From Clostridium sp. 'deep sea' (GTDB taxonomy: Bacteria; Bacillota; UBA994; PWPR01), in contig NZ_CP063353.1 of assembly GCF_014931565.1 (NCBI RefSeq), positions 1,612,001 to 1,676,000 on the forward strand: a stretch of 64,000 bases of DNA. Direction: 5' to 3'. Position 1 is the stretch's first letter. Each line of letters begins with the position of its first letter. Under the pieces are notes generated by a model. It worked only from the letters and a program-made list of their open reading frames with translations, was not told the DNA's origin and ran no database searches. Shown one piece after another: positions 1 through 64,000 of this stretch. Position numbers and translations under genes: made by a program.

Positions 1-344
1 TCATATGATCTGTAGGCGCTAGTAACTCTGATATCATAGTTTTTAGAGCAACTTTTTTTAAAGTCCTGTAATAATTCAATTAGGTGTTTTGCAACATTTT
101 TATTTGCTAAATACAACCTATTATCATTAACTCTAATTAAATTATTTAACTCTACTAAATCCTGAGGCACAAAATCATTACTTAATTGATTGTTTTCATT
201 TACTAGTATTAAAAGTTGCCAATCTTCATATAAAGTTGGATCTATCAAAAACTTATCTGTAGTCTCTGGTTTTCTACTATTTATATAGAAAATTGTTATG
301 ACAATTAAAGCTACAGTTGCTATTGTCATAAGTTTTTTCTTCAT
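1..344 (-). CDS. VanY-like D,D-carboxypeptidase (peptidase M15 family), 5' part only
   Basis: Reading the minus strand from the ATG at 344 gives an open frame to the window edge, about 114 codons. It starts with a signal-anchor (MKKKLMTIATVALIVITIFY) and continues with LLILVNENNQLSNDF, then LIRVNDNRLYLANKN and ends in RVTSAYRSY. The LVN...N.L...F start and the S-x-YRSY motif are typical of VanY/DacB-type M15 D,D-carboxypeptidases, which trim the terminal D-Ala of peptidoglycan stem peptides outside the membrane. The His/Asp zinc ligands lie outside the window, so activity cannot be judged. An AGGAG lies about 10 nt upstream of the ATG and a good promoter precedes it. Family is fairly sure, substrate not. 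Confidence 0.72.
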   Translation of the reverse strand, partial: MKKKLMTIATVALIVITIFYINSRKPETTDKFLIDPTLYEDWQLLILVNENNQLSNDFVPQDLVELNNLIRVNDNRLYLANKNVAKHLIELLQDFKKSCSKNYDIRVTSAYRSY

Positions 345-381
345 AACTCTACTCTCCTATTTCTTACTTAAACTGTTTAAT

Positions 382-410
382 ATTGTAGTGGCCTTAAGTA
401 CATTTGTAAA
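382..410 (-). promoter_or_regulatory. Promoter of the VanY-like gene
   Basis: On the minus strand TTTACA (410-405) and TACAAT (387-382) are 17 nt apart, upstream of the ATG at 344. Confidence 0.55.
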
Positions 411-428
411 GTTTGTTAACAAAACAAT

Positions 429-452
429 ACAGGCAGTATCTACACTGCCTGT
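429..452 (-). terminator. Terminator after the acetyltransferase gene
   Basis: Nine-bp arms ACAGGCAGT/ACTGCCTGT with a 6-nt loop, followed on the minus strand by a T-rich tract. It closes the ligase-acetyltransferase unit. Confidence 0.6.
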
Positions 453-481
453 TTGTATTATACCTATTTTATTAGATTTTA

Positions 482-943
482 TTATTTTAGCTTAAGTTCC
501 ATTACCAGTTCGTCTTCTTCCATTCTGTCAGTATCTACAAATCCCAATCTTTTATATACGTTAACAGCACTATGCTCACCTGGTACATAACTTAACTCAA
601 TTTTTTCAGCATTAGCAAATGTTTTCACATACTCAATTACTAGTTGTAAAGCTTTTGAACCAAAGCCTAACTTTTGATATTGTTTATCTATCATAAAACG
701 CCATAAGTAAAAATCGGGCTTTTCTGTATCAATATATAACATTAAAAATCCTACAGGTGTATCATCGGCATATATTGCCCTAAACCAAGCATGTTCATCA
801 AAATATGCTTGGGCAATAGAAACTGCATTACTGGCAACATAGTTTTTTTGATAATCATGTACCTCTAATTTCATGATAGAGCGTGCTGTATCTTTAGTAA
901 CTTCTCTCAAAAACACCTTAGAGTTTTTGCTTATTTCGCTCAT
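482..943 (-). CDS. GNAT acetyltransferase, BltD/PaiA-like
   Basis: A 153-aa single-domain GNAT protein. The centre holds PVGFLMLYID, then LWRFMIDKQYQKLGFGSKAL, which contains the acetyl-CoA pyrophosphate loop (Q-x-x-G-F-G), and the C-terminal half has the usual AVNVYKRLGF strand. The W-R-F-M-I-D stretch resembles spermine/spermidine acetyltransferases of the BltD type, so a polyamine or other small-amine substrate is plausible but not shown. It follows the ATP-grasp gene by 4 nt and is probably translated from the same message. A terminator follows at 429-452. Confidence 0.8.
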   Translation of the reverse strand: MSEISKNSKVFLREVTKDTARSIMKLEVHDYQKNYVASNAVSIAQAYFDEHAWFRAIYADDTPVGFLMLYIDTEKPDFYLWRFMIDKQYQKLGFGSKALQLVIEYVKTFANAEKIELSYVPGEHSAVNVYKRLGFVDTDRMEEDELVMELKLK

Positions 944-947
944 AGTT

Positions 948-1919
948 CTAATTTCTCCTTTTATTAAATCTTATTATACATGATTCTACTATACGTTCTA
1001 TCATATCTTCATAACAAATTCCAGCCTCTAAAGCAGCTTTTGGAAAATCGCTATATCCTTTTTGTAATCCAGGAAGTGTATTAACCTCAATAATTTTGGG
1101 CTGCTCGTTTTTTGTTAAACGAATATCTATACGGGCATAATCACAGCATCCTAAAGTTTTATAGGCATTTAGGACTACACTTGCAATATTCTTTTTTAGT
1201 GACTCACCTACATTTGTTGGGCAAATTGTTTCTACTCCATCTAATGACTTTACATTATGAGAATAAAAACCTCCCTTACTTTTAAATGCAATCTCAACAA
1301 AAGGAAGTACTTGAGGGTTTTCATTGCCCAATACACCTACTGTAAATTCTCGACCAATAACAAACTCTTCCACTAAAGCAGGTTGCTGATAGTTATTGAT
1401 TATATAGTTAGCTTTTGTAATACAATCACTTTCGTTATAAACAATGCTATCATTAGATATTCCTATACTAGAGCCTTCATGCTCTGGTTTCACTATTAAT
1501 GGATATTGTAAGTCATTATTTAATTCTTCGCCTGAGTGTTTAATAACCTGAAATTTAGGGGTAGGTAAACCCTGAGATTGAAATATTAATTTTGCCAATG
1601 GTTTATAGAGGGCTAAATTATGAACCAATTGGCAAGATCCTGTAAAAGGGATATTTAAAAGCTCTAACATTCCAGCTATTTGAGGCTGACTGCTTTTATC
1701 ATGTATTCCGGTGCAGTTGTTAAAAATACAGTCTGGTTTTATTTGCTGTAATTTCTGCATCATACTATAGTCTGCTGGTAGGCTTATTACTTCATGTCCC
1801 TTGCCACGTAAAGCCTGGCAAATATTATGATTAGTTCCTTGTAGTTGTGTAACTCCATGTTGATTATGCGGTCGGTATTGACGCTTTTCTTCTACGGTAT
1901 AAACAAGTGCTATTTTCAC
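948..1919 (-). CDS. ATP-grasp ligase of the D-alanine-D-alanine ligase family
   Basis: 323 aa, somewhat shorter than typical Ddl (340-370 aa). Visible family motifs: YPLIVKPEHEGSSIGIS (ATP-grasp lysine and glycine loop), VEEFVIGREFTVGVLG, CDYARIDIRL and the metal/ATP-binding KIIEVNTLPGLQ near the C-terminus. The fold would join an amino or carboxy acid to D-Ala or another amino acid with ATP hydrolysis in the cytoplasm. The N-terminus (MKIALVYTVEEKRQYR) lacks the usual Ddl opening, so the substrate may not be D-Ala. It is first gene of a unit with the acetyltransferase and diverges from the opine-dehydrogenase-like gene across 158 nt. Family membership is firm; true Ddl function is not. Confidence 0.8.
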   Translation of the reverse strand: MKIALVYTVEEKRQYRPHNQHGVTQLQGTNHNICQALRGKGHEVISLPADYSMMQKLQQIKPDCIFNNCTGIHDKSSQPQIAGMLELLNIPFTGSCQLVHNLALYKPLAKLIFQSQGLPTPKFQVIKHSGEELNNDLQYPLIVKPEHEGSSIGISNDSIVYNESDCITKANYIINNYQQPALVEEFVIGREFTVGVLGNENPQVLPFVEIAFKSKGGFYSHNVKSLDGVETICPTNVGESLKKNIASVVLNAYKTLGCCDYARIDIRLTKNEQPKIIEVNTLPGLQKGYSDFPKAALEAGICYEDMIERIVESCIIRFNKRRN

Positions 1920-1979
1920 CTAAAAACCCCTTACTCACTATTTTTTTCGTCATTTTTTGCTACTAATTAGTCCAAGATT

Positions 1980-2009
1980 TTGACAAACAATAGGCAAATC
2001 CTTTATAAT
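1980..2009 (+). promoter_or_regulatory. Promoter of the opine-dehydrogenase/cobalamin-protein operon
   Basis: TTGACA at 1980-1985 and TATAAT at 2004-2009 with an 18-nt spacer. Transcription would start near 2016, about 60 nt before the proposed ATT start codon at 2078. Confidence 0.75.
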
Positions 2010-2062
2010 ACTATAGTAACATATATTTGTAAAGAGAAATTAACATTTTCAAAAAATAATTT

Positions 2063-2080
2063 AAGGAGAGACTTATTATT
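2063..2080 (+). promoter_or_regulatory. Ribosome binding site deciding a non-standard ATT start
   Basis: AAGGAG at 2063-2068 lies 9 nt before ATT at 2078. The frame is closed upstream by TAA at 2057 and holds no ATG, GTG or TTG between that stop and the TTG at 2180. The TTG is too late because it would remove the dinucleotide-binding glycine motif. Confidence 0.6.
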
Positions 2081-3226
2081 GAAAACATAAAACTAAATAT
2101 TGATAATTTATGCCTACAATCGCGACTAAAGTGCAAGCCAACTTTTACAATTTTAGGTGCAGGCAATGGTGGACAAACTTTGGCAGGCCATTTGGCTTTA
2201 AAGGGTTTTAAAGTTAACTTATATGACCCTGATCCTGATAAGATACGGACTATTAGAAAAATTAAAGGTATTAATCTAATAGGAGCTATTCGAGGATTTG
2301 GTAAACTAAGTATAATTACTACTAATCTTAAGGATGCTCTTAAAGGATCTAATATAATAATGGTAGTAGTACCTGCAGATGCCCATAAAGATGTTGCAAT
2401 AACATGTGCCCCATATTTAACAGAAGATCAAATAGTTATTCTAAACCCTGGACGCACAGGTGGCGCTCTGGAATTTAGCAGATATATAAACGAAAATATT
2501 GTTGTTGCTGAAGCACAAACTTTAATATATGCTTGTAGAAGCCTTAAACCAGGCCTTTGCCAAGTTTATGGCATTAAAAAATCTGTTCCTATCGCTGCTT
2601 TTCCCGGTTATAAAATTCCACAAGTAATTAGCCACATTAAGTCAGCTATACCTCAATTCGTTCCCTGTAAAAGCGTTATTGAAACAAGCCTTAGTAATAT
2701 AGGAGCTGTATTTCACCCCATAATAACCATCTTAAATTCATCCCGAATTGAAAACGGAGAAAAATTTAATTTTTATACCGATGGAGTAACAAAATCTGTA
2801 GCTAGTATAATAGAAGAAGTAGATAAAGAACGTATTGCCATTGCTAAATCCTTAGGAGTAAATGTTATATCTGCACATAAATGGCTACTACAAGCCTATG
2901 GCTCCAAAGGTAAAGATTTATACTCAGCTATTCATAATACCCACTCATATAAAGGCATTATAGCCCCAAGTAGCTTACAAACTCGTTACTTATATGAAGA
3001 TGTACCAACAGGTTTAATTCCATTAGCCAGCATTGGCAAGCTATTAGAAGTAAAAACTACAACCATCAACTCCCTAATCAACATTGCATCAATTATTTGC
3101 AATAAAGATTTCACTCTAACTGGCAGAACCATATTTGATATGGGTCTAAATAGTTTAAATAAAAATTCAATAGAAAATTATGTTATTAATGGGAGGAATA
3201 GTGATGACGAAAAAGAATCCGCTTAA
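2078..3226 (+). CDS. NAD(P)-dependent octopine/nopaline dehydrogenase family protein
   Basis: Predicted 382 aa from the ATT at 2078. The N-terminus has the Rossmann motif TFTILGAGNGGQ, visible only if translation starts upstream of the TTG at 2180. The C-terminal domain shows the opine-dehydrogenase signature: GAVFHPIITILN (catalytic-type His), then NFYTDGVTKSVA and EEVDKERIAIAKSLG. The family reductively joins an amino acid and a 2-oxo acid, or catalyses the reverse. The substrate is unknown. The gene overlaps the cobalamin-binding protein by 23 nt, so the two are probably co-translated. A clear sigma-A promoter lies at 1980-2009. An alternative explanation for the missing start is a base error near 2079. 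Confidence 0.82.
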   Translation: MENIKLNIDNLCLQSRLKCKPTFTILGAGNGGQTLAGHLALKGFKVNLYDPDPDKIRTIRKIKGINLIGAIRGFGKLSIITTNLKDALKGSNIIMVVVPADAHKDVAITCAPYLTEDQIVILNPGRTGGALEFSRYINENIVVAEAQTLIYACRSLKPGLCQVYGIKKSVPIAAFPGYKIPQVISHIKSAIPQFVPCKSVIETSLSNIGAVFHPIITILNSSRIENGEKFNFYTDGVTKSVASIIEEVDKERIAIAKSLGVNVISAHKWLLQAYGSKGKDLYSAIHNTHSYKGIIAPSSLQTRYLYEDVPTGLIPLASIGKLLEVKTTTINSLINIASIICNKDFTLTGRTIFDMGLNSLNKNSIENYVINGRNSDDEKESA

Positions 3227-4880
3227 AATTATAGCTGCCGCCATTGGAAACTGCGTTCACGTGGCAGGATCCATAAACTTTTTAAATTTAGCACAGCAAA
3301 ATGGCTATAAAACTCGCTTTTTAGGTCCTGCAATTAACATTGATGAGTTATTATTAACAGCTAAAAAAACTAAAGCCGATATTGTTGGAGTAAGCTATCG
3401 CTTGGATCCAAATGCTGCTTTTCGTTTATTTAAGTTATTAAAGATTAAAGCTACTGAATTAGGCTTAATTGATAAGTGCCAATTTCTTTGTGGTTGCACT
3501 CCATCGGTTGCTGTTGAAGCACGTAAATTTAATTTTTTCACAAAGATATTTGATGGCAGTGAACAAGTCTCTGAAATAATGCAATTCTTAAATGCAGACA
3601 TCTCTACAAAGGGTGAGCAGTTATTAGGCAGTGATTTACTTACTAGACTTAAAAATAAAAAGCCTTTTCCACTTTTAAGACATCATTTTGGTTTACCTAA
3701 AGTAGAAAAAACCATTAAAGGCATAGAAAAGATTGCAAAAGCTAAAGTTTTAGATATTATTTCTATTGGCCCAGACCAAAATGCTCAGTTTTCTTTTTTT
3801 AGACCCACTGAAATGGATAGTATGTTAGAGGGTGGTGGTGGAGTAGCAATTAGAACAAAGCAACACATGAAGCAACTATATCAAGCAGCTCAACAAGGAA
3901 ACTATCCGTTACTTCGTTGTTATAGTGGTACTAGAGATTTAAAAAAATGGGCCGAACTAAATGCTACAACTATTCACAATGCTTGGGCTGCCATACCTCT
4001 TTGTTGGTATAGTGTTTTAGATGGTAGATCAAACAGACCACTGGTGGAGGCAATAACTGAAAATCAAGCTACTATAGCATGGCATGCTAAGAAAAACATA
4101 CCTGTTGAGGTCAATGAGTCTCATCATTGGAGTTTAAGACATGCCCCAGATGTTATTGCAGTTGTTATGGCCTATTTAGCTGCCTATAATGCCAAAGCTT
4201 TAGGAGTTAAAAACTACATTGCTCAGTACATGTTAAATACTCCATATGGCACCCATTATAATATGGATATAGCTAAAATGCTAGCTAAAATATCTTTAAT
4301 AAATAGTTTGCATGATACCAACTTTAGCAGTATTAAACAAGTACGCACCGGGTTAGCTAGTTTATCAACTGATTTAAATATAGCTAAAGGTCAACTGGCC
4401 TCCTCTATTCATTTAGCCATGAGTTTAAATCCCGATATTGTACATGTTGTAGGTTTTTCTGAAGCCAATCATGCTGCCAAGCCCGAGGATGTTATCGAAA
4501 GCTGTAAAATAGTACAGGGTGTTATTAACAATACTTTAACTGGTTTACCTTACGTGGCTTTAGATCCAGCCATTTTTAAGAGAAAAAAAGAATTGCTAAA
4601 AGAAGCAAAAATTCTTTTAGCTGCAATAGCTAAGCTTGCTGTAGCAGGTAAAGACCCTTATACTGACCCAAATGTGATTACTAAGGCTATAAAAATTGGG
4701 CTTCTTGATGCTCCCCATTTAAAAGGTAATGTTTATGCCGCAGGTAAAATTTATACTAGTTTGATAGATGGTAAGTGTTTGACAGTTAATCAGCACAACC
4801 AAAAAGCATTATCCGAACAAGAAAGAATAGCTAAGCTCACTGAAAGTAAAAATACTGATTTTATTGTTGCATCTTCATAA
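3204..4880 (+). CDS. Cobalamin-binding protein with glutamate-mutase-E-like region; putative B12 mutase
   Basis: 558 aa from the ATG at 3204, chosen because GGGAGG lies 7 nt upstream. Residues 8-75 read as a cobalamin-binding Rossmann domain: CVHVAG (17-22) corresponds to the D-x-H-x-x-G motif with the axial His19 kept and the Asp replaced by Cys, followed by GYKTRFLG and ADIVGVSYR. The remainder looks like a TIM-barrel mutase subunit, with a glycine run in EGGGGVAIRTKQHMKQ, then LLRCYSGTRDL and PVEVNESHHWSLRHAPD. This layout recalls adenosylcobalamin amino-acid mutases (glutamate mutase, D-ornithine aminomutase), but no close family can be named by eye. Coupling to an opine-dehydrogenase-like gene and proximity to an ornithine-racemase-like gene suggest amino-acid metabolism. 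Confidence 0.65.
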   Translation: MTKKNPLKIIAAAIGNCVHVAGSINFLNLAQQNGYKTRFLGPAINIDELLLTAKKTKADIVGVSYRLDPNAAFRLFKLLKIKATELGLIDKCQFLCGCTPSVAVEARKFNFFTKIFDGSEQVSEIMQFLNADISTKGEQLLGSDLLTRLKNKKPFPLLRHHFGLPKVEKTIKGIEKIAKAKVLDIISIGPDQNAQFSFFRPTEMDSMLEGGGGVAIRTKQHMKQLYQAAQQGNYPLLRCYSGTRDLKKWAELNATTIHNAWAAIPLCWYSVLDGRSNRPLVEAITENQATIAWHAKKNIPVEVNESHHWSLRHAPDVIAVVMAYLAAYNAKALGVKNYIAQYMLNTPYGTHYNMDIAKMLAKISLINSLHDTNFSSIKQVRTGLASLSTDLNIAKGQLASSIHLAMSLNPDIVHVVGFSEANHAAKPEDVIESCKIVQGVINNTLTGLPYVALDPAIFKRKKELLKEAKILLAAIAKLAVAGKDPYTDPNVITKAIKIGLLDAPHLKGNVYAAGKIYTSLIDGKCLTVNQHNQKALSEQERIAKLTESKNTDFIVASS

Positions 4881-4892
4881 CTTTAGATTTAT

Positions 4893-4927
4893 AAAAAAAC
4901 AGGCTCTAATAAAACGCCTGTTTTTTT
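4893..4927. terminator. Bidirectional terminator
   Basis: A/T-flanked hairpin with arms AACAGGC/GCCTGTT and runs of seven A and seven T on either side. It lies between convergent genes ending at 4880 and 4926 and can serve both. Confidence 0.8.
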
Positions 4928-5987
4928 ATATAATAATCTTTTTCACATACGGAGAAGTCATAGTATTTAAAACCCCCACATAATCAAGTGTGAACTCTAT
5001 AGTATCACCTACAGTATAAACATGATTATTAGGCATACTTACCAAAAGATGATCACTGCTAGCTCCCAATACTTTTAGGCTTTTATCTATAGGAACTAAT
5101 CTCTCTGGAAAAACATCCTGTTTACCAATAGCTAACAATGCCCGATAATGCCAGCCAATATCTTTAAACACAGGTATATTGCCAAAGGCATCAAAACCAG
5201 TTTTGTCATCAGGAATAGAGGGTTTGTATTTTAGTTCAATAATCTCTGCTTGTAAAATAAAAGTGTCATTATGAGTATTTTCAATAGCTCCTTGGTGTAC
5301 GGTATCTCTGCCCAACATAATTCCTTCACCAATACGTAAATTATTAATACCAGCAGGCATTTTATTTTGCCATACTAATCCTAAACTACTGGAATTACCA
5401 CCAGATAAAATTTTTATATCAATATTCAACACTTCTTTAAACAATTGTGCTACCTGAATAAGTCTTTGAGAAATTTCTACTGTAGGAACAACACCCCCAA
5501 AACATGTTAAGTTTGTGCCAATTCCTACTATCTCTATGTTGTTCATTTTGGGTAATTGACTTAAAAATTTGGTAACACGTTTATAATAAACTCCCTCTCT
5601 TAGGTCTCCAACATCAATCATAATCATTACTTTTTGCTGTGTTTTATAAAAATTTGCGGCTTTATTTAAGGCCCTTAAAATTTTAATTTCTGAAACCAAA
5701 CAAATATCTACATATTGAATTATAAGATCAATTTCAGACATCATTGCTATCCTTAATAATACTAAGTTATTTAAATTTGCTTTATTTAATCTAACAATAT
5801 TTCTAATACGCGAATCTGCTAAAGCCACAACTCCTGCATCATTCATTATGTTAGCTATTGTAGGGTCACCGCAACATACCTTTGTTACACCCCATACATC
5901 TATTCCAATCTCTTTACATTTATCTACTATAATTTTGGCATTATCAAAAATCTTACTTTTGCTAATTTTAATACAAGGATATCTCAT
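4926..5987 (-). CDS. PLP-dependent alanine/ornithine racemase family protein
   Basis: 353 aa, fold-III PLP racemase. The N-terminal YPCIKISKSKIFDNAK is followed by the PLP-lysine segment WGVTKVCCGDPTIA (Lys36) and then ALADSRIRNI, the ADSR motif shared by clostridial ornithine racemases and the YhfX/alanine racemase-like family. Later VMIMIDVGDLREG, LSGGNSS and LRIGEGIMLG fit phosphate and pyridine binding. It would interconvert L- and D-forms of ornithine, alanine or a related amino acid. It converges on the cobalamin-protein operon rather than being in it. The ornithine assignment is an inference from resemblance. Confidence 0.75.
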   Translation of the reverse strand: MRYPCIKISKSKIFDNAKIIVDKCKEIGIDVWGVTKVCCGDPTIANIMNDAGVVALADSRIRNIVRLNKANLNNLVLLRIAMMSEIDLIIQYVDICLVSEIKILRALNKAANFYKTQQKVMIMIDVGDLREGVYYKRVTKFLSQLPKMNNIEIVGIGTNLTCFGGVVPTVEISQRLIQVAQLFKEVLNIDIKILSGGNSSSLGLVWQNKMPAGINNLRIGEGIMLGRDTVHQGAIENTHNDTFILQAEIIELKYKPSIPDDKTGFDAFGNIPVFKDIGWHYRALLAIGKQDVFPERLVPIDKSLKVLGASSDHLLVSMPNNHVYTVGDTIEFTLDYVGVLNTMTSPYVKKIII

Positions 5988-6179
5988 TATAAATCCATCT
6001 CCTAAATAATCATATCAATCTTAAATATGTCTTTTATCATTTCGTTTAATATCATAATCCTTGAAATAACTAATTTAATTGTAATTAATTTCTATAAATT
6101 AAGAAATTACTACTAGCTTGCCTTTATTTATTATAACACATATTAAACTAACAAAATTTATGCGCTACTCTGATTTATT

Positions 6180-9100
6180 TTAAACTATGATTACATTCTG
6201 CTCTTTAGTAGCAAATAGTTGCTCTAATTCATTTATGTATTTCTTCATTAAAATACCGTAGCCAGCTAATTCATAAAGCAGGTCGTCTGATTTATTTTTA
6301 AAACATTTTTCTAGTAAGGCGCTTTTATCTGCTAATTGAAATGCGCCAATAGTAGCAGAGATACCCTTTAAATCATGAATTGTGTGACTAATATTGCTCT
6401 CATTGCGATTATACATATCTATTAATAATTTATCTTTAGATTCTTTTAAGTAGCTTAAAAAATATAACAATAAATTTCTATACAACTTATAGTTACCCTC
6501 AACTACCTCCATTACCTCACTCAGTTTAAACAAAGGTATCTGCTTAAGCTTTTCAAACCATAACTCTGTAGTAATTGCTGTTTTGGGTTTAAATTTTATT
6601 AGCTTATTAACTGCTAACCACTTGCGAATTACGGCATAGAATATTTTAGGATTAATAGGCTTTGTTATGTAATCATCTAATCCCGTTCTTTCACTAAATG
6701 TTTTGTCTCCATCTAGGGTATGAGCAGTCATGGCTATTATGGGTACTTTTTTGGCATTTTCTTTATCTAACGCTCTTATTTTTTTTGTTGCAGTGTAACC
6801 ATCCATTATAGGCATTTCTATATCCATTAGTACCAAGCTATAGTTATTTTGTTTAAGATACTCTAAAGCTTCAACTCCATTACTAGCAATCTCTACGTTT
6901 AAGCTACATTTTTTTAGTAATTCCTGTACTACAAGTTGATTTATTTTAACATCTTCTACAACTAAAATAGAGCTATTATATGCTACTTTTTTTATACCAT
7001 TTATTTGATTTTTAATAAGGTTGGGGTCTTTATTTTTTTCTGTAATTAGCTGTAAAATAACTTTTGCAACTTTCTGGGTATTTAAAGGTTTATGTATAAC
7101 CTTAACTTTATCCATTTTATTTACCATTAATTGATTATCTAATTCACTATAGTCATCTTTAATAATAATTGTAGGAGCATTAAGAATTCCACTTTTAATT
7201 ATAAAATCAAAAAGCTTAGAGACCATTAAATCCTTTTCGCTTAAATCTATAATAAATAAAATATAATCACTGCTATTAATGTTCTTTAATAAACCTAAAC
7301 CTTCAATGGAGGTATCTAATATTTCCCCCGACAAATCTAAACTATTTAATACTGAGTTAAGTAAAAAACCTGTATCCTTTTTTCCAATTATTAAAACCTG
7401 ATTTTTATTATTATTACTCTTTAAGGTTAAGGTTTTAATTGCTTCTTTATTATTTTTACTTATTAAATATGGTAAAACCACATTAAATTCACTACCAACT
7501 CCTACAGTGCTATTAACCCAAATTTCACCTTTCATCAACTCTGTTAATTGTTTACATATTGTTAAACCAAGCCCTGTACCACCATATTCTCTAGTGGTAG
7601 AATCATCTGCCTGCGTAAATGCTTGAAATATTTTATCTAAACTATCTGCAGCTATGCCAATGCCAGTATCTTTAACTGTAAATTTAACTTCTATTACATT
7701 ACCATTAATCTTATTGACATCTATCTCTAACATAATCACCCCAGAATCTGTAAATTTAATAGCATTAGAGACTAAGTTATTTATAATTTGAATAGTTCTT
7801 ACTGGGTCTCCAATAATTAAATCCGGAACAGCATCATTAACTTTTACCTTAATAACTAGGTTTTTTTGACCTACTCGTTGCTCAAAAAGCTCCACTGACT
7901 TAGCTAAACTAGTCCTTAAACTAAACTGTATTTTTTCTAAAGATATTTTTCCTGCTTCAATTTTAGAAAAATCAAGGGTATTATTAATAATATCATTTAA
8001 CCAGTTTGAAGCTATTTGCAGTTTTTGCAGGTATTTTCTTTGTTGATATGTAAGGTTAGGATCATTTAATAAATGAACTATGCCACTTATAGCATTTAAG
8101 GGAGTTCTTAATTCGTGGTTTAAGTTTGCTAAAATTCGGCTCTTTTCATTACTTGCAAATTCGGCTTTTTCTTTGGCAATTAAAATTTCACTCTCTAGCT
8201 CTTTTTGTTTGGTTATATCTTGAGCCAATCCCTGATGGTATAGAACTTCTCCATCTCCATCTTTTACTGAAATAGATGAACATAATAATGCCCTTTTTTC
8301 ACCATTAGGATGAACATATTCTAAAACCTCTGAAAAGCTATCGTTAGCAAAATAATTGCAATCAAATAACTCATCACAGTCTATCCAATTTATTGACGTT
8401 CTCCAATCACTTCCAATTATTTCACTAATAGGTTTACCTAATAGGACTTGCGCTCCCGGGCTTACATAAGTGAAAATATTTTCATTAGAATATGTATAAA
8501 AAAAGAACCCTTCACAAGCAGACTCAAATAAGTCTCTTCTATTATTGTTACCCGTTTCAAAAGCTGTTTCAAAGATTCTATGTTTGGTTATGTCCTGTAC
8601 AGAAGATACTAATTGTATCACTTCTCCTTTACTATTGCTTATAACCTCTCTTCGACACTGTAATAACATATATTTGTTTTCTTGATTTAAAACTCTAAAT
8701 TCCAAAAATTGAGGTTGTTTATTTTGTAATGATAATTGTAATGAATGGGTAACTTTACTTTTATCTTCTTGATGTATTTTTTTGTTTAGGTCCTCTAACG
8801 ATATAATTTTTTGATTGTAGTTAAGACCTAATATTCTTCTACCAGCCTCTGAGACATGAATATGTTTAGTACCAACCTCCCATATCCAATAACCAATATA
8901 ATTAATAAACTTACCTTCAGTTAAAATTTTTTCACTTCTTTTTATTGCTTTAGTTAATCTATTGTTTAAATCACTTATTATCATTTGTTCATCACAATAG
9001 AGGCATTCAGATTCTGCGTTGACAAGAAACTCATTACAGTTATTAATCTCACTACATTTTTTAATAATACCCAGTGCAATACTAGTGTATTTGCTAATAT

Positions 9101-9548
9101 ACAAATTACCATTAAGCAGTTTCACAAATGTATCTAACTCTTTTTTATGTTCTTTTAAATTATTTTGTTTATTCATTGCCACAAAAAAGCCATATAGATC
9201 ACCCTCTGGTCCTAATATAGGGGCCTGATGATAGTATTTTAGCTTATTAAAGTTTGATATTTCACTTGCTTTAATAAAAGATTTTTTTACGATATCAATT
9301 AATTTACTAGAGTTAGTTAAAGAGCCTATATCTAAGTCTTTGCTGATAGGGTAATTATTGCTTAAAAACATAAAACTACTGTTTTTATTAGTGTGCAAAA
9401 TTTTTAAATATTTTGTTTTATTCTCAATAATATAAGCACAGCTAATGTTTTGGTCAGTACATAAATCATTTAATTTTTGTCTACAATCATCTTCAATTTG
9501 CTTGTTTATTTTGTGCATCATACAAGAACATAACCTAGATTTTATCAT
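6180..9548 (-). CDS. Large hybrid sensor histidine kinase (GAF-like, PAS-PAS, HisKA, HATPase, pseudo-REC, REC, HPt)
   Basis: About 1122 aa. The start is taken at the ATG at 9548 because GGAG lies 10 nt upstream. No membrane segment is apparent, so it is likely cytoplasmic. Residues 1-190 resemble a GAF-type sensor. Two PAS domains follow (one with WIWEVGTKHIHVSEAGRRIL, the other with CEGFFFYTYSNENIFTYVS). HisKA carries LNHELRTPLNAIS and the ATPase has TREYGGTGLGLTICK. Next is a receiver-like stretch (VLIIGKKDTGFLL, IDLSEKDLMV) lacking the normal acidic pair. Then a canonical receiver follows (ILVVEDVKINQ, LVLMDIEMPIMDGYTA, ITKPINP). The C-terminus is an HPt domain with ISHTIHDLKGISATIG. A complete phosphorelay is therefore on one chain. 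No cognate regulator is adjacent. Confidence 0.92.
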   Translation of the reverse strand: MIKSRLCSCMMHKINKQIEDDCRQKLNDLCTDQNISCAYIIENKTKYLKILHTNKNSSFMFLSNNYPISKDLDIGSLTNSSKLIDIVKKSFIKASEISNFNKLKYYHQAPILGPEGDLYGFFVAMNKQNNLKEHKKELDTFVKLLNGNLYISKYTSIALGIIKKCSEINNCNEFLVNAESECLYCDEQMIISDLNNRLTKAIKRSEKILTEGKFINYIGYWIWEVGTKHIHVSEAGRRILGLNYNQKIISLEDLNKKIHQEDKSKVTHSLQLSLQNKQPQFLEFRVLNQENKYMLLQCRREVISNSKGEVIQLVSSVQDITKHRIFETAFETGNNNRRDLFESACEGFFFYTYSNENIFTYVSPGAQVLLGKPISEIIGSDWRTSINWIDCDELFDCNYFANDSFSEVLEYVHPNGEKRALLCSSISVKDGDGEVLYHQGLAQDITKQKELESEILIAKEKAEFASNEKSRILANLNHELRTPLNAISGIVHLLNDPNLTYQQRKYLQKLQIASNWLNDIINNTLDFSKIEAGKISLEKIQFSLRTSLAKSVELFEQRVGQKNLVIKVKVNDAVPDLIIGDPVRTIQIINNLVSNAIKFTDSGVIMLEIDVNKINGNVIEVKFTVKDTGIGIAADSLDKIFQAFTQADDSTTREYGGTGLGLTICKQLTELMKGEIWVNSTVGVGSEFNVVLPYLISKNNKEAIKTLTLKSNNNKNQVLIIGKKDTGFLLNSVLNSLDLSGEILDTSIEGLGLLKNINSSDYILFIIDLSEKDLMVSKLFDFIIKSGILNAPTIIIKDDYSELDNQLMVNKMDKVKVIHKPLNTQKVAKVILQLITEKNKDPNLIKNQINGIKKVAYNSSILVVEDVKINQLVVQELLKKCSLNVEIASNGVEALEYLKQNNYSLVLMDIEMPIMDGYTATKKIRALDKENAKKVPIIAMTAHTLDGDKTFSERTGLDDYITKPINPKIFYAVIRKWLAVNKLIKFKPKTAITTELWFEKLKQIPLFKLSEVMEVVEGNYKLYRNLLLYFLSYLKESKDKLLIDMYNRNESNISHTIHDLKGISATIGAFQLADKSALLEKCFKNKSDDLLYELAGYGILMKKYINELEQLFATKEQNVIIV

Positions 9549-10039
9549 TACACATAGTCTCCATTTCTGAGTTAATAAATTAATCAACATTTAATAGTAT
9601 TTTTATTCTATTCACCTAAAATTATGTTTTGCGTAATACTAGTTCATTAATTATCACCTTCGTAAATTGTTTTCCAGTATTTTCTTTGATATTGAACGTA
9701 TGAAATCCTTTAATATTTTATATATTTTTGTTAAAGATTATTGAAATCTTTCATAAAATATGTTTGTTTCATAATATAAATATAAAGTATAGTTATACTT
9801 ACTAGTAGTTTTTTATAAATAACCATTTAGATATAGCTTTATTAGTTTATTTGAAATAAAATATATGTATACATAGCTAAATATTTGGTGGAATACCATT
9901 GATTAAGAAATTTTTTCATAATATTTACATATATTTACCTGAAATATCTAAACTTATTAAACTTAGAAAAAATATATTACCAGACCAAATATGATATAAT
10001 GAAAATAATGATTGTTTTGAGATTTTATATACATAGGGG
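9549..10039. other. AT-rich intergenic region
   Basis: Very AT-rich. I see no gene, RNA or repeat. A TATAAT at 9995-10000 may be the -10 box of the downstream lipoprotein gene. Confidence 0.5.
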
Positions 10040-12040
10040 TTGATTATTATAAACAAGATGAGTTCAATTTTACTTATTATTTTAGCTTTAACTATTATGT
10101 TAACAGCTTGTGCAAAAAGTGTTACATTACCTGAACAAACTGCTGAACCAAGTCAACCTCCTAAACCTCCACAACCTGTATATAGATACGTAGTAGATTT
10201 AAATGAACTGCCCCAAGGTTTTAGCTTTAAGTATCAAGATAAAAGCTATAGCCAACAAGATTTAAAACTAGAATACTGCTTTAATGATAAAACTGAGAAG
10301 TTTCATTTAATTACAGAAGAATATGAAAAAGATTATAATTTTAATAACTACTCTAATACTACAAACATACCGCTTAGTTCATTAGCTAATGAGCTAATTA
10401 GGGTAAACATACCAATTGAAGTAAGACCTGCAAAACCCCAAACCTATACTATTCATGTTCCTATTGGAGCAATTGTTAGTTTTAGAGATAAAACTTTTAT
10501 TGGAGATAATGAGTATATCCTGTTAAAAGAAGTAAACTATGATGAAAGCTTTACAGTTAAATGTGAAGGGTTCTCTAAAGAGTTTTATTTTGAAAGCTTT
10601 AATAATAATGACACAATAAAAGTTAAATCTTTAATGAACTATAAAAGTTTAAAAGATCTTAAATTTCAAAAAACCAATTTGGGTTGCAAAGTAGAGATAC
10701 CTAATAACTCTCAATTATCGGTTAGCTCTTTGAGTAATAAAAAATTTATTGTTTCAGATACTAACAATACTCTGGCTTATGTTAATAAAAACTTTCAAAT
10801 ACAACCTGTTATTTACCCTAACCATCTAAAAATTGCTAAATCGAACAGTGGTAAAAAATATGCCTACTTAGATAATAGCTATTTAGTTATAAGAGATAAT
10901 AATGGTATGTTAATTTCTCGCACTTACTTTGGTAAAGACAGTGTAGTATGTGAGGGTTTAAACTGGTCTCCTAATGAAAAATATCTTTTGGGGGTGTTTT
11001 TAAATACCGGTTCTCAGGCAAAATTTTATATTTTTAATACTACTAATAAAAAATTCACTGTTATTGGAGGACTTCAAAAAAATTGGTTTGATAAAATAAC
11101 CTGGGCAGCTAATAGCTCTGGCTTAGCTTTTTATAGAATTCACCAAGGATATTCTGAAAGCACTGAGGGTGAATATTTATACTACAATATAAAGCAAAAA
11201 AAGCTGACCAGCTTACAAGGAAGTTTTCGAGATAAGATTAAATGGGTAAATAACAAACCACGTTTAATTAAAAATAATAATGGATTAAGATTTGAGATTT
11301 ATGACCCTGTTAGAGATGAGTTTAAATCAAAATATGATAGTTGTTGTGATCCTAGCTATCCAGAGGATTTTATGGGTTCTATACTTAAAATCTTTGATAA
11401 AGAAAATAAAGAATTAGCCTCTATAGATTTATTTGAGTTGTTTAAAGAACATAACTTAGAAATACCTCAAAATATTAAAAGATTTTTACCTTATGTAGCT
11501 AAAAATGATGTAAATGATTTTCTTTATTTTAGTGTTGATTGGCAATATCTTAGCATAGAAGATAGAGCCAATGGTTTAGAGCCTATTACAAATATAATTG
11601 GTTTTATTAACTTAAAGAATATGAAGGTACAGTTTATTAAAGATTTTACAAACCTTAATTACTATTATAGTAATGGCGAATATAAGTACATTAATAACTA
11701 CCAAGTAGACACTAATAATATGTTAATTTATTACTATAGAGGAAATAAAGTTGATATATTTAATATTGCAACTAGTGAATCAAAAACCTATAATTTGCTC
11801 TCTAACTTTAACAAAAAATACTACTATAAAGACATTCTGTTTATTGCCACAGATAATAATATCATGGCAATAAGTCCGCTAAAATCAGTGGTATTATTTG
11901 AGAGTAAAGATAAGTTTAACTATTCGTTTGACAACAATATTTTGGCTATTACAACCAAGTCAATAGAAAACGATAAACGGATTATTAATTTTGATTATTA
12001 TAATCTTGATGAGCTAATTAAAAATGAATTAACTGATTAA
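10040..12040 (+). CDS. Lipoprotein with beta-propeller-like C-terminal part, unknown function
   Basis: About 666 aa with a lipoprotein signal (SILLIILALTIMLTAC, lipobox Cys followed by AKS), so it is anchored outside the membrane. A Pro-rich linker (PSQPPKPPQPV) follows. Residues 60-190 form an unrecognised domain. The rest has repeated strand patterns such as KYAYLDNSYLVIRDNNG, GLNWSPNEKYLLGVF and ITWAANSSGLAFYRI, the style of TolB/WD40-like propellers. The start is uncertain: the TTG at 10040 abuts the AGGGGT sequence, while the ATG at 10058 sits about 17 nt from it; both keep the signal peptide. It appears monocistronic. No function can be assigned. Confidence 0.75.
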   Translation: MIIINKMSSILLIILALTIMLTACAKSVTLPEQTAEPSQPPKPPQPVYRYVVDLNELPQGFSFKYQDKSYSQQDLKLEYCFNDKTEKFHLITEEYEKDYNFNNYSNTTNIPLSSLANELIRVNIPIEVRPAKPQTYTIHVPIGAIVSFRDKTFIGDNEYILLKEVNYDESFTVKCEGFSKEFYFESFNNNDTIKVKSLMNYKSLKDLKFQKTNLGCKVEIPNNSQLSVSSLSNKKFIVSDTNNTLAYVNKNFQIQPVIYPNHLKIAKSNSGKKYAYLDNSYLVIRDNNGMLISRTYFGKDSVVCEGLNWSPNEKYLLGVFLNTGSQAKFYIFNTTNKKFTVIGGLQKNWFDKITWAANSSGLAFYRIHQGYSESTEGEYLYYNIKQKKLTSLQGSFRDKIKWVNNKPRLIKNNNGLRFEIYDPVRDEFKSKYDSCCDPSYPEDFMGSILKIFDKENKELASIDLFELFKEHNLEIPQNIKRFLPYVAKNDVNDFLYFSVDWQYLSIEDRANGLEPITNIIGFINLKNMKVQFIKDFTNLNYYYSNGEYKYINNYQVDTNNMLIYYYRGNKVDIFNIATSESKTYNLLSNFNKKYYYKDILFIATDNNIMAISPLKSVVLFESKDKFNYSFDNNILAITTKSIENDKRIINFDYYNLDELIKNELTD

Positions 12041-12318
12041 AAATAGAAGGGGTGAGCTCGTTCTTTGAACATCGCGGGGTGGATATTCCTGTTAGGAATA
12101 TGGAGTGGACTCGCTAAAGCTCGTGTTATTGATTTGCTATGCAAATGGTGAATATACGTTTCGCTTTGCTTACGTGAATGTAATTATTCCGTGAGCAGAA
12201 TTGCGAACCATACCATGTAGAGCGAAGCTCAAATCCACTCCGTATTTGACTTGTCAAATACCTAAACCGCGAAGCCATAGGCAGTAAGCCCAAACCAAGG
12301 CAGGAAACCTGCCACTAC
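12041..12318. repeat. Composite palindromic repeat region
   Basis: A non-coding block made of small hairpins with differing arms: GATATTCC/GGAATATG near 12080, GTATTTGAC/GTCAAATAC near 12243-12261, and GGCAGG/CCTGCC at 12299-12313. Stretches such as GGAGTGG adjoin the hairpins. Its reverse complement shares CCTTGGTTTGGG followed by TGCCTAT with the block at 45296-45445, so both belong to one dispersed repeat family. Confidence 0.6.
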
Positions 12319-12347
12319 AAAACAATAATAATTAAGCTAATTAACGT

Positions 12348-12371
12348 AAAAAAGGGCTATAGTACAGCCCC
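12348..12371 (-). terminator. Terminator after the DUF1576 operon
   Basis: On the minus strand a GGGCT/AGCCC hairpin is followed by six T. It lies just past the stop of the 115-aa gene. Confidence 0.65.
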
Positions 12372-12376
12372 TGCCT

Positions 12377-12724
12377 TCAACAGCACTTAAATCGCTTTAA
12401 CCTAATTTCAATTGTATCTTCATTTACCTCTATTACTTTATCATCGGTCATCATTCCTACTATAGTTAGCTCAGTATCCGTATCGCTCTCGCCAGCTAGC
12501 TCCCAATAGTATTCTTCCATTGCCTCAGATTTAGGGTAGTTGAGGTATTTTATAAGTTTATCTAGCTTTTTTTGATCCATAAATTTGTAGTTACAGGTTA
12601 GGTTTAAAGCATAGTGGTCATCATTGTCTTTTAAATTTACGGTAATGTCATTTGCTCCTATGTTTAAAAAATAGGTAAATAGCTCATCTACTATTTTGCA
12701 CAGTCTTTTATTTACGTGTTTCAC
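12377..12724 (-). CDS. Small acidic protein, partner of the DUF1576 membrane protein
   Basis: 115 aa, no signal peptide or membrane segment. It is rich in acidic residues and has a C-terminal LKRFKCC. I do not recognise a domain. The start ATG overlaps the stop of the DUF1576 gene by 4 nt (ATGA), so its translation is almost certainly coupled, arguing that the product works with that membrane protein. A terminator follows. Coding is supported by the coupling and by the absence of any competing frame; the function is unknown. Confidence 0.75.
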   Translation of the reverse strand: MKHVNKRLCKIVDELFTYFLNIGANDITVNLKDNDDHYALNLTCNYKFMDQKKLDKLIKYLNYPKSEAMEEYYWELAGESDTDTELTIVGMMTDDKVIEVNEDTIEIRLKRFKCC

Positions 12725-13968
12725 TCAACTTCTTCCTTTCTGAATGCATTAATTATAGGTACTAAAAATGCCGCTACTAATCCCGCTGAAAATCCATTAT
12801 TGTATAAGTTTGTGCCTGCGTGTAATACCCCTACATTTAATACGACTGAGGAGTGGATAAATCCTGCTAAAATACCATAAAACCAGCCATACTCACCCGC
12901 TATAGGTGCTAAACCTGTACCAAATAAGGCCGCCAATAAAATAGCTGGTTCATTTATAGCCCATACTTTAGTAATTGATCCTAGTAAAACACCTAAAAAT
13001 ATTGGAACAATATTAGCACAGTGCTTACCAAAAGCACTAAAGCCTACAATTGTTAAAATACCTGCTATTGTTGGTCCGTTTATGTCACCTTTTACTATAA
13101 TAACATAGGCTGTTGCTAACAAGCCGTTTACTGCCATGTTAATTAAAGTTGCTGCAAATCCCTCTAAAAAAACAAAGTCTTCTACTAATCTACCAGGGTA
13201 TTCTAGTATATTTGTAAATTTTTTAAAAGCATCTTTATCTAAAATATAGCCTAAAACCATCATAAATAAAAACACTAAGATTAAATAAAGCCCTAATACC
13301 GTATTGTTTCCGGTAGTCCATATTAGGCGTGGGGTTGCTAAAAAGCCATAGGATTTAAATACCGATATAAAAATAGTACCGATTATGCCCGCTGTAAAAC
13401 CAATATTATATAAGTTATAACCCTGATGAACACGTAACAAAAAGGTGGAAAGTGGAGCTAAAATAAAACCAGCAAAGGTACCAATTAAAGCCGCCAATAG
13501 TATTCTTAAATTAGGTACCAAAAAATCCGAAAACATTACCTCAGTTACTAAGGGAGCTAAGGCAGTACCAAATAAAGCTATATACAAATACTTAGTAAAC
13601 TTTTCTTTTTGGTAACGTGAGTATAAATAAACACCCAAAATTATAAACCAAACGTTTAATAAATTCTTACCGAAAAACGCAAAACCTGAGATTGTGAATA
13701 ACGAGGCTATTGTAACACCACTTACATTTACCTTTAACTTATAAATCATAAAAATAAAAATCAAGGTAAGCAAACCAGAGTTCACAAAAGTAGCTCCCAT
13801 TCCACCAACACCAATATAGTCGGTAATAAGAGTATCGCTTTGTGTTAGTATATTTTTTAGTCCTAATAAAATTTCACTAGGAGTAGCCATAATAAACCCG
13901 AATACTACAAGCGAAAATGCATACAGAGTTAGTATTTTTATTTTTATACTATTTGATATTGGCTTCAT
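12721..13968 (-). CDS. DUF1576 family polytopic membrane protein with internal duplication
   Basis: 415 aa, about ten or more hydrophobic helices, recognised as the DUF1576 family. The two halves are homologous: SGVTIASLFTISGFAFFGKN in the first half matches GPTIAGILTIVGFSAFGKHC in the second, and GYNLYNIGFTAGIIG matches GTNLYNNGFSAGLV. This inverted or tandem two-domain layout is common in transporters. The transported substance, if any, is unknown. It is co-transcribed and overlaps by 4 nt with a small acidic protein. Confidence 0.85.
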   Translation of the reverse strand: MKPISNSIKIKILTLYAFSLVVFGFIMATPSEILLGLKNILTQSDTLITDYIGVGGMGATFVNSGLLTLIFIFMIYKLKVNVSGVTIASLFTISGFAFFGKNLLNVWFIILGVYLYSRYQKEKFTKYLYIALFGTALAPLVTEVMFSDFLVPNLRILLAALIGTFAGFILAPLSTFLLRVHQGYNLYNIGFTAGIIGTIFISVFKSYGFLATPRLIWTTGNNTVLGLYLILVFLFMMVLGYILDKDAFKKFTNILEYPGRLVEDFVFLEGFAATLINMAVNGLLATAYVIIVKGDINGPTIAGILTIVGFSAFGKHCANIVPIFLGVLLGSITKVWAINEPAILLAALFGTGLAPIAGEYGWFYGILAGFIHSSVVLNVGVLHAGTNLYNNGFSAGLVAAFLVPIINAFRKEEVE

Positions 13969-14317
13969 TCAATTTATCCCCACCTTTGCGTTTATTATAA
14001 TATATTACCTGTATTATTGATATGCATTTTGCCTAATTTTTATTAAATTAAATTAAAAAAGATGATATTGGTAGTTAGTTTGCGTTTATTGCTTAGTATA
14101 TACGTGTTTTTTTGCTTAAATAACCATTAAATAAATTGTTAGTTCTGTGAATCTATATTTTGACATATATAGATTAAAACATATGATATGAAGTTAAACT
14201 GTATACTAAATTATAGAATAATATTTTTATTATAATTATTTTTACGAAAAATAGTTATAATTATAGTAAAAAACATAATTAATTAATAAAATATTTAGGA
14301 TATATTTACTTTTAAAG
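13969..14317. other. AT-rich intergenic region
   Basis: No gene, RNA or repeat is visible apart from the promoter described at its right end. Confidence 0.5.
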
Positions 14318-14346
14318 TTGATATTTACTAATTATTTATATATAAT
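14318..14346 (+). promoter_or_regulatory. Promoter of the 430-aa secreted protein gene
   Basis: TTGATA at 14318-14323 and TATAAT at 14341-14346, 17 nt apart. An RBS with GGAG follows just before the ATG at 14401. Confidence 0.7.
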
Positions 14347-14400
14347 CTACATATGTTGTTAACATTTTACAACTAAAAAATAAAATTTAGGAGAAATATC

Positions 14401-15693
14401 ATGCTAAAAAAAAGTTTTGTAACTATCCAAATTATTGCTTTAATTCTAGTTGTATTTAGTGGAATCTCTAGTGCACAGAGTAATGAAATAATGGAGTTTA
14501 GTCTTAATCCGCTTGAAAATGTAAATTTTTCTAATAATATAAACAGCGTATTAAAGGCTACAGATAATACAAGTGAAATCAACAATAATTTAGAATTTTC
14601 CTTTAGTGTAATTGGAAAAGATGAAGATACCAATAAAACTAAAGCGAAAATAAAGGGTATATTGCGTATTGCTGGTAACAACATAAGTTTTGATACTATT
14701 GCTCTTTTAGATAGCATAATTGTCAATGATAATATAGTATATGTTGGTCCTGCTAGTATAGAATGGGACAATAATTGGATTAACTTAGGCATTCATTATT
14801 CAAAAAAACACCATAAAGCTTTAGTTACATGTGTTATGACTAATAAGGATGATGGTACTTTATATCGACAATATTTTGGTGAAGCAGTGGAAGACATGAG
14901 TATTGCTAACAAAAAAATTATGGAGACAAGCAAAAAGACAATAATAGAAGATAACACTAAATTAGAAAGCAATCTTATGAAGAATAGTGTTGTTAATCCT
15001 GTATATTATGGTATTGAACATAAATATGCTAATTCCTATAAAGTTTGTACAGTTACTTTTTACAAACAACCTTACACAGTTAATGATGAATTAGATACAT
15101 TTGTTAAAAGTAATTCTAACTCTAGCGGAGTAAAAAGCTATTATGATGAAACGTACGAATATTATGCTCCAGGTCAAGAGACTGAAGAAGAAGTTGTTAG
15201 CGTCTCTACTATTGAGTCATATACCTACATAGATTTTAAATCTGAAAATATTGGTGCTAATGTGTTTTCCCATTTACCCAACAATAAAGTAAAAACTTTA
15301 ACAATACCAATCTACACTCCATGGGGAGGATCAACATTAACATTCACTTATTATAAGGTTACATCAACAATTGAAAGCCTAGATGGTACTGGTTTTAATG
15401 AATATGTAGCTTGGCATGGCAATGGTTATAACATGAATAAAGAAACTGATTTTTGCAGTACTACAACTTCTGGTTATGCTAAAGCAAAAAATGGACACGG
15501 TGGGAAAGCTGAAATGAACCATAACACTACAGATCCAGAAAATGACTTTCCTGGACAAGGAGAAGCTGGAGCATATTTTAAGTATGATGTAAAAATAAAA
15601 CTAAATAATGATGATTATAATGATTATATTATATCTGAATATTTTACATCTCCAACAGCTAAAGTAAATTTTGATATAGTGTATGGGAACTAA
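14401..15693 (+). CDS. Secreted protein of unknown function
   Basis: 430 aa. The N-terminal 25 residues are a classical signal peptide (MLKKSFVTIQIIALILVV then SGISSAQS with a likely cut after SSA). The mature part is polar, rich in Asn, Thr and Tyr, and strand-like throughout, with WGGSTLTFTYYKV and a Gly/His/Asn-rich stretch HGNGYNMNKETDFC near the C-terminus. I recognise no domain. It has its own sigma-A promoter and RBS. A small one-helix membrane protein follows after 47 nt, probably in the same message. A comparable secreted/membrane gene pair occurs at 41393-43248, although the sequences do not match by eye. Confidence 0.8.
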   Translation: MLKKSFVTIQIIALILVVFSGISSAQSNEIMEFSLNPLENVNFSNNINSVLKATDNTSEINNNLEFSFSVIGKDEDTNKTKAKIKGILRIAGNNISFDTIALLDSIIVNDNIVYVGPASIEWDNNWINLGIHYSKKHHKALVTCVMTNKDDGTLYRQYFGEAVEDMSIANKKIMETSKKTIIEDNTKLESNLMKNSVVNPVYYGIEHKYANSYKVCTVTFYKQPYTVNDELDTFVKSNSNSSGVKSYYDETYEYYAPGQETEEEVVSVSTIESYTYIDFKSENIGANVFSHLPNNKVKTLTIPIYTPWGGSTLTFTYYKVTSTIESLDGTGFNEYVAWHGNGYNMNKETDFCSTTTSGYAKAKNGHGGKAEMNHNTTDPENDFPGQGEAGAYFKYDVKIKLNNDDYNDYIISEYFTSPTAKVNFDIVYGN

Positions 15694-15740
15694 AGTCAAT
15701 AATAGCAAGTCTAATGTGTAAAATCAAATGGAGTATACTA

Positions 15741-16307
15741 ATGAAAAAACAAAAACTTATTTTAATCTTAATAATTTTAAGTATTTTGCTCTTTGTTTTT
15801 GTATTTAATTCTGTTTTGGTTCATAAGAAACTATTATATAGCACATTACATAATTTAATAAATAGCGAAAGAATAACTAGTTCTTATCATAGAATATTTC
15901 GTTTAAATAATGTGACCGAACAGTCTACTCCATATATGGAATTTGCAAAGAAATTACATAATGGCTTTGAAACTTCTTTTTCACCTACAATTTTAATAGA
16001 TAATAATGATGCTACTCTTTTCTATTATTATATGAGTCTATTAGACTACTCCTTAACTCAATCAGTTATTGATAAAAATGAAGAGCAACTACAGACAATT
16101 ATTAAGTCACTGCAATATATTGAAAAAGAAATTAAAGCTCTACATGACAAACTAAGCGCAAAAAGTATTTATCAAATACCAATTATTGGACTTTATGAAA
16201 TGAAAAAAGAGTATTCAATAACTCTTCAAAACATTAATGAATCATTAAAAGGTGTTATTGAAAATGACGAAAAGTTTAAAGAATACTTAAATATGGAGCC
16301 TAAATAA
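15741..16307 (+). CDS. Single-pass membrane protein of unknown function
   Basis: 188 aa from the ATG at 15741, chosen because GGAG lies 7 nt upstream; an in-frame ATG at 15714 has no RBS. Residues 2-22 form one strong transmembrane helix (LILILIILSILLFVFVFNSV). The rest is a helical, Lys/Glu-rich extracytoplasmic domain without recognised motifs. It probably belongs with the preceding secreted protein gene, 47 nt upstream. Confidence 0.75.
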   Translation: MKKQKLILILIILSILLFVFVFNSVLVHKKLLYSTLHNLINSERITSSYHRIFRLNNVTEQSTPYMEFAKKLHNGFETSFSPTILIDNNDATLFYYYMSLLDYSLTQSVIDKNEEQLQTIIKSLQYIEKEIKALHDKLSAKSIYQIPIIGLYEMKKEYSITLQNINESLKGVIENDEKFKEYLNMEPK

Positions 16308-16360
16308 ACACTTTACTAAACTGTGCTTTAATTCTTTTGTTTTAATTACAACAGGGGTCA

Positions 16361-16775
16361 GATACTATGGAATTGTCAAGCTGAAAAAATTTAAAAAGAA
16401 ACACCCTAAAAAATTAACAGCAAATTTTTTGTAAAAGTAGTATATAAACATTCAAAAAACCGAACATGTCTCGTATTAGCCTGTGTGCTACTAGTTTGCA
16501 AAGCAGTGACTTATTGTACTATTCAATATTAAAAAGAGATATGAAGGTTGAGACAATCTGACCCACGTGCTTAAAAACACAATTCCTCTAACGAATTTCC
16601 TTCATAGTACTACCTACAAAAATATGTTATAATAAAAAAGCCTGTGAAAGTCCATCAAACTCGAGTTAAGTATGCATTTAGCATATGATGAGTCCCTGTA
16701 CGGACTTTTTTATTTTGGCTTTCAATTAAACATTTTTTAGTAAACCTTTTAACTTTGCTATTAAATAAAGGATTA
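16361..16775 (-). ncRNA. Putative bridge-RNA-encoding end of the IS110 element
   Basis: Non-coding 415-nt end downstream of the recombinase gene. It contains a structured part at about 16634-16720: AAAGTCC pairs with GGACTTT, nested inside AAAGCC/GGCTTT, with an inner ATGC/GCAT-type hairpin. At 16556-16564 ATCTGACCC is the exact reverse complement of GGGTCAGAT across the left junction (16355-16363), so an RNA read from the minus strand would carry GGGTCA, complementary to the target flank. This fits a target-binding loop. RNA ends and the second guide were not resolved. Confidence 0.5.
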
Positions 16776-18029
16776 CTAGCAGTAGGGGGGATTAAACTTT
16801 TCACCAGAATGAATCATTTTTATAATAACTCTCAAGATTTTATGAGCTGTTGCAGTAATAGCAAGTTTAATATTCTTACCCTTTTCAATAACAAGTCTAT
16901 TATAATAAGCTGTAAAATAACCTATTGTAGTAATAAGTTGGTGAGCTAATTGAACCATAACACTTCTTAAACGAGTATGTCCTATCCTAGATATTTTCTC
17001 TCTTTTTTCAGAAGTGCCACTCTGGTTTTTTGTAGGGGTAAGCCCTGCAAATTGAGCAGCTTTACTACCATCTTCAAACCTATAGGGGTTGTTAAGATAA
17101 GCAATTATTCTGCTTAAAGTAATAACGCCCATACCATTTAGCTCCATAATGTTTTCAGTGAATTCAAAGTTAGCTAACAAGGTATCCAAAATAATAGTTG
17201 CCTCATTCATATATTTCTCAAGCAATAGATATCTTTCAATGTATTCTGTAAGGGTTTGAACCTTGGATTTAATAATAGGCTTCTGTGGCAATAGCATTTG
17301 CTTAGCTCTTTCACTAAATTTTATAGCATAGGCTTTTCTTAAAGTGTAGCCATGTTCCTTAAACATATCTAATATATCTTGTGCTGACATGGCTTTTAGT
17401 TCCTTTGGTTCAGGTAATATGTTAAGAAATTGACTACCTGAAACGGTTTCAATTAAAGGACATCCTTTTTTCTCAAACCCTGGATAAAGTTCATCTAAGT
17501 AAACATGTATCTGGTTTTTTAATATTGTTTTATGCTTAGTATAATTATCTACTCTTCTAACTACCTCTTTTATCTCTTCAAAAATATGGTCATTAAAAGG
17601 CATTTTATATGAATTTCCTTGTATTAATAAATCTAAGATGGCTTGGGTATCGATAGAATCTGTTTTATTTCTTTCCATAGCCGTATCTCTTTGTGACTTT
17701 GTTGCTTTAGGATTTATTAGTCTAAAGTAGGCATTACAGTAATCTTCTTTTAGTTTATACATTAGGTTTAAGTAGTAATGTCCTGATGGTTCACACCCTA
17801 TAATTATTTTCTTTGGGTTTTCTAAGCTGATTATTCTATCTAGTCTGTTTCTTAGCTCTTTATAACCACTTTCTTTACTATTAAACTCATAAGATTTTAG
17901 GATTACGTCTCTATACCCATTCCAAATACTCACTACATGGTTATACTTTCCAATATCTATTCCTACAAACAGTATCTTTTCATGACCATATTCTTTAAAT
18001 AGTCCTTTTAAAATTTCATAACTCATCAT
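16776..18029 (-). CDS. IS110-family recombinase (transposase)
   Basis: 417 aa from the ATG at 18029, preferred because GAGAGG lies just upstream. The N-terminal RuvC-like DEDD domain shows GIDIGKYNHVV (Asp), GCEPSGHYYLNL (Glu) and KTDSIDTQAILDLL (two Asp). The central part is helical. The C-terminal Transposase_20 domain has LNGMGVITLSRIIAYL followed by FAGLTPTKNQSGTSEKRE, whose serines are at the expected catalytic position. Full length and without stops, so the element may still be active. It catalyses RNA-guided excision and insertion at a dinucleotide core. Confidence 0.95.
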   Translation of the reverse strand: MMSYEILKGLFKEYGHEKILFVGIDIGKYNHVVSIWNGYRDVILKSYEFNSKESGYKELRNRLDRIISLENPKKIIIGCEPSGHYYLNLMYKLKEDYCNAYFRLINPKATKSQRDTAMERNKTDSIDTQAILDLLIQGNSYKMPFNDHIFEEIKEVVRRVDNYTKHKTILKNQIHVYLDELYPGFEKKGCPLIETVSGSQFLNILPEPKELKAMSAQDILDMFKEHGYTLRKAYAIKFSERAKQMLLPQKPIIKSKVQTLTEYIERYLLLEKYMNEATIILDTLLANFEFTENIMELNGMGVITLSRIIAYLNNPYRFEDGSKAAQFAGLTPTKNQSGTSEKREKISRIGHTRLRSVMVQLAHQLITTIGYFTAYYNRLVIEKGKNIKLAITATAHKILRVIIKMIHSGEKFNPPYC

Positions 18030-18093
18030 AAATACCTCTCTTTCTTTTAACCATGGTACCATATGAGTTTATTAATTTTTAATAATCCTATCA

Positions 18094-19050
18094 CAGGCCT
18101 CGTGCTGGTAAAGTAGTTATTTCTTTCAGCCATATGCTTACTAAATGATTAAGGTAAAATTAGTCCTGTTGAGGCCAGACCCCACCGTGAGGTTTGCCAG
18201 TCATTTTGGGGTGGGAGGTTTTTTGGTGCGGCGAAATTGGCAGCCGTGGGTTATTTAACAATTAGCAAGCTGTAAGGCTCTGCGGAATAACGTTTTAATT
18301 AAACTGCAATATGTAAAAAGGTTTTAACTAAGCCTTTTATTAATGCCTAACGGTTAATTGTAACAGGGGTCAGGCCTCGTGCTGGTGAGATAGTTATTTC
18401 TTTCAGCCATAATGCTTCTAAATGATTAAGGTAGAGTTAGTCCTGTTGAGGCCAGACCCCACCTTGAGGTTTGCCTGTCGTTTTGGGGGAGAGGTTTTTT
18501 GGTGCGACTAAATTGGCAGCCGTGGGTTATTTATCAATTAGCAAGCCGTAAGGCTCTGCGGAATAACGTTTTAATTAAACTGCAATATGTAAAAAGGTTT
18601 TAACTAAGCCTTTTATTAATGCCTAACGGTTAATTGTAACAGGGGTCAGGCCTCGTGCTGGTGAGATAGTTATTTCTTTCAGCCATAATGCTTGTAAATG
18701 ATTAAGGTAGAGTTAGTCCTGTTGAGGCCAGACCCCACCTTGAGGTTTGCCTGTCGTTTTGGGTGACGGGTTTTTTGGTACGGCGAAATTGACAGCCGTG
18801 GGTTATTTAACAATTAGAAAGCCGTAAGGCTCTGCGGAATAACGTTTCAATTAAACTGCAATATGTAAAAAGGCTTTAACTAAGCCTTTTATTAATGCCT
18901 AACGGTTAATTGTAACAGGGGTCAGGCCTCGTGCTGGTAATGTAGTTATTTCTTTCAGCCATAATGTTTCTAAATGATTAAGGTAGAGCTAGTCCTGTTG
19001 AGGCCAGACCCCACCGTGAGGTTTGCCAGTCATTTTGGGTGGGAGTTTTT
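18094..19050. repeat. Tandem array of 276-277-bp repeat units, 3.5 copies
   Basis: Units begin at 18094, 18371, 18647 and 18923 (periods 277, 276, 276); the fourth stops near 19050. Each unit opens with a hairpin of about 95 nt whose arms are GGGGTCAGGCCTC and GAGGCCAGACCCC, one mismatch in 13. Later come AGCCGTAAGGCT and AAGG...CCTTTT small hairpins. Copies are nearly identical, differing at scattered bases. There is no open reading frame of note. The first unit is interrupted by the IS110 element. A 23-nt inverted copy of part of the unit lies at 43368-43390. Confidence 0.9.
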
Positions 19051-19078
19051 TTGATAGGTTTACGTTATAACAGATACA

Positions 19079-19102
19079 GGATGGCACAAGGCCATCCCCT
19101 AC
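19079..19102. repeat. Short hairpin repeat, GGATGGC-ACAAG-GCCATCC type
   Basis: Seven-bp arms around an ACAAG loop, followed by CCTAC. The same layout recurs at 59669-59692 and, shortened, at 12299-12318. It resembles the GGGCAGGCCTTGTGCCTGCCC-like dispersed repeats known from several anaerobe genomes. Confidence 0.6.
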
Positions 19103-19134
19103 TTTGGCTTTGCTTTTATGCGTTAATTATATGT

Positions 19135-19170
19135 AAAAAACAGGGCTTCTCTTTGTAGAGTAGCCCTGTT
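19135..19170 (-). terminator. Terminator of corA
   Basis: Arms AACAGGGCT/AGCCCTGTT, followed on the minus strand by a T run; 19 nt past the corA stop. Confidence 0.75.
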
Positions 19171-19188
19171 GATGTCTTATAATTGTAA

Positions 19189-20121
19189 CTAAAACATTTT
19201 CTTCTTTAATAACAAATACACAGATACTCCACAGAAAACTATAGATACCCCTATAGTCACTAAAAATGCCCATGGATTGTTTTGCAATGGTAGCGGTACA
19301 TTCATACCGTAAAAGCTAAAAACTATTGTTGGTATAGCCAATACAATTGTTATAGAGGCTAAAAATTTCATTACCATATTTAAGTTATTAGATATAACCG
19401 AGGCAAAGGCATCCATAGTGCCACTTAAAATACTACTATAAATAGTTGCCATTTCTATGGCCTGTTTATTCTCGATAATTACATCATCTAATAATTCAAC
19501 ATCTTCTTCGTATAACTTAAACTCACCCATTCTACGTAAACGCTCCAACACTACCTCATTAGATTTTAGGGATGTTGAAAAATATACCAGTGATTTTTCT
19601 AGTTTTAACAGCTCTATTAATTCACTATTTTTAAGTGATTTATGCAGTTCTTTTTCTATTTTACTGCTTTTATTATCTATTCTTCTTAAATAGATTAAAT
19701 AGCGAGTTGAAGCTCGTAACAATATTTGTAATACAAAACGGCTCTTAAAATTAGTATAAAATCCTCTTATTCTTCTTTTAATAAAGTCTTTTATAATGGT
19801 GTTTTCTGCTAAACAAACTGTAACTACACCTTGGTCAAACAGTATTATACCCAGCGGAATTGTTGTGTGAAAATTGTCATCGTCTTCTTGTTTTCTAATA
19901 AGAGGTATATCAATAATAATTAAAATTTGACCGTTATCCGACTCAATATGTGATCTTTCTTCTTCATCTAGGGCAGCCCTTATATAGTCGGTATCAATAC
20001 CTAGCTTGCCAACACGGTCAATCTCTTGCTCTGTAGGGTTAATTAAATTAATCCAAATATTGTTTTCAAAGTCCTGTAATTCTTTAAGATTATTGTCAAC
20101 AGTTTTTAAAATCTGTAACAT
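19189..20121 (-). CDS. corA: CorA-type magnesium/divalent cation channel
   Basis: 310 aa, normal CorA length. The N-terminal two thirds form the soluble regulatory funnel with a long acidic/basic helix region. The C-terminus has two membrane helices and the family signature YGMNVP between them, with a short KKKMF tail on the cytoplasmic side. It imports Mg2+ (or Co2+/Ni2+) as a pentamer. RBS GGAGGG lies just upstream of the ATG. Expression is probably controlled by the M-box at about 20540-20716 and its terminator on the same strand, with a 33-codon leader ORF ending 32 nt before this start. Confidence 0.95.
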   Translation of the reverse strand: MLQILKTVDNNLKELQDFENNIWINLINPTEQEIDRVGKLGIDTDYIRAALDEEERSHIESDNGQILIIIDIPLIRKQEDDDNFHTTIPLGIILFDQGVVTVCLAENTIIKDFIKRRIRGFYTNFKSRFVLQILLRASTRYLIYLRRIDNKSSKIEKELHKSLKNSELIELLKLEKSLVYFSTSLKSNEVVLERLRRMGEFKLYEEDVELLDDVIIENKQAIEMATIYSSILSGTMDAFASVISNNLNMVMKFLASITIVLAIPTIVFSFYGMNVPLPLQNNPWAFLVTIGVSIVFCGVSVYLLLKKKMF

Positions 20122-20153
20122 GGTTATCCCTCCCTTTTAGTCGAAGAGATACC

Positions 20154-20255
20154 TTATTTGCCACTCACTTTATGGCAATAAAATGTATGGCAAAATAAGC
20201 TTTCTCTATTGGTTATGTTACTCACTAAGCCCCATTTACTAGGGTCGCCGTCCAT
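20154..20255 (-). CDS. 33-residue Cys/His-containing leader peptide of corA
   Basis: On the minus strand GGAGG lies 8 nt before the ATG at 20255. The frame encodes a 33-aa peptide beginning MDGDPSKWGLVSN and containing LFCHTFYCHK (two Cys-His pairs), stopping at 20154, 32 nt before corA. The ideal RBS and position inside the corA transcript support translation. By analogy with CorL/MgtL-type leaders it could sense metal or couple translation to corA, but this is inference. It is too short for ordinary gene callers. Confidence 0.6.
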   Translation of the reverse strand: MDGDPSKWGLVSNITNRESLFCHTFYCHKVSGK

Positions 20256-20440
20256 TCCATCACCTCCGAAATTATATTGCTAACTAAGTTAACAATGCTA
20301 AGCTGTAGAAAATGTTTGTTTGTATATAACGTTATACTATAGTATGTGTATTTTATAGTATCTTATAACGATGTAAACAAGCATAGTCAGCAGTTTATTA
20401 TACGGGTAGCTAAAGCAAATTGTTACCCTCATAAAACTCC

Positions 20441-20480
20441 AAAAACAAAAAGGCTTCTTTCAACAAGTGAAAGAAGCCTT
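20441..20480 (-). terminator. Riboswitch expression-platform terminator
   Basis: On the minus strand the arms AAGGCTTCTTTCA/TGAAAGAAGCCTT (13 bp) enclose a 5-nt loop and are followed by TTTTGTTTTT. It lies between the M-box aptamer and corA, and would stop transcription when Mg2+ is plentiful. Confidence 0.85.
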
Positions 20481-20539
20481 GGTTTTACAATAACTCAAAT
20501 ATTCTGCAAATCGTTGCAAAATAATTATGCTATTCAATT

Positions 20540-20716
20540 GCCTTAAAGCAACCGTAGCTACATATTCACCCGTTGAGCTTTAGCACTGCACAGCTTTGGA
20601 TAAACCAGCTACATTAAGTAGAGCCTTATATTCGGCAATACCTGTTAACCCATTGGCATCTCTCGATGTTTCCGGGTAGCAGCATATATCTGTACAGGAA
20701 CCTCACCTAACGCGGT
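20540..20716 (-). promoter_or_regulatory. M-box (ykoK) magnesium riboswitch aptamer
   Basis: Minus-strand sequence carries the hallmark M-box segments in order: CGTTAGGTGAGGTTCCTG (near 20712-20695), ACAGATATATGCTGCTACCC, then ATGCCAATGGGTTAACAGG and a 3' part with GCTAAAGCTCAACGGGTGAA and TATGTAGCTAC. Magnesium binding favours the downstream terminator at 20441-20480. The only gene downstream on this strand is corA, a fitting target. Ends are approximate. Confidence 0.92.
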
Positions 20717-20731
20717 TTTTGGATTACTATC

Positions 20732-20760
20732 ATTATAACACATTTTAAATATTTTATTAA
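20732..20760 (-). promoter_or_regulatory. Promoter of the corA leader
   Basis: TATAAT on the minus strand at 20737-20732, with a weak TTAATA 17 nt upstream; about 20 nt before the M-box begins. Confidence 0.5.
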
Positions 20761-20799
20761 CCTCAAGAAGTTACTTTTATAAACATAAGTGTTTATTAT

Positions 20800-21528
20800 T
20801 TATTCACCTTTAATAAGTTGCTCAAGTTCTGACTTTACCTCTGAAAATTGAAGTTCATTTGCAATGCAATAATCTCTTATTGTTTGATTTTCATCAGCTA
20901 ATTTACTTTTAATAATTTCCTCAAGCTCTTCAACCTCAACACCTTTTGCAATGATCTCTTTAAAAGTTGTTTTTCCATTAACAACTTTTTCTTCATTATT
21001 CTGCTCATTATTGTTTGTTTCATTCACTTCACTTACTTGTATCGGCTCTACAAGGTGGCTTTGTATATATGTTATTTGCTCATCATTAAGTATTGCATTA
21101 TTTAATAAAATTTGTTCAGCTGACTTAGGAAAATAAGTGTCATCATCTAAGTCAATTGGTAGCCCTTTATATAGAGCCACAAAAACTTTTACTGAATGGG
21201 TACCAACCTCTTTACCTTGTTCAGCTGACTCAGCGTAAAGCTCTTCGAGATATTTACACAAAAATTCTGCTTTTGGTTGGTCTTCTGGTACTGCAAAAGC
21301 AGTTGCTAGGTCATTTAAGGAAATATTAAATAAACTACTAATATTTTCAAAGGTATAAGAACCGCGTATATCTAAAGGATTATACTCTCCAGCAAACTCA
21401 CCATTTTTAAATTTTACAGGAATCTTACTACTTTGAGTGTTCCATAAACCAAATACAGAAGATAAAGCTATACTTCCAAAAAGTATAGTTACTACTGATA
21501 TTGCTAAAACAAACTTTCTAACCCTCAT
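20800..21528 (-). CDS. Membrane-anchored partner of the NapH-like ferredoxin protein
   Basis: 242 aa with one N-terminal membrane helix (FVLAISVVTILFGSIALSS), the rest exported. Two related short helical domains are visible: RGSYTFENISSLFNISLNDL (about 54-110) and KTTFKEIIAKGVEVEELEEI (about 187-240), joined by a Asn/Glu-rich linker NETNNNEQNNEE. The first half also carries GTHSVKVFVALYKGLPI. Such domains accompany polyferredoxin membrane proteins in clostridia. It overlaps the upstream ferredoxin gene by 11 nt, so both are made together, probably as an electron-transfer unit. Exact role unknown. Confidence 0.75.
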   Translation of the reverse strand: MRVRKFVLAISVVTILFGSIALSSVFGLWNTQSSKIPVKFKNGEFAGEYNPLDIRGSYTFENISSLFNISLNDLATAFAVPEDQPKAEFLCKYLEELYAESAEQGKEVGTHSVKVFVALYKGLPIDLDDDTYFPKSAEQILLNNAILNDEQITYIQSHLVEPIQVSEVNETNNNEQNNEEKVVNGKTTFKEIIAKGVEVEELEEIIKSKLADENQTIRDYCIANELQFSEVKSELEQLIKGE

Positions 21529-22381
21529 ATTTTTTAGCCTCCTGTTTTAGCTTTGTTGATAAAGTAACAGTGTTTGCTATTGGACAAGCTGCCTCACTAG
21601 TACACTGCATGCAGGATATACATTGGTGATCATTAACTGAATTTTTTTGGGAAACCTTTATATTCATAGGACAACTAACATCACAGGCACCACAATTAAT
21701 ACATGTACTTTCAGCTCTACGTATTTTAAAAATTCTTATATAATTAAAGAGACCTAAAATACTTCCATAAGGGCATAAATATTTACAGAAAGGTCTTTCA
21801 ATAAATAAAGACAGTACAAGTGTCATTATTAGAGCAATATAAGCTGTAATAGCAACCTCGTTTGTAAAGAAATTAAACAATGCATAATAGGGGTCATAGT
21901 TTTGGAAAACTAACTTTGCAGTAACAGCCGTATTATATAACACTAACCCTAAAACAAAATAGCGTATATATCTTAAGTAATAATCCAATTTTACTGGTAT
22001 AAAGTTATTGTATCTTCTCTTAAAAATTTTACGACCTATTTTTCCAACAAACTCCTGTACAGTGCCAAAAGGACAAATCCAGCTACAAAAAGCTGGACCA
22101 AATAAGATTGATATAATAAATACCGCCACTGTCAAAACCATTGAAGATGCATGAATTTTTTGAACAAATACGCCAGCTGTAAATAAACTATATAATGATT
22201 CAATACCACCAAATGGACATATAGCATGTAATGACATATGTCCTAAAAAGGGTATGCCCTGTCCATTTTCTACTAAAGCTTTATTAATAACTATTAACAA
22301 CACAAGTATGAAAAAGAAAAATTGCACAACAAGCCTAAGGGATTTTCTTTTAGGCTTTTGTGCATTTGATATTTTACTCAT
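21518..22381 (-). CDS. NapH/NosR-type membrane protein with two [4Fe-4S] clusters
   Basis: 287 aa from the ATG at 22381 (GGGAG 8 nt upstream; the ATG at 22396 has no RBS). Five or six membrane helices carry FCSWICPFG and FCKYLCPYG, the paired C-x3-CP motifs of the NapH/NosR/RdxA group. The C-terminal cytoplasmic domain has CINCGACDVSCPMNI and CISCMQCTSEAACP, binding two [4Fe-4S] clusters. It would pass electrons across or along the membrane. The periplasmic-side partner is encoded directly after. Donor and acceptor are unknown. Confidence 0.85.
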   Translation of the reverse strand: MSKISNAQKPKRKSLRLVVQFFFFILVLLIVINKALVENGQGIPFLGHMSLHAICPFGGIESLYSLFTAGVFVQKIHASSMVLTVAVFIISILFGPAFCSWICPFGTVQEFVGKIGRKIFKRRYNNFIPVKLDYYLRYIRYFVLGLVLYNTAVTAKLVFQNYDPYYALFNFFTNEVAITAYIALIMTLVLSLFIERPFCKYLCPYGSILGLFNYIRIFKIRRAESTCINCGACDVSCPMNIKVSQKNSVNDHQCISCMQCTSEAACPIANTVTLSTKLKQEAKKYEG

Positions 22382-22485
22382 TTTACCCGCTCCCATCTTG
22401 TCTTAATATAGCTTTATTGTGTGTCAGCTATGTGGCAGATTGGGACTATATAAGGTTTTTTTATATTTGTACATACTTATATACG

Positions 22486-24390
22486 TTACTTATTATTATT
22501 ATTAATTTTCTCTGCTAAATCGGTTAAATATTCCCACCTAATCATCAACTGATCTAGTTGATTCTCTTGCGTTGTTAGCTTATCTGCTAACTCTTGAAGT
22601 AGGGTATAATTATCTCCTGCTGTATTTATTTGATTATTAATATCTTGAATTTGCAGCTCTGTGTTTTCAATTTTATTTTCTATTTCTTCATATTCTTGTT
22701 TTTCTTTATAGGTAAATTTTAAATTTGGTTCTTTTTTATATTTCTTATTATTTTCAGTTTTTTTTGTTTCTTTAGCTGTTTTAACTTCTATATTGCTGGT
22801 TAATTTTAAATACTCGGCATAACCTCCAAAAAATTGCTTAACTTGTGCACTATTATTAAAAGAAAATATTTTATTGGCAATTTTATCTAAAAAGTATCTA
22901 TCATGTGAGACCGCAATAATAACACCCTTAAAGGCTGTTATATACTGCTCTAAAATAGTTAATGTTTGAATATCTAAATCATTAGTCGGCTCATCTAATA
23001 ATAAAACATTAGGGCATTTCATTAACTCTCGTAATAAATAAAGTCTTTTTCGCTCACCACCAGATAATTTACTGATAGGGCAGTATTGCATACTCGCAGT
23101 AAATAAAAATAACTCTAACATTTGTGAGGCAGTTATAAAGTTACCATCTTCAGTACTCATAACCTCTGCAACTTCTTTTATATAGTCTATTGCTCTTTTC
23201 TTGGGATCTATTTGCTGATAATCCTGTTTATAATAACTTAATTTTACTGTAGAGCCATACTCAATACTACCACTATCCGGCTGTATACTAGTTGATATCA
23301 GATTCAATAAGGTTGATTTGCCTGCTCCGTTAACACCAACAATACCAATTCTGTCGTTAGGGTGTATGGAACATGTAAAGTCTTTGATTACAGTTTTATT
23401 GTCATAACTTTTACTAATATTATTTATTTCAATAACCTTTTTACCTAAACGGCTCACCCCTACATTAATGCTCAAATCGTTTTTATTCTCGTAGCTGTTT
23501 AGGTCTTCTTTTAATTCATTAAATCTAGCTATTCTGGCTTTTTGTTTAGTGCTTCGTGCCCTAGCACCCCGCCTCATCCAAGCTAATTCTTGCCTAAAAA
23601 TATTTCGCTTTTTGCTTTGTGTTGCCAGTAACTCTAATTCTCTTTCTGCCTTTTTTTCAACAAAAACAGAGTAATTACCCTCATATGAGTAAATTTTGCT
23701 TCTATCAAGCTCTAAAATTCTATTTGTTACTCTATCCAAAAAATAACGATCATGGGTTACCATTAATAAGGCACCTTTACGCTCTAGAAGGTATTTTTCT
23801 AGCCATTCAATAGTTTCGTTATCTATATGATTGGTCGGCTCGTCTAATATTAATAGTTGAGAAGGTTGAATTAAAGCCTCCGCTAAAGCTACTCGCTTTT
23901 TTTGTCCACCAGATAGTGTTCCTATTTTTTTATTAAAGTCGTAAATTCCTAGCTTGGTTAAGATGCTTTTAGCTTCATTCTCTAATTGCCAAGCGTGTTT
24001 ATTATCCATTTCGGAAATTAACTTCATTAATGTATTTTGCAGTTTTTCATCGCTAGGGTTTTCTATTGTCTTTATGTTTGCTAACTCGTACCTTTTAACT
24101 AATTCAAATAATGGCTCGTTACAATTAAATATTTGCTCTAAAACTGTAAGATCATTGTCTAAATTTGGGTTTTGAGCTAAATACTTAATGGTAGTTTCTT
24201 TTCTTTTAGTAATTTTGCCAGAGTTAGCTTGTTCTTTACCTGCAATAATTTTTAATAGGGTAGATTTTCCTACTCCATTTACCCCAATCAAACCTATTTT
24301 ATCAGCACTAACTATGCCAAATGTAATCATACTGAATAACTCTTTATCGAGATAGCTTTTACTTAAGTTTTCAATCGCTACTAGATTCAT
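22486..24390 (-). CDS. ABC-F family ATPase, Uup/YfmR-like
   Basis: 634 aa with two ABC domains and no membrane part. First domain: GVNGVGKSTLLKI (Walker A), LSGGQKKRVALAEAL (signature), LLILDEPTNHID (Walker B). Second: GVNGAGKSTLLNL, LSGGERKRLYLLREL and LLLDEPTNDLD. The linker contains LAWMRRGARARSTKQKARIA, typical of the Uup subgroup, and the C-terminus is a coiled coil (from about residue 545). ABC-F proteins bind the ribosome, relieving stalls; some give antibiotic protection. A housekeeping role is more likely here than resistance. Not obviously co-regulated with its neighbours. Confidence 0.9.
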   Translation of the reverse strand: MNLVAIENLSKSYLDKELFSMITFGIVSADKIGLIGVNGVGKSTLLKIIAGKEQANSGKITKRKETTIKYLAQNPNLDNDLTVLEQIFNCNEPLFELVKRYELANIKTIENPSDEKLQNTLMKLISEMDNKHAWQLENEAKSILTKLGIYDFNKKIGTLSGGQKKRVALAEALIQPSQLLILDEPTNHIDNETIEWLEKYLLERKGALLMVTHDRYFLDRVTNRILELDRSKIYSYEGNYSVFVEKKAERELELLATQSKKRNIFRQELAWMRRGARARSTKQKARIARFNELKEDLNSYENKNDLSINVGVSRLGKKVIEINNISKSYDNKTVIKDFTCSIHPNDRIGIVGVNGAGKSTLLNLISTSIQPDSGSIEYGSTVKLSYYKQDYQQIDPKKRAIDYIKEVAEVMSTEDGNFITASQMLELFLFTASMQYCPISKLSGGERKRLYLLRELMKCPNVLLLDEPTNDLDIQTLTILEQYITAFKGVIIAVSHDRYFLDKIANKIFSFNNSAQVKQFFGGYAEYLKLTSNIEVKTAKETKKTENNKKYKKEPNLKFTYKEKQEYEEIENKIENTELQIQDINNQINTAGDNYTLLQELADKLTTQENQLDQLMIRWEYLTDLAEKINNNNK

Positions 24391-24412
24391 ATTTATACCT
24401 ATTTCTTTAGTT

Positions 24413-24766
24413 TTAAAGCCCTAAAATTTCAATACGTTCGTTGTTTGGTCCTCTAAAAAATATTATTTTACCAATCTCTGTATTGCGGGCTGGTCCATCA
24501 AATTTTATATTTAAATCTTTAAGTTCCTGTACTTTTTTTTCAAAATTATCCACTTTAAATGCTAAATGTTCTACTGGACCAATAGTTCTTAAGCTATTTT
24601 TAGGTTTATAAATTAACTCAATTGTTACTCCATGAGCATCTAAAAACACTAATTGGGTTTCTTGTTTTTGTAATTTATTTATTACTGAGCAATCCAATAC
24701 CTGAGTATAAAACTTAATTGACTCGGGTAGATTTAATACCTTTATTCCAATGTGTTCGAATTTCAT
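24413..24766 (-). CDS. VOC superfamily (glyoxalase-like) protein
   Basis: 117 aa, the usual length of a single VOC module pair. KFEHIGIKVLNLPESIKFYT at the N-terminus, HLAFKVDNFEKKVQELKDL and FFRGPNNERIEILGL at the C-terminus give the two beta-alpha-beta-beta-beta units; His5, Glu (VTIELIY), His (EHLAF) and Glu near the end are candidate metal ligands. This fits glyoxalase I or a lyase-like enzyme. It precedes the ABC-F gene by 22 nt and may be co-transcribed with it. Confidence 0.8.
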   Translation of the reverse strand: MKFEHIGIKVLNLPESIKFYTQVLDCSVINKLQKQETQLVFLDAHGVTIELIYKPKNSLRTIGPVEHLAFKVDNFEKKVQELKDLNIKFDGPARNTEIGKIIFFRGPNNERIEILGL

Positions 24767-24845
24767 GTGTTGGTCCCCCTAAAGTATTTTATTTTACTAA
24801 CCCAATATACCATAAAGCCTCTACATTGTTAAAATAAATTTTAGA

Positions 24846-26177
24846 TCATTTGTTCATATATTTTATTTCATTAAGTATTGTGAACACACCCTGTTTTATT
24901 TGCTGTTTTGATAAAGCTGAGATACATAATCTTAAGCTATTTTGTACACTCTTTTGTTTAGCATAAAAGTTCTTAGCTGAACTTATTAAAATATTTTTGT
25001 TAAGAAGCCTTAACTCTAATTTGTTTACATTTATTTTTTTTGGCAACGTTAGCCACACAAAAAACCCAGTTTCAGCCTTTATAAAATCTAAACCCGGTAC
25101 TAAGTTAGTTTTTAAACAGGCATTAGCATAGTTCATTTTGCTTTTGTATTCAGACCGAATTTTTAATAAATGATTGTTAAACATACCACTTTTAATAAAA
25201 ATAGCCAAGCCACCTTGGGCTAAAATAGAGGTGTTTATATCATCATATTTTTTGTATTTAGTAAAGCTTGTTTGTAGCTTTGTTGGTAAAATAATAGCAC
25301 CTATTCGTAAACCTGGCATAAATGATTTAGAGAAACTTTTTAGGTATATTACCTTTTCACCTGTATCGTAGTTAAACAAAGTAAGATTATTGTTACTAGT
25401 AGCTAAATCTCCTAAGTAATCATCTTCAACAATATATACATTATAGATATTGGCAAGTTCAACTATTTGCTGTTTTTGCTTGTCTGTGTAAGAACTACCT
25501 AAGGGGTTATGAAAGCGAGGTATGGTGTAAAAAAATTTAATATTATTATTGGCAAAGTGATATTTTAGCTCAGCCATATCTATGCCCTGTTTGTCTCTTT
25601 TAATGCCATAAACTTGACCTTTACCTAACTCTGCAATTCGCTGCATTAAATTATATGTTGGTTGTTCCACTAAAATATTATATTTATTGTTAATTGGCAT
25701 ATTCATTAGAATGTTGAGGGCCTGCTGTACTCCAGAGGTTATAAAAATGTTTTCTGTTTTGCTATATATATTATTTTGCCAAAGTAAATTTTGAACAATT
25801 TCTCTAAGTTGCATTAAGCCTTTTACCTCTCCGTAGGTAAAAAGCTCTTGTTTATAAACAGCTATGGCTTTAGTAATGCTATGGTTAAACTCTTTATAGG
25901 GTAATAAACGGGAATCTGGCAGGGTTGTTTTAAAGTCAATTAACTGACTATTACTCTTGTTATTCTTGGTGAGGCTATCTACTACGTAATAGCCACTTTT
26001 AGGTATTGAATAAAGATAGTGATTTAGTTCTAATTCTTTATAGGCTCTAATCACCGTGTCCTTATTGCAAGTGTATTTAGTTGCCATATGTCTAATAGAA
26101 GGCAATTTGTCTCCAGCATTGAGCTTACTGTTTAAAATTAAGTTTTTAATATCTCTAACTATTTGCTCATATTTCAT
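24846..26177 (-). CDS. MocR/GabR-type transcriptional regulator
   Basis: 443 aa. Residues 1-75 are a GntR-type winged helix (IRHMATKYTCNKDTVIRAY). Residues 100-440 form a fold-I aminotransferase domain with FHNPLGSSY, EDDYLGDL and the PLP lysine in YLKSFSKSFMPGLRIG. Such proteins use PLP or its aldimine as effector and usually regulate divergently transcribed amino-acid or PLP genes. Here the divergent neighbour is a class III aminotransferase plus exporter, with the palindrome CTGTAC-CC-GTACAG between them. GAGGAG precedes the ATG. Confidence 0.93.
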   Translation of the reverse strand: MKYEQIVRDIKNLILNSKLNAGDKLPSIRHMATKYTCNKDTVIRAYKELELNHYLYSIPKSGYYVVDSLTKNNKSNSQLIDFKTTLPDSRLLPYKEFNHSITKAIAVYKQELFTYGEVKGLMQLREIVQNLLWQNNIYSKTENIFITSGVQQALNILMNMPINNKYNILVEQPTYNLMQRIAELGKGQVYGIKRDKQGIDMAELKYHFANNNIKFFYTIPRFHNPLGSSYTDKQKQQIVELANIYNVYIVEDDYLGDLATSNNNLTLFNYDTGEKVIYLKSFSKSFMPGLRIGAIILPTKLQTSFTKYKKYDDINTSILAQGGLAIFIKSGMFNNHLLKIRSEYKSKMNYANACLKTNLVPGLDFIKAETGFFVWLTLPKKINVNKLELRLLNKNILISSAKNFYAKQKSVQNSLRLCISALSKQQIKQGVFTILNEIKYMNK

Positions 26178-26233
26178 CTAAAAACTCCTCTAATATATAT
26201 AAAATCAAAAATAGACTTACCACTACTATCTAC

Positions 26234-26247
26234 CTGTACCCGTACAG
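26234..26247. promoter_or_regulatory. Candidate MocR operator
   Basis: CTGTAC-CC-GTACAG, a perfect palindrome in the 144-nt region between the divergent regulator and aminotransferase genes. Confidence 0.55.
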
Positions 26248-26321
26248 AACTAAATTTTAAAAGGTGTCCTGTCTTTATTAAGCCATATAATAATTATAAA
26301 AGCAAACTAGGAGGAATAAAA

Positions 26322-27491
26322 ATGAATAACAAACAACATATTTTAAAATGCCACGGAATATTAGATATTGATATTATTGAGGCCACCCAAGCAGTATTAA
26401 CAACTAGTAACAATAAAAAAATTATAGACTTTGAAGCTGGAATTTGGTGTACTGCTTTAGGTCATAATAATGAGGCAATTAACTCAGTTATTGCAGATCA
26501 AATAACAAAGGTAAGTCATTTAAACACTCGTCTTGTAAGTCCTTGGGCTGAAAAACTGGCTAATTTGTTAACTGAAATTACTGGTCTTAACCATGGTAAA
26601 GCCACTTTTTTAAGCTCGGGTAGTGAGGCAGTAGAAATGGCGATTACACTGGCTAAATTAGTTACTAACAAGTCAAAGCTATTAAGCTTTAATAATTCTT
26701 ATTTATCAGCATATAGTCATATGAGTATGCCTAGATCTCAAAAAATATTTACCGAAATAGATTTTAGACACTGTAATAGCTGTAACAAACACTATAAATG
26801 TCTTAATTGCCCTGTAGTAAAGAACATAGATTTTAGTAAAATTGCTGCCTTTGTATTCGAGCCAGGTAATACCTCAGGAAAAGTGATTTTACCAAACAAC
26901 AAGCTTGTAGAATTTTTAGTACATCAAGTTCAAAATAACGGAGGTTTACTTGTTATAAATGAAGTAACTACTGGCTTTGGAAGAACTGGCATGTGGTTTG
27001 GTTACAATCACTACAACATAAAACCTAATATTATTGCAATGGGCAAAGCTTTAGGTAATGGCTACCCCATAAGTGCCGTAGTTATGGACAAAAACACTGC
27101 TTTTGAGGTAGAAAATAAAAAATTTACCTATGCTCAATCACACCAAAATGACCCTTTAGGTTGTAGAATTGCTTGCCAAGTGATTAGTCAGTTTAAAAAG
27201 CAAGAGCTATTAAAAAAATCTCAAGAGCTAAGTCAGTTTTTTATAAAAAGTCTACAAACTATTAATAGTAAACAAATTAGGGGTGTAAGAGGAAGGGGAT
27301 TAATGTTAGCCTTAGAGTTAAATAAAGAAAATTTAGCCAGCTTAATGTATAAAGAGTTACTTAAAAGAGGCTTTTTAGTTGGCTACCACCCCACTGAGAA
27401 TATTTTGAGGTTTTATCCTACTCTATTAATTACTAAACAACAAATATTGGCTTTATGTGATGAAATAGCTACCATTTTAACAGGGGTATAA
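26322..27491 (+). CDS. Class III PLP aminotransferase with a four-cysteine insert
   Basis: 389 aa from the ATG at 26322, which has AGGAGG 7 nt upstream. Fold-I class III features: FLSSGSEAVEMAI, VINEVTTGFGRTGMW and the PLP lysine in MGKALGNGYPISA. It would transaminate a terminal amine (GABA, ornithine, acetylornithine or similar). Unusual is HCNSCNKHYKCLNC, which places Cys151, Cys154, Cys160 and Cys163 to bind a metal or Fe-S cluster; mammalian GABA transaminase has a cluster at a C-x2-C, though equivalence is not shown. It is followed after 4 nt by an exporter gene. Confidence 0.88.
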   Translation: MNNKQHILKCHGILDIDIIEATQAVLTTSNNKKIIDFEAGIWCTALGHNNEAINSVIADQITKVSHLNTRLVSPWAEKLANLLTEITGLNHGKATFLSSGSEAVEMAITLAKLVTNKSKLLSFNNSYLSAYSHMSMPRSQKIFTEIDFRHCNSCNKHYKCLNCPVVKNIDFSKIAAFVFEPGNTSGKVILPNNKLVEFLVHQVQNNGGLLVINEVTTGFGRTGMWFGYNHYNIKPNIIAMGKALGNGYPISAVVMDKNTAFEVENKKFTYAQSHQNDPLGCRIACQVISQFKKQELLKKSQELSQFFIKSLQTINSKQIRGVRGRGLMLALELNKENLASLMYKELLKRGFLVGYHPTENILRFYPTLLITKQQILALCDEIATILTGV

Positions 27492-27495
27492 TGAC

Positions 27496-28353
27496 GTGGC
27501 TAGAAAAAAAGCTTTAATAATGCTTATTATCGCTGCTGTATTATGGAGTACAGGTGGTATTTTAATTAAAAACATAAATCAAAATGCCTTTGTAATAGCG
27601 GGAACCCGTAGTGGTATAGCCGCATGTGTAATTTTTATTTATTTGCATAAACAAAAAATAAAGACCTACCCTACTAAAAATAATTTAGTAGGAGCATTGT
27701 TGTATATGTTAATGGTTGTTTTATATGTAATTGCCAATAAACTAACCTCTGCTGCTAATGCTATATTATTGCAATTTTCTGCACCTATTTGGGTTGCTAT
27801 TTTAGCTAAGTATTTTCTAAATGAAGATATTAAAAAACAAGATTTAGTAGCTATTATTTTAGTAATAAGTGGCTTAACCATTTTCTTTATTGAGAATTTA
27901 TCATTTACTCAAGTTTTAGGTAATAGCCTAGCTGTTTTAAGTGGAGTAGCACTGGCTAGTGTGGTAATATGCTTTAAACTCACAGGAAGTGACTCTGCAA
28001 TTACTACTACTTTTTTAGGCAACAGTTTAACCTTTATAACTTGTTTTATATTTGTTATAAAAGCAAACTTTAGTTATGGTGATATTATTAATTTAATGGT
28101 GTTAGGTATTTTTCAGTTAGGTATCTCTTATGTAGTTTACAGCATTGCGGTTCAACATGTAACAGCAGTAGAGGCCATTTTAATAACTGTGATTGAGCCT
28201 ATTCTTAATCCTATTTGGGTATTTATTTTTTCTGGTGAAAAACTTACCTTAAATGCCCTTATGGGTGGAACCATTGTGGTACTTACTATCGTTGTAAGAG
28301 CAATATACAATACAAAAAAATCTAATTTAATAAACAATAACACATATAATTAA
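27496..28353 (+). CDS. EamA/DMT-family transporter
   Basis: 285 aa, ten hydrophobic helices in two EamA repeats (first starting ALIMLIIAAVLWSTGGILIK, second around NSLAVLSGVALASVVICFK). GTG start at 27496, set by AGGGGT 8 nt upstream; the ATG at 27491 leads to an early stop in another frame. Such proteins export amino acids or metabolites. It follows the aminotransferase by 4 nt, so the pair, under the divergent MocR regulator, may convert and then export a compound. Confidence 0.88.
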   Translation: MARKKALIMLIIAAVLWSTGGILIKNINQNAFVIAGTRSGIAACVIFIYLHKQKIKTYPTKNNLVGALLYMLMVVLYVIANKLTSAANAILLQFSAPIWVAILAKYFLNEDIKKQDLVAIILVISGLTIFFIENLSFTQVLGNSLAVLSGVALASVVICFKLTGSDSAITTTFLGNSLTFITCFIFVIKANFSYGDIINLMVLGIFQLGISYVVYSIAVQHVTAVEAILITVIEPILNPIWVFIFSGEKLTLNALMGGTIVVLTIVVRAIYNTKKSNLINNNTYN

Positions 28354-28362
28354 ATGCAAGCT

Positions 28363-28402
28363 ATAAGGGGTTGCTACAATACTTTTTGTACTACCCCTTA
28401 TT
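28363..28402. terminator. Terminator between convergent genes
   Basis: Arms ATAAGGGG/CCCCTTAT with an inner pairing, lying between the exporter stop at 28353 and the HAAS protein stop at 28407. Confidence 0.6.
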
Positions 28403-28406
28403 TATG

Positions 28407-29159
28407 TTATATAAAAAGCTTTGTTAATATCTGTAATACAAAATCATGTAAGTATGGTACCCCATGTTTAGCTGAATTAATGCTATATCTAAAAACATTT
28501 ATGATATTTTGCCAATTTAGCTTGCTGTATTCATACATATACATACCTGTACCATTTTGGTTATAAAATCCTACTATTCCTTTAATCTCAGCACCTATAG
28601 TCATATCTGCTAAAGCAACACCTCCAACTGCAAATACCTTGGCAATAGCACAACCACCAACGGCTATTAAGTAAGAGAATGCGACACCACCTATGGCAAA
28701 ACCCAAAGATAGTGCTATTCCACCAAATGCACCGATAATACCTAAAGATATTCCTCCCATAGCTATTATCCCTAAAGGCAAACCGCCTATGCTAAGTAAG
28801 CCAAAAGAAAATCCACCTATACTTATTAAGCCAACTGCAATATTACCAATAGCAACTATGCCCTTGGCAACTCTACGGTTTTTGGTATTTACATGAACCA
28901 AAGGAATACCAAATACTTTAGTATTTGAAATATATTCATAACCCATTAGCTTATTTTCTTTTAAATTAAGATTTTCAATAAACTCTAAAGCAACCTCGTA
29001 AGGATTACCTAACAGATCTTCTGCACTTCTGTTAAAGCTATACTCTCTCTTTTCAGCAAGAGATATTAATAAATCTTCTTTTATACGATTCTTTAGTTTT
29101 TTTGAACAATTAATATGTGATAGAACTTTATTGATATATATTTTATCTTTATTATACAT
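28407..29159 (-). CDS. HAAS-domain membrane protein with glycine-rich repeat helices
   Basis: 250 aa. The first 75 residues resemble the HAAS/permease-prefix helical domain found beside PadR regulators (INKVLSHINCSKKLKNRI, LLGNPYEVALEFI). The middle (about 95-190) is a chain of glycine-rich hydrophobic repeats of the kind GLISIGGFSFGLLSIGGLPL, roughly one GG every 11 residues, suggesting tightly packed membrane helices or a beta-like stack. It follows the PadR gene by 9 nt and is probably its regulated partner. No enzymatic motif is seen. Confidence 0.75.
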   Translation of the reverse strand: MYNKDKIYINKVLSHINCSKKLKNRIKEDLLISLAEKREYSFNRSAEDLLGNPYEVALEFIENLNLKENKLMGYEYISNTKVFGIPLVHVNTKNRRVAKGIVAIGNIAVGLISIGGFSFGLLSIGGLPLGIIAMGGISLGIIGAFGGIALSLGFAIGGVAFSYLIAVGGCAIAKVFAVGGVALADMTIGAEIKGIVGFYNQNGTGMYMYEYSKLNWQNIINVFRYSINSAKHGVPYLHDFVLQILTKLFI

Positions 29160-29168
29160 TTATAACCC

Positions 29169-29507
29169 CTACCCCTCTAACACTTGATTTGTTGCAAAAA
29201 CAAAGTCCTGCCAAGACCTTAAATATTCTTGATAGGTTTCTAGGCCTAACTTAGTAATTGAATAATACTTACGAGGAACAGAGCGTTTAGTTTGCTGATA
29301 TATTATTTCATTTTCAATTAAACCTTTGTCCTCTAACCTATATAAAACTGGATACAATGACCCCTCTTTTAAGCTAAAAAATTCATTACTTTTGGCAGTT
29401 AGTATTTTTATTATTTTGTAGCCATAGAGACTTTCATTTTTACTAAGTAAAGATAATATGAGTATATCCAGTACACCCTTTTTTAGCTGTTTATCTATTT
29501 TATTCAC
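29169..29507 (-). CDS. PadR-family transcriptional regulator
   Basis: 112 aa. Start GTG at 29507 with AAGGAG 7 nt upstream; the overlapping ATG runs straight into TGA. Winged helix: KKGVLDILILSLLSKNESLY, YKIIKIL, LKEGSLYPVLYRLEDKGLIE and RKYYSITKLG, the standard PadR layout with a short dimerising C-terminal helix. The perfect palindrome just upstream at 29523-29541 is a likely autoregulatory site. It is encoded with the HAAS membrane protein. Confidence 0.92.
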   Translation of the reverse strand: MNKIDKQLKKGVLDILILSLLSKNESLYGYKIIKILTAKSNEFFSLKEGSLYPVLYRLEDKGLIENEIIYQQTKRSVPRKYYSITKLGLETYQEYLRSWQDFVFATNQVLEG

Positions 29508-29522
29508 ATTAGCACTCCTTAG

Positions 29523-29541
29523 TACTTAGTAATACTAAGTA
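29523..29541. promoter_or_regulatory. Candidate PadR operator
   Basis: TACTTAGTA-A-TACTAAGTA, a perfect 19-bp palindrome, 16 nt upstream of the PadR start codon; another half site (TCTAAGTA) follows at 29551-29558. Confidence 0.65.
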
Positions 29542-29755
29542 TATTATTTATCTAAGTATTTTGTCAATAATACTTTCAAAGATAATGTTGTTTAACTAGG
29601 TTAATTTATTACCTTAAAAATTAATACATTACTCTTTAAGAAAGTCTTAATGATTTGTTAATCTTTTTTGTAATAAGTAGTTGCTACAATAAAATTACAT
29701 TAAAGATTATGGTAGTGTTATAATATGGACATAAAAACTCTAGAGGTGATTGTTA

Positions 29756-30442
29756 ATGAATATTTTGGTATGCGATGACGATAAGGAAATTGTTGAGGCA
29801 ATATCAATTTATCTTAAAAATGATGGTTACAACGTAATTAAAACCTACAATGGTTATGAAGCGATAAAGGCTCTGGAAACAGAAGATATTCAATTAATTA
29901 TTATGGATATAATGATGCCAAAACTAGATGGTATTCAAGCCACCACTAGAATTCGTGAAACAAAAAATGTTCCTATTATAATGGTATCTGCCAAAGCTGA
30001 AGATATTGATAAAATCATGGGATTAAATATGGGGGCTGATGATTATATAACTAAACCCTTTAATCCCTTAGAGCTCCTGGCCAGAGTTAAATCTCAGCTT
30101 AGACGCTATACTAATCTTGGTGCAATGACTCCTAATACTAATAAGTTTATTAATGGAGGCTTAATTATTGATGATAATAGCAAACAAGTTACTCTTGACG
30201 GTGATGAAATTAAGTTAACTCCTATAGAGTACAATATTTTAAAGCTATTAGTGAAAAATGCTGGAAGAGTGTATTCAATAGACCAAATCTATGAAAATGT
30301 TTGGAATGAACCAGCTCTTAATCCCGAAAACACAGTAGCAGTGCATATTAGAAGAATTCGTCAAAAAATTGAGATTAACTCTAAAAACCCTAAATATCTT
30401 AAGGTGGTTTGGGGTGTTGGTTACAAAGTTGAAAAGTATTAA
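29756..30442 (+). CDS. OmpR/VanR-type response regulator
   Basis: 228 aa from the ATG at 29756 (GAGGTG 7 nt upstream). Receiver domain: VCDDDKEI, phospho-Asp in LIIMDIMMPKLDG, and ADDYITKPFNPLELLARV. C-terminal winged helix: LTPIEYNILKLLVKNAGRVY and NTVAVHIRRIRQKIE. It pairs with the kinase gene that starts 65 nt downstream. A TATAAT at 29719-29724 may be its -10 box. Target genes are unknown. Confidence 0.95.
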   Translation: MNILVCDDDKEIVEAISIYLKNDGYNVIKTYNGYEAIKALETEDIQLIIMDIMMPKLDGIQATTRIRETKNVPIIMVSAKAEDIDKIMGLNMGADDYITKPFNPLELLARVKSQLRRYTNLGAMTPNTNKFINGGLIIDDNSKQVTLDGDEIKLTPIEYNILKLLVKNAGRVYSIDQIYENVWNEPALNPENTVAVHIRRIRQKIEINSKNPKYLKVVWGVGYKVEKY

Positions 30443-30507
30443 TTATAAATTAATTAAGACATAGTTAAATAACTTATCTTAATTAATTTTTTGGAGGTGC
30501 GAGTTAC

Positions 30508-32556
30508 ATGCTTGCTAAAAAAATTTTTTACAACCCTTTATTAAAAACAATTGCCTTTATTCTTGTTATTGTTTTATTAACAAGCAGTATTATAAATACA
30601 ATACAAGTTGTAAAAGATATAGGTTACCCGGAGGCACTGATTAATAAAAACTTACTAGAGACTTCTCAGTTTAAGTCTGAAGTAATGTCAAAAATACACC
30701 ATATAGTATACCCCTTAAAAAAATATAGAAGTGAAGAATATATAAAGCAGGGTAATACACTACCAGATATATTTGAATATAATACTGAGACCCGAGATTT
30801 ATTTGATAAATATAAAGATGAATTATCTAAGTCTGATTCAGATAAATACTCAAATTCAAGTCAATCTGAATTAAAGCAGTTATTTATTAAAGAACGAGCT
30901 ACTGAAATAGAAGAAGCCCAAAAAGAATTAATTGCTGAGCACTTAGAATATTTTAATAACGCCCTTGTTGAGGTGAAGGAGCTTGAAAATATAAACTTTT
31001 ATATGTTATATAATGGTATAGAGTACACAAATAATGCAAAGCTATCTATATCAAGCTTAAAAACGAAGCCAATTTATTTTTACTATGAAAATAATGACTC
31101 ATATTCAAATATAAGTATAAGTAGATATACAGTATATCAATATAGATATCTCTCCGACTTTAACCGTAAAGATAAACTTTACGTTAGCTTTGATGAAAAT
31201 TATCTACGAGCTTATACTAATGATTGGGATAATGATAGAGGGGCTACCACAGGTTTATATAGAAATATTGCTTGGAAAATGGCAATTTTTTTAGTACTGT
31301 TAATTTATTTGTTTATTGTAAGTGGTAAACGTTTTTATGATGATAAAATACATTTAAACTTGTATGATAAAATTTTCTTTGAACTACATTGTATTGTTAT
31401 AACATTAGTTTTTGCAGGAATATGTAATGAGGCATGTTATTTAAACTTAGGCTCCAAAACAGAGTATGTTCTTATGTTTTCGTATTTAGCTGGCTTAATT
31501 ACCCTAGTTCTAGGTTTATCATTGGCTGTAGCAAAACATATTAAGAATAAATCCTTTTTAAACTTTTTAGGTGTTTACTTTATAACCTCAAAAGCAATAG
31601 AGTTAATAAAAATGATACTAAATAGTTTTCCAATAGCATTTAAAATGTTACCAACCCCCAATAATGCTAATAATCTAAAGAATATTGTCAATGGAATAAA
31701 GCAGGTTAAAGATGGTGAACTCGATTATGTTATAAAGACAAGAGGTAATGGCGTTTATGCTGAAATTGCTAATGATATTAACAATATTAGCCAAGGACTT
31801 AAAACTGCCATTAATAGTGAGTTAAAAAGTGAACGCCTAAAAACTGAGTTAATAACTAATGTTTCTCATGATATTAGAACACCACTTACCTCAATTATTA
31901 CGTATATTGATTTGCTAAAAAAAGAGGGTCTTAATTCAGAAAACTTTGAAAAATATCTTGAGGTTTTAGAGAGCAAATCTTTACGCTTAAAGAATCTTAC
32001 CGATGATTTATTTGAGGCCTCTAAAGCCTCGACAGGTAATATTCCAGTTGAGCTAGAAACTATTGATATTATTTCATTGGTGAAACAAGGTATGGGTGAG
32101 CTAGAGGATAAAATTAATGACTCAGGCTTAGACTTTAGGTTGAATTATAAAAAAGATAAAATACTGGTGAGTGCCGATGGTAGATTGCTTTGGAGAGTAA
32201 TTGAAAACTTAATGTCTAATACTTTTAAGTATGCTATGCCAAACTCACGGGTTTATATAGATATAAAAGAAAATAGTCAAACTGTTGAGTTAATAATTAA
32301 AAATGTTTCTAAATACGAGCTTAATTTAGATGCTAACGAATTAGTGCAACGCTTTACAAGAGGAGAAGAATCAAGAACAAGTGAAGGCAGTGGCTTAGGC
32401 CTAAACATAGCTAAAAGCCTGATAGAATTACAACATGGTAAGTTTAATATTGTGATAGATGGTGATTTATTTAAGGTTAAGTTAATTATCTTAAAGTCAT
32501 TTGAGCCCCTAAAAGTTGAAGAGATAGCCAAAGATACAGATATTAATGAAGAATAA
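30508..32556 (+). CDS. Membrane sensor histidine kinase (VanS/PhoR-like)
   Basis: 682 aa. One N-terminal helix, a roughly 220-residue extracytoplasmic sensor region, then four further helices (from WKMAIFLVLLIYLFIV to FLGVYFITSKAIELIKM), a HAMP-like segment, HisKA with LITNVSHDIRTPLTSIITYI and HATPase with MSNTFKYAMPNSR and SGLGLNIAKSL. Extra membrane helices after the sensor loop are unusual for simple kinases but occur in clostridial VanS-like proteins. RBS GGAGGTG precedes the ATG. Partner of the response regulator just upstream. Confidence 0.93.
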   Translation: MLAKKIFYNPLLKTIAFILVIVLLTSSIINTIQVVKDIGYPEALINKNLLETSQFKSEVMSKIHHIVYPLKKYRSEEYIKQGNTLPDIFEYNTETRDLFDKYKDELSKSDSDKYSNSSQSELKQLFIKERATEIEEAQKELIAEHLEYFNNALVEVKELENINFYMLYNGIEYTNNAKLSISSLKTKPIYFYYENNDSYSNISISRYTVYQYRYLSDFNRKDKLYVSFDENYLRAYTNDWDNDRGATTGLYRNIAWKMAIFLVLLIYLFIVSGKRFYDDKIHLNLYDKIFFELHCIVITLVFAGICNEACYLNLGSKTEYVLMFSYLAGLITLVLGLSLAVAKHIKNKSFLNFLGVYFITSKAIELIKMILNSFPIAFKMLPTPNNANNLKNIVNGIKQVKDGELDYVIKTRGNGVYAEIANDINNISQGLKTAINSELKSERLKTELITNVSHDIRTPLTSIITYIDLLKKEGLNSENFEKYLEVLESKSLRLKNLTDDLFEASKASTGNIPVELETIDIISLVKQGMGELEDKINDSGLDFRLNYKKDKILVSADGRLLWRVIENLMSNTFKYAMPNSRVYIDIKENSQTVELIIKNVSKYELNLDANELVQRFTRGEESRTSEGSGLGLNIAKSLIELQHGKFNIVIDGDLFKVKLIILKSFEPLKVEEIAKDTDINEE

Positions 32557-32591
32557 AAACAGGGTTCACTGAAAAGTGAACCCTGTTTTTT
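32556..32591. terminator. Bidirectional terminator
   Basis: Arms CAGGGTTCACT/AGTGAACCCTG with A run before and T run after, between the kinase stop and the 154-aa gene stop. Confidence 0.85.
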
Positions 32592-33054
32592 ACTCATTTG
32601 TCTTAAGATATAGTTCAACCAAAGCCTTTTTACCAACAATTTTTATTACGTTTTTACCTGGCTCTAAACTAAAATCTATAGAATCTTTACCCTCTTCTTC
32701 TAGTAGAGTAATAACCTCTTTATTGGCATTTACAAGTACCACTTTAAACTGGCCTTGTTTTATTTTTATATCATAATGCAAAGTCATGTTTTTGCTTTCT
32801 GTTGTAGAAAAACTCCAAATAGTATCTACCCCTGTTAGTTGAAAGCTTAGTTCAGCAACATTATCTTTAACTTGACCTTGCCTACTAAGGTAGCTATAGG
32901 AGTCTGCTGAACCAGCAATAATTTTATCGTTATTGTAAATATTGTTTTGATTAAAACCACTAAATAACCATTTCATCATTGGGTTAAAAACAAAAGTACC
33001 CACTAAAACAGTAAGAAAAATTATAACTAATAAAACCTTTATATTCTTATTCAT
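32590..33054 (-). CDS. Exported or membrane-anchored small protein, unknown
   Basis: 154 aa from the ATG at 33054 (GGAG 6 nt upstream; the ATG at 33060 overlaps that site). One N-terminal membrane helix (KVLLVIIFLTVLVGTFVF), then a small beta-rich domain with DIKIKQGQFKVVLVNANKEV and a C-terminal GKNVIKIVGKKALVELYLK. I do not recognise a family; the strands resemble small carbohydrate- or ligand-binding sandwich domains only in general look. It follows the S41 peptidase gene on the same strand by about 48 nt. Confidence 0.65.
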   Translation of the reverse strand: MNKNIKVLLVIIFLTVLVGTFVFNPMMKWLFSGFNQNNIYNNDKIIAGSADSYSYLSRQGQVKDNVAELSFQLTGVDTIWSFSTTESKNMTLHYDIKIKQGQFKVVLVNANKEVITLLEEEGKDSIDFSLEPGKNVIKIVGKKALVELYLKTNE

Positions 33055-33101
33055 TAACATCTCCTCAATTAATTTGTCTGTGTGAATCTAGTATACTAGA
33101 T

Positions 33102-34607
33102 TTACTTAATTTTTTCATTAAGAAAACATATTGCAGCCTCTAGTTGGCTATCTTTTTCTTGTAAAACATCGCTTAGTTTTAAGTTTACATAAAGATCTAT
33201 AGAGCTATAGGTGTTCTCTAAATGTTTATAATTTATATCTCTAGTTTCAAAAAAACCATAGGTTACCGCATATTTACCACTAGGTAAAGCTATGGAGGTT
33301 GGCAAGCCATATCCCGACAAGGGTATTGTATTACCTATAACTGTAGCTAAATCGTAATCTAAACAAGCTTTTGCAAAAAATGAAGCAGAACTAAAAATAC
33401 GTTCATTAACCAAAAGTGCAACAGGTATTGAAGTTAAATACTGCTCATCATTGGGTTTAACTGACCACGCCCACCATTTGCTATAACCTTTTTCAGCAAA
33501 AACTTTAACTGTTCTACTTCGCATATTTTCATATATTTCTCTAAAATAATACATATCTAAAAATCGCTCAGATTTTCGCAATCGGTAGTAAGCAATATCA
33601 ATAGTTTCGGTTACTAAAAAGCTTAGTACATCTCTAAAACTGCTGTTACCTCCCCTATTATGCCTTATATCTATTACAACAGCTTTTATCTTATCTTTTT
33701 TAAGCTCTTTAACTATGTCTTCGAATCTTCTTCGGATAAATCTTCTTTCACTTATGAAGGTTGGGATTTTTATATAGGCTATGTCTTGATTAATTTTTCT
33801 ATAGGAGGGTAGTTGAGATTTAAATACTCCAAAATTAACACCTTGAATATTATTAAGAGGTACCTTATTATATTGTTTAGTTGTGTCTAATTGCCATATG
33901 CTTTTACTACCATTAAATTCTCTTAGTTCAATATTTAATGTCTTTGGTAATTTGTAATTATCTTCATAAAAATACCGCCAAAAAGTCCCCAATACTGCGA
34001 TATCAGATCGACCCAATGTTTTATCCTCAAATCTACCATACTTTTCGTTTATGTTATCTACAATTTTATTAAAGTTGATACCATCGATAGAGATTATTTC
34101 TTTACCCAATACACTATTGCTACTTAAGGTATAGTGAGGTGAGGCCGCAACTATAATCGGTCTATTTTCTATGTATCTTACTTTAAATAAACTAGTGATT
34201 GAGTAATTAAAGTTATAAGGATATTCTACTAAAACGTTAAAAGAAGAGTGACCATCACGTAGTTTATATAACATTTGGCAAGCTAACTCATAAAAATCTG
34301 CTTCTGTTTTTATATTTTTTAATTCATTAATAGCCTCTTCATACAATTGCTGCCAGCTAAAATTAAATAGTTCTTCTTTATATTTAAGGTTAACATAGTT
34401 ATTTTTAATTTCCTGATATAAAAACTCTAAGTCTGCAGCATATCTTTCACTATCGCTTTTAAACTCATCATAAGTAGCCAAATGTTTATCGTATATTCCA
34501 TAAAAATTAAACCCTTTTAAGGTTATTAAAAAATAACTAATCGTAAATAAAAATATAACTATAGATAACCCAATTATCTGCCATTTACATTTCTTTATTT
34601 TAAGCAA
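33102..34607 (-). CDS. S41-family (C-terminal processing-like) peptidase, membrane anchored
   Basis: 501 aa. An N-terminal helix (IIGLSIVIFLFTISYFLI) anchors it outside the cell. The middle has a reduced PDZ-like stretch (LGKEIISIDGINFNKI). The S41 core is IAYIKIPTF, AVVIDIRHNRGGNSSF and ALLVNERIFSSASFFAKA, the last holding the probable catalytic Ser. The typical Lys four residues later is not obvious (A-K-A occurs a little downstream), so activity is uncertain. Substrate unknown. The 154-aa exported protein follows and may be co-expressed. Confidence 0.82.
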   Translation of the reverse strand: MLKIKKCKWQIIGLSIVIFLFTISYFLITLKGFNFYGIYDKHLATYDEFKSDSERYAADLEFLYQEIKNNYVNLKYKEELFNFSWQQLYEEAINELKNIKTEADFYELACQMLYKLRDGHSSFNVLVEYPYNFNYSITSLFKVRYIENRPIIVAASPHYTLSSNSVLGKEIISIDGINFNKIVDNINEKYGRFEDKTLGRSDIAVLGTFWRYFYEDNYKLPKTLNIELREFNGSKSIWQLDTTKQYNKVPLNNIQGVNFGVFKSQLPSYRKINQDIAYIKIPTFISERRFIRRRFEDIVKELKKDKIKAVVIDIRHNRGGNSSFRDVLSFLVTETIDIAYYRLRKSERFLDMYYFREIYENMRSRTVKVFAEKGYSKWWAWSVKPNDEQYLTSIPVALLVNERIFSSASFFAKACLDYDLATVIGNTIPLSGYGLPTSIALPSGKYAVTYGFFETRDINYKHLENTYSSIDLYVNLKLSDVLQEKDSQLEAAICFLNEKIK

Positions 34608-35097
34608 AAAGCTATAACCTCCCTAAAAAAACACAGCTATATATAAATCACTTATAATTATTATATGTGTATGTTAGTTAAAGAAACTTAACTATCTTAG
34701 TATTTATAATAACTTAATATACTATATTATGGCAAGTTATGACTGAAATGGTAGTATAAAAAGAGTAACATCTTAATATTTAGGTAGAGACTATAAAAAC
34801 TTAACTTATACGACAAATAATATAGCTTCTGTGCCATATACATGTTATATTATATATATGGCTGCCTTGCATAAGACAGTTATGCACTCATATTTTTTAT
34901 ATTTATTTATAAAAAAGCCACTTAAAGTGGCTTTTTTATGTTTATATCTAAGATAAAATTACTAAAATTAAACATAAGAACACAAAAATGAGTTCTTTAT
35001 GGATATTCTTCAAAAATTATTAGTGTTAAAGCTATCTAACTAAAGTGTTACATTTCAATTTGTAATAGTAAAAAATATTGTTTTATTTTAAAGCTAG
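34608..35097. other. Intergenic region with one terminator
   Basis: Apart from the hairpin at 34911-34937 I see no gene, RNA or repeat. Promoter-like TA-rich tracts occur but none is convincing. Confidence 0.5.
34911..34937. terminator. Terminator hairpin
   Basis: AAAAAAGCCACTT/AAGTGGCTTTTTT, symmetrical and able to work on both strands. It is about 160 nt past the PadR gene stop on the minus strand. Confidence 0.75.
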
Positions 35098-35436
35098 TTA
35101 ATTTAATTTAAGTTCATCATACAAACAAATAAAACTATTTAAATTATTTATACAAGCCACAATATCTTCTTTATACTCCGCTAAAAGTTCTATACCTAAA
35201 GCAGTTATACTATATACTTTTTTTGGGGCACCACTTTCACTCTCTATCCATTGCGAAGTAAGTCTTTTATCGTTTTCTAAGGCCTTTAAAGCTCTATAAA
35301 TTGCAGCACTATCTATAGTATTTTCAGTACATATATTATTTAGCTTATTTAGAATTTCTAAGCCATAGGCAGGCTTTTTAGCCAGTATTAATAATACAAA
35401 TGCAGGAGCATGCCTACCTCTTTTATGTTTTTTCAT
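35098..35436 (-). CDS. PadR-like transcriptional regulator of the split permease
   Basis: 112 aa from the ATG at 35436 (GAGAGG upstream; the GTG at 35451 overlaps that site). Begins MKKHKRGRHAPAFVLLILAK and continues YGLEILNKL, IDSAAIYRALKALENDK and KKVYSITALG, the PadR winged helix. It is the last gene of a three-gene unit with two half-size permeases, 28 nt downstream. The repeated TATACATATATATG sequences upstream of the permease operon are likely binding sites. Confidence 0.85.
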   Translation of the reverse strand: MKKHKRGRHAPAFVLLILAKKPAYGLEILNKLNNICTENTIDSAAIYRALKALENDKRLTSQWIESESGAPKKVYSITALGIELLAEYKEDIVACINNLNSFICLYDELKLN

Positions 35437-35463
35437 TTTTAACCCTCTCACTACAGTAATACT

Positions 35464-35994
35464 TTAAGCTGCTTCTATTTTAGCATATATTTCAGTCTTT
35501 GTTTTATTACATAATAAACGTTCCATTAACAAACTACCTGTTACATACACTGTTAAACTACTTAGTATATGAATAATAGTAAATCTACCTCCCAAAGAAG
35601 CCCATTCATACATAATTATTGGTAACTTCATACTCGACCAAGTACTGACAAATAAAAATACATAAGATAAGCGAGCACCTTTTTTAAGTAATAAAGCTGC
35701 TACTGGAAAAGCTACATAAAGAGGTCCAGCCCCTATGGCTCCCATAAAAACAGCTATAATTCCTCCGAATAAACCAGACTTGTCACCCATGTATTTAATC
35801 ATAGTTTCACGGGGCACCCAAACGTCTATTAAACCGATAATCACAAAAATAGGAGGCAATAAAGTTAATACAGTTTTAACATTACTAATAGATAAGTTAA
35901 AAGCCATTAGGCCTTTTTGTTGATTAACTAAATACATAACTAAAATAACTAAAGATGTTAGAAGAGTCCATTTGTATTTTTTAAGAATTTTCAT
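35464..35994 (-). CDS. Permease half (YraQ/ArsP-like, DUF318 family), second subunit
   Basis: 176 aa from the ATG at 35994 (GGGGG 8 nt upstream). Four or five membrane helices, with VWVPRETMIKYMGDKSGLFG, AIGAGPLYVAFPVAALLLKK and LFVSTWSSMKLPIIMYE, motifs of the DUF318/YraQ permease family. In most family members both halves are on one chain; here the two halves are separate genes overlapping by 1 nt (TAATG), so equal production is likely. Possible roles in this family include organoarsenical or other small-molecule efflux, but the substrate is unknown here. Confidence 0.78.
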   Translation of the reverse strand: MKILKKYKWTLLTSLVILVMYLVNQQKGLMAFNLSISNVKTVLTLLPPIFVIIGLIDVWVPRETMIKYMGDKSGLFGGIIAVFMGAIGAGPLYVAFPVAALLLKKGARLSYVFLFVSTWSSMKLPIIMYEWASLGGRFTIIHILSSLTVYVTGSLLMERLLCNKTKTEIYAKIEAA

Positions 35995-36470
35995 TACATT
36001 AACCCCCATACTAAAATTACAAATACTATTGAAGCAAATAAACCAAGTAAGTTACGAATAATTGAAGTCCGAACCCCAAAATACTTACTCTCTACTCCAA
36101 AACTAATAACTCCTACAGCCATTAGGGTAGAGATAAAGCCTGCAACTTGTGGGTATCCTGCACCATACTGCAGTAAATTGGCACCCAAAGGAAACGCAAC
36201 AAAACTCGGTACAAAAGCAACAGCCCCTAATATTAAACCTAATATTACGCCATAAACCCCTGACCCACTTCCGAAAACTCTTGAAATAAATTGGGCATTA
36301 ACAATAGCTAATATTGCACCCATCATAATCATCATTGGTATTAAGGTTGGTGCTAACTTTAAGGCAGATTTGCCTGCTTTAACTAAAGCTTTTTTGGTTT
36401 TTTCACGGCTTTTTACCAAAGATATTATTAGCAATATGACTGCTATGCCATACAGAATTGAGCCATTCAT
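35994..36470 (-). CDS. Permease half (YraQ/ArsP-like, DUF318 family), first subunit
   Basis: 158 aa, four or five membrane helices. KAGKSALKLAPTLIPMMIMM near the N-terminus, FGSGSGVYGVILGLILGAVA, VPSFVAFPLGANLLQYGAGY and ISFGVESKYFG. It carries the same helix pattern as the following gene (PSFVAFPLGANLL against GPLYVAFPVAALL), showing the halves are homologous. Its stop overlaps the start of the next gene. A candidate operator with three ACATATAT repeats lies upstream. Confidence 0.78.
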   Translation of the reverse strand: MNGSILYGIAVILLIISLVKSREKTKKALVKAGKSALKLAPTLIPMMIMMGAILAIVNAQFISRVFGSGSGVYGVILGLILGAVAFVPSFVAFPLGANLLQYGAGYPQVAGFISTLMAVGVISFGVESKYFGVRTSIIRNLLGLFASIVFVILVWGLM

Positions 36471-36504
36471 TTACATCACTTGCCTTTCTTGATTGCTCAA
36501 CTGC

Positions 36505-36555
36505 TTTATACATATATATGCTTTATACATATATATGTTATTTACATATATCATG
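36505..36555. promoter_or_regulatory. Repeated candidate operator of the split-permease operon
   Basis: TTTATACATATATATG occurs twice, at 36505-36520 and 36522-36537, with a third related copy (TTTACATATATCATG) at 36541-36555. ACAT...ATGT-type symmetry fits PadR binding and the sites sit just upstream of the operon start at 36470. Confidence 0.55.
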
Positions 36556-36640
36556 TTTTTAGTTTAATTTGTAGTTGAGAATTTGTCAAGCGTTTTTTGT
36601 AATTACTTATTTTATGTAATTTAGCATAACTGAAAGGGAA

Positions 36641-36705
36641 ACGAACGCTGGGGACGGGTGATTTTGTTCGTTATCCGAACAAAATCACCCGTCCCCAGCG
36701 TTCGT
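36641..36705. repeat. Perfect 30-bp inverted repeat (REP-like)
   Basis: Arms 36641-36670 and 36676-36705 are exact reverse complements with a 5-nt loop (TTATC). The arm holds ACGCTGGGGACGGGTGATTT. GC content is much above the surroundings. The GGGGACGGGTGATTTTG sequence resembles dispersed repeats in many clostridial genomes that are linked to REP-associated Y1 transposases; no such transposase is in the window. Confidence 0.9.
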
Positions 36706-36754
36706 AAAGTAAAACTACTGCTAAAACAAATCGTTATATAAGTTCACAGTAAAT

Positions 36755-36798
36755 AAAAAAACTGTACACTTGCTTAAAGCAGTGTACAGTTTTTTTTA
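36755..36798. terminator. Terminator of the flavoprotein/ABC operon
   Basis: Arms ACTGTACACT/AGTGTACAGT, flanked by A and T runs; it overlaps the stop of the flavoprotein gene at 36796. Confidence 0.75.
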
Positions 36799-37377
36799 TT
36801 TTAGCGATTCAATTACTTTATAGGCATAGTTTTTTGCCAATGCAACTGCTTTATCATTTGTAAAAGTTGTTTTACTATCTAAGTCTTGCACTGCTAACAT
36901 TCCTAAGTAGTGCAAATTAGAGTGTTTAGCGTAGCGTTTTACTCCCTCTTCGAATACCCCTGCTCCCTCTTCTATTTCATAACCACAGGTTGTTACCAAA
37001 GCCAACTTTTTGTTTTTCCATAAACAAGGTCCTGGCTCTTCGCCATAGTATTTATTCATACCATATACCAACCTATCCATAACTGCTTTAAGTGGTGGGG
37101 TACAGTACCATGAGTAAATAGGTGAAGCAAACACAATGCAGTCAGACTCTAATACAGAGCTATAAATAAGATGCATATCATCTTTTTTAGGACAGCCAGG
37201 TTTGTCAAAGATATCCTGACATCGCCAACATGCAGTACATGGCTCGATGTGCATATCCTTTATGGTTAAAAAATCTACCTCTACATTGTTATTTTGCAAC
37301 TCTGTTATAAATGGTTGTAATAATAATTTTGTGTTACTGTTATTGCGTAAACTAGCAAATAAAATACTTACTTTCAT
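36796..37377 (-). CDS. Flavodoxin-like NAD(P)H-dependent FMN reductase / iron-sulfur flavoprotein
   Basis: 193 aa. N-terminal FMN-binding loop ILFASLRNNSNTKLL, followed by CTACWRCQ and PGCPKKDD, the cysteine pattern (C-x2-C-x2-C ... C) of iron-sulfur flavoproteins, and ASPIYSWYCTPPLKAVMDR, the second flavin loop. Cytoplasmic electron-transfer protein. It is the last gene of a TetR/ATPase/permease unit, 15 nt after the permease, so it may take part in the same stress response. Donor and acceptor unknown. Confidence 0.85.
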   Translation of the reverse strand: MKVSILFASLRNNSNTKLLLQPFITELQNNNVEVDFLTIKDMHIEPCTACWRCQDIFDKPGCPKKDDMHLIYSSVLESDCIVFASPIYSWYCTPPLKAVMDRLVYGMNKYYGEEPGPCLWKNKKLALVTTCGYEIEEGAGVFEEGVKRYAKHSNLHYLGMLAVQDLDSKTTFTNDKAVALAKNYAYKVIESLK

Positions 37378-37391
37378 TGTTCTCCTATCCT

Positions 37392-38699
37392 TTAACTAAA
37401 ATCTTTTTTGTTATATTTAATTAATCCTACAATATATGATAATACAGCTATTGATATTAACACAGCAACATTTGAAGACTGTAAAGCATAGCCAACCTCT
37501 GTTACATTGCTATTAATGTAACCAAAAGGGGTTATTTGTGTTAGTATTTTAGTTTTTGAAGAAATACCTCCAAATGAATCCATGAAATACATAACTAATA
37601 TAATAACCATAGCTACTTGTGAGCTGTTAAAAGAGCCTTTAACTATTGCTGAAAATGCAAAACTCAAACTGGCTAACACTATTATTAGTAACAACATATA
37701 AATATTTAACACAATAAAACTATTAAGATTGTACTTAGTAAATAACCCTTGTTTAAGTATTGTACCATTTAGTAGCTTATTAAGTTCATCTACTTTGTTT
37801 TCATTATTTATTTTATTTAAAAAGAAGCTTGGTGATATAGCATAAAAGTCTTTTACTAGATTTTTAGAGGCTAAAAATTGACTTTTAAAAGCTATAAACT
37901 CTGTTTCACTTTCACTTACAGAAGCTAAAAACTCTTCATCACTAAGATCAGTTATCCCAAACATTTTTTTAAATTTGGTAGGGTTTTGCTTAATAGCTAT
38001 AAAAATGCTCTCGGGTGAATCTAACAATTGCTTAAGCATTTCATCTATGTCTTGCTTTTTTATACCACTCTCTTTTATTTCTTGCTCGTTACTTTTATAC
38101 TCTGTTAATAACATGTCATAAGCAAAGCCGTTAAAGTCTTGCTCTATAAAACTTAGCCAGTTAGAAACAGTTTGAGAGTTTTTTAGTATGTTAGTTTCTA
38201 TTTCTGTTGTATGTTTACTTATGTTTAGTTGATAAGGAGCCGCCTTTTTTTGAACCTCTAATGAAACATAGCCAACTGTAGCTAATACTACCGAAAACAC
38301 TAAAATTAAAACTAATAATACCAGATACTTGCTTGCATATATTCTTGACCTAGTTGTTGGTCGTGATAAGAGGTACTCTATAGAGCCTTGTTTTTCTTCT
38401 TTGGCAATTAGCTCGGCAGCAAAATAGCTAAAGAATATAGAGCCTACTAATACAATCCACATAGAGGAATATGCAGCATAAAAGCCCATTAAAGAGCCAA
38501 AGGCATTAGCATTCATGCCAAATGCAGTCATCATATTTTTCATAAACTCATTTTGCATAAAACCCTCTAACATATCCATGTTTTCTGCAATAGTAGGAAA
38601 AAATGTCATACTAAAAAAAATCATACTACCTAAAATTAAAACGGTAAAGAGTACTTTTTTGTAATTCATTTTAAGCTCTGATTTAAACTGATTATTCAT
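37392..38699 (-). CDS. ABC-2 type transporter permease
   Basis: 435 aa, six membrane helices: one at residues 15-35, a second group at 75-130, and the last four in the C-terminal 140 residues. A large extracytoplasmic domain lies between, about residues 140-300, rich in Lys/Glu. KEEKQGSIEYLLSRPTTRSR is the ABC-2 coupling segment. With the ATPase 16 nt upstream it forms an exporter under the TetR gene of the same operon. Cargo unknown, drugs or peptides being the usual ones. Confidence 0.88.
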   Translation of the reverse strand: MNNQFKSELKMNYKKVLFTVLILGSMIFFSMTFFPTIAENMDMLEGFMQNEFMKNMMTAFGMNANAFGSLMGFYAAYSSMWIVLVGSIFFSYFAAELIAKEEKQGSIEYLLSRPTTRSRIYASKYLVLLVLILVFSVVLATVGYVSLEVQKKAAPYQLNISKHTTEIETNILKNSQTVSNWLSFIEQDFNGFAYDMLLTEYKSNEQEIKESGIKKQDIDEMLKQLLDSPESIFIAIKQNPTKFKKMFGITDLSDEEFLASVSESETEFIAFKSQFLASKNLVKDFYAISPSFFLNKINNENKVDELNKLLNGTILKQGLFTKYNLNSFIVLNIYMLLLIIVLASLSFAFSAIVKGSFNSSQVAMVIILVMYFMDSFGGISSKTKILTQITPFGYINSNVTEVGYALQSSNVAVLISIAVLSYIVGLIKYNKKDFS

Positions 38700-38714
38700 T
38701 TATTTATTGCCCCC

Positions 38715-39695
38715 CTACTCATAGTAGTGTTTAAATATATCTTCGAGTGTTGGTTCGGTTACAGTTAAATTAGTAATACTATATTTCGCTAACTTTTTCA
38801 CCAAGTCATTTACTTTTCCTGAGTAATTAAAGCTAATTTTACTTGTAGTATTATTCACTTTATTAATAGTAAGGCTCTGAGAGTTAACTGTTAAATTAAA
38901 TGATGTTAATAAACTATTTATATGGCTTTGATTTACCCATATTGCTACCTTTTTTAGGTTATTTTGTTTTAAATGCTCTACTCCTTCATCTCTTATTATT
39001 TCGCCATTTTTAATTATGGCAACTTTATCACATACCTTTTCAACCTCACTTAAAATATGAGAAGAGAAAAAGATAGTACAGCCTAAATCATGCTGTTCTT
39101 TTAAAAGATCGAAATATTTGTCTTGCATTAGGGGGTCTAACCCACCTGTAGGTTCATCTAAAATGAGTATTTTGGGGCTGTGTATCATACTTAAGATAAT
39201 ACCCATTTTTTTTGTATTGCCAAATGATAAGTCAGCTATTTTTTTATTAACATCTAGCTGTAGAGTATCTACAAGGTAGTTTACCTTAGTATTCATCATT
39301 TCTTTTCGCTTTAAGGGAGTTAATTTATAGATACAATCTTGCCAATCTTGGGCAATACTCTCATCTAGCCATGAGGTATGTTGATAATACTCAAGGCTTT
39401 GCTTTATTAGCTGAAACACTTTAAGTTCTTTATAAAGATTTATTGATGATGGTAAATAACCAACAAAATGCTTAATATCTAAAGCATTGGTAACAATGTT
39501 TTTACCTAAAATAGTACCCTCACCACTAGTAGGAAAAATTATATTCATCAACATCCTAAGGGTGGTAGATTTGCCTGCACCGTTTGGTCCAATAAATCCA
39601 TAAAAACTACCACTTGGGATAGTTAAATTAATATCTTTGGCTCCTAAAGTTTTTCCATAGTACTTTGTTAAAGACTTCATTTCTATTGCATTCAT
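38715..39695 (-). CDS. ABC transporter ATP-binding protein
   Basis: 326 aa. Walker A GPNGAGKSTTLRML, signature region SFGNTKKMGIILSM (a weakened LSGGQ reading LSFGN), Walker B ILILDEPTGGLDPL, H-loop SSHILSEV. The LSFGN variant is common among ABC-2 antibiotic exporters. A roughly 80-residue C-terminal tail follows, ending EPTLEDIFKHYYE, a frequent ending of this subgroup. It energises the neighbouring permease. Confidence 0.93.
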   Translation of the reverse strand: MNAIEMKSLTKYYGKTLGAKDINLTIPSGSFYGFIGPNGAGKSTTLRMLMNIIFPTSGEGTILGKNIVTNALDIKHFVGYLPSSINLYKELKVFQLIKQSLEYYQHTSWLDESIAQDWQDCIYKLTPLKRKEMMNTKVNYLVDTLQLDVNKKIADLSFGNTKKMGIILSMIHSPKILILDEPTGGLDPLMQDKYFDLLKEQHDLGCTIFFSSHILSEVEKVCDKVAIIKNGEIIRDEGVEHLKQNNLKKVAIWVNQSHINSLLTSFNLTVNSQSLTINKVNNTTSKISFNYSGKVNDLVKKLAKYSITNLTVTEPTLEDIFKHYYE

Positions 39696-39706
39696 CGCCC
39701 TGCCTC

Positions 39707-40288
39707 CTACTCAAATATCTCATTTACTACAGCTCTTATCATGTGCATATTAAAAATATCTATATTGCTATTAAGCTCAGTTGCTGTTGTTTGTAAATAG
39801 AATAAAGATCTCAACATATCAATTGCCAGCTGTGGTGTCACTTTAAGGATTAAATCTTGTTCTATTAATTGCTCTAAAAGCTGTTGATCTGCCTTTAATA
39901 ACTGCTGTTTTAAACCCTTAGGAATATTTTGCAGTACATCTTGAATAACATCTCCTTGTAGTATAGCTTTAAATAGTTCATTGTGGCGACACTCTAAAGT
40001 TAGCTTGCTCATAATTTCTATTAAAAATTGCTTTTTATTTGTTGAATTACTCATTGTTACAATTATTTGATTATGAAACTGTTTCTCTAACTCCGAAAAA
40101 ATAGTTATTAATAGCTCCTCTTTAGAGCTAAAAAAATTATAAAAACTACCTTTGGCAATACCTAGTTTTTTAGTTATAGCACTTATCTTAACTTCTTTGT
40201 AGGGTTTTTGTTTAAATAAATCACTTGCAACTGTAATGATTTTCTGTTTAATTTCAGCTTTTTCTATTTCGGTAAATGCTCTTGCCAT
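39707..40288 (-). CDS. TetR-family regulator of the ABC exporter operon
   Basis: 193 aa from the ATG at 40288, chosen because GGGGG lies 7 nt upstream; the ATG at 40330 has none. The N-terminal helix-turn-helix KEVKISAITKKLGIAKGSFY followed by FFSSKEELL is typical of TetR. The C-terminal ligand domain is variable. First gene of the operon, so it probably represses itself and the exporter. Direct repeats CTATGACCAA at 40338 and 40388 upstream are possible sites. Confidence 0.9.
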   Translation of the reverse strand: MARAFTEIEKAEIKQKIITVASDLFKQKPYKEVKISAITKKLGIAKGSFYNFFSSKEELLITIFSELEKQFHNQIIVTMSNSTNKKQFLIEIMSKLTLECRHNELFKAILQGDVIQDVLQNIPKGLKQQLLKADQQLLEQLIEQDLILKVTPQLAIDMLRSLFYLQTTATELNSNIDIFNMHMIRAVVNEIFE

Positions 40289-40337
40289 AGAACTGCCCCC
40301 CACTACCTCAATTAAGCTCTTGTTATTCATCGTAATA

Positions 40338-40412
40338 CTATGACCAATAGCTACAATAAAGTCATTGGTTGCATAAAAAAATAAGAGCTATGACCAAAAC
40401 TCAGTTATGAGT
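40338..40412. promoter_or_regulatory. Candidate TetR operator region
   Basis: CTATGACCAA occurs at 40338-40347 and again exactly at 40388-40397, and ACTCA-GTTA-TGAGT at 40399-40412 is palindromic. All lie just upstream of the TetR-ABC operon. Confidence 0.4.
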
Positions 40413-40491
40413 CATTTATATAGTAACACTGCCACTATAAACTGTCAATATATTTAAATTGTTAAGCTAAAAGATTACATGAAAAACTAAA

Positions 40492-40523
40492 GTGCTTAGC
40501 TTCTAAATATAGAATCTAAGCAC
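40492..40523 (-). terminator. Terminator of the CGGC-domain gene
   Basis: Arms GTGCTTAG/CTAAGCAC with an inner TCTA/TAGA pair, followed on the minus strand by a T-rich stretch. Confidence 0.55.
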
Positions 40524-40555
40524 TACAGCATATTTTAGTTTAAATACCTATCTAT

Positions 40556-41002
40556 TTAGTTGTAAGCTAACCTTGTTTTTTCATCACAAATAACATCTTT
40601 AATAAGCTCCTGCCACCTATCTGACTGCCATGTTTTTAGTTCTTTATGGGTGTCATAATATTTTTGTGGAATTGGATGGGTTCCTATTACTACTTTTATG
40701 CCATACTTTGTTTCAATAAACTCTTTAAATTTAGTTATTCTTGGACATGGTGGGTAACCAACAACTAAACCAGTTGCCAAGTGAATAACTTGAGCCCCAT
40801 TCTTTTTCATTTCAGCAGGGGCATACTCAATATTACCGCCTGGACAACCGTCACAGGTGGTATAACCTACTAATTCTACATCTTGACCTTTATACAAGCT
40901 AAAGGCACCTTCTCTGTTTTGCAAGGCTCTAAAACACTTTCCACCAGCACAGGTATGGTACCTGTTACAGATGATAATAGCAACTTTAATTTTTTCTCCC
41001 AT
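40556..41002 (-). CDS. CGGC-domain protein, probable metal-binding
   Basis: 148 aa. Cysteine pattern: IIICNRYHTCAGGKCFRAL at the N-terminus (giving the CAGGKC core), then TTCDGCPGG and GYPPCPRITKF. This is the CGGC domain, found in archaea and anaerobes. The conserved Cys/His set suggests iron-sulfur or metal binding, but no activity is known. It stands alone with a terminator after it and no clear partner. Confidence 0.82.
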   Translation of the reverse strand: MGEKIKVAIIICNRYHTCAGGKCFRALQNREGAFSLYKGQDVELVGYTTCDGCPGGNIEYAPAEMKKNGAQVIHLATGLVVGYPPCPRITKFKEFIETKYGIKVVIGTHPIPQKYYDTHKELKTWQSDRWQELIKDVICDEKTRLAYN

Positions 41003-41257
41003 TATGTATCACTCCCTACCTATAAGTATAGTAAGGTGCTCTAGTAGAGTCAATATTTTTTTAGACATATGGTCATCTATTTTGCTTGATTAGTTGTATG
41101 TAAAATGCCTGATTATTATTTTTAATGCTTGGGTAAATGTTTTAATATGCAACACTAATAAATAATAGCATAAATTATCCTTTGTTATGAACTAGAAAAT
41201 TGTATTTTTATCTTTTAAGACAACATCTATATAATATTAATGTAAATTAATATTATA

Positions 41258-41286
41258 TTTACACACACATTCAATTATTGTATAAT
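41258..41286 (+). promoter_or_regulatory. Promoter of the 366-aa secreted protein gene
   Basis: TTTACA at 41258-41263 and TATAAT at 41281-41286, 17 nt apart; about 100 nt of leader precede the ATG at 41393. The remaining intergenic sequence (41003-41257) shows nothing I can name. Confidence 0.7.
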
Positions 41287-41392
41287 ACTGTATTAGTGGT
41301 AGTTTAATTATATAACGGATTAATAGGTAAATAATGTTATTAAGTTAGTAACGTGATTAAAAAGTAAAAATACTTAGAAGGAGAAACATAAT

Positions 41393-42493
41393 ATGATAAA
41401 TAAAGGGATTAGTTTAATTATTGTAATAGCTTTAGTGGTAACATGTAGTATGACAGCATTTGCATATAATGAGAATGGATATGTTGCTAGATTTAGATTC
41501 GAAGACACTACTAATATGTCAATTCATAATGTTGATGTTGTAGCGTATGTGTATGATATAGATGGTAATGCTACACAATTACAAAATATTATCCAGACTA
41601 AAGATGGCATTTTTGAGTTAGTTGTTAGTAACTCCATATTAAATAAATATATACATAATGATTTATTACATTTTAATATTAAGGCATTCGCTGATGGTAA
41701 ACAAATGGTTTCTAAGCATTGGTCTGTAAATCCTAATGAAGTTACAACAAGTAAAGCGACTAATAATACTGAATTAATTGTTATGAAATCTGTATTAAGA
41801 AATAAAACAATAAAAATGAGAAGTGGAACAGGAGTATTTAGAGTTAGAAAGGCTTATTCTACCCATACAAATAAAAATGTAATAATTGGTGAGATGCATG
41901 TTATGCCTGACTCAAAAGGTTTCTGTGAGTATGAAAACTCAAAAAAAATCAAAATAACAACAGCAATTAAAAGTGGATATTCTTGGGCTCCCAATGTTAA
42001 TTCCTCGGTAGCTATTAAAGGCTCAATGGGAGGAACCTTACAATCGGGATCTACAGAAAATTCATTTTATATTGAGGCCCCTCATTCATTCGCCCATGAA
42101 TACTGGGTTAGAGAAGAACTGCATGATGATGTGTATGAAAAATGGGTTGAAGTAGATAAATGGGAGGAGATGGTTCCCTTATCCTATAATGGAGGGTTAT
42201 TAAAGGGTTCAAGCGTTGATTCTAGTACAAATCAAGATGGTATATCAGATCCAAGTAATAGTCTTTATAATATAAGTACCCTTACTAAAGGTAATTCATG
42301 GAGCAAAAGTTTAATGGGCACCTATATTAATGAAGCTGGTTGGGAAATTGATGGGGTCGGAATTAAAATCCAAGCATCATATAACTCTAACTTTAAATTG
42401 ACATACTCTACTGATCATGCAACTAAATCATTCTGGCTTTATGCACCAGAAAACAATCTGTTAATTTGGTACATATCATTAAAAAGTGAATAA
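41393..42493 (+). CDS. Secreted protein of unknown function
   Basis: 366 aa. Signal peptide MINKGISLIIVIALVVTC then SMTAFA with a likely cut after AFA. AAGGAG precedes the ATG. Residues 30-110 have a strand-rich look (YVARFRFEDTTNMSIHNVDV). The C-terminal half contains HSFAHEYWVREELHDD and ends with WLYAPENNLLIWYISL. I recognise no domain. It is followed by a strong palindrome at 42546-42573 and then a one-helix membrane protein gene, an arrangement like that at 14401-16307. Confidence 0.78.
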   Translation: MINKGISLIIVIALVVTCSMTAFAYNENGYVARFRFEDTTNMSIHNVDVVAYVYDIDGNATQLQNIIQTKDGIFELVVSNSILNKYIHNDLLHFNIKAFADGKQMVSKHWSVNPNEVTTSKATNNTELIVMKSVLRNKTIKMRSGTGVFRVRKAYSTHTNKNVIIGEMHVMPDSKGFCEYENSKKIKITTAIKSGYSWAPNVNSSVAIKGSMGGTLQSGSTENSFYIEAPHSFAHEYWVREELHDDVYEKWVEVDKWEEMVPLSYNGGLLKGSSVDSSTNQDGISDPSNSLYNISTLTKGNSWSKSLMGTYINEAGWEIDGVGIKIQASYNSNFKLTYSTDHATKSFWLYAPENNLLIWYISLKSE

Positions 42494-42545
42494 CAGATTT
42501 TAATAGATTTGCTTAATCTCGTTTGAAAAATTAAACTACCGTCTT

Positions 42546-42573
42546 TTGACAAGTCCTAGATAGGACTTGTCAA
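42546..42573. terminator. Perfect 13-bp hairpin, probable terminator
   Basis: TTGACAAGTCCTA and TAGGACTTGTCAA with a GA loop, then AAACTAAAAA and a later T run. It ends the 366-aa gene message. Confidence 0.6.
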
Positions 42574-42717
42574 ACTAAAAAATAATTTTTTTGCTTATGT
42601 TGTGATACTTGTATTGTATAATAATGTTGTAATGTTAGACTAGATAACTAGCTAATATATATAATGTTTTAATTAATCAGGAAATAGTAATAGTTTTAGG
42701 TAGGAGGAATACATTTA

Positions 42718-43248
42718 ATGTTGAAAAAACAACTTGGAATTTACATGTACAAATACAGATTCCTACTATTATTAGTTTTTATATTTATTATAATCTTATT
42801 AATTTTAGGAGTTGGCAATTTTCTAGCTGGAGATAGATTAGACCTATGTACTTATGAAAATAAAATTACAAATTCCATTGGTAAATACAGAGTCTACACC
42901 CTCAAAGCCTACGCAAATAAAAGTAGTGCAATTACTTTAGAGGACATTAAAGTTGAAGGATATGCTGGTGCAGAGTTAGAGTGTATCTCATTTTATAAAG
43001 GTAACTATGATGATTTACCATTTATGATTGCAGATGAAAAGGAATATCAAGATATGCTACTTTTACTTAAGGATTATAAAGGGCAAAAATTGCTTCCATT
43101 ACCGCGCAAGGAAGGTGAAGTTGAATACCTAGTATTTGTCTTTAAGATAACAGAAGATCCTGCTAAAGTTCCGGGATTAATAACAGTCACTTACAAGTGG
43201 GGTTGGTTTAAAAGAACACAATCATTTGGTTGGATTTGTGAGAATTAG
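42718..43248 (+). CDS. Single-pass membrane protein of unknown function
   Basis: 176 aa; AGGAGG lies 10 nt upstream of the ATG. One transmembrane helix (FLLLLVFIFIIILLILGVG, residues 15-33) is followed by an exported beta-rich domain with KNLAGDRLDLC-like start and KVEGYAGAELECISFYKG; two Cys in this domain could form a disulfide. The C-terminus ends WGWFKRTQSFGWICEN. No known family. It may act together with the secreted protein encoded 225 nt upstream. Confidence 0.72.
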   Translation: MLKKQLGIYMYKYRFLLLLVFIFIIILLILGVGNFLAGDRLDLCTYENKITNSIGKYRVYTLKAYANKSSAITLEDIKVEGYAGAELECISFYKGNYDDLPFMIADEKEYQDMLLLLKDYKGQKLLPLPRKEGEVEYLVFVFKITEDPAKVPGLITVTYKWGWFKRTQSFGWICEN

Positions 43249-43260
43249 AATTGTTTATGT

Positions 43261-43285
43261 GGACGTACCTTGTGCGTCTTTTTTG
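43261..43285 (+). terminator. Terminator after the 176-aa gene
   Basis: GACGTAC/GTGCGTC hairpin followed by TTTTTTG. Confidence 0.6.
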
Positions 43286-43912
43286 TTTTAAAGCTTAAAA
43301 TGCAATGCAATTCTGCAAATCCTTACAACTTGCAAGTAGCACCTCCACCTAAAAACATCTGAATTAACTCACGGTGGGGTCTGGCCTCAAAATTATATGT
43401 AACCCTATTAATAACTTGGCAATCGTCTTAAGCTACAATATCAGGAGCTATCGCTTAAGTATATCTTTTCATAATTGTTATATTTTTTGTTTAACCACAA
43501 AGCACACAAAGAGAAAAGAAGATGGTATTGCTTATCGATAATTCCGTGCCTCAGCACCTTCATCAATAGTCCATTCATGTTTTTAAAAAATTGCAAAAGG
43601 CAAATAATTTACTAAATTAAATTACTACATTAAATTTTAAATTATATTTTTTCCCTTGTCCGTATGTAGGGAATCACATCTAGGTAATTTCTGTGGATAC
43701 GTAAGTACCATGTATTAAAAACCTTTTACTTGCCCCCTTAAGTATTCTTGTACTATTCTTTTATCTATCATTTAGATTAGTATTGGTAGTCTTTTAACTC
43801 CTTTTCATGTTTACTTTTAATTAGGTCTCACTTTGTAGTATTAATTCCTACAGCTCCAAAGCGACTTCATGTTACAAAGTAACACTATTATTCCCATACC
43901 TACAAAGTTTTT
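43286..43912. other. Intergenic region with one repeat fragment
   Basis: No gene is visible. At 43368-43390 it carries an exact 23-nt inverted copy of part of the 276-bp repeat unit (compare 18169-18191). The rest shows nothing I can name. Confidence 0.6.
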
Positions 43913-43940
43913 TTGCATATTTCTATAATTCTGGTATACT
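43913..43940 (+). promoter_or_regulatory. Promoter of the DEAD-box helicase gene
   Basis: TTGCAT at 43913-43918, TATACT at 43935-43940, spacer 16 nt. Confidence 0.55.
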
Positions 43941-43998
43941 TAATTAGTTCTAAAAATAATAATAACAATTATATGTTTATATATAGAAGGGTGATAAC

Positions 43999-45294
43999 AT
44001 GAATGATTTTAGTAGATTAGGGGTTAGTACTGCTTTAGTTGAGGTATTAGCTAAACATGGCATAACAACACCTACTGCAATTCAAGAAAAGACGATTAGG
44101 TTAATTAAAAACGGCAAAAACATTATCGCAAAAGCACAAACAGGCACAGGTAAAACTTTAGCCTTTTTACTACCGATGTTTGAGAACATGTCTGTAGATC
44201 AAAATTATGTACAGGCTTTAATTGTTACTCCTACCAGAGAGTTGGCCATTCAAATTACCAATGAAGCAGAAAAGTTAACTGAAGCTAAACCTCTTAATAT
44301 TTTAGCTGTTTATGGTGGAAAGAGTATAGATTCTCAGCTACATAAACTAAAAGGTAATGTACAATTAGTTATTGGCACTCCAGGTAGATTATTAGACCAT
44401 ATTATTAGAGGTACAATAAATTTTAATCACTTAAATACTTTGGTTTTAGATGAAGCAGATCAAATGTTGCATATGGGATTTTTAAGCGAAGTTGAAACTA
44501 TTATTGCGCAATCACCAACAAGAAAACAATCACTTTGTTTTTCTGCAACAATGGGTAATCATGTTAAAAAACTTGCCCAAAAAATAATGCAAAATCCCTT
44601 ATATATTTCAGTTGAAAATGAGCGAGTTACTTTAGAAAACATTGAACAATTAGTAATAGAAACAGTAGATGAAAATAAATATAATGACTTAAAGTCTGTA
44701 ATTGACTCTCATAATCCTTTTATGGCTATAATCTTTTGTGGCACTAAAAAAAGAGCTATGAAGTTAGATGAAGACCTACATCGAGAGGGTTATAATTGTG
44801 AGGCTTTGCATGGAGATTTATCACAGGTAAAACGAGAAGCTATTATGAAAAGGTTTAGAAGTGCCAAAACTCAATTCTTAGTGGCCACAGACTTAGCTGC
44901 TAGGGGTTTGGATATAGATGGAGTAACACATGTATATAGCTACGATATAGCAGATAGCACAAAATGGTACATTCACCGCATTGGTAGAACCGGCCGGGCT
45001 GGTAAACAGGGAATTGCAGTAACCTTTGTTACCCCTAAAGATAGTATAAATCTCAGCAATATTGAAAAAGATATTGAGTTTGATATTCCTAGTCGAAAAA
45101 TTTCTGTATCGGGAGTTCCTCAGCCTAAGAGTTTAAGGCGTAAAAAAACTGCTTTAAAAGAGGTAGATGAAAAAGAGCCTAAAAAAAGACTTAATAAAAA
45201 ACCTTATAAAAGAAATAAAACTGATAAACCTAAAAAAAGTAAAACCCGCAGAAGTAAAAATAAGAGTAGCAAAAAACCTAGTAAAAAAAGGTAG
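43999..45294 (+). CDS. DEAD-box ATP-dependent RNA helicase, CshA/DeaD-like
   Basis: 431 aa. Q-motif region FSRLGVSTALVEVLAKHGIT, Walker A AQTGTGKTL, PTRELA, TPGR, VLDEADQMLHMGF, SATM, then VATDLAARGLDI and HRIGRTGRAG. The last 70 residues are a Lys/Arg-rich disordered tail (KPYKRNKTDKPKKSKTRR) for RNA binding. It unwinds structured RNA in ribosome assembly, mRNA decay or cold adaptation. RBS AGGGTGATAAC precedes the ATG. Monocistronic, with a terminator overlapping the next convergent gene. Confidence 0.93.
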   Translation: MNDFSRLGVSTALVEVLAKHGITTPTAIQEKTIRLIKNGKNIIAKAQTGTGKTLAFLLPMFENMSVDQNYVQALIVTPTRELAIQITNEAEKLTEAKPLNILAVYGGKSIDSQLHKLKGNVQLVIGTPGRLLDHIIRGTINFNHLNTLVLDEADQMLHMGFLSEVETIIAQSPTRKQSLCFSATMGNHVKKLAQKIMQNPLYISVENERVTLENIEQLVIETVDENKYNDLKSVIDSHNPFMAIIFCGTKKRAMKLDEDLHREGYNCEALHGDLSQVKREAIMKRFRSAKTQFLVATDLAARGLDIDGVTHVYSYDIADSTKWYIHRIGRTGRAGKQGIAVTFVTPKDSINLSNIEKDIEFDIPSRKISVSGVPQPKSLRRKKTALKEVDEKEPKKRLNKKPYKRNKTDKPKKSKTRRSKNKSSKKPSKKR

Positions 45295-45295
45295 T

Positions 45296-45445
45296 GAAGG
45301 AGCTGTCGCTCCTTGGTTTGGGTAATTGCCTATTGGACTATAATGTAGTTTTATTACATTGCATTCCATAAAACGTATTGCAATTACGGAGTGGGCTCCC
45401 CTGCGGGCTTCGCGGTGTAGCTATCCCTTTGGGATACGGGGTTGA
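45296..45445. repeat. Composite palindromic repeat, second copy of the 12.1-kb family
   Basis: Begins AAGGAGCTGTCGCTCCTT then GGTTTGGG, followed by TGCCTAT and further hairpins: TTGCAAT-type near 45382, CTCCCCTGCGGGC, and GCTATCCCTTTGGGATAC (45420-45437). ACGGAGTGG follows one of the hairpins, as in the 12041-12318 block. Non-coding. Confidence 0.55.
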
Positions 45446-45481
45446 CTTCGTGGTTTGTAAACATATTCTCTTTATTACACT

Positions 45482-45510
45482 GCTCCCTATTAACTAGATA
45501 GGGAGCTTTT
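45482..45510. terminator. Terminator after the helicase gene, overlapping the MFS gene end
   Basis: Arms GCTCCCTAT/ATAGGGAGC with a 7-nt loop, then TTTTCATTTT on the plus strand. Confidence 0.6.
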
Positions 45511-46765
45511 CATTTTGTTGAAATTTTTGTATTGCAACAACTCTATTAATAATAAAACTTCCTACCCCTATTATAATAAATAAACTAGTTAATGATAGGT
45601 TATCTGCAATAAAGCCAAATAAGGGTGCTAAAGCTATAGTAAAAAAGGATCTAAATTGACTCTCTACAGATAAAACAGTTGCTCGCTCTTTTTTGTGCAT
45701 GTATTCACCTAAAACATCAACTACTAATGGTCTGCGAGCATTTTTAAATAGGTATAATATAAACTGTATAAATACAACTACTATAGTTATATTATTTTTA
45801 ATGCCTAAAGCCATAACTATTGCTAAAACAGCGGTAATATCAAAAGAGATATTCATTATTGTTTGAGAGTTATATTTTTCACTTAGTTTGTGTACATTTT
45901 TTGAGGCAAAAGAGCTAAAAACATAAAATATAGCGTAGATAATACCTAGCCAAATTTTAAGAGTTTTTTCAGCTGTTATTGTACTTATTGAAGAACCTAA
46001 ATTTGCTAAGATAGCAACCTGTAATATGGGTTGGATATAGTCCTTAGTACACTTAAAGATACTGTCATATAATGATGAACTCACTAGTACTTTACGTAGC
46101 TCTTTTCTTTTAAATATACTGGCTAACTGTTTAACTCCGCCTATAAAAAACTCTTTAATATCTATAGTTGACTTATGCCGTTCATCTAGGCTATCTGGAT
46201 ATGAACTTATCAGCAAAAAGTCTGCAATATAAGGTAAGATACAAATTAAAAAAATCCACTTCATATTAGGCAGATTTAAAACAAATATAATTGATACTAA
46301 TGCAGATAGAGCAGAGCCAATTAGTGAAAACGAGCGAGTTCTACCATATACATAGGCTTTGTACTGAAACCAATTTTTTTGCTCTAAATAAGCTAAAATC
46401 ATTGCTTTGTGAGTACCAGATCTAAAGGCATCACCTAACCCAAAAAAAACCATGGCTATTACTAAAATAAAGTAATTAATGCCAAAGAAAAATAAGACAA
46501 ATGAAATAATATAAAACACAAAACACATTTTTAGTTCTTTCTTTTTGCCATAGTTATCTGCTATTAATCCGGAAGGCACCTCAAATAAATAGACAATTAT
46601 TTCTCTTATAGAGTATAACGCACCTATTTTAAATAAGTTTAATCCCAAAGACATTAAGTAAATTACTAAGTATGGCTCAAAGAACTTTAAGTTTTTAAGT
46701 AAACCATACAAACTGAATTTAAATATTTGTTTATCTTTATTAATTAGCTTTTTAGTATCTATCAT
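45494..46765 (-). CDS. MFS transporter
   Basis: 423 aa, about 12 membrane helices. The loop after helix 2, VPSGLIADNYGKKKELKMCF, is the MFS signature (normally G-x-L-aD-r-x-G-r-k). Half-way is a cytoplasmic loop SSYPDSLDERHKSTIDIKEF. It resembles small-molecule or drug exporters of the family that often carry a short C-terminal tail. Substrate unknown. Monocistronic. Confidence 0.85.
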   Translation of the reverse strand: MIDTKKLINKDKQIFKFSLYGLLKNLKFFEPYLVIYLMSLGLNLFKIGALYSIREIIVYLFEVPSGLIADNYGKKKELKMCFVFYIISFVLFFFGINYFILVIAMVFFGLGDAFRSGTHKAMILAYLEQKNWFQYKAYVYGRTRSFSLIGSALSALVSIIFVLNLPNMKWIFLICILPYIADFLLISSYPDSLDERHKSTIDIKEFFIGGVKQLASIFKRKELRKVLVSSSLYDSIFKCTKDYIQPILQVAILANLGSSISTITAEKTLKIWLGIIYAIFYVFSSFASKNVHKLSEKYNSQTIMNISFDITAVLAIVMALGIKNNITIVVVFIQFILYLFKNARRPLVVDVLGEYMHKKERATVLSVESQFRSFFTIALAPLFGFIADNLSLTSLFIIIGVGSFIINRVVAIQKFQQNEKLPI

Positions 46766-46829
46766 TTATACTCCCTACTCACTGCTCAATATAAAAAACC
46801 TTACCCATAATACACTATTTACTATGTTA

Positions 46830-49800
46830 TTAAAAAACAATAAACTTAGCACTGCTACCTGTGTTGTTTGCTGTTACCTCTAATCGAGCACTTATCCGTT
46901 CTTTTAGCTCGGGTACATGAGATATTATGCCAACTAATCTACCACTATTTTGCAAATCAATTAAGCAGTTTATAGCGTTATCTAAAGACTCGGGGTCGAG
47001 TGTGCCAAAGCCCTCGTCTACAAACATGGTATCTAGCTTTATACCACCTGCATAGGCTTGTACTACATCCGAAAGACCCAAGGCCATTGAGAGTGAGGCC
47101 TTAAAGCTTTCTCCACCCGAAAGGGTTTTTACATGGCGAGTTAAGCCTGTATAGTTATCGAAAACCTCTAGCTCTAATCCACTTTGTTTGTTTTTACGGT
47201 CAATTTCCTCGGTGCGTGCTAACTGGTATCTACCACTAGTCATTTTTTGCAATCTCAAATTAGCTGCCTGTAAAATATCTTCTAAAAATGCCGCTAATAC
47301 ATATCTTTCAAAAGTAATTTTAGCAACCTCATTGCTTTTTCCATTTGCTATTTTAGCTAAATGTCCTATTAGCTCATAACGCTGTTCTTGCTGTTGTATT
47401 TGCTCTGTTATCTCATTAATTTGTTTTAAAGCCTTGCTGTTATTGTTTATTTTGTGATTTAGTTGGCTTGTTTTTTCTCGTAATTCCTGCAGTTTTTTAT
47501 CCTGAGTAAGTATTTGTTGATCTAAGTCTGTAATATTAGCTTCTACAATGTTATTTGTTTGTTTGTTAATATCTTTTAACTGCTCCTGTAAGGAGTATAG
47601 CTCGTTAAAATAGTCTGTAACTTGTTGTTTTATATGGGCTATTTGCTGTTCGGTTAATTTAGACTGTTGATACTCACTTTCACTTAAAAACCCGTGTTTA
47701 GTTATCTGTAAAGCAAAATCTTGTTTTAACTCTTGTAGGTTTGCAGTTTTACCACTAATGACCGTATTTAGTTGCTCTATTTGAGAACTTACTAAAGCAA
47801 GTTCTTTGTTTAGTTTAAAATAGGCATTGTTAGCAAGCTCTAAGTTAATTTCACACTGTTTATACTGCTGCTGTTTATGCTTGAGCTTATTATTTAAACT
47901 AGCTAAATCTCTAACATTTGGGGGTAAATCCTGATAAATATTCTCTATAGTAGATTTTAATTTTGCTAATATATTTGAGTTACTTAAGAGCTCTTGATTA
48001 AGTCTTTTAAGCTTCTTTTCGTCAACTATTAGTCTGTTACTTAGTTCATTATTTTTACTATTAAGGCTATTGGTGTTATTAACAATTAATATTAGTTTTT
48101 TCTCAGTAGATTTTAAAATGCTTTGTTTACTTTCAAGATCTTGTTTAATTTTAAATGCCTCTTTTATGTCTGTAAGAATATTCATGGTTAAGCTATTCTT
48201 TAACTCTTCAAAAGCACTATTATACTGCTGTTGTTTTTGTAGTAGTTGCCCTTTAATTTGGGCCAATTCTTCAGTTTCTTTATGGGCTATTTTAGTAAAA
48301 ACTTCAAGCTCTTTCTCTAGCTCTGTTAGCTCTTGTTCGCTAACAACCTCAGCTGAAAACTGTGCTAAGTGAGGGTGTTTTTCTGAGCCACATACAGGGC
48401 ATTTATCTCCCTGTTTTAATTGTTTGGCTAAAACAGCCGCTTGGTTGAGTAAAAAGTTAATTTTTTGCTGTTTAACAAAATTGACTTTATCCGTTAAGAT
48501 ATTTTGAGTTAATTTTACTTTATTTATAAACTCTTGCTCTTTGCTTTTATAGTTTCTAAAATCATTTTTAAAAGCCAGGGTTTTAGTTACTAAGCTTAAT
48601 AAGTTTGTATTTTTTAACTGCTCATTTTTATTTTGTTCTAGCTGTATAGTACTCTGTTTGCAAATATCTAACTCTTTTAGGGTCTTCTCTTTTTGCTGTT
48701 TAGTGTTAGTTATTTTTGCTTCGGTAATCATAATTTGTTGGTTTAAGCTAGTAATTTTATCTTCTGTTTTTTCTTTTTCTTGTTCAAAGCTGGCTAAATT
48801 AGTTACTTTTTCAACCAATGACTCTAAAGATAAGATATCGGCATAGATACTTTTGCGAAACTCTACAGCCTTGCAAGATTGCTCTTTTTCATAGCGAGAA
48901 CAGGCTACTTGGTAATTACTTTTTACAGTATCCAGTTGTTGATTCAAAATACTTAGCTTTTCTCTTTGTTCATTTAGCTCTTTTGTTTGAATTAATAAGT
49001 TGTTTTCTTGGGCTATTAATCTATAGGCCTTTTCAGCTTTTTCGGCTTTAACTTGCAGTTGATTATAGTTGTTTTGCTGCTGTTGTTGCTGCATAACAGA
49101 GCTCATAAGTTGTTGTTTTTTTAGTAGTTTATTATTATTCTCTATTGCCTCTCGTTTTTCATTTTCGAGTTGTTTAAGATAATTATTTTGAGTATTTATA
49201 TTATTTTTAAGCTCTTTGAGTATTATATTATCTTGAGATATTACTTTATTTGTGAGCTCTACAATAAAACTTACCTTTTCAAAACTTTCAATAAGCTCTT
49301 TTAGTACATAATTATCTCCATAATCTATGTTTTTAAGTGCTTCTTGTCTTCTAATTGTTTTTTCTTTAACTGAGGCGTAAATATCTTTGGCTTGTAGCTC
49401 AAGTTTAAACTGAATACGATTATATACTTTGCTATCAAAGAGCTTTTGTAAAACCTTTTCACGCTCTTTACTATCAGAAACTAGTAGTTTACGAAACTCA
49501 CCTTGTGGAATCATCATTATTTGTTTAAACTGCTCGGCGTTTAAGCCAATAATACTCTGTAGCTTTTTGGTTACTGTAGTAGAACCTGTATATACTTTGT
49601 TTTCATCATTTTTAATAACTGTTAAGTTTGCTTGCACACTCTGCTCGGTAAATCCTTCGCCACGGGATTTTGGTTTAAGCTGTTTAGGAATACGTTCAAC
49701 AAGATACTGTACATTATTTAGCTCAAATAATAGGCTTACTGTTGTTAAAGTATGGGCACTAGCAAAATGACTCCTAAGGCTTTCTGCTGTTCGAGCTGAA

Positions 49801-49973
49801 CCACTGCTTTCACCATATAAGGCAAAACAAATGGCATCAAAAATTGTAGTTTTTCCAGAACCAGTTGCTCCAGATATTAAAAAAAGATTTTTACTCTGTA
49901 GTTTTGTAAAATCTATAACTTGTTTATTGGCATAAGGACCAAAGGCTGTCATAGTAAGAGTTAGGGGTCTCAT
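46830..49973 (-). CDS. sbcC: Exonuclease SbcC (Rad50-like subunit)
   Basis: 1047 aa. N-terminal ISGATGSGKTTIFDAICF (Walker A), two long coiled coils (about 190-470 and 560-870) separated by the zinc hook GDKCPVCGSEKHPH, and a C-terminal ATPase half with VKTLSGGESFKASLSMALG (signature) and MFVDEGFGTLD (Walker B). With SbcD it forms the SbcCD nuclease that opens hairpins and processes double-strand breaks. The start ATG overlaps the sbcD stop by 1 nt (TAATG). Last gene of recQ-sbcD-sbcC. Confidence 0.97.
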   Translation of the reverse strand: MRPLTLTMTAFGPYANKQVIDFTKLQSKNLFLISGATGSGKTTIFDAICFALYGESSGSARTAESLRSHFASAHTLTTVSLLFELNNVQYLVERIPKQLKPKSRGEGFTEQSVQANLTVIKNDENKVYTGSTTVTKKLQSIIGLNAEQFKQIMMIPQGEFRKLLVSDSKEREKVLQKLFDSKVYNRIQFKLELQAKDIYASVKEKTIRRQEALKNIDYGDNYVLKELIESFEKVSFIVELTNKVISQDNIILKELKNNINTQNNYLKQLENEKREAIENNNKLLKKQQLMSSVMQQQQQQNNYNQLQVKAEKAEKAYRLIAQENNLLIQTKELNEQREKLSILNQQLDTVKSNYQVACSRYEKEQSCKAVEFRKSIYADILSLESLVEKVTNLASFEQEKEKTEDKITSLNQQIMITEAKITNTKQQKEKTLKELDICKQSTIQLEQNKNEQLKNTNLLSLVTKTLAFKNDFRNYKSKEQEFINKVKLTQNILTDKVNFVKQQKINFLLNQAAVLAKQLKQGDKCPVCGSEKHPHLAQFSAEVVSEQELTELEKELEVFTKIAHKETEELAQIKGQLLQKQQQYNSAFEELKNSLTMNILTDIKEAFKIKQDLESKQSILKSTEKKLILIVNNTNSLNSKNNELSNRLIVDEKKLKRLNQELLSNSNILAKLKSTIENIYQDLPPNVRDLASLNNKLKHKQQQYKQCEINLELANNAYFKLNKELALVSSQIEQLNTVISGKTANLQELKQDFALQITKHGFLSESEYQQSKLTEQQIAHIKQQVTDYFNELYSLQEQLKDINKQTNNIVEANITDLDQQILTQDKKLQELREKTSQLNHKINNNSKALKQINEITEQIQQQEQRYELIGHLAKIANGKSNEVAKITFERYVLAAFLEDILQAANLRLQKMTSGRYQLARTEEIDRKNKQSGLELEVFDNYTGLTRHVKTLSGGESFKASLSMALGLSDVVQAYAGGIKLDTMFVDEGFGTLDPESLDNAINCLIDLQNSGRLVGIISHVPELKERISARLEVTANNTGSSAKFIVF

Positions 49974-51139
49974 TATTGCTGCCTCCCCTCAATATTTAGC
50001 TCATTAATTACAGAGGCTATAACTTGCTGTTTTTCTTCAGTAAACTCTTGTTTACTGATATTCTCATAAAACTCTTTAAATAATTCTAAGCTATTCTTTT
50101 TAAAAATATCGCTACTAGCTGAGGTTTTGTTATCACCAGCATCATCATTGGCAATTTTTCTCTCCAGTTTTAGAATATTAGGATAAACAGCCCGTAGCTT
50201 ACTCATAGCGTTTATTAACTCACCTTTATCTGTTAAATCAGCCTTAATATAATCATTAATATTAGTATTTTTATAGCTTTCTTCGACTAAAAGTTGCTTT
50301 AGCTCACCTTTAATTACCCTTAAGTCTCGCAAGGGTTTAAGCTGCTTTAACTCTATGTTAACCTCACCGTTTTCTGCTAGGTTTACTATGGTAACTGATT
50401 TACGTTGTTTTGCCTCCGAAAAGGAGTATTTCATCAGAGAACCTGCGTATCTAATATGATTATATTTTACCTTTTGAGCCTGATGTAAGTGACCCAAAGC
50501 CACATAATTAAAGTGTTTAAAATACTCAACATCTATATACTCTGAGCCCCCAATAGCCAAAGGACGCTCGGAATCACTTGTAATTAGATCACTGCCTCCA
50601 AGTAAGTAACCATGAGTTATACATACATTACGTACTTGAGGATTAAGTTTTTTATTTATATGACTCAGTATTTTCAACATTGCGCTATCATGACTTTTTA
50701 TATTTTTATCCTCATATAAGTTACGTACTACTGGGTAATCTGTATAAGGTATAGGGTAAAAATGCACCTCACCGTATTGATCATTTATAATAATTGGCTC
50801 AACTGTGTAAGGTAAACTACCAGCAATAGTTAGTCCCTTAGATTTTAGTATTTTATTAGCAAAACCTAATCTATCAGGGCTATCGTGATTCCCGGCTATA
50901 ATTATTACCTTGGTATTTAGTTGCAACAGTATTTGAGATAAAATTTCATCTAACAATAAAACTGCCTCAATAGGTGGAACAGAGCGGTCATAAATGTCTC
51001 CCGCAATGATTAAAACTTGGGGTTTTTCTTCCTCTATTAATTTAGTAAGTTGGTTAAGCAAGTATTGCTGATCGGCAGTTAAATGGACACCGTGCACTAG
51101 TTTACCGATATGCCAATCACTGGTATGAATAATTTTCAT
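49973..51139 (-). CDS. sbcD: Exonuclease SbcD (Mre11-like subunit)
   Basis: 388 aa. Metallophosphoesterase motifs in order: TSDWHIGK, IIAGDIYDRSVPP, IIAGNHDS, THGYLLG and YVALGHLHQ; the C-terminal capping domain follows. Binds two Mn2+ and cuts DNA; ATPase partner is encoded immediately downstream. The gene follows recQ by 16 nt. Confidence 0.97.
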   Translation of the reverse strand: MKIIHTSDWHIGKLVHGVHLTADQQYLLNQLTKLIEEEKPQVLIIAGDIYDRSVPPIEAVLLLDEILSQILLQLNTKVIIIAGNHDSPDRLGFANKILKSKGLTIAGSLPYTVEPIIINDQYGEVHFYPIPYTDYPVVRNLYEDKNIKSHDSAMLKILSHINKKLNPQVRNVCITHGYLLGGSDLITSDSERPLAIGGSEYIDVEYFKHFNYVALGHLHQAQKVKYNHIRYAGSLMKYSFSEAKQRKSVTIVNLAENGEVNIELKQLKPLRDLRVIKGELKQLLVEESYKNTNINDYIKADLTDKGELINAMSKLRAVYPNILKLERKIANDDAGDNKTSASSDIFKKNSLELFKEFYENISKQEFTEEKQQVIASVINELNIEGRQQ

Positions 51140-51155
51140 TTTTATCTCCTGCTCT

Positions 51156-53342
51156 TTAATGCAATTGATTTTGCAATAGGGCTAATTTAAGCTCGTTGTA
51201 GCTATAAACCTCTGGTAAAAGTTCTTTTAATTGTTTGAGTGATTGAGGTTTATGTTTGTGGTATACATCTTGAATATGCTCCATTTTCTCTATAGCTACA
51301 AACTCAGTGAAATCAAGTTCATAACCTTTTTTTAAACAAACTTCTAGGTGTTTTATGATTGTATTAACAGTTAAATTACGCTCTTTGGCAATTTGCTCTA
51401 GACTATTACCAGTTAAGTATTGCTGATAGGTCTGTTCATATCTGTCCTGCTTTGGCTCGGTAGCTAATGATCTATAAGTTTTAGCTTTTTGTAATTCTTG
51501 CTGTTCATTGTTCGTTTTTATAATATTATTCTCTAAGCAAAACTCTTGAATTAGCCCTAAAAACTGCTCACCATAGTTTTCATATTTTTGGTCACCCACA
51601 CCCTTAATATTAAGCATTTCTGCTTTTGTTTGGGGGTAATAATAGGCCATTGCTTGCAGGCTTCTATTATGAAAAATCATAAAGCTAGGTATGTCTTTGT
51701 CTAGGGCTAGGTCTCTTCTTAAGGCACTTAGCTTAATAAATAAATCCACATTGTATTTTAAGTCATCTGCCATAGGTAATTTAGCTTTATCTCTTGCTTT
51801 TTCTTTAAGGGGGCTTAAACGAGCCTGTTTTAAATACACCTGTTTATGTCCTTTTAACACATCTCTGGCAGATTCTAAAATCTTTAATACTGGATAATTA
51901 TCTGTAGTCATGCGCAAATAACCCTCTGCAATTAGGGTCATAATTAGCTCCCGTATTTCTCCAACACTACGCTGCTGCATTATGCCATAGGTTGAGTTTT
52001 CATTTAGTCCAATTTGCATTAGCTTTTTCTCTTTAGAACCACGAAGGGTTTTTATGATTGTTGTTACCCCATAATTTTGCCCTGTTTTATAAATACAGGA
52101 TAGTATTTTTTGGACATCAACCGAAACATCTACTAGCTCAGATTGATCTAAACAATTTCCACAATTATCACATTTATCATAGTCTGTTAAATCTCCAAAA
52201 TACTCTATAATTGCCTTACGTAAACAGTTATTTGTATGGCAGTAATTAACTAAATGCTGCAGGTTAGCATTCATTATCTCTAAACGATTTTCATCACTAC
52301 AACTACTAGTTATTAAGAGCTTTTGTTTAACTATATCGGCAGGAGAATACAGCAATAAACACTCACTTCTTTCACCATCACGCCCTGCTCTTCCTGCCTC
52401 CTGATAATAAGCCTCCATATTTTTAGGCATATTATAGTGAATTACAAACCGTACATCTGGTTTATCTATACCCATACCAAAGGCATTGGTAGCTACTATA
52501 ATACGGGTTTTGTCAAACATAAAGTTTTCTTGTACTTGTTTACGTATCTCTGTATTCATACCACCGTGATAACCATCTACACTAAAGCCTTTTTCAAAGA
52601 GTCTTTCCGCCAAGGTATCTACTGTTTTACGAGTAGAGCAATAAATAATTCCCGATTGCTCTATAAAATTCTCCTGTAAGTACTCTAGGGTATATTTAAA
52701 TTTATCTTTGGGCTTAATCACTCTATAAAACAGGTTAGGTCTATCAAAGCCAGTAGTTATTTCAAAGGGATTAATTAGGTTTAGTAGTCTTTTTATATCA
52801 CTAACAATGTGTTTGGTTGCCGTAGCTGTAAAAGCTGCTACAACAGGGCGTTTTGCAAAACTACTAATAAACCTGGGTATTTGAGCATAACTGGGTCTAA
52901 AATCATGCCCCCACTGGCTAATACAATGGGCCTCATCTATGGCCACAAAAGGTATCTCAATAAGCCTAGTTAACTCCAAAAACTGCATAGTATTTAAGCG
53001 CTCTGGAGCAACATAAACTAGTTTATACTTACCCTCAATTATCTCTCTATTTCGTTTATATAAGACCTCACCACTAACACTGCTATTAATAAAAGTTGCA
53101 CTAATACCCATTTCACTCATACTATCTACTTGGTCTTTCATCAGTGAAATAAGGGGCGAGATAACCAAAGTCACACCCTTAAACATTAATGATGGTAGCT
53201 GAAAACAAAGCGATTTACCGCCACCAGTGGGCATTATTCCTAAACAATCTCTTCCTACTAATATGTTATCTATAAGTGGTTCTTGACCCTTTAGAAATTT
53301 ATCGTATCCAAAGTATTTTTTTAAGAGTTTATTTTTCTGCAT
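51156..53342 (-). CDS. recQ: ATP-dependent DNA helicase RecQ
   Basis: 728 aa. Walker A MPTGGGKSLCFQLP, DEAH motif VAIDEAHCISQWGHDF, later FTATATKHI, YHGGMNTEIR, NAFGMGIDKPDVRFV and AGRAGRDGE. The RQC region holds the zinc cysteines CDKCDNCGNC. An HRDC domain (FHNRSLQAMAYYYPQTKAEM) follows, and the C-terminus carries an extra helix-turn-helix (GNSLEQIAKERNLTVNTIIK), as in RecQ1-type proteins. Co-transcribed with sbcD and sbcC, indicating a shared job in recombination repair and hairpin removal. Confidence 0.96.
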   Translation of the reverse strand: MQKNKLLKKYFGYDKFLKGQEPLIDNILVGRDCLGIMPTGGGKSLCFQLPSLMFKGVTLVISPLISLMKDQVDSMSEMGISATFINSSVSGEVLYKRNREIIEGKYKLVYVAPERLNTMQFLELTRLIEIPFVAIDEAHCISQWGHDFRPSYAQIPRFISSFAKRPVVAAFTATATKHIVSDIKRLLNLINPFEITTGFDRPNLFYRVIKPKDKFKYTLEYLQENFIEQSGIIYCSTRKTVDTLAERLFEKGFSVDGYHGGMNTEIRKQVQENFMFDKTRIIVATNAFGMGIDKPDVRFVIHYNMPKNMEAYYQEAGRAGRDGERSECLLLYSPADIVKQKLLITSSCSDENRLEIMNANLQHLVNYCHTNNCLRKAIIEYFGDLTDYDKCDNCGNCLDQSELVDVSVDVQKILSCIYKTGQNYGVTTIIKTLRGSKEKKLMQIGLNENSTYGIMQQRSVGEIRELIMTLIAEGYLRMTTDNYPVLKILESARDVLKGHKQVYLKQARLSPLKEKARDKAKLPMADDLKYNVDLFIKLSALRRDLALDKDIPSFMIFHNRSLQAMAYYYPQTKAEMLNIKGVGDQKYENYGEQFLGLIQEFCLENNIIKTNNEQQELQKAKTYRSLATEPKQDRYEQTYQQYLTGNSLEQIAKERNLTVNTIIKHLEVCLKKGYELDFTEFVAIEKMEHIQDVYHKHKPQSLKQLKELLPEVYSYNELKLALLQNQLH

Positions 53343-53494
53343 AAGAAGGCTCCCTATTTTACTACTAAAAACTTACTATTATTTTTATCTAAATTATATC
53401 TTATATTTTAGTATATCTAAAGTCATTCACCCAATTTATGTTTAACTCATATTTATAAACAAGAGTTAAATTAAGACTAAGGGAGGTTTATGCT

Positions 53495-53683
53495 TTGAGC
53501 AAATTCTGTACACTTTTAAAAGAAGCTAAAAAGCAACAATACGAATCATATAAAAAATACTGCAAAATTGCCGGCTCAGCCCCTAATGAAAAAGTTAAGA
53601 AGAAAATGCTTACATATGCTAAAAATGAATATGACTGTTATTTAGCCCTAAAGTGTTTAGCTAAAAAGCACTGCCAAGTTTAA
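53495..53683 (+). CDS. Small Lys/Cys-rich helical protein
   Basis: 62 aa. The TTG at 53495 is the start: GGGAGG lies about 8 nt upstream and the ATG at 53489 runs into TGA after two codons. Sequence MSKFCTLLKEAKKQQYESYK and further helices with Cys22, Cys48, Cys54 and Cys60 spread through it. A rubrerythrin-like helix pair is one possibility, but it lacks ExxH motifs. It is followed after about 100 nt by a Met-rich protein gene. Confidence 0.65.
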   Translation: MSKFCTLLKEAKKQQYESYKKYCKIAGSAPNEKVKKKMLTYAKNEYDCYLALKCLAKKHCQV

Positions 53684-53782
53684 TGATGCTACTTGATAAA
53701 GCTTTTTTGGGTTATCACCTTTTGGTACAAACTCTCATATTATGCAACGAGAGGGCTGATACCTAGAAGGGAGATTATCACA

Positions 53783-53980
53783 ATGAAAAAGTATTGCTCA
53801 ATGATGAAATCATATATGATGGATCAGCAAAAGATGATGAGTAAGTGCAAGGAAATCATGAATATGTCTCCAACAAAGTGTTCAAAAGATATGATGATGA
53901 ATATGAATAGAGATATGAATATGCACTATCGTCACTGCATGTCAATGTATGATATGTATTGCATGAAAAAGAACGGTTAG
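53783..53980 (+). CDS. Methionine-rich small protein, likely metal-binding
   Basis: 65 aa from the ATG at 53783 (AAGGGAG 9 nt upstream). 19 of 65 residues are Met and five are Cys, with two His (48, 51); examples are YMMDQQKMMSKCKEIMNMSP and KDMMMNMNRDMNMHYRHCMS. Such composition is known for proteins that bind Cu(I), or that carry Met as oxidant sinks; here the role is inferred from composition only. No signal peptide. A terminator follows at once. Confidence 0.7.
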   Translation: MKKYCSMMKSYMMDQQKMMSKCKEIMNMSPTKCSKDMMMNMNRDMNMHYRHCMSMYDMYCMKKNG

Positions 53981-53984
53981 GTTT

Positions 53985-54017
53985 AAAAGGCTAGCTTTAG
54001 CTAAGCTAGTCTTTTTT
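53985..54017. terminator. Bidirectional terminator
   Basis: AAAGGCTAGCTT/AAGCTAGTCTTT with a short loop and T run, between the Met-rich gene and the flavoprotein gene. Confidence 0.7.
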
Positions 54018-55412
54018 ATTTATTGTTGATTTATCTTTGGTTACTTTATTTATTATTGTTTGATGTTCTTTAATAAGTTGTTTTTTTAATTGAGGCATAA
54101 TTTTTTTTCTAACTGCTTTAGGTTTCATCATTAAACCTATTAAATAGGATTGCATAATTGAAAGCTTATTTTTGTGAGGAAAATCGTATAGTTTATACCG
54201 TTTATAAAACCTATGATCTTCTAACATAAGACCCTGCATAGAGTATATTAAGTCTCTAAAAACCTTCATTCCTCCTACCCCTAAAAAATTCACAGGGCGT
54301 TCTGCTTTATTATTTAAAGCCCACATTATTTTCTTTGTTAATGACTCTATATTATGGCTTATAGTAGCTGAATTATTTTCATCAGTAACTATATCGCATA
54401 AATATAGTTTTCCTACCTCACAACGAGCCTCTATAATTTCTCGTAGATTCGGCTCCGCACTTAGGTTTCCAGAAACTAAATAGGCTATAGGTTTTCCCAT
54501 AGAGCTAATACGGTGACCATTGCTAAATTGTCTGTCTGTAAACTTTTTAAATAAACTACCAAAAGAATGTTTTTTTATGTTAGTAGCGTAAATGACACAG
54601 TCGCTGCCTGTCACATAGGTATTAAATGCCTCTTTGTGATCATCTTTAATAACACAAACTCCTTCAATAGTGCAGTGCATACACCCAATACATCCACTTT
54701 TGATAACTACATTATTTAGGTTTAAAACTTGAACACTATTTGGCATTAACTTAATAAATGTATCTATCATTTGTTGTAAATTAGAGTTTGCTTCATTACA
54801 ATCAGTTATTAGTGTAATTTTATACGTTTTTTCTTTTGGCGTAATTTCTTTTAGATTATTTGATTGATACTTATTTATATCGTGTTGAACCGCTAGATAT
54901 TTTTTACTAGATGTAAAATTGTTATTTACATGTAGTTCAATTTCTTTTAAAAAGGTAGCTAGATTTTTTTGACCCTCAACCCGTTTAAGATCTTCCATAT
55001 CTGAAATATGACCTGGAATAATGTTCATATTAAAGTCTTCACATATTTGCAGTAAATAATTATAGGCTGTGTGGTCATAAAAATGGCGAGATGTAGATAA
55101 CTGGCTAGTATACTTGCCTTTAAGCTTGCAAACATCGGTATTCTCTGTTAAAAGTTCAATAAACTTAATTAGCTGATAGGGTACTAAAAATGTGTATACA
55201 GGATAAATCCACAGAACAACATCACTGTTTACCATAGAAGAGTAAACCTCGTTTAAATATGCTTTATTTTTCTCTAAGCTAATAATACGCTGAGCCACAT
55301 GATGCACTGTAAAGCAATGTTTTGTACTAGCTAAAGCCTGCAAGTATTTTGCAGATTGATAGGTTACACTATAGTTGCCTTTAGGGCTTCCATTTATAAC
55401 AGTAATTTTCAT
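54006..55412 (-). CDS. Fused two-domain flavodoxin-like protein with a Cys4 motif
   Basis: 468 aa. The first domain starts KITVINGSPKGNYSVTYQSA (FMN loop) and has WIYPVYTFLVPYQLIKFIEL. A second flavodoxin-like domain begins near residue 195 (YKITLITDCNEANSNLQQMI) and carries SGCIGCMHCTIEGVCVIKDD, a C-x2-C-x2-C-x5-C iron-sulfur-flavoprotein motif, then SDCVIYATNI. The C-terminal ~100 residues are basic and helical. Two flavin/iron-sulfur modules on one chain is longer than ordinary members (about 200 aa). Electron partner unknown. Confidence 0.8.
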   Translation of the reverse strand: MKITVINGSPKGNYSVTYQSAKYLQALASTKHCFTVHHVAQRIISLEKNKAYLNEVYSSMVNSDVVLWIYPVYTFLVPYQLIKFIELLTENTDVCKLKGKYTSQLSTSRHFYDHTAYNYLLQICEDFNMNIIPGHISDMEDLKRVEGQKNLATFLKEIELHVNNNFTSSKKYLAVQHDINKYQSNNLKEITPKEKTYKITLITDCNEANSNLQQMIDTFIKLMPNSVQVLNLNNVVIKSGCIGCMHCTIEGVCVIKDDHKEAFNTYVTGSDCVIYATNIKKHSFGSLFKKFTDRQFSNGHRISSMGKPIAYLVSGNLSAEPNLREIIEARCEVGKLYLCDIVTDENNSATISHNIESLTKKIMWALNNKAERPVNFLGVGGMKVFRDLIYSMQGLMLEDHRFYKRYKLYDFPHKNKLSIMQSYLIGLMMKPKAVRKKIMPQLKKQLIKEHQTIINKVTKDKSTINKKD

Positions 55413-55887
55413 GTGTGTCTCCTAATAGTAAATTTTTATTTCAAATTGAACAAAACTCAAATTCAATAGCAGTGAGAATTTATATTTTTATATCTCAAAA
55501 TATAAAAAAAGAAATATCTTTATAAACAAATGTTATCAAGCTAATTATTATCATGCTTTAGGGAGATTTATTAACACCTTATAGTCAGGACGAGGTGAAT
55601 CTGTTGTGTTAAGGATTATTGCTGATTTGTGCTTTAAGTTTATTATAATAATTGCTTAATTTGAGATTGTAATAATGCTCACATTTTGATTGACATTTAT
55701 ACTACTTAATTGACATAAATTAATTATAACATATTTAAAAACTCAACATACTTAAAAGCTATAAGGCACAAATAACTCAGTGTTATTGCTTTGTACTAAG
55801 GTATTGAACACATAATATGATGTAAACAGTAAAGCAGCCAGTAATAAAAAATCCATTAGCTGACTGCCCTTTATACTTTTTATTTGT
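55413..55887. other. Intergenic region
   Basis: AT-rich. No gene or RNA is evident; a weak hairpin near 55834-55867 may end the peroxiredoxin transcript. Confidence 0.45.
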
Positions 55888-56487
55888 TTACTTTTTTACT
55901 TTCCATTCTTGCCACACTTTACCTACAAGTTCGGCATTAGGTTTTAAGGTTTTTTCACCTGGTACCCAATCTGCTGGGGTCGCTTCTTTTCCTTTACTAT
56001 TTCTTACATGCTGTAAGGCTTGAATTAAACGAATTGTTTCTGATAGGTTTCTACCTACTGAAGGTGTTACTATTTCTAAGGCCTGTACATTACCATCAGG
56101 ATCAATTATAAATCTGCCTCTATTATTAACAAACTTTTCTTCGTCGTATACTCCGTACATGCTACCAATTTTACCACCTTGATCAGATAACATTGGAAAC
56201 TGGGCTCCACCTTCTGCCATTTTGCTTAGCTCTTGTTCGTCCCATACTTTATGTACAAAAATACTATCAACACTAACTGTTAATACTTTTACACCAAGTT
56301 TCTGTAATTCTTTAAATTTGTCAGCAACTGCTGCAACTTCTGTTGCTCAAACAAAGGTGAAATCTCCTGGGTAAAAAACTAATAATACCCAATTACCTTT
56401 ATAAGAACTAAAATCAACTTTAGATAACTCACCTTTAATATAAGCAGGGGCAGAAAAGTTAGGGGCTGGTTTACCAACACTAATCAT
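55888..56487 (-). CDS. prxU: Selenocysteine-containing peroxiredoxin (UGA recoded)
   Basis: Open from the ATG at 56487 (AAGGAG upstream) to the stop at 55888, 199 residues, with one in-frame TGA at 56347-56349 at codon 47. Reading TGA as selenocysteine gives FYPGDFTFV-U-ATEV, the peroxiredoxin active site F-x-P-x-D-F-T-F-V-C-P-T-E with Sec at the peroxidatic cysteine. The frame continues to KVLTVSVDS and GRFIIDPDGNVQALE without another stop. The usual resolving-Cys motif VCPAxW reads ATPADW, and no Cys remains, so it acts as a 1-Sec enzyme. It detoxifies peroxides with thioredoxin or another reductant. A hairpin downstream of the TGA (AGCAAC/GUUGCU) is a SECIS candidate. Confidence 0.9.
56309..56349 (-). 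promoter_or_regulatory. Candidate SECIS element
   Basis: Immediately after the UGA the mRNA reads AGCAAC then GUUGCU about 13 nt later, with an alternative GCAAC-AGAA-GUUGC hairpin. Bacterial SECIS elements lie just downstream of the UGA. Structure is judged by eye only. Confidence 0.4.
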
Positions 56488-56760
56488 ATTTATCTCTCCT
56501 TACATGTATGTTTTACATAACCTTAGTCGTTAAACTTAAGATTAGTATTAACTAAAATCTACGTTTTATTGTTACTGTAACCTAAAGCAATTATTCAATT
56601 AACTACTATATAGTTTTAGTTTATTAGCCTTTACGTCATTTGAAAATCTACTTTAAAATTTGCCTACTTTATTTAAATTATAACATAACAAACTGCTTTA
56701 AAATATTAAAGTACTAACTTTAATAAAATCCTGCTAAAGTTAGTACTTAATATTTAGTCA

Positions 56761-57015
56761 CTAGTTCTTTTGTTCTTTATTTAATTCTTTAAGTTGGCTT
56801 AGATGATTCTCTAATGAGCTAATTCTTTCTGTTAAAGTTTGTTCATTATTATTAAAGCTGTTATAGCCTCTACCAAAACCTAAACCACGTGTTCGATTGC
56901 CTCTACAACCTCGACCTCTACCGAAACCATATGCTACACTACCTTCACAATTTCCTCTATTACGTCCTGTTTTTGGGCCCTCACCATTAGGACCAGTACC
57001 ATCAAATCTAGGCAT
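56761..57015 (-). CDS. DUF5320-type Gly/Arg-rich protein
   Basis: 84 aa. N-terminal MPRFDGTGPNGEGPKTGRN is the DUF5320 signature, followed by a GFGRGRGC repeat region and a C-terminal coiled coil (TLTERISSLENHLSQLKELN). Family members sit beside NifX/MinD-type genes in anaerobes. Its own promoter carries a TATAAT (57054-57049) plus the 13-bp element shared with the NifX operon promoter. Function unknown. Confidence 0.85.
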   Translation of the reverse strand: MPRFDGTGPNGEGPKTGRNRGNCEGSVAYGFGRGRGCRGNRTRGLGFGRGYNSFNNNEQTLTERISSLENHLSQLKELNKEQKN

Positions 57016-57034
57016 TATAAAACCTCCCTTTTAT

Positions 57035-57074
57035 GTGCTTATGCACATTATAATACTATTATGTGCATATGTCA
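57035..57074 (-). promoter_or_regulatory. Promoter and shared operator of the DUF5320 gene
   Basis: Minus-strand TATAAT at 57054-57049. Upstream of it, 57062-57074 holds ATGTGCATATGTC (plus strand), identical to the element at 59545-59557; downstream of it, TGTGC-TTAT-GCACA at 57035-57048 is palindromic. Confidence 0.7.
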
Positions 57075-57094
57075 ACAATAAAAGAATTTATTTT

Positions 57095-57946
57095 TTAATT
57101 TTTTTTAATGTTTATCCACAGATCTTCAAGCTGTTTATTTATTAATGTATTATGTGCATATTCTACAACAGGAGTATTATTTACAACAGACTCAATAAAT
57201 ATTTTATCGTAGTCAATTTTACCTACTATTTTTATATTATTTTTTGTACATATATCTTCAATTAGTTTGCAGTTTTCTAGGTGTAAGTTGGCTTTGTTTA
57301 TACATACTAAGGCCTCAACCTTAAGCTGTTTAATAAGCTGTAAAATTCGCTCTAAGTCATGTATTGCTGAAAGAGTTGGTTCTGTAACAACTAGTGCTTT
57401 ATCTGCACCTGTAAGAGCTGAAACCACTGGACAACCAATGCCTGGCGGACCATCAATAAGTATTAGTTCGGTATCTTTAGTTTTCAGCTGATAGGCCTTT
57501 TGTTTTATTTTTGCTACGAGTTTACCACTATTACCCTCTGCAATACCCAATCTACCATGAACCATAGGACCATACTTTGTCTCCGATAAGTAATACTCTC
57601 CAGATTCATGGTCTTCAATAGTTATAGCATTATTTTTACAACTATAATAACAAACAGCACAACCCTCACAAGCAATTTGATTTACAGTGTAGTCTTTTAT
57701 GGCATGAAACCGACAATTATTCACACAGGCATTACATTTTATACATTTGTCCTGATTTATTTGAGCCTTTATTCCACCCACAAAGTTATATGTTTCGTGA
57801 ATATGGGGGTTTAATAATAAGTGTAAATTGGCTGCATCTACATCACAATCTGCATATATTGAATTTTTTGCCATAACTGCTAAACTTGCTGTAATACTAG
57901 TTTTGCCTGTTCCACCTTTACCGCTTAACACTACTAATTCAGTCAT
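57095..57946 (-). CDS. MinD/ParA-type ATPase with an inserted ferredoxin domain (second copy)
   Basis: 283 aa. Deviant Walker A SGKGGTGKTSITASLA, then the inserted 2[4Fe-4S] domain INQDKCIKCNACVNNCRFHA and ACEGCAVCYYSCKNNAI, then LILIDGPPGIGCPV (Walker B-like) and VVTEPTLSAIHDLERI. Such Mrp/MinD-like ATPases are thought to move or hold Fe-S or Mo/Fe cofactors. It overlaps the gene before it by 8 nt. The two MinD proteins probably pair, as is common. Confidence 0.92.
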   Translation of the reverse strand: MTELVVLSGKGGTGKTSITASLAVMAKNSIYADCDVDAANLHLLLNPHIHETYNFVGGIKAQINQDKCIKCNACVNNCRFHAIKDYTVNQIACEGCAVCYYSCKNNAITIEDHESGEYYLSETKYGPMVHGRLGIAEGNSGKLVAKIKQKAYQLKTKDTELILIDGPPGIGCPVVSALTGADKALVVTEPTLSAIHDLERILQLIKQLKVEALVCINKANLHLENCKLIEDICTKNNIKIVGKIDYDKIFIESVVNNTPVVEYAHNTLINKQLEDLWINIKKN

Positions 57947-58811
57947 TTTTAATCATCCTCTCTATATTGCTATAAAGATTTTGAAACTTAAGCTGGTACT
58001 TAGGGTTAACTTCAGTAATTAACTTACCACTAGCATAGGCCTGTGCTACTTCTCTTTTTTGAGGTATTTTGGCAATTACAGGTATATTATTTCTTTTGCA
58101 ATAACGCTCTGTTAAGCTATCGCTGGTTTCATATTTATTTATTACAACAGCAACTTTAACGTTAAGTGCCTTAACCATATCTACAGCAAGCTCTAAATCA
58201 TGTAATCCAAAGGGAGTAGGTTCAGAGACCAATACACAAAAATCTGCCTCACTAACAGCAGCTATTGCTGTACAGGATGTTCCTGGTGGAGCATCTACTA
58301 TTGTTAAATAGTTTTTTTGCTGTTTAGCTAACGCTTCGTTAATAACCTCTGGAGCCTGTATCGCTCTTACTTTAAGTTTTCCAATTACCATATCTATATT
58401 TTTATTATGATACGACTCAATTGTGCCAATTTCTTTGCTTCCTTCAGTTATAGCATTATTAGGGCAAGATAATATACAGCCCCCACAGCTATGACATATA
58501 TCTGTAAACAAAAGTACTTTATTTTTTAGTACCGATAGAGCATTAAACTGACAACGCTCAGCACATAAGCCACAATGACAACAATTATCATTATCAATAA
58601 CAGGCACTAAGCTTTTTACAATTTCTGTTTCGCTATCACTTACTGGTATAAAAATATGGCTATTTGGTTCTTCTACATCACAGTCAATTAATTGAACTCT
58701 ATTATTTTGGCCCAAGCTATAAGCAAGGTTGGTAGAGATAAATGTTTTACCTGTACCCCCCTTGCCGCTAGCAATTACAATGCGCACTTTATAATCACCC
58801 TCTACTGACAA
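57939..58811 (-). CDS. MinD/ParA-type ATPase with an inserted ferredoxin domain (first copy)
   Basis: 290 aa. Walker A SGKGGTGKTFISTNLA, ferredoxin motifs NDNCCHCGLCAERCQFNA and DICHSCGGCILSCPNNAI, Walker B-like TIVDAPPGTSCTA, and LVSEPTPFGLHDLELAVD. Starts 10 nt inside the preceding NifX-like gene. The companion downstream gene is a paralogue, so the two may form a heterodimer. Probably handles Fe-S or cofactor transfer with the NifX proteins encoded upstream. Confidence 0.92.
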   Translation of the reverse strand: MSVEGDYKVRIVIASGKGGTGKTFISTNLAYSLGQNNRVQLIDCDVEEPNSHIFIPVSDSETEIVKSLVPVIDNDNCCHCGLCAERCQFNALSVLKNKVLLFTDICHSCGGCILSCPNNAITEGSKEIGTIESYHNKNIDMVIGKLKVRAIQAPEVINEALAKQQKNYLTIVDAPPGTSCTAIAAVSEADFCVLVSEPTPFGLHDLELAVDMVKALNVKVAVVINKYETSDSLTERYCKRNNIPVIAKIPQKREVAQAYASGKLITEVNPKYQLKFQNLYSNIERMIKND

Positions 58812-59155
58812 TGATCCTCATGCTCGTCGTGATCGCAGGTACTTTCGCCAGCAACCAATTTATTAGCTGAGTACAATTCTATAACGTTGTTTATTTCACC
58901 TTGGCATCCTAAAATCATTTTTATATTATATTGGTTAAATAAATCTTGAGCCTTTCCACCCATGCCAGAAGCTATAATGCAATTAACTCCTTGCTCTGCT
59001 AAATACTTTGGTAAAAAACCAGGTTCATGTCCTGGATTGGCTAAATTTCTTACATCACTAACAGTGTTATTAGCATAGTTAAATAAGGTATATTTTTCAC
59101 AGCGGCCAAAATGGGCTGCAACATTGGTTCCATCTGTTGGTATTGCAATTATCAT
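58802..59155 (-). CDS. NifX/NifB-type dinitrogenase-cofactor domain protein with a His/Cys tail
   Basis: 117 aa. IIAIPTDGTNVAAHFGRCEK and GFLPKYLAEQGVNCIIASGM are the Dinitro_FeMo-Co family strands. The C-terminus STCDHDEHEDHCQ is rich in Asp/His/Cys and probably binds metal. Despite the family name no nitrogenase genes are near; members in non-diazotrophs are tied to Fe-S or Mo metabolism. 13 nt after the next NifX gene. Confidence 0.9.
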   Translation of the reverse strand: MIIAIPTDGTNVAAHFGRCEKYTLFNYANNTVSDVRNLANPGHEPGFLPKYLAEQGVNCIIASGMGGKAQDLFNQYNIKMILGCQGEINNVIELYSANKLVAGESTCDHDEHEDHCQ

Positions 59156-59168
59156 AGTTTAAGTCTCC

Positions 59169-59495
59169 TTAGTTACACTTTTTTAGTTTTTTTGCCTCAA
59201 ATTCCAGTATGTTTTCTGCTACTGTTCCTTCTTTGGCTTCATATAGTTTAATTTCAGCTGTATTAATAACATCTAAGGCCTTAGGCCCAACGCGCATTGC
59301 AAGAATAACTTCTACGTTTTCATCACACATAAGTTGAGCAGTAGATACTCCTGCTCCGCCTGGGGCATTAGCGGCCTCATTATTGATAACTTTAAACTCA
59401 CCATCGTTATAAATTATAAAGGCCTCAGACCTACCAAAGCGTTCATTAATTACGTCTGTTAGTTTACTACCCTTTACAGGTATTGCAATTTTCAT
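59169..59495 (-). CDS. NifX-type dinitrogenase-cofactor domain protein
   Basis: 108 aa. KIAIPVKGSKLTDVINERFG, then FGRSEAF and VIINTAEIKLYEA-type strands of the family (GPKALDVINTAEIKLYEAKE). First gene of the operon with the second NifX and both MinD genes; the promoter has TATAAT on the minus strand at 59536-59531 and the shared 13-bp element. Confidence 0.9.
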   Translation of the reverse strand: MKIAIPVKGSKLTDVINERFGRSEAFIIYNDGEFKVINNEAANAPGGAGVSTAQLMCDENVEVILAMRVGPKALDVINTAEIKLYEAKEGTVAENILEFEAKKLKKCN

Positions 59496-59530
59496 TTTTA
59501 CACCTCCATATTAGTCATATGTCATCTATA

Positions 59531-59557
59531 ATTATAACGCCTTAATGTGCATATGTC
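59531..59557 (-). promoter_or_regulatory. Promoter and shared operator of the NifX/MinD operon
   Basis: Minus-strand TATAAT at 59536-59531, and ATGTGCATATGTC (plus strand) at 59545-59557, 8 nt upstream of the -10 box. The spacing at the DUF5320 promoter is 7 nt. The element would occlude polymerase between the -35 and -10 boxes. Confidence 0.72.
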
Positions 59558-59668
59558 CATATATTTATTTATTACGAGCAAAATTTTTACGTTGCAGGGC
59601 CTGACATTGCTAGTCCGTATAATGAAAATTCTTACTATAATTATTAATTAAATCTTTGTAATTAAATA

Positions 59669-59692
59669 GGCAGACACAAGGCCTGCCACTAC
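59669..59692. repeat. Short hairpin repeat, GGCAGAC-ACAAG-GCCTGCC type
   Basis: Same structure and ACAAG loop as 19079-19102 (one mismatch in the arms), followed by ACTAC. It lies between the DUF134 gene and the NifX operon. Confidence 0.55.
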
Positions 59693-59742
59693 GAAGGGGG
59701 TTTGATTTTATGGTATTGAATATTTAATACGTAGTACTGTTG

Positions 59743-60144
59743 TTATTTTTGACTGGCAATAAACTTGGGGCAATTTATATCTTTATCTTCTTTATCACAT
59801 CTAACATTTTCTTTAAACTTAAATGTACAATGTGGACACTGCAATAGCTCGTCTGCTAGCCGATAATTACCACCATCAATACGAATTGCTCCACCATTAA
59901 TTAAGGCCATTGCAACCTTATTTCTGGCTGATGCTAGTATTCTTTGAAAGGTTGTTCTTGACACATTCATTTTTACAGCACACTGTTCATTATCTAAATT
60001 TTCTATATCCTTAAGCCTTAAGGATTCGAGCTCTTCAAAAGATACTGTGTATTCTTTTAGTCTCGATTTAGCAACACCTGCCGGTTTAAAATATATAAAC
60101 TGAGGTATTGTTTCTATTCTTCTTTGTTTAGGTGGTCGAGCCAT
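59743..60144 (-). CDS. DUF134/UPF0251 family DNA-binding protein
   Basis: 133 aa. MARPPKQRRIETIPQFIYFK and LESLRLKDIENLDNEQCAVK lead into a helix-turn-helix (NVSRTTFQRILASARNKVAM). The C-terminus has CPHC and further cysteines (NVRCDKEDKDINC) for a zinc or iron site. UPF0251 proteins are nearly always beside NifX/MinD clusters. It is the best candidate for binding the shared element at 57062 and 59545, but this is inference. Confidence 0.85.
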   Translation of the reverse strand: MARPPKQRRIETIPQFIYFKPAGVAKSRLKEYTVSFEELESLRLKDIENLDNEQCAVKMNVSRTTFQRILASARNKVAMALINGGAIRIDGGNYRLADELLQCPHCTFKFKENVRCDKEDKDINCPKFIASQK

Positions 60145-60312
60145 GTTTTCACTCCTATATTATTCTGGATATATTATTATAATAACATAAATAAGCACTA
60201 CATTATAAGTTCTTAGCTTATTTAATTTGGTAATTATTAAACACGTTTTAATAATTCTTATTTTTTTTAACTCTATATATATGTTATATTAACTTCATTG
60301 GGGTGATTTAAT

Positions 60313-61632
60313 ATGAAAACTTTCTACTACATTTTATTAACGGTAATTATTATTATAACAGTAATGTGGTTTAACTCTGAACCTACGGTTATAAGTTATG
60401 GCCCTATGCACCAAAACACTAAAGTAGACACAAATATTACTATTGGTTTTAATACAAATATCAATGCTCAAAGTGCCATTGATAACCTAAGTATTTCTCC
60501 TCATATAGAATATGAATGGCAGTATACAAAAGAAAATAAAACCCTAATAATTAAGCCTAAAACTGATTTAATACACCAGACTACTTATACAGTAAAGCTT
60601 AGTGCTGGAGTAAAACATCATATTAGAAAACCTAGTACAAAAGAGTTTAGTTTTGAGTTTACTACAGCGGACTACAACCGCATTAATATTACTTTATTAG
60701 GTGATACGGTGCTTTACCATCTTGAAAATGAGTTAAAACAAGAAAATACAAACTATGCTTTTGAAAAACTAAATGATGATATTTTAAGTAAAGATAATTT
60801 TATTTTTACTAATCTTGAAAACCCTATTTCGGATAGAGGTACCGAAATTAATAATAAAGCCTATAGATTTAGGTCAAGCCCAAATACTGTTGAAATATTA
60901 AAACACGCCAAGATAAACGCAGTAGCTCTTGCTAACAACCATGCCCTTGATTATGGCCCAGATGCCTTAATTGATACTGTTTCATACTGCAAAAAAGCAG
61001 ACATAACCTGTGTTGGTTATTTTAAAAATGCTCAAGAAAAACAAATGCCCCCTATTATTAATTATAAAGGCATTAAAATTGGATTAGCCTCTTATTTAGA
61101 CAAAATTATTGTTCCATATTGGCATCACAAGCTTTGGCAAGGCAATGCAAATAGTGCAGGTGTTGAGTTTATTAATGACAACATTTTAGAAGATATAAAA
61201 TATTTAAGAGATAATTCAGATATAGTTATTGTAGCGCTACACTGGGGAATTGAGCGTGAAAAAGAAACTACTACCCAACAAACAAAGCTAGCTCATTTAT
61301 TAATAGATAACGGGGCAGATATTATTATGGGACATCACCCTCATGTTGTGCAGGCGGTGGAAAAATATAATGGTGGACTTGTTTTTTATAGCCTGGGAAA
61401 TTTTGTGTTTCCACCAACAAACGAACATAGAAGAGATACATTTTCAGCTGTGATTAAGGTCAATAAACAAGGTATTATTGATACTACTTTATATCCCTTA
61501 ACGCCTATTGAAGGTAGACCTCACTCCATGAATGAGCAACAAACAGCAGAGTTTTATCAAGAGATTAAAAAGCTAAGTTCAAAGTTTAATTCGGAGTTGG
61601 TACTAAATTCAACAACAATTACTGTAAAATAG
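60313..61632 (+). CDS. CapA/PgsA-family protein with N-terminal Ig-like domain
   Basis: 439 aa. N-terminal helix YILLTVIIIITVMWF (anchor), an SbsA/Big_5-like Ig domain at about 25-115 (EPTVISYGPMHQNTKVDTNI, QTTYTVKLSAG), and a CapA-type metallophosphatase-like domain: LLGDTVLYHL, TNLENPISDRG, AVALANNHALDYG, VIVALHWGIE, DIIMGHHPHVVQ and VFYSLGNFVF. The metal-binding pattern is complete. Such proteins take part in poly-glutamate capsule or other cell-surface polymer work. RBS GGGGTGATTTAAT precedes the ATG. Confidence 0.88.
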   Translation: MKTFYYILLTVIIIITVMWFNSEPTVISYGPMHQNTKVDTNITIGFNTNINAQSAIDNLSISPHIEYEWQYTKENKTLIIKPKTDLIHQTTYTVKLSAGVKHHIRKPSTKEFSFEFTTADYNRINITLLGDTVLYHLENELKQENTNYAFEKLNDDILSKDNFIFTNLENPISDRGTEINNKAYRFRSSPNTVEILKHAKINAVALANNHALDYGPDALIDTVSYCKKADITCVGYFKNAQEKQMPPIINYKGIKIGLASYLDKIIVPYWHHKLWQGNANSAGVEFINDNILEDIKYLRDNSDIVIVALHWGIEREKETTTQQTKLAHLLIDNGADIIMGHHPHVVQAVEKYNGGLVFYSLGNFVFPPTNEHRRDTFSAVIKVNKQGIIDTTLYPLTPIEGRPHSMNEQQTAEFYQEIKKLSSKFNSELVLNSTTITVK

Positions 61633-61773
61633 TAAGATATTTTGATTTTATCTGTTGTAAATATGTTATAAGCTCGCTACCTGCTAAAATTCGACTATTC
61701 TTCTTTCTTAAAAGTGCTAAAATAAACTTGTCAATATTAGTTTCAGTGACTATTTAATTTAGGAGAATGCCTA

Positions 61774-62751
61774 GTGACTAATCATGAGCAATATGTTATT
61801 TTAATAGTTAATGATAATAAGCAAATTTACAGTGACCTTCACCAAGCGTTTAGCTACGCTAATTATCAGGTTGAATATACTACAAATGAATGCCAAGCTC
61901 TCGATTTTATAGACTTTAACCTTCCTGATTTAATTGTATATTATGCTAAGCTATATGACGTGCATAAAGACCTAGATTATAAACTGAAAAATAGTAAAGA
62001 CTTTAGCAGTATTCCTATTATTTTAATTGATTATGATACAACAGAAGCAGAAATAGTGGCAGGCTTTAAACACGGTTGTATTGACTATATTAGCAAACCT
62101 ATTTTTGCACAAGAACTTATTGCTAGAGTAAATTCTCATTTAGCAGTGAAACAACAAATTAAGGACTTACAGGCGTCTATTATTTCATTGCAGAAAGCTG
62201 TAGTTGAAATTCAGCAAAAAAATATTGACTTAAAGCAAATGATGGGTAAACTAAAAATAGCGTCAACTACCGACTACCTAACTGGTATTTATAATAAAAG
62301 ATATGCCATAGAAATATTTCAAGAGCATATTTCCAATGGCAATAATATAGAGCCATTTACAGTTATTATTGCGGATATAGACTCCTTTAAAAGTATAAAT
62401 GATACCTATGGTCATTTATGTGGTGATGCTATTCTAAAATCTGTTGTAAACACTCTTAAGTCTTCTTTACGTGAAGGTGACCTATTTTGTAGATGGGGCG
62501 GAGAAGAGTTTTTATTTTTACTGCCCTGCTCTAACATAGAGAAAGCTAAAGTTTTTGCAGAAAGAATGCGTAAACTAGTAACAAGCACTTTATATAAATG
62601 TGATGTGGAAGAAATCTCGGTAACTATTACCATGGGAATTGCAGAGTATAGTGATGAACTAGGCATTGAGGGTACCATTAAAAAAGCTGATGACGCTTTA
62701 TATAAAGGCAAAAGAAATGGTAAAAACCAGGTTATATTAGCTTCACTTTAA
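61774..62751 (+). CDS. Diguanylate cyclase with degenerate receiver domain
   Basis: 325 aa, GTG start at 61774 with AGGAG upstream. Residues 5-120 are a receiver fold, but the phosphoryl Asp position is Tyr57 (LIVYYAKLYD) and the acidic pair is Asn13-Asp14; the loop Lys in SKPIFAQEL is kept. A coiled-coil linker follows, then GGDEF with CRWGGEEFLFLLPCS and KKADDALYKGKRNG. It makes cyclic di-GMP; the I-site Arg region (LREGD) at the expected distance suggests product inhibition. The receiver is probably not phosphorylated. Confidence 0.9.
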   Translation: MTNHEQYVILIVNDNKQIYSDLHQAFSYANYQVEYTTNECQALDFIDFNLPDLIVYYAKLYDVHKDLDYKLKNSKDFSSIPIILIDYDTTEAEIVAGFKHGCIDYISKPIFAQELIARVNSHLAVKQQIKDLQASIISLQKAVVEIQQKNIDLKQMMGKLKIASTTDYLTGIYNKRYAIEIFQEHISNGNNIEPFTVIIADIDSFKSINDTYGHLCGDAILKSVVNTLKSSLREGDLFCRWGGEEFLFLLPCSNIEKAKVFAERMRKLVTSTLYKCDVEEISVTITMGIAEYSDELGIEGTIKKADDALYKGKRNGKNQVILASL

Positions 62752-62762
62752 TACCAAATATA

Positions 62763-62793
62763 AAATCAGGAAACAGCTAAGTTTCCTGATTTT
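62763..62793. terminator. Bidirectional terminator
   Basis: AAATCAGGAAAC/GTTTCCTGATTT with a 6-nt loop and T run, between convergent genes. Confidence 0.8.
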
Positions 62794-62804
62794 TATTAAT
62801 ACTG

Positions 62805-63509
62805 TTAAACTACTTCTTCTGGCTCTGATAATTCTTTGTAGCAGGTTAATTTATCTGTAATCGCTGTTAATTTTAGTTGATTGTAGACCTCTGTTAAGGC
62901 TGTTTCTTGGTAAGGGAATACAAAAAAAATACCTATGCCAAATGCTATTGAACCTAATATATACCATCCTAAAAAAGTTAAGTCAAACACAAATAAATTC
63001 CATTTATGCCCATCAGTCATATCCATACTTAATTCTAACGCCCGGCTTGGCTTCATGTTAGGGTTATCTGCTAAAAGATATGGCACAAACCTATACGCAT
63101 ATGACATTATTATTCCTGGAATAATTAAAAGCAGCGACCACAAGAATAATAGAATGTTTTTGTAGAGCATGGTTTTAACTATATTTGTATACCTACTCTT
63201 GCAAAAGCCATACCCTATAGTACCTATATTATTATGCCCTTTACATAAATCTAATAGGTATCTACGTGAACCAACATCAAGAATATATCCGATTAAAATG
63301 CGTATCACCATAATTACTAACAAACCCACTGCTATTTTAATATAATTTGAATTAGTGAGATAGTAATCCTTATGTTCATAGGTATAACGAAAAGTATTAC
63401 TATAGTTTCCATTCACTATTGCAACTAACAAACAAACCAAAAAAGCTGACCAATATGTTCCATTTAATACTCGCTTAGCCTGTTCTTTTACATTACTAAT
63501 TGACCACAT
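62805..63509 (-). CDS. DUF975 family membrane protein
   Basis: 234 aa with five or six membrane helices. Starts MWSISNVKEQAKRVLNGTYW, the DUF975 opening, followed by SAFLVCLLVAIV. Later IGYGFCKSRYTNIVKTML and YAYRFVPYLLADNPNM. Function unknown; members occur across Firmicutes. Confidence 0.85.
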   Translation of the reverse strand: MWSISNVKEQAKRVLNGTYWSAFLVCLLVAIVNGNYSNTFRYTYEHKDYYLTNSNYIKIAVGLLVIMVIRILIGYILDVGSRRYLLDLCKGHNNIGTIGYGFCKSRYTNIVKTMLYKNILLFLWSLLLIIPGIIMSYAYRFVPYLLADNPNMKPSRALELSMDMTDGHKWNLFVFDLTFLGWYILGSIAFGIGIFFVFPYQETALTEVYNQLKLTAITDKLTCYKELSEPEEVV

Positions 63510-63579
63510 ATTTTCTCCTAACGTTTTTAAATATACATTTTAATTTATGAAATATGAAAGGGAATAATGTCTATGCAAA

Positions 63580-64000
63580 TTAACTAGGGTCAAATTTATA
63601 TCCTACTCCCCATACTGTTTTAATATATGTTGGCTGGTTACTGTCTTGCTCGAGTTTTTGCCTAAGTTTTCTAATATGTACTGTAACTGTGTTTAAATCT
63701 CCAGTATATTCATAACCCCAAATTTGATCATATAACTGTTGGCGAGTATACACCTTATGGGGGTTTTGAGCTAAATAACTAAGTAGCTGAAATGATTTAT
63801 TATTAAGCTGTATTGGTTTATTATGTAAATTAACACTGTAGTTATTGAGGTCTATAACCAAACTCTTAAATTTAAGATTATTTTTTTTACTAGCAGAAAG
63901 TTCTTTATATCTTCTCAACAAAGCCTTTACCTGTGCTACTAATACATTAGGACTAAAAGGCTTAGTCATATAGTCATCAGCGCCAAAGCCTAGAGATAAA
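63580..64000 (-). CDS. OmpR-family response regulator, C-terminal part
   Basis: Read from the window edge: LSLGFGADDYMTKPF is the end of a receiver domain, followed by NVLVAQVKALLRRYKEL. The winged helix has LNNKSFQLLSYLAQNPHKVY and NTVTVHIRKLRQKLE. The N-terminal phospho-Asp part is outside the window. Partner kinase not visible. Confidence 0.9.
   Translation of the reverse strand, partial: LSLGFGADDYMTKPFSPNVLVAQVKALLRRYKELSASKKNNLKFKSLVIDLNNYSVNLHNKPIQLNNKSFQLLSYLAQNPHKVYTRQQLYDQIWGYEYTGDLNTVTVHIRKLRQKLEQDSNQPTYIKTVWGVGYKFDPS

Follow-up and report, generated by a model that had tools for sequence, protein, structure and literature searches.

A predicted selenocysteine peroxiredoxin of the PrxU family without any cysteine in Clostridium sp. 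'deep sea'

The window, i.e., the whole 64,000-nucleotide stretch that was analyzed (contig NZ_CP063353.1, positions 1,612,001 to 1,676,000), carries a peroxiredoxin gene, prxU, on the minus strand (Table 1). Translated with TGA read as selenocysteine (U), the gene gave a single chain of 199 residues with U47 in the motif FYPGDFTFV-U-ATE. The product begins with MISVGKPAPNF, contains EATPADWVPG near its C-terminus, ends in VKK, and has no cysteine. The initial annotation had described an in-frame UGA at the peroxidatic position of an otherwise intact 199-residue peroxiredoxin, with a resolving motif reading ATPADW and no Cys in the chain. The translation confirmed this description, and its coordinates, frame, and length were right, the minus strand being unstated there.

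With translation table 11, only the 110-aa downstream ORF (55888-56220) remained. The initial annotation had expected these 110 codons to be called a fragment or pseudogene, but the PrxU model NF040737 is now in the library that NCBI annotates with, so modern annotation need not do so. An in-frame TAA at 56500-56502, five codons 5' of the start, and the Shine-Dalgarno-like AAGGAGAG indicate that no N-terminal part of PrxU was missed. In the region searched around the gene, neither a promoter-like site directly upstream nor a terminator was found.

Table 1. Features of the prxU locus, in window positions.
Feature	Position	Strand	Remarks
prxU CDS	55888..56487	-	199 codons and TAA stop at 55888-55890; NCBIfam NF040737 match
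TGA for selenocysteine, residue 47	56347..56349	-	Peroxidatic position of PxxxTxxU; TGA in 78/78 distinct Sec homologues
Bacterial SECIS hairpin	56318..56336	-	CAGC-AGUU-GCUG (56322-56333) forms the conserved upper stem with its loop, 17 nt after UGA; covariation, 65 class-A homologues
Codon 37, GTT (Val)	56377..56379	-	Cys at equivalent position in 75/78 Sec-PrxU
Codon 170, Thr of ATPADW	55978..55980	-	Equivalent of VCPxxW resolving Cys; Cys in 2/76 Sec-PrxU
Shine-Dalgarno-like AAGGAGAG	56494..56501	-	6 nt 5' of prxU ATG

The neighbors of prxU in the window were DUF5320, MinD-like ATPases, and FMN reductase, and the upstream part of this gene order was conserved in the genus mate L009. The upstream DUF5320 gene showed a perfect sigma-70 promoter match, TTGACA-17-TATAAT (window 57047-57075, minus strand). 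In Desulfobulbaceae relatives, rubrerythrin and a Fur-family regulator were located near prxU, a neighborhood that fits a putative role in peroxide defense. No trx gene was found beside prxU in the window.

In the NCBIfam search, the read-through protein matched the PrxU equivalog NF040737 at 336.4 bits against a cut-off of 270 (E 9e-101, residues 1-198), whereas the AhpC equivalog reached 181.6 bits, under its cut-off of 272. PrxU was the best model, and the other peroxiredoxin models that matched were all under cut-off. The Pfam domains AhpC-TSA (5e-36) and 1-cysPrx_C (1.7e-7) were also recognized. Because the read-through protein matches both AhpC-TSA and PrxU, the frame across the TGA is not a matter of chance. 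The AlphaFold model had a pLDDT of 93 and a pTM of 0.90, and its best PDB matches in Foldseek were 2-Cys peroxiredoxins and AhpC (TM about 0.85-0.90). The catalytic residues P40, T44, and R123 were invariant over 45 aligned PrxU sequences, and the window protein keeps every invariant column. The gene was the sole AhpC-type peroxiredoxin found in the genome. Although it is split in two by plain table 11 translation, the gene, judging from its sequence, belongs fully to the PrxU family and is a real selenoenzyme gene, not a pseudogene.

The TGA was present at the Sec codon in all 78 distinct Sec homologues from several phyla, window included, a sample weighted toward the window's own phylum and Desulfobulbaceae. 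Within the phylum, PrxU was above cut-off in 48 of 398 genomes, and each of the 48 had TGA. A sequencing error at this codon is very unlikely because the TGA is conserved in all 78 homologues. Compared with L009, the window protein showed 65% identity before the TGA and 70% after it, and third codon positions differed approximately 2-4 times as much as positions 1 and 2 on either side. TGA is also the ordinary stop of three other long ORFs in the window, and thus it is not globally reassigned.

The genome is a single contig of 3.83 Mb. The initial annotation had proposed to look for the Sec machinery, and selA, selB, selC, and selD were all found, together with four other genes containing in-frame TGA. 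The tRNA-Sec scored 75.9 bits and was called by ARAGORN as tRNA-SeC(tca); selA, selB, and selD were over their model cut-offs, with selA and selB adjoining each other. The other TGA-containing genes encode SelD (GGGU-SSK), GrdA (CFVU), GrdB (UGTC), and a TlpA-like protein (GTGUPSC), i.e., at least five selenoprotein genes, prxU counted, in a sampled selenoproteome. The last one is a TlpA/ResA-like lipoprotein with a UxxC motif (locus L105, 1423-2019, minus strand). A cluster at 2708000-2727000 (L106) comprised tRNA-Sec, selD, a TrxB-like protein fused to a Cys-less thioredoxin domain, TrxA (CEPC), and the glycine reductase genes grdE/A/B/C/D. The genome gave only two Pfam thioredoxin-domain matches, both in this selD cluster, one of them to the Cys-less domain of the TrxB-like fusion.

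The bacterial SECIS element has been defined by an apical loop of 3-9 nt with G in the first two bases, an upper stem of 4-16 bp, a spacing of 16-37 nt, and a minimum free energy of -7.5 kcal/mol or lower (PMC13188914). In the scan, 72 of 78 homologues satisfied the spacing and energy limits. One common hairpin was shared by 65 homologues, with a 4-nt loop, mostly AGUU or GGUC, placed 17 nt 3' of the UGA. In its 7-bp stem 94% of cells were paired, compared with 33-75% after the 3' side was shifted by 1-3 nt, and no shuffle out of 1000 reached the observed level. The pairs 14-23, 11-26, and 17-20 (base after UGA = 0) connect third base to third base, are 94% paired, and covary (A-U to G-C, others). 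The protein sequence alone would hardly explain this third-base covariation, which was counted across the homologues irrespective of shared ancestry. Most of the other 13 homologues had the hairpin loop 23-24 nt 3' of the UGA. A second type of PrxU SECIS, shifted by approximately 7 nt and often reading CAUAGC...GCUAUG, was observed in L091-L100, L055, and L056, a subclade with PTE after Sec.

The hairpin that the initial annotation had suggested looking for 3' of the UGA is thus present in the window, although most relatives have a stronger lower stem. The window copy retains the G-U loop and the upper stem CAGC/GCUG. In the register of the family it loses two lower pairs, and a bulged A is needed for three further pairs to form. 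The hairpin alone gave -5.7 to -6.4 kcal/mol and the constrained hairpin -7.0, against the published guideline of -7.5 (PMC13188914). The same lower-stem mismatches in the family register were found in L009. Free-energy z-scores of the window sequence alone were uninformative, and the SECIS was judged by comparison of homologues. Scanning the region around the UGA against Rfam yielded chance matches only.

The initial annotation had pointed out the missing resolving cysteine. It is indeed absent, i.e., Thr170, but this absence is the norm of the family, in which just 2 of 76 members have Cys there. The unusual position is residue 37, ten before Sec, where Cys was found in 75 of 78 Sec-PrxU; the exceptions were the window protein (Val), L053 (Tyr), and L037 (Arg). 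L053 has Cys elsewhere in its chain, and L037 was not accepted as another Cys-free example, given its missing N-terminus and low contig coverage. The window protein was the only complete Cys-free PrxU among the 78 homologues sampled. Cys37 is near-invariant in Sec-PrxU, compared with one of six sampled Cys-type peroxiredoxin relatives. No published role for it was found in the literature searched. Cys37 is not among the published criteria that define PrxU, and the window protein exceeds the NF040737 cut-off in spite of its Val37.

An N-terminal extension of approximately 35-45 residues with a GCxRP-type motif was counted in about 49 of 78 PrxU by an approximate pattern count, and it is absent in the window protein. 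In L046 (1480-1600), this extension was predicted at low confidence (pLDDT 42-66). The GCxRP-type Cys is a candidate thiol partner of Sec in the extended proteins. In the tree, the window protein had L009 as its sister (99/94), and the pair branched within extended PrxU that bear Cys37. L009 keeps Cys37 and has no extension. From this placement, the absence of the N-terminal Cys extension and of Cys37 in the window PrxU is read as secondary, most simply with the extension lost first and Cys37 later. The terminal branch of the window protein was long, 0.44 against a median of 0.18, and relaxed constraint is possible.

The long branch, the loss of Cys37 and the extension, and the weakened SECIS are also what would be seen if the locus were a pseudogene or carried a sequencing error, i.e., an ordinary peroxiredoxin in which TGA had replaced the Cys codon and which yields fragments only. 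This explanation is very improbable, as TGA occupies the site in every Sec homologue examined, the codon-position pattern of purifying selection continues downstream of the TGA, the genome holds the Sec machinery and further selenoprotein genes, and the nearest family is PrxU, not the Cys-type AhpC. Decoding of UGA as another amino acid, e.g., Trp, under a reassigned code would by itself be compatible with an in-frame TGA. However, it has hardly any probability, given the three long ORFs of the window terminated by TGA, the dedicated tRNA-Sec with the tca anticodon, the presence of selA/selB/selD in the genome, and the position of the TGA exactly at the catalytic Cys/Sec site. Pseudogene, reassigned code, and sequencing error were rejected for prxU.

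A less remote alternative, still unlikely, is that the Sec-PrxU is made inefficiently, with a weak SECIS and lost Cys partners, and represents a decaying member with a minor part in peroxide defense. The hairpin of 4-7 bp with a bulge, a competing upstream hairpin, the lower-stem mismatches shared by the genus mate L009, and the long window branch are in line with decay. However, the catalytic and invariant columns are all retained, and no other AhpC-type peroxiredoxin was found in the genome. The competing hairpin lies within approximately 14 nt of the UGA and would be melted by the decoding ribosome.

It is therefore proposed, with high confidence, that prxU encodes a 1-Sec peroxiredoxin in which Sec47 would be inserted via SelB and the SECIS, and its selenenic acid would be returned to the reduced state by an external thiol, most probably that of TrxA/TrxB. 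SelB would deliver Sec-tRNA-Sec to UGA47, guided by the hairpin just 3' of it. The Sec47 selenolate, positioned by Pro40, Thr44, and Arg123, would then reduce H2O2 or an alkyl hydroperoxide and become a selenenic acid. Because the chain has no Cys, an intramolecular or intersubunit selenenylsulfide with thiols of PrxU itself cannot form, and direct reduction of the selenenic acid would have to come from a thiol of another molecule. The best candidate reductant is TrxA (CEPC) with the TrxB-like protein, whose genes lie next to selD and those for glycine reductase, since both Pfam thioredoxin-domain matches of the genome fall in that cluster.

The window gene probably represents a working PrxU that is entirely without cysteine and turns over purely by external thiol, e.g., thioredoxin. 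In that case, PrxU could dispense with both the near-invariant Cys37 and the N-terminal GCxRP-type Cys, and comparison with Cys37-bearing PrxU would reveal the function of these conserved residues. In most PrxU, Cys37 and the Cys of the N-terminal motif are potential partners of Sec, and the window protein has neither of them. The Cys-free PrxU is a natural test of whether selenocysteine peroxiredoxins are reset by an internal or an external thiol.

The PrxU family itself is already known, and the novelty of the window protein is confined to its Cys-free state. PrxU was described from Eubacterium acidaminophilum in 2001 (Sohling et al., doi 10.1515/BC.2001.123, as cited in PMC9312934), and Sec-peroxiredoxins have been catalogued since that year (PMC9312934, PMC1794560, PMC13188914, PMC3091704). 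Like the E. acidaminophilum protein and NF040737, the window protein is a chain of AhpC type whose peroxidatic residue, in a TxxU motif, is Sec, and like most sampled members of the family it has no C-terminal resolving Cys. It differs from most sampled members in the absence of Cys37 and of the N-terminal Cys extension and in the weaker lower SECIS stem.

The seleno-peroxiredoxin CLOST_2406 of Clostridium sticklandii, with Sec84 in 240 aa (PMC3091704), is likewise a Sec-peroxiredoxin of an anaerobe with glycine reductase and Sec machinery (PMC3091704). In both length and position of Sec, CLOST_2406 is consistent with the N-terminally extended form, whereas the window encodes the short one, i.e., Sec47 of 199. 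Typical 2-Cys peroxiredoxins and AhpC share the fold and the PxxxT active site with the window PrxU, which has Sec in place of Cys, Thr170 in place of the resolving Cys, and no Cys whatever. Like 1-Cys peroxiredoxins and Sec-glutathione peroxidases, it would probably rely on one catalytic residue that an external thiol regenerates. Its sequence scores do not place it in those groups, as its best score was for PrxU and the other listed peroxiredoxin models were under cut-off.
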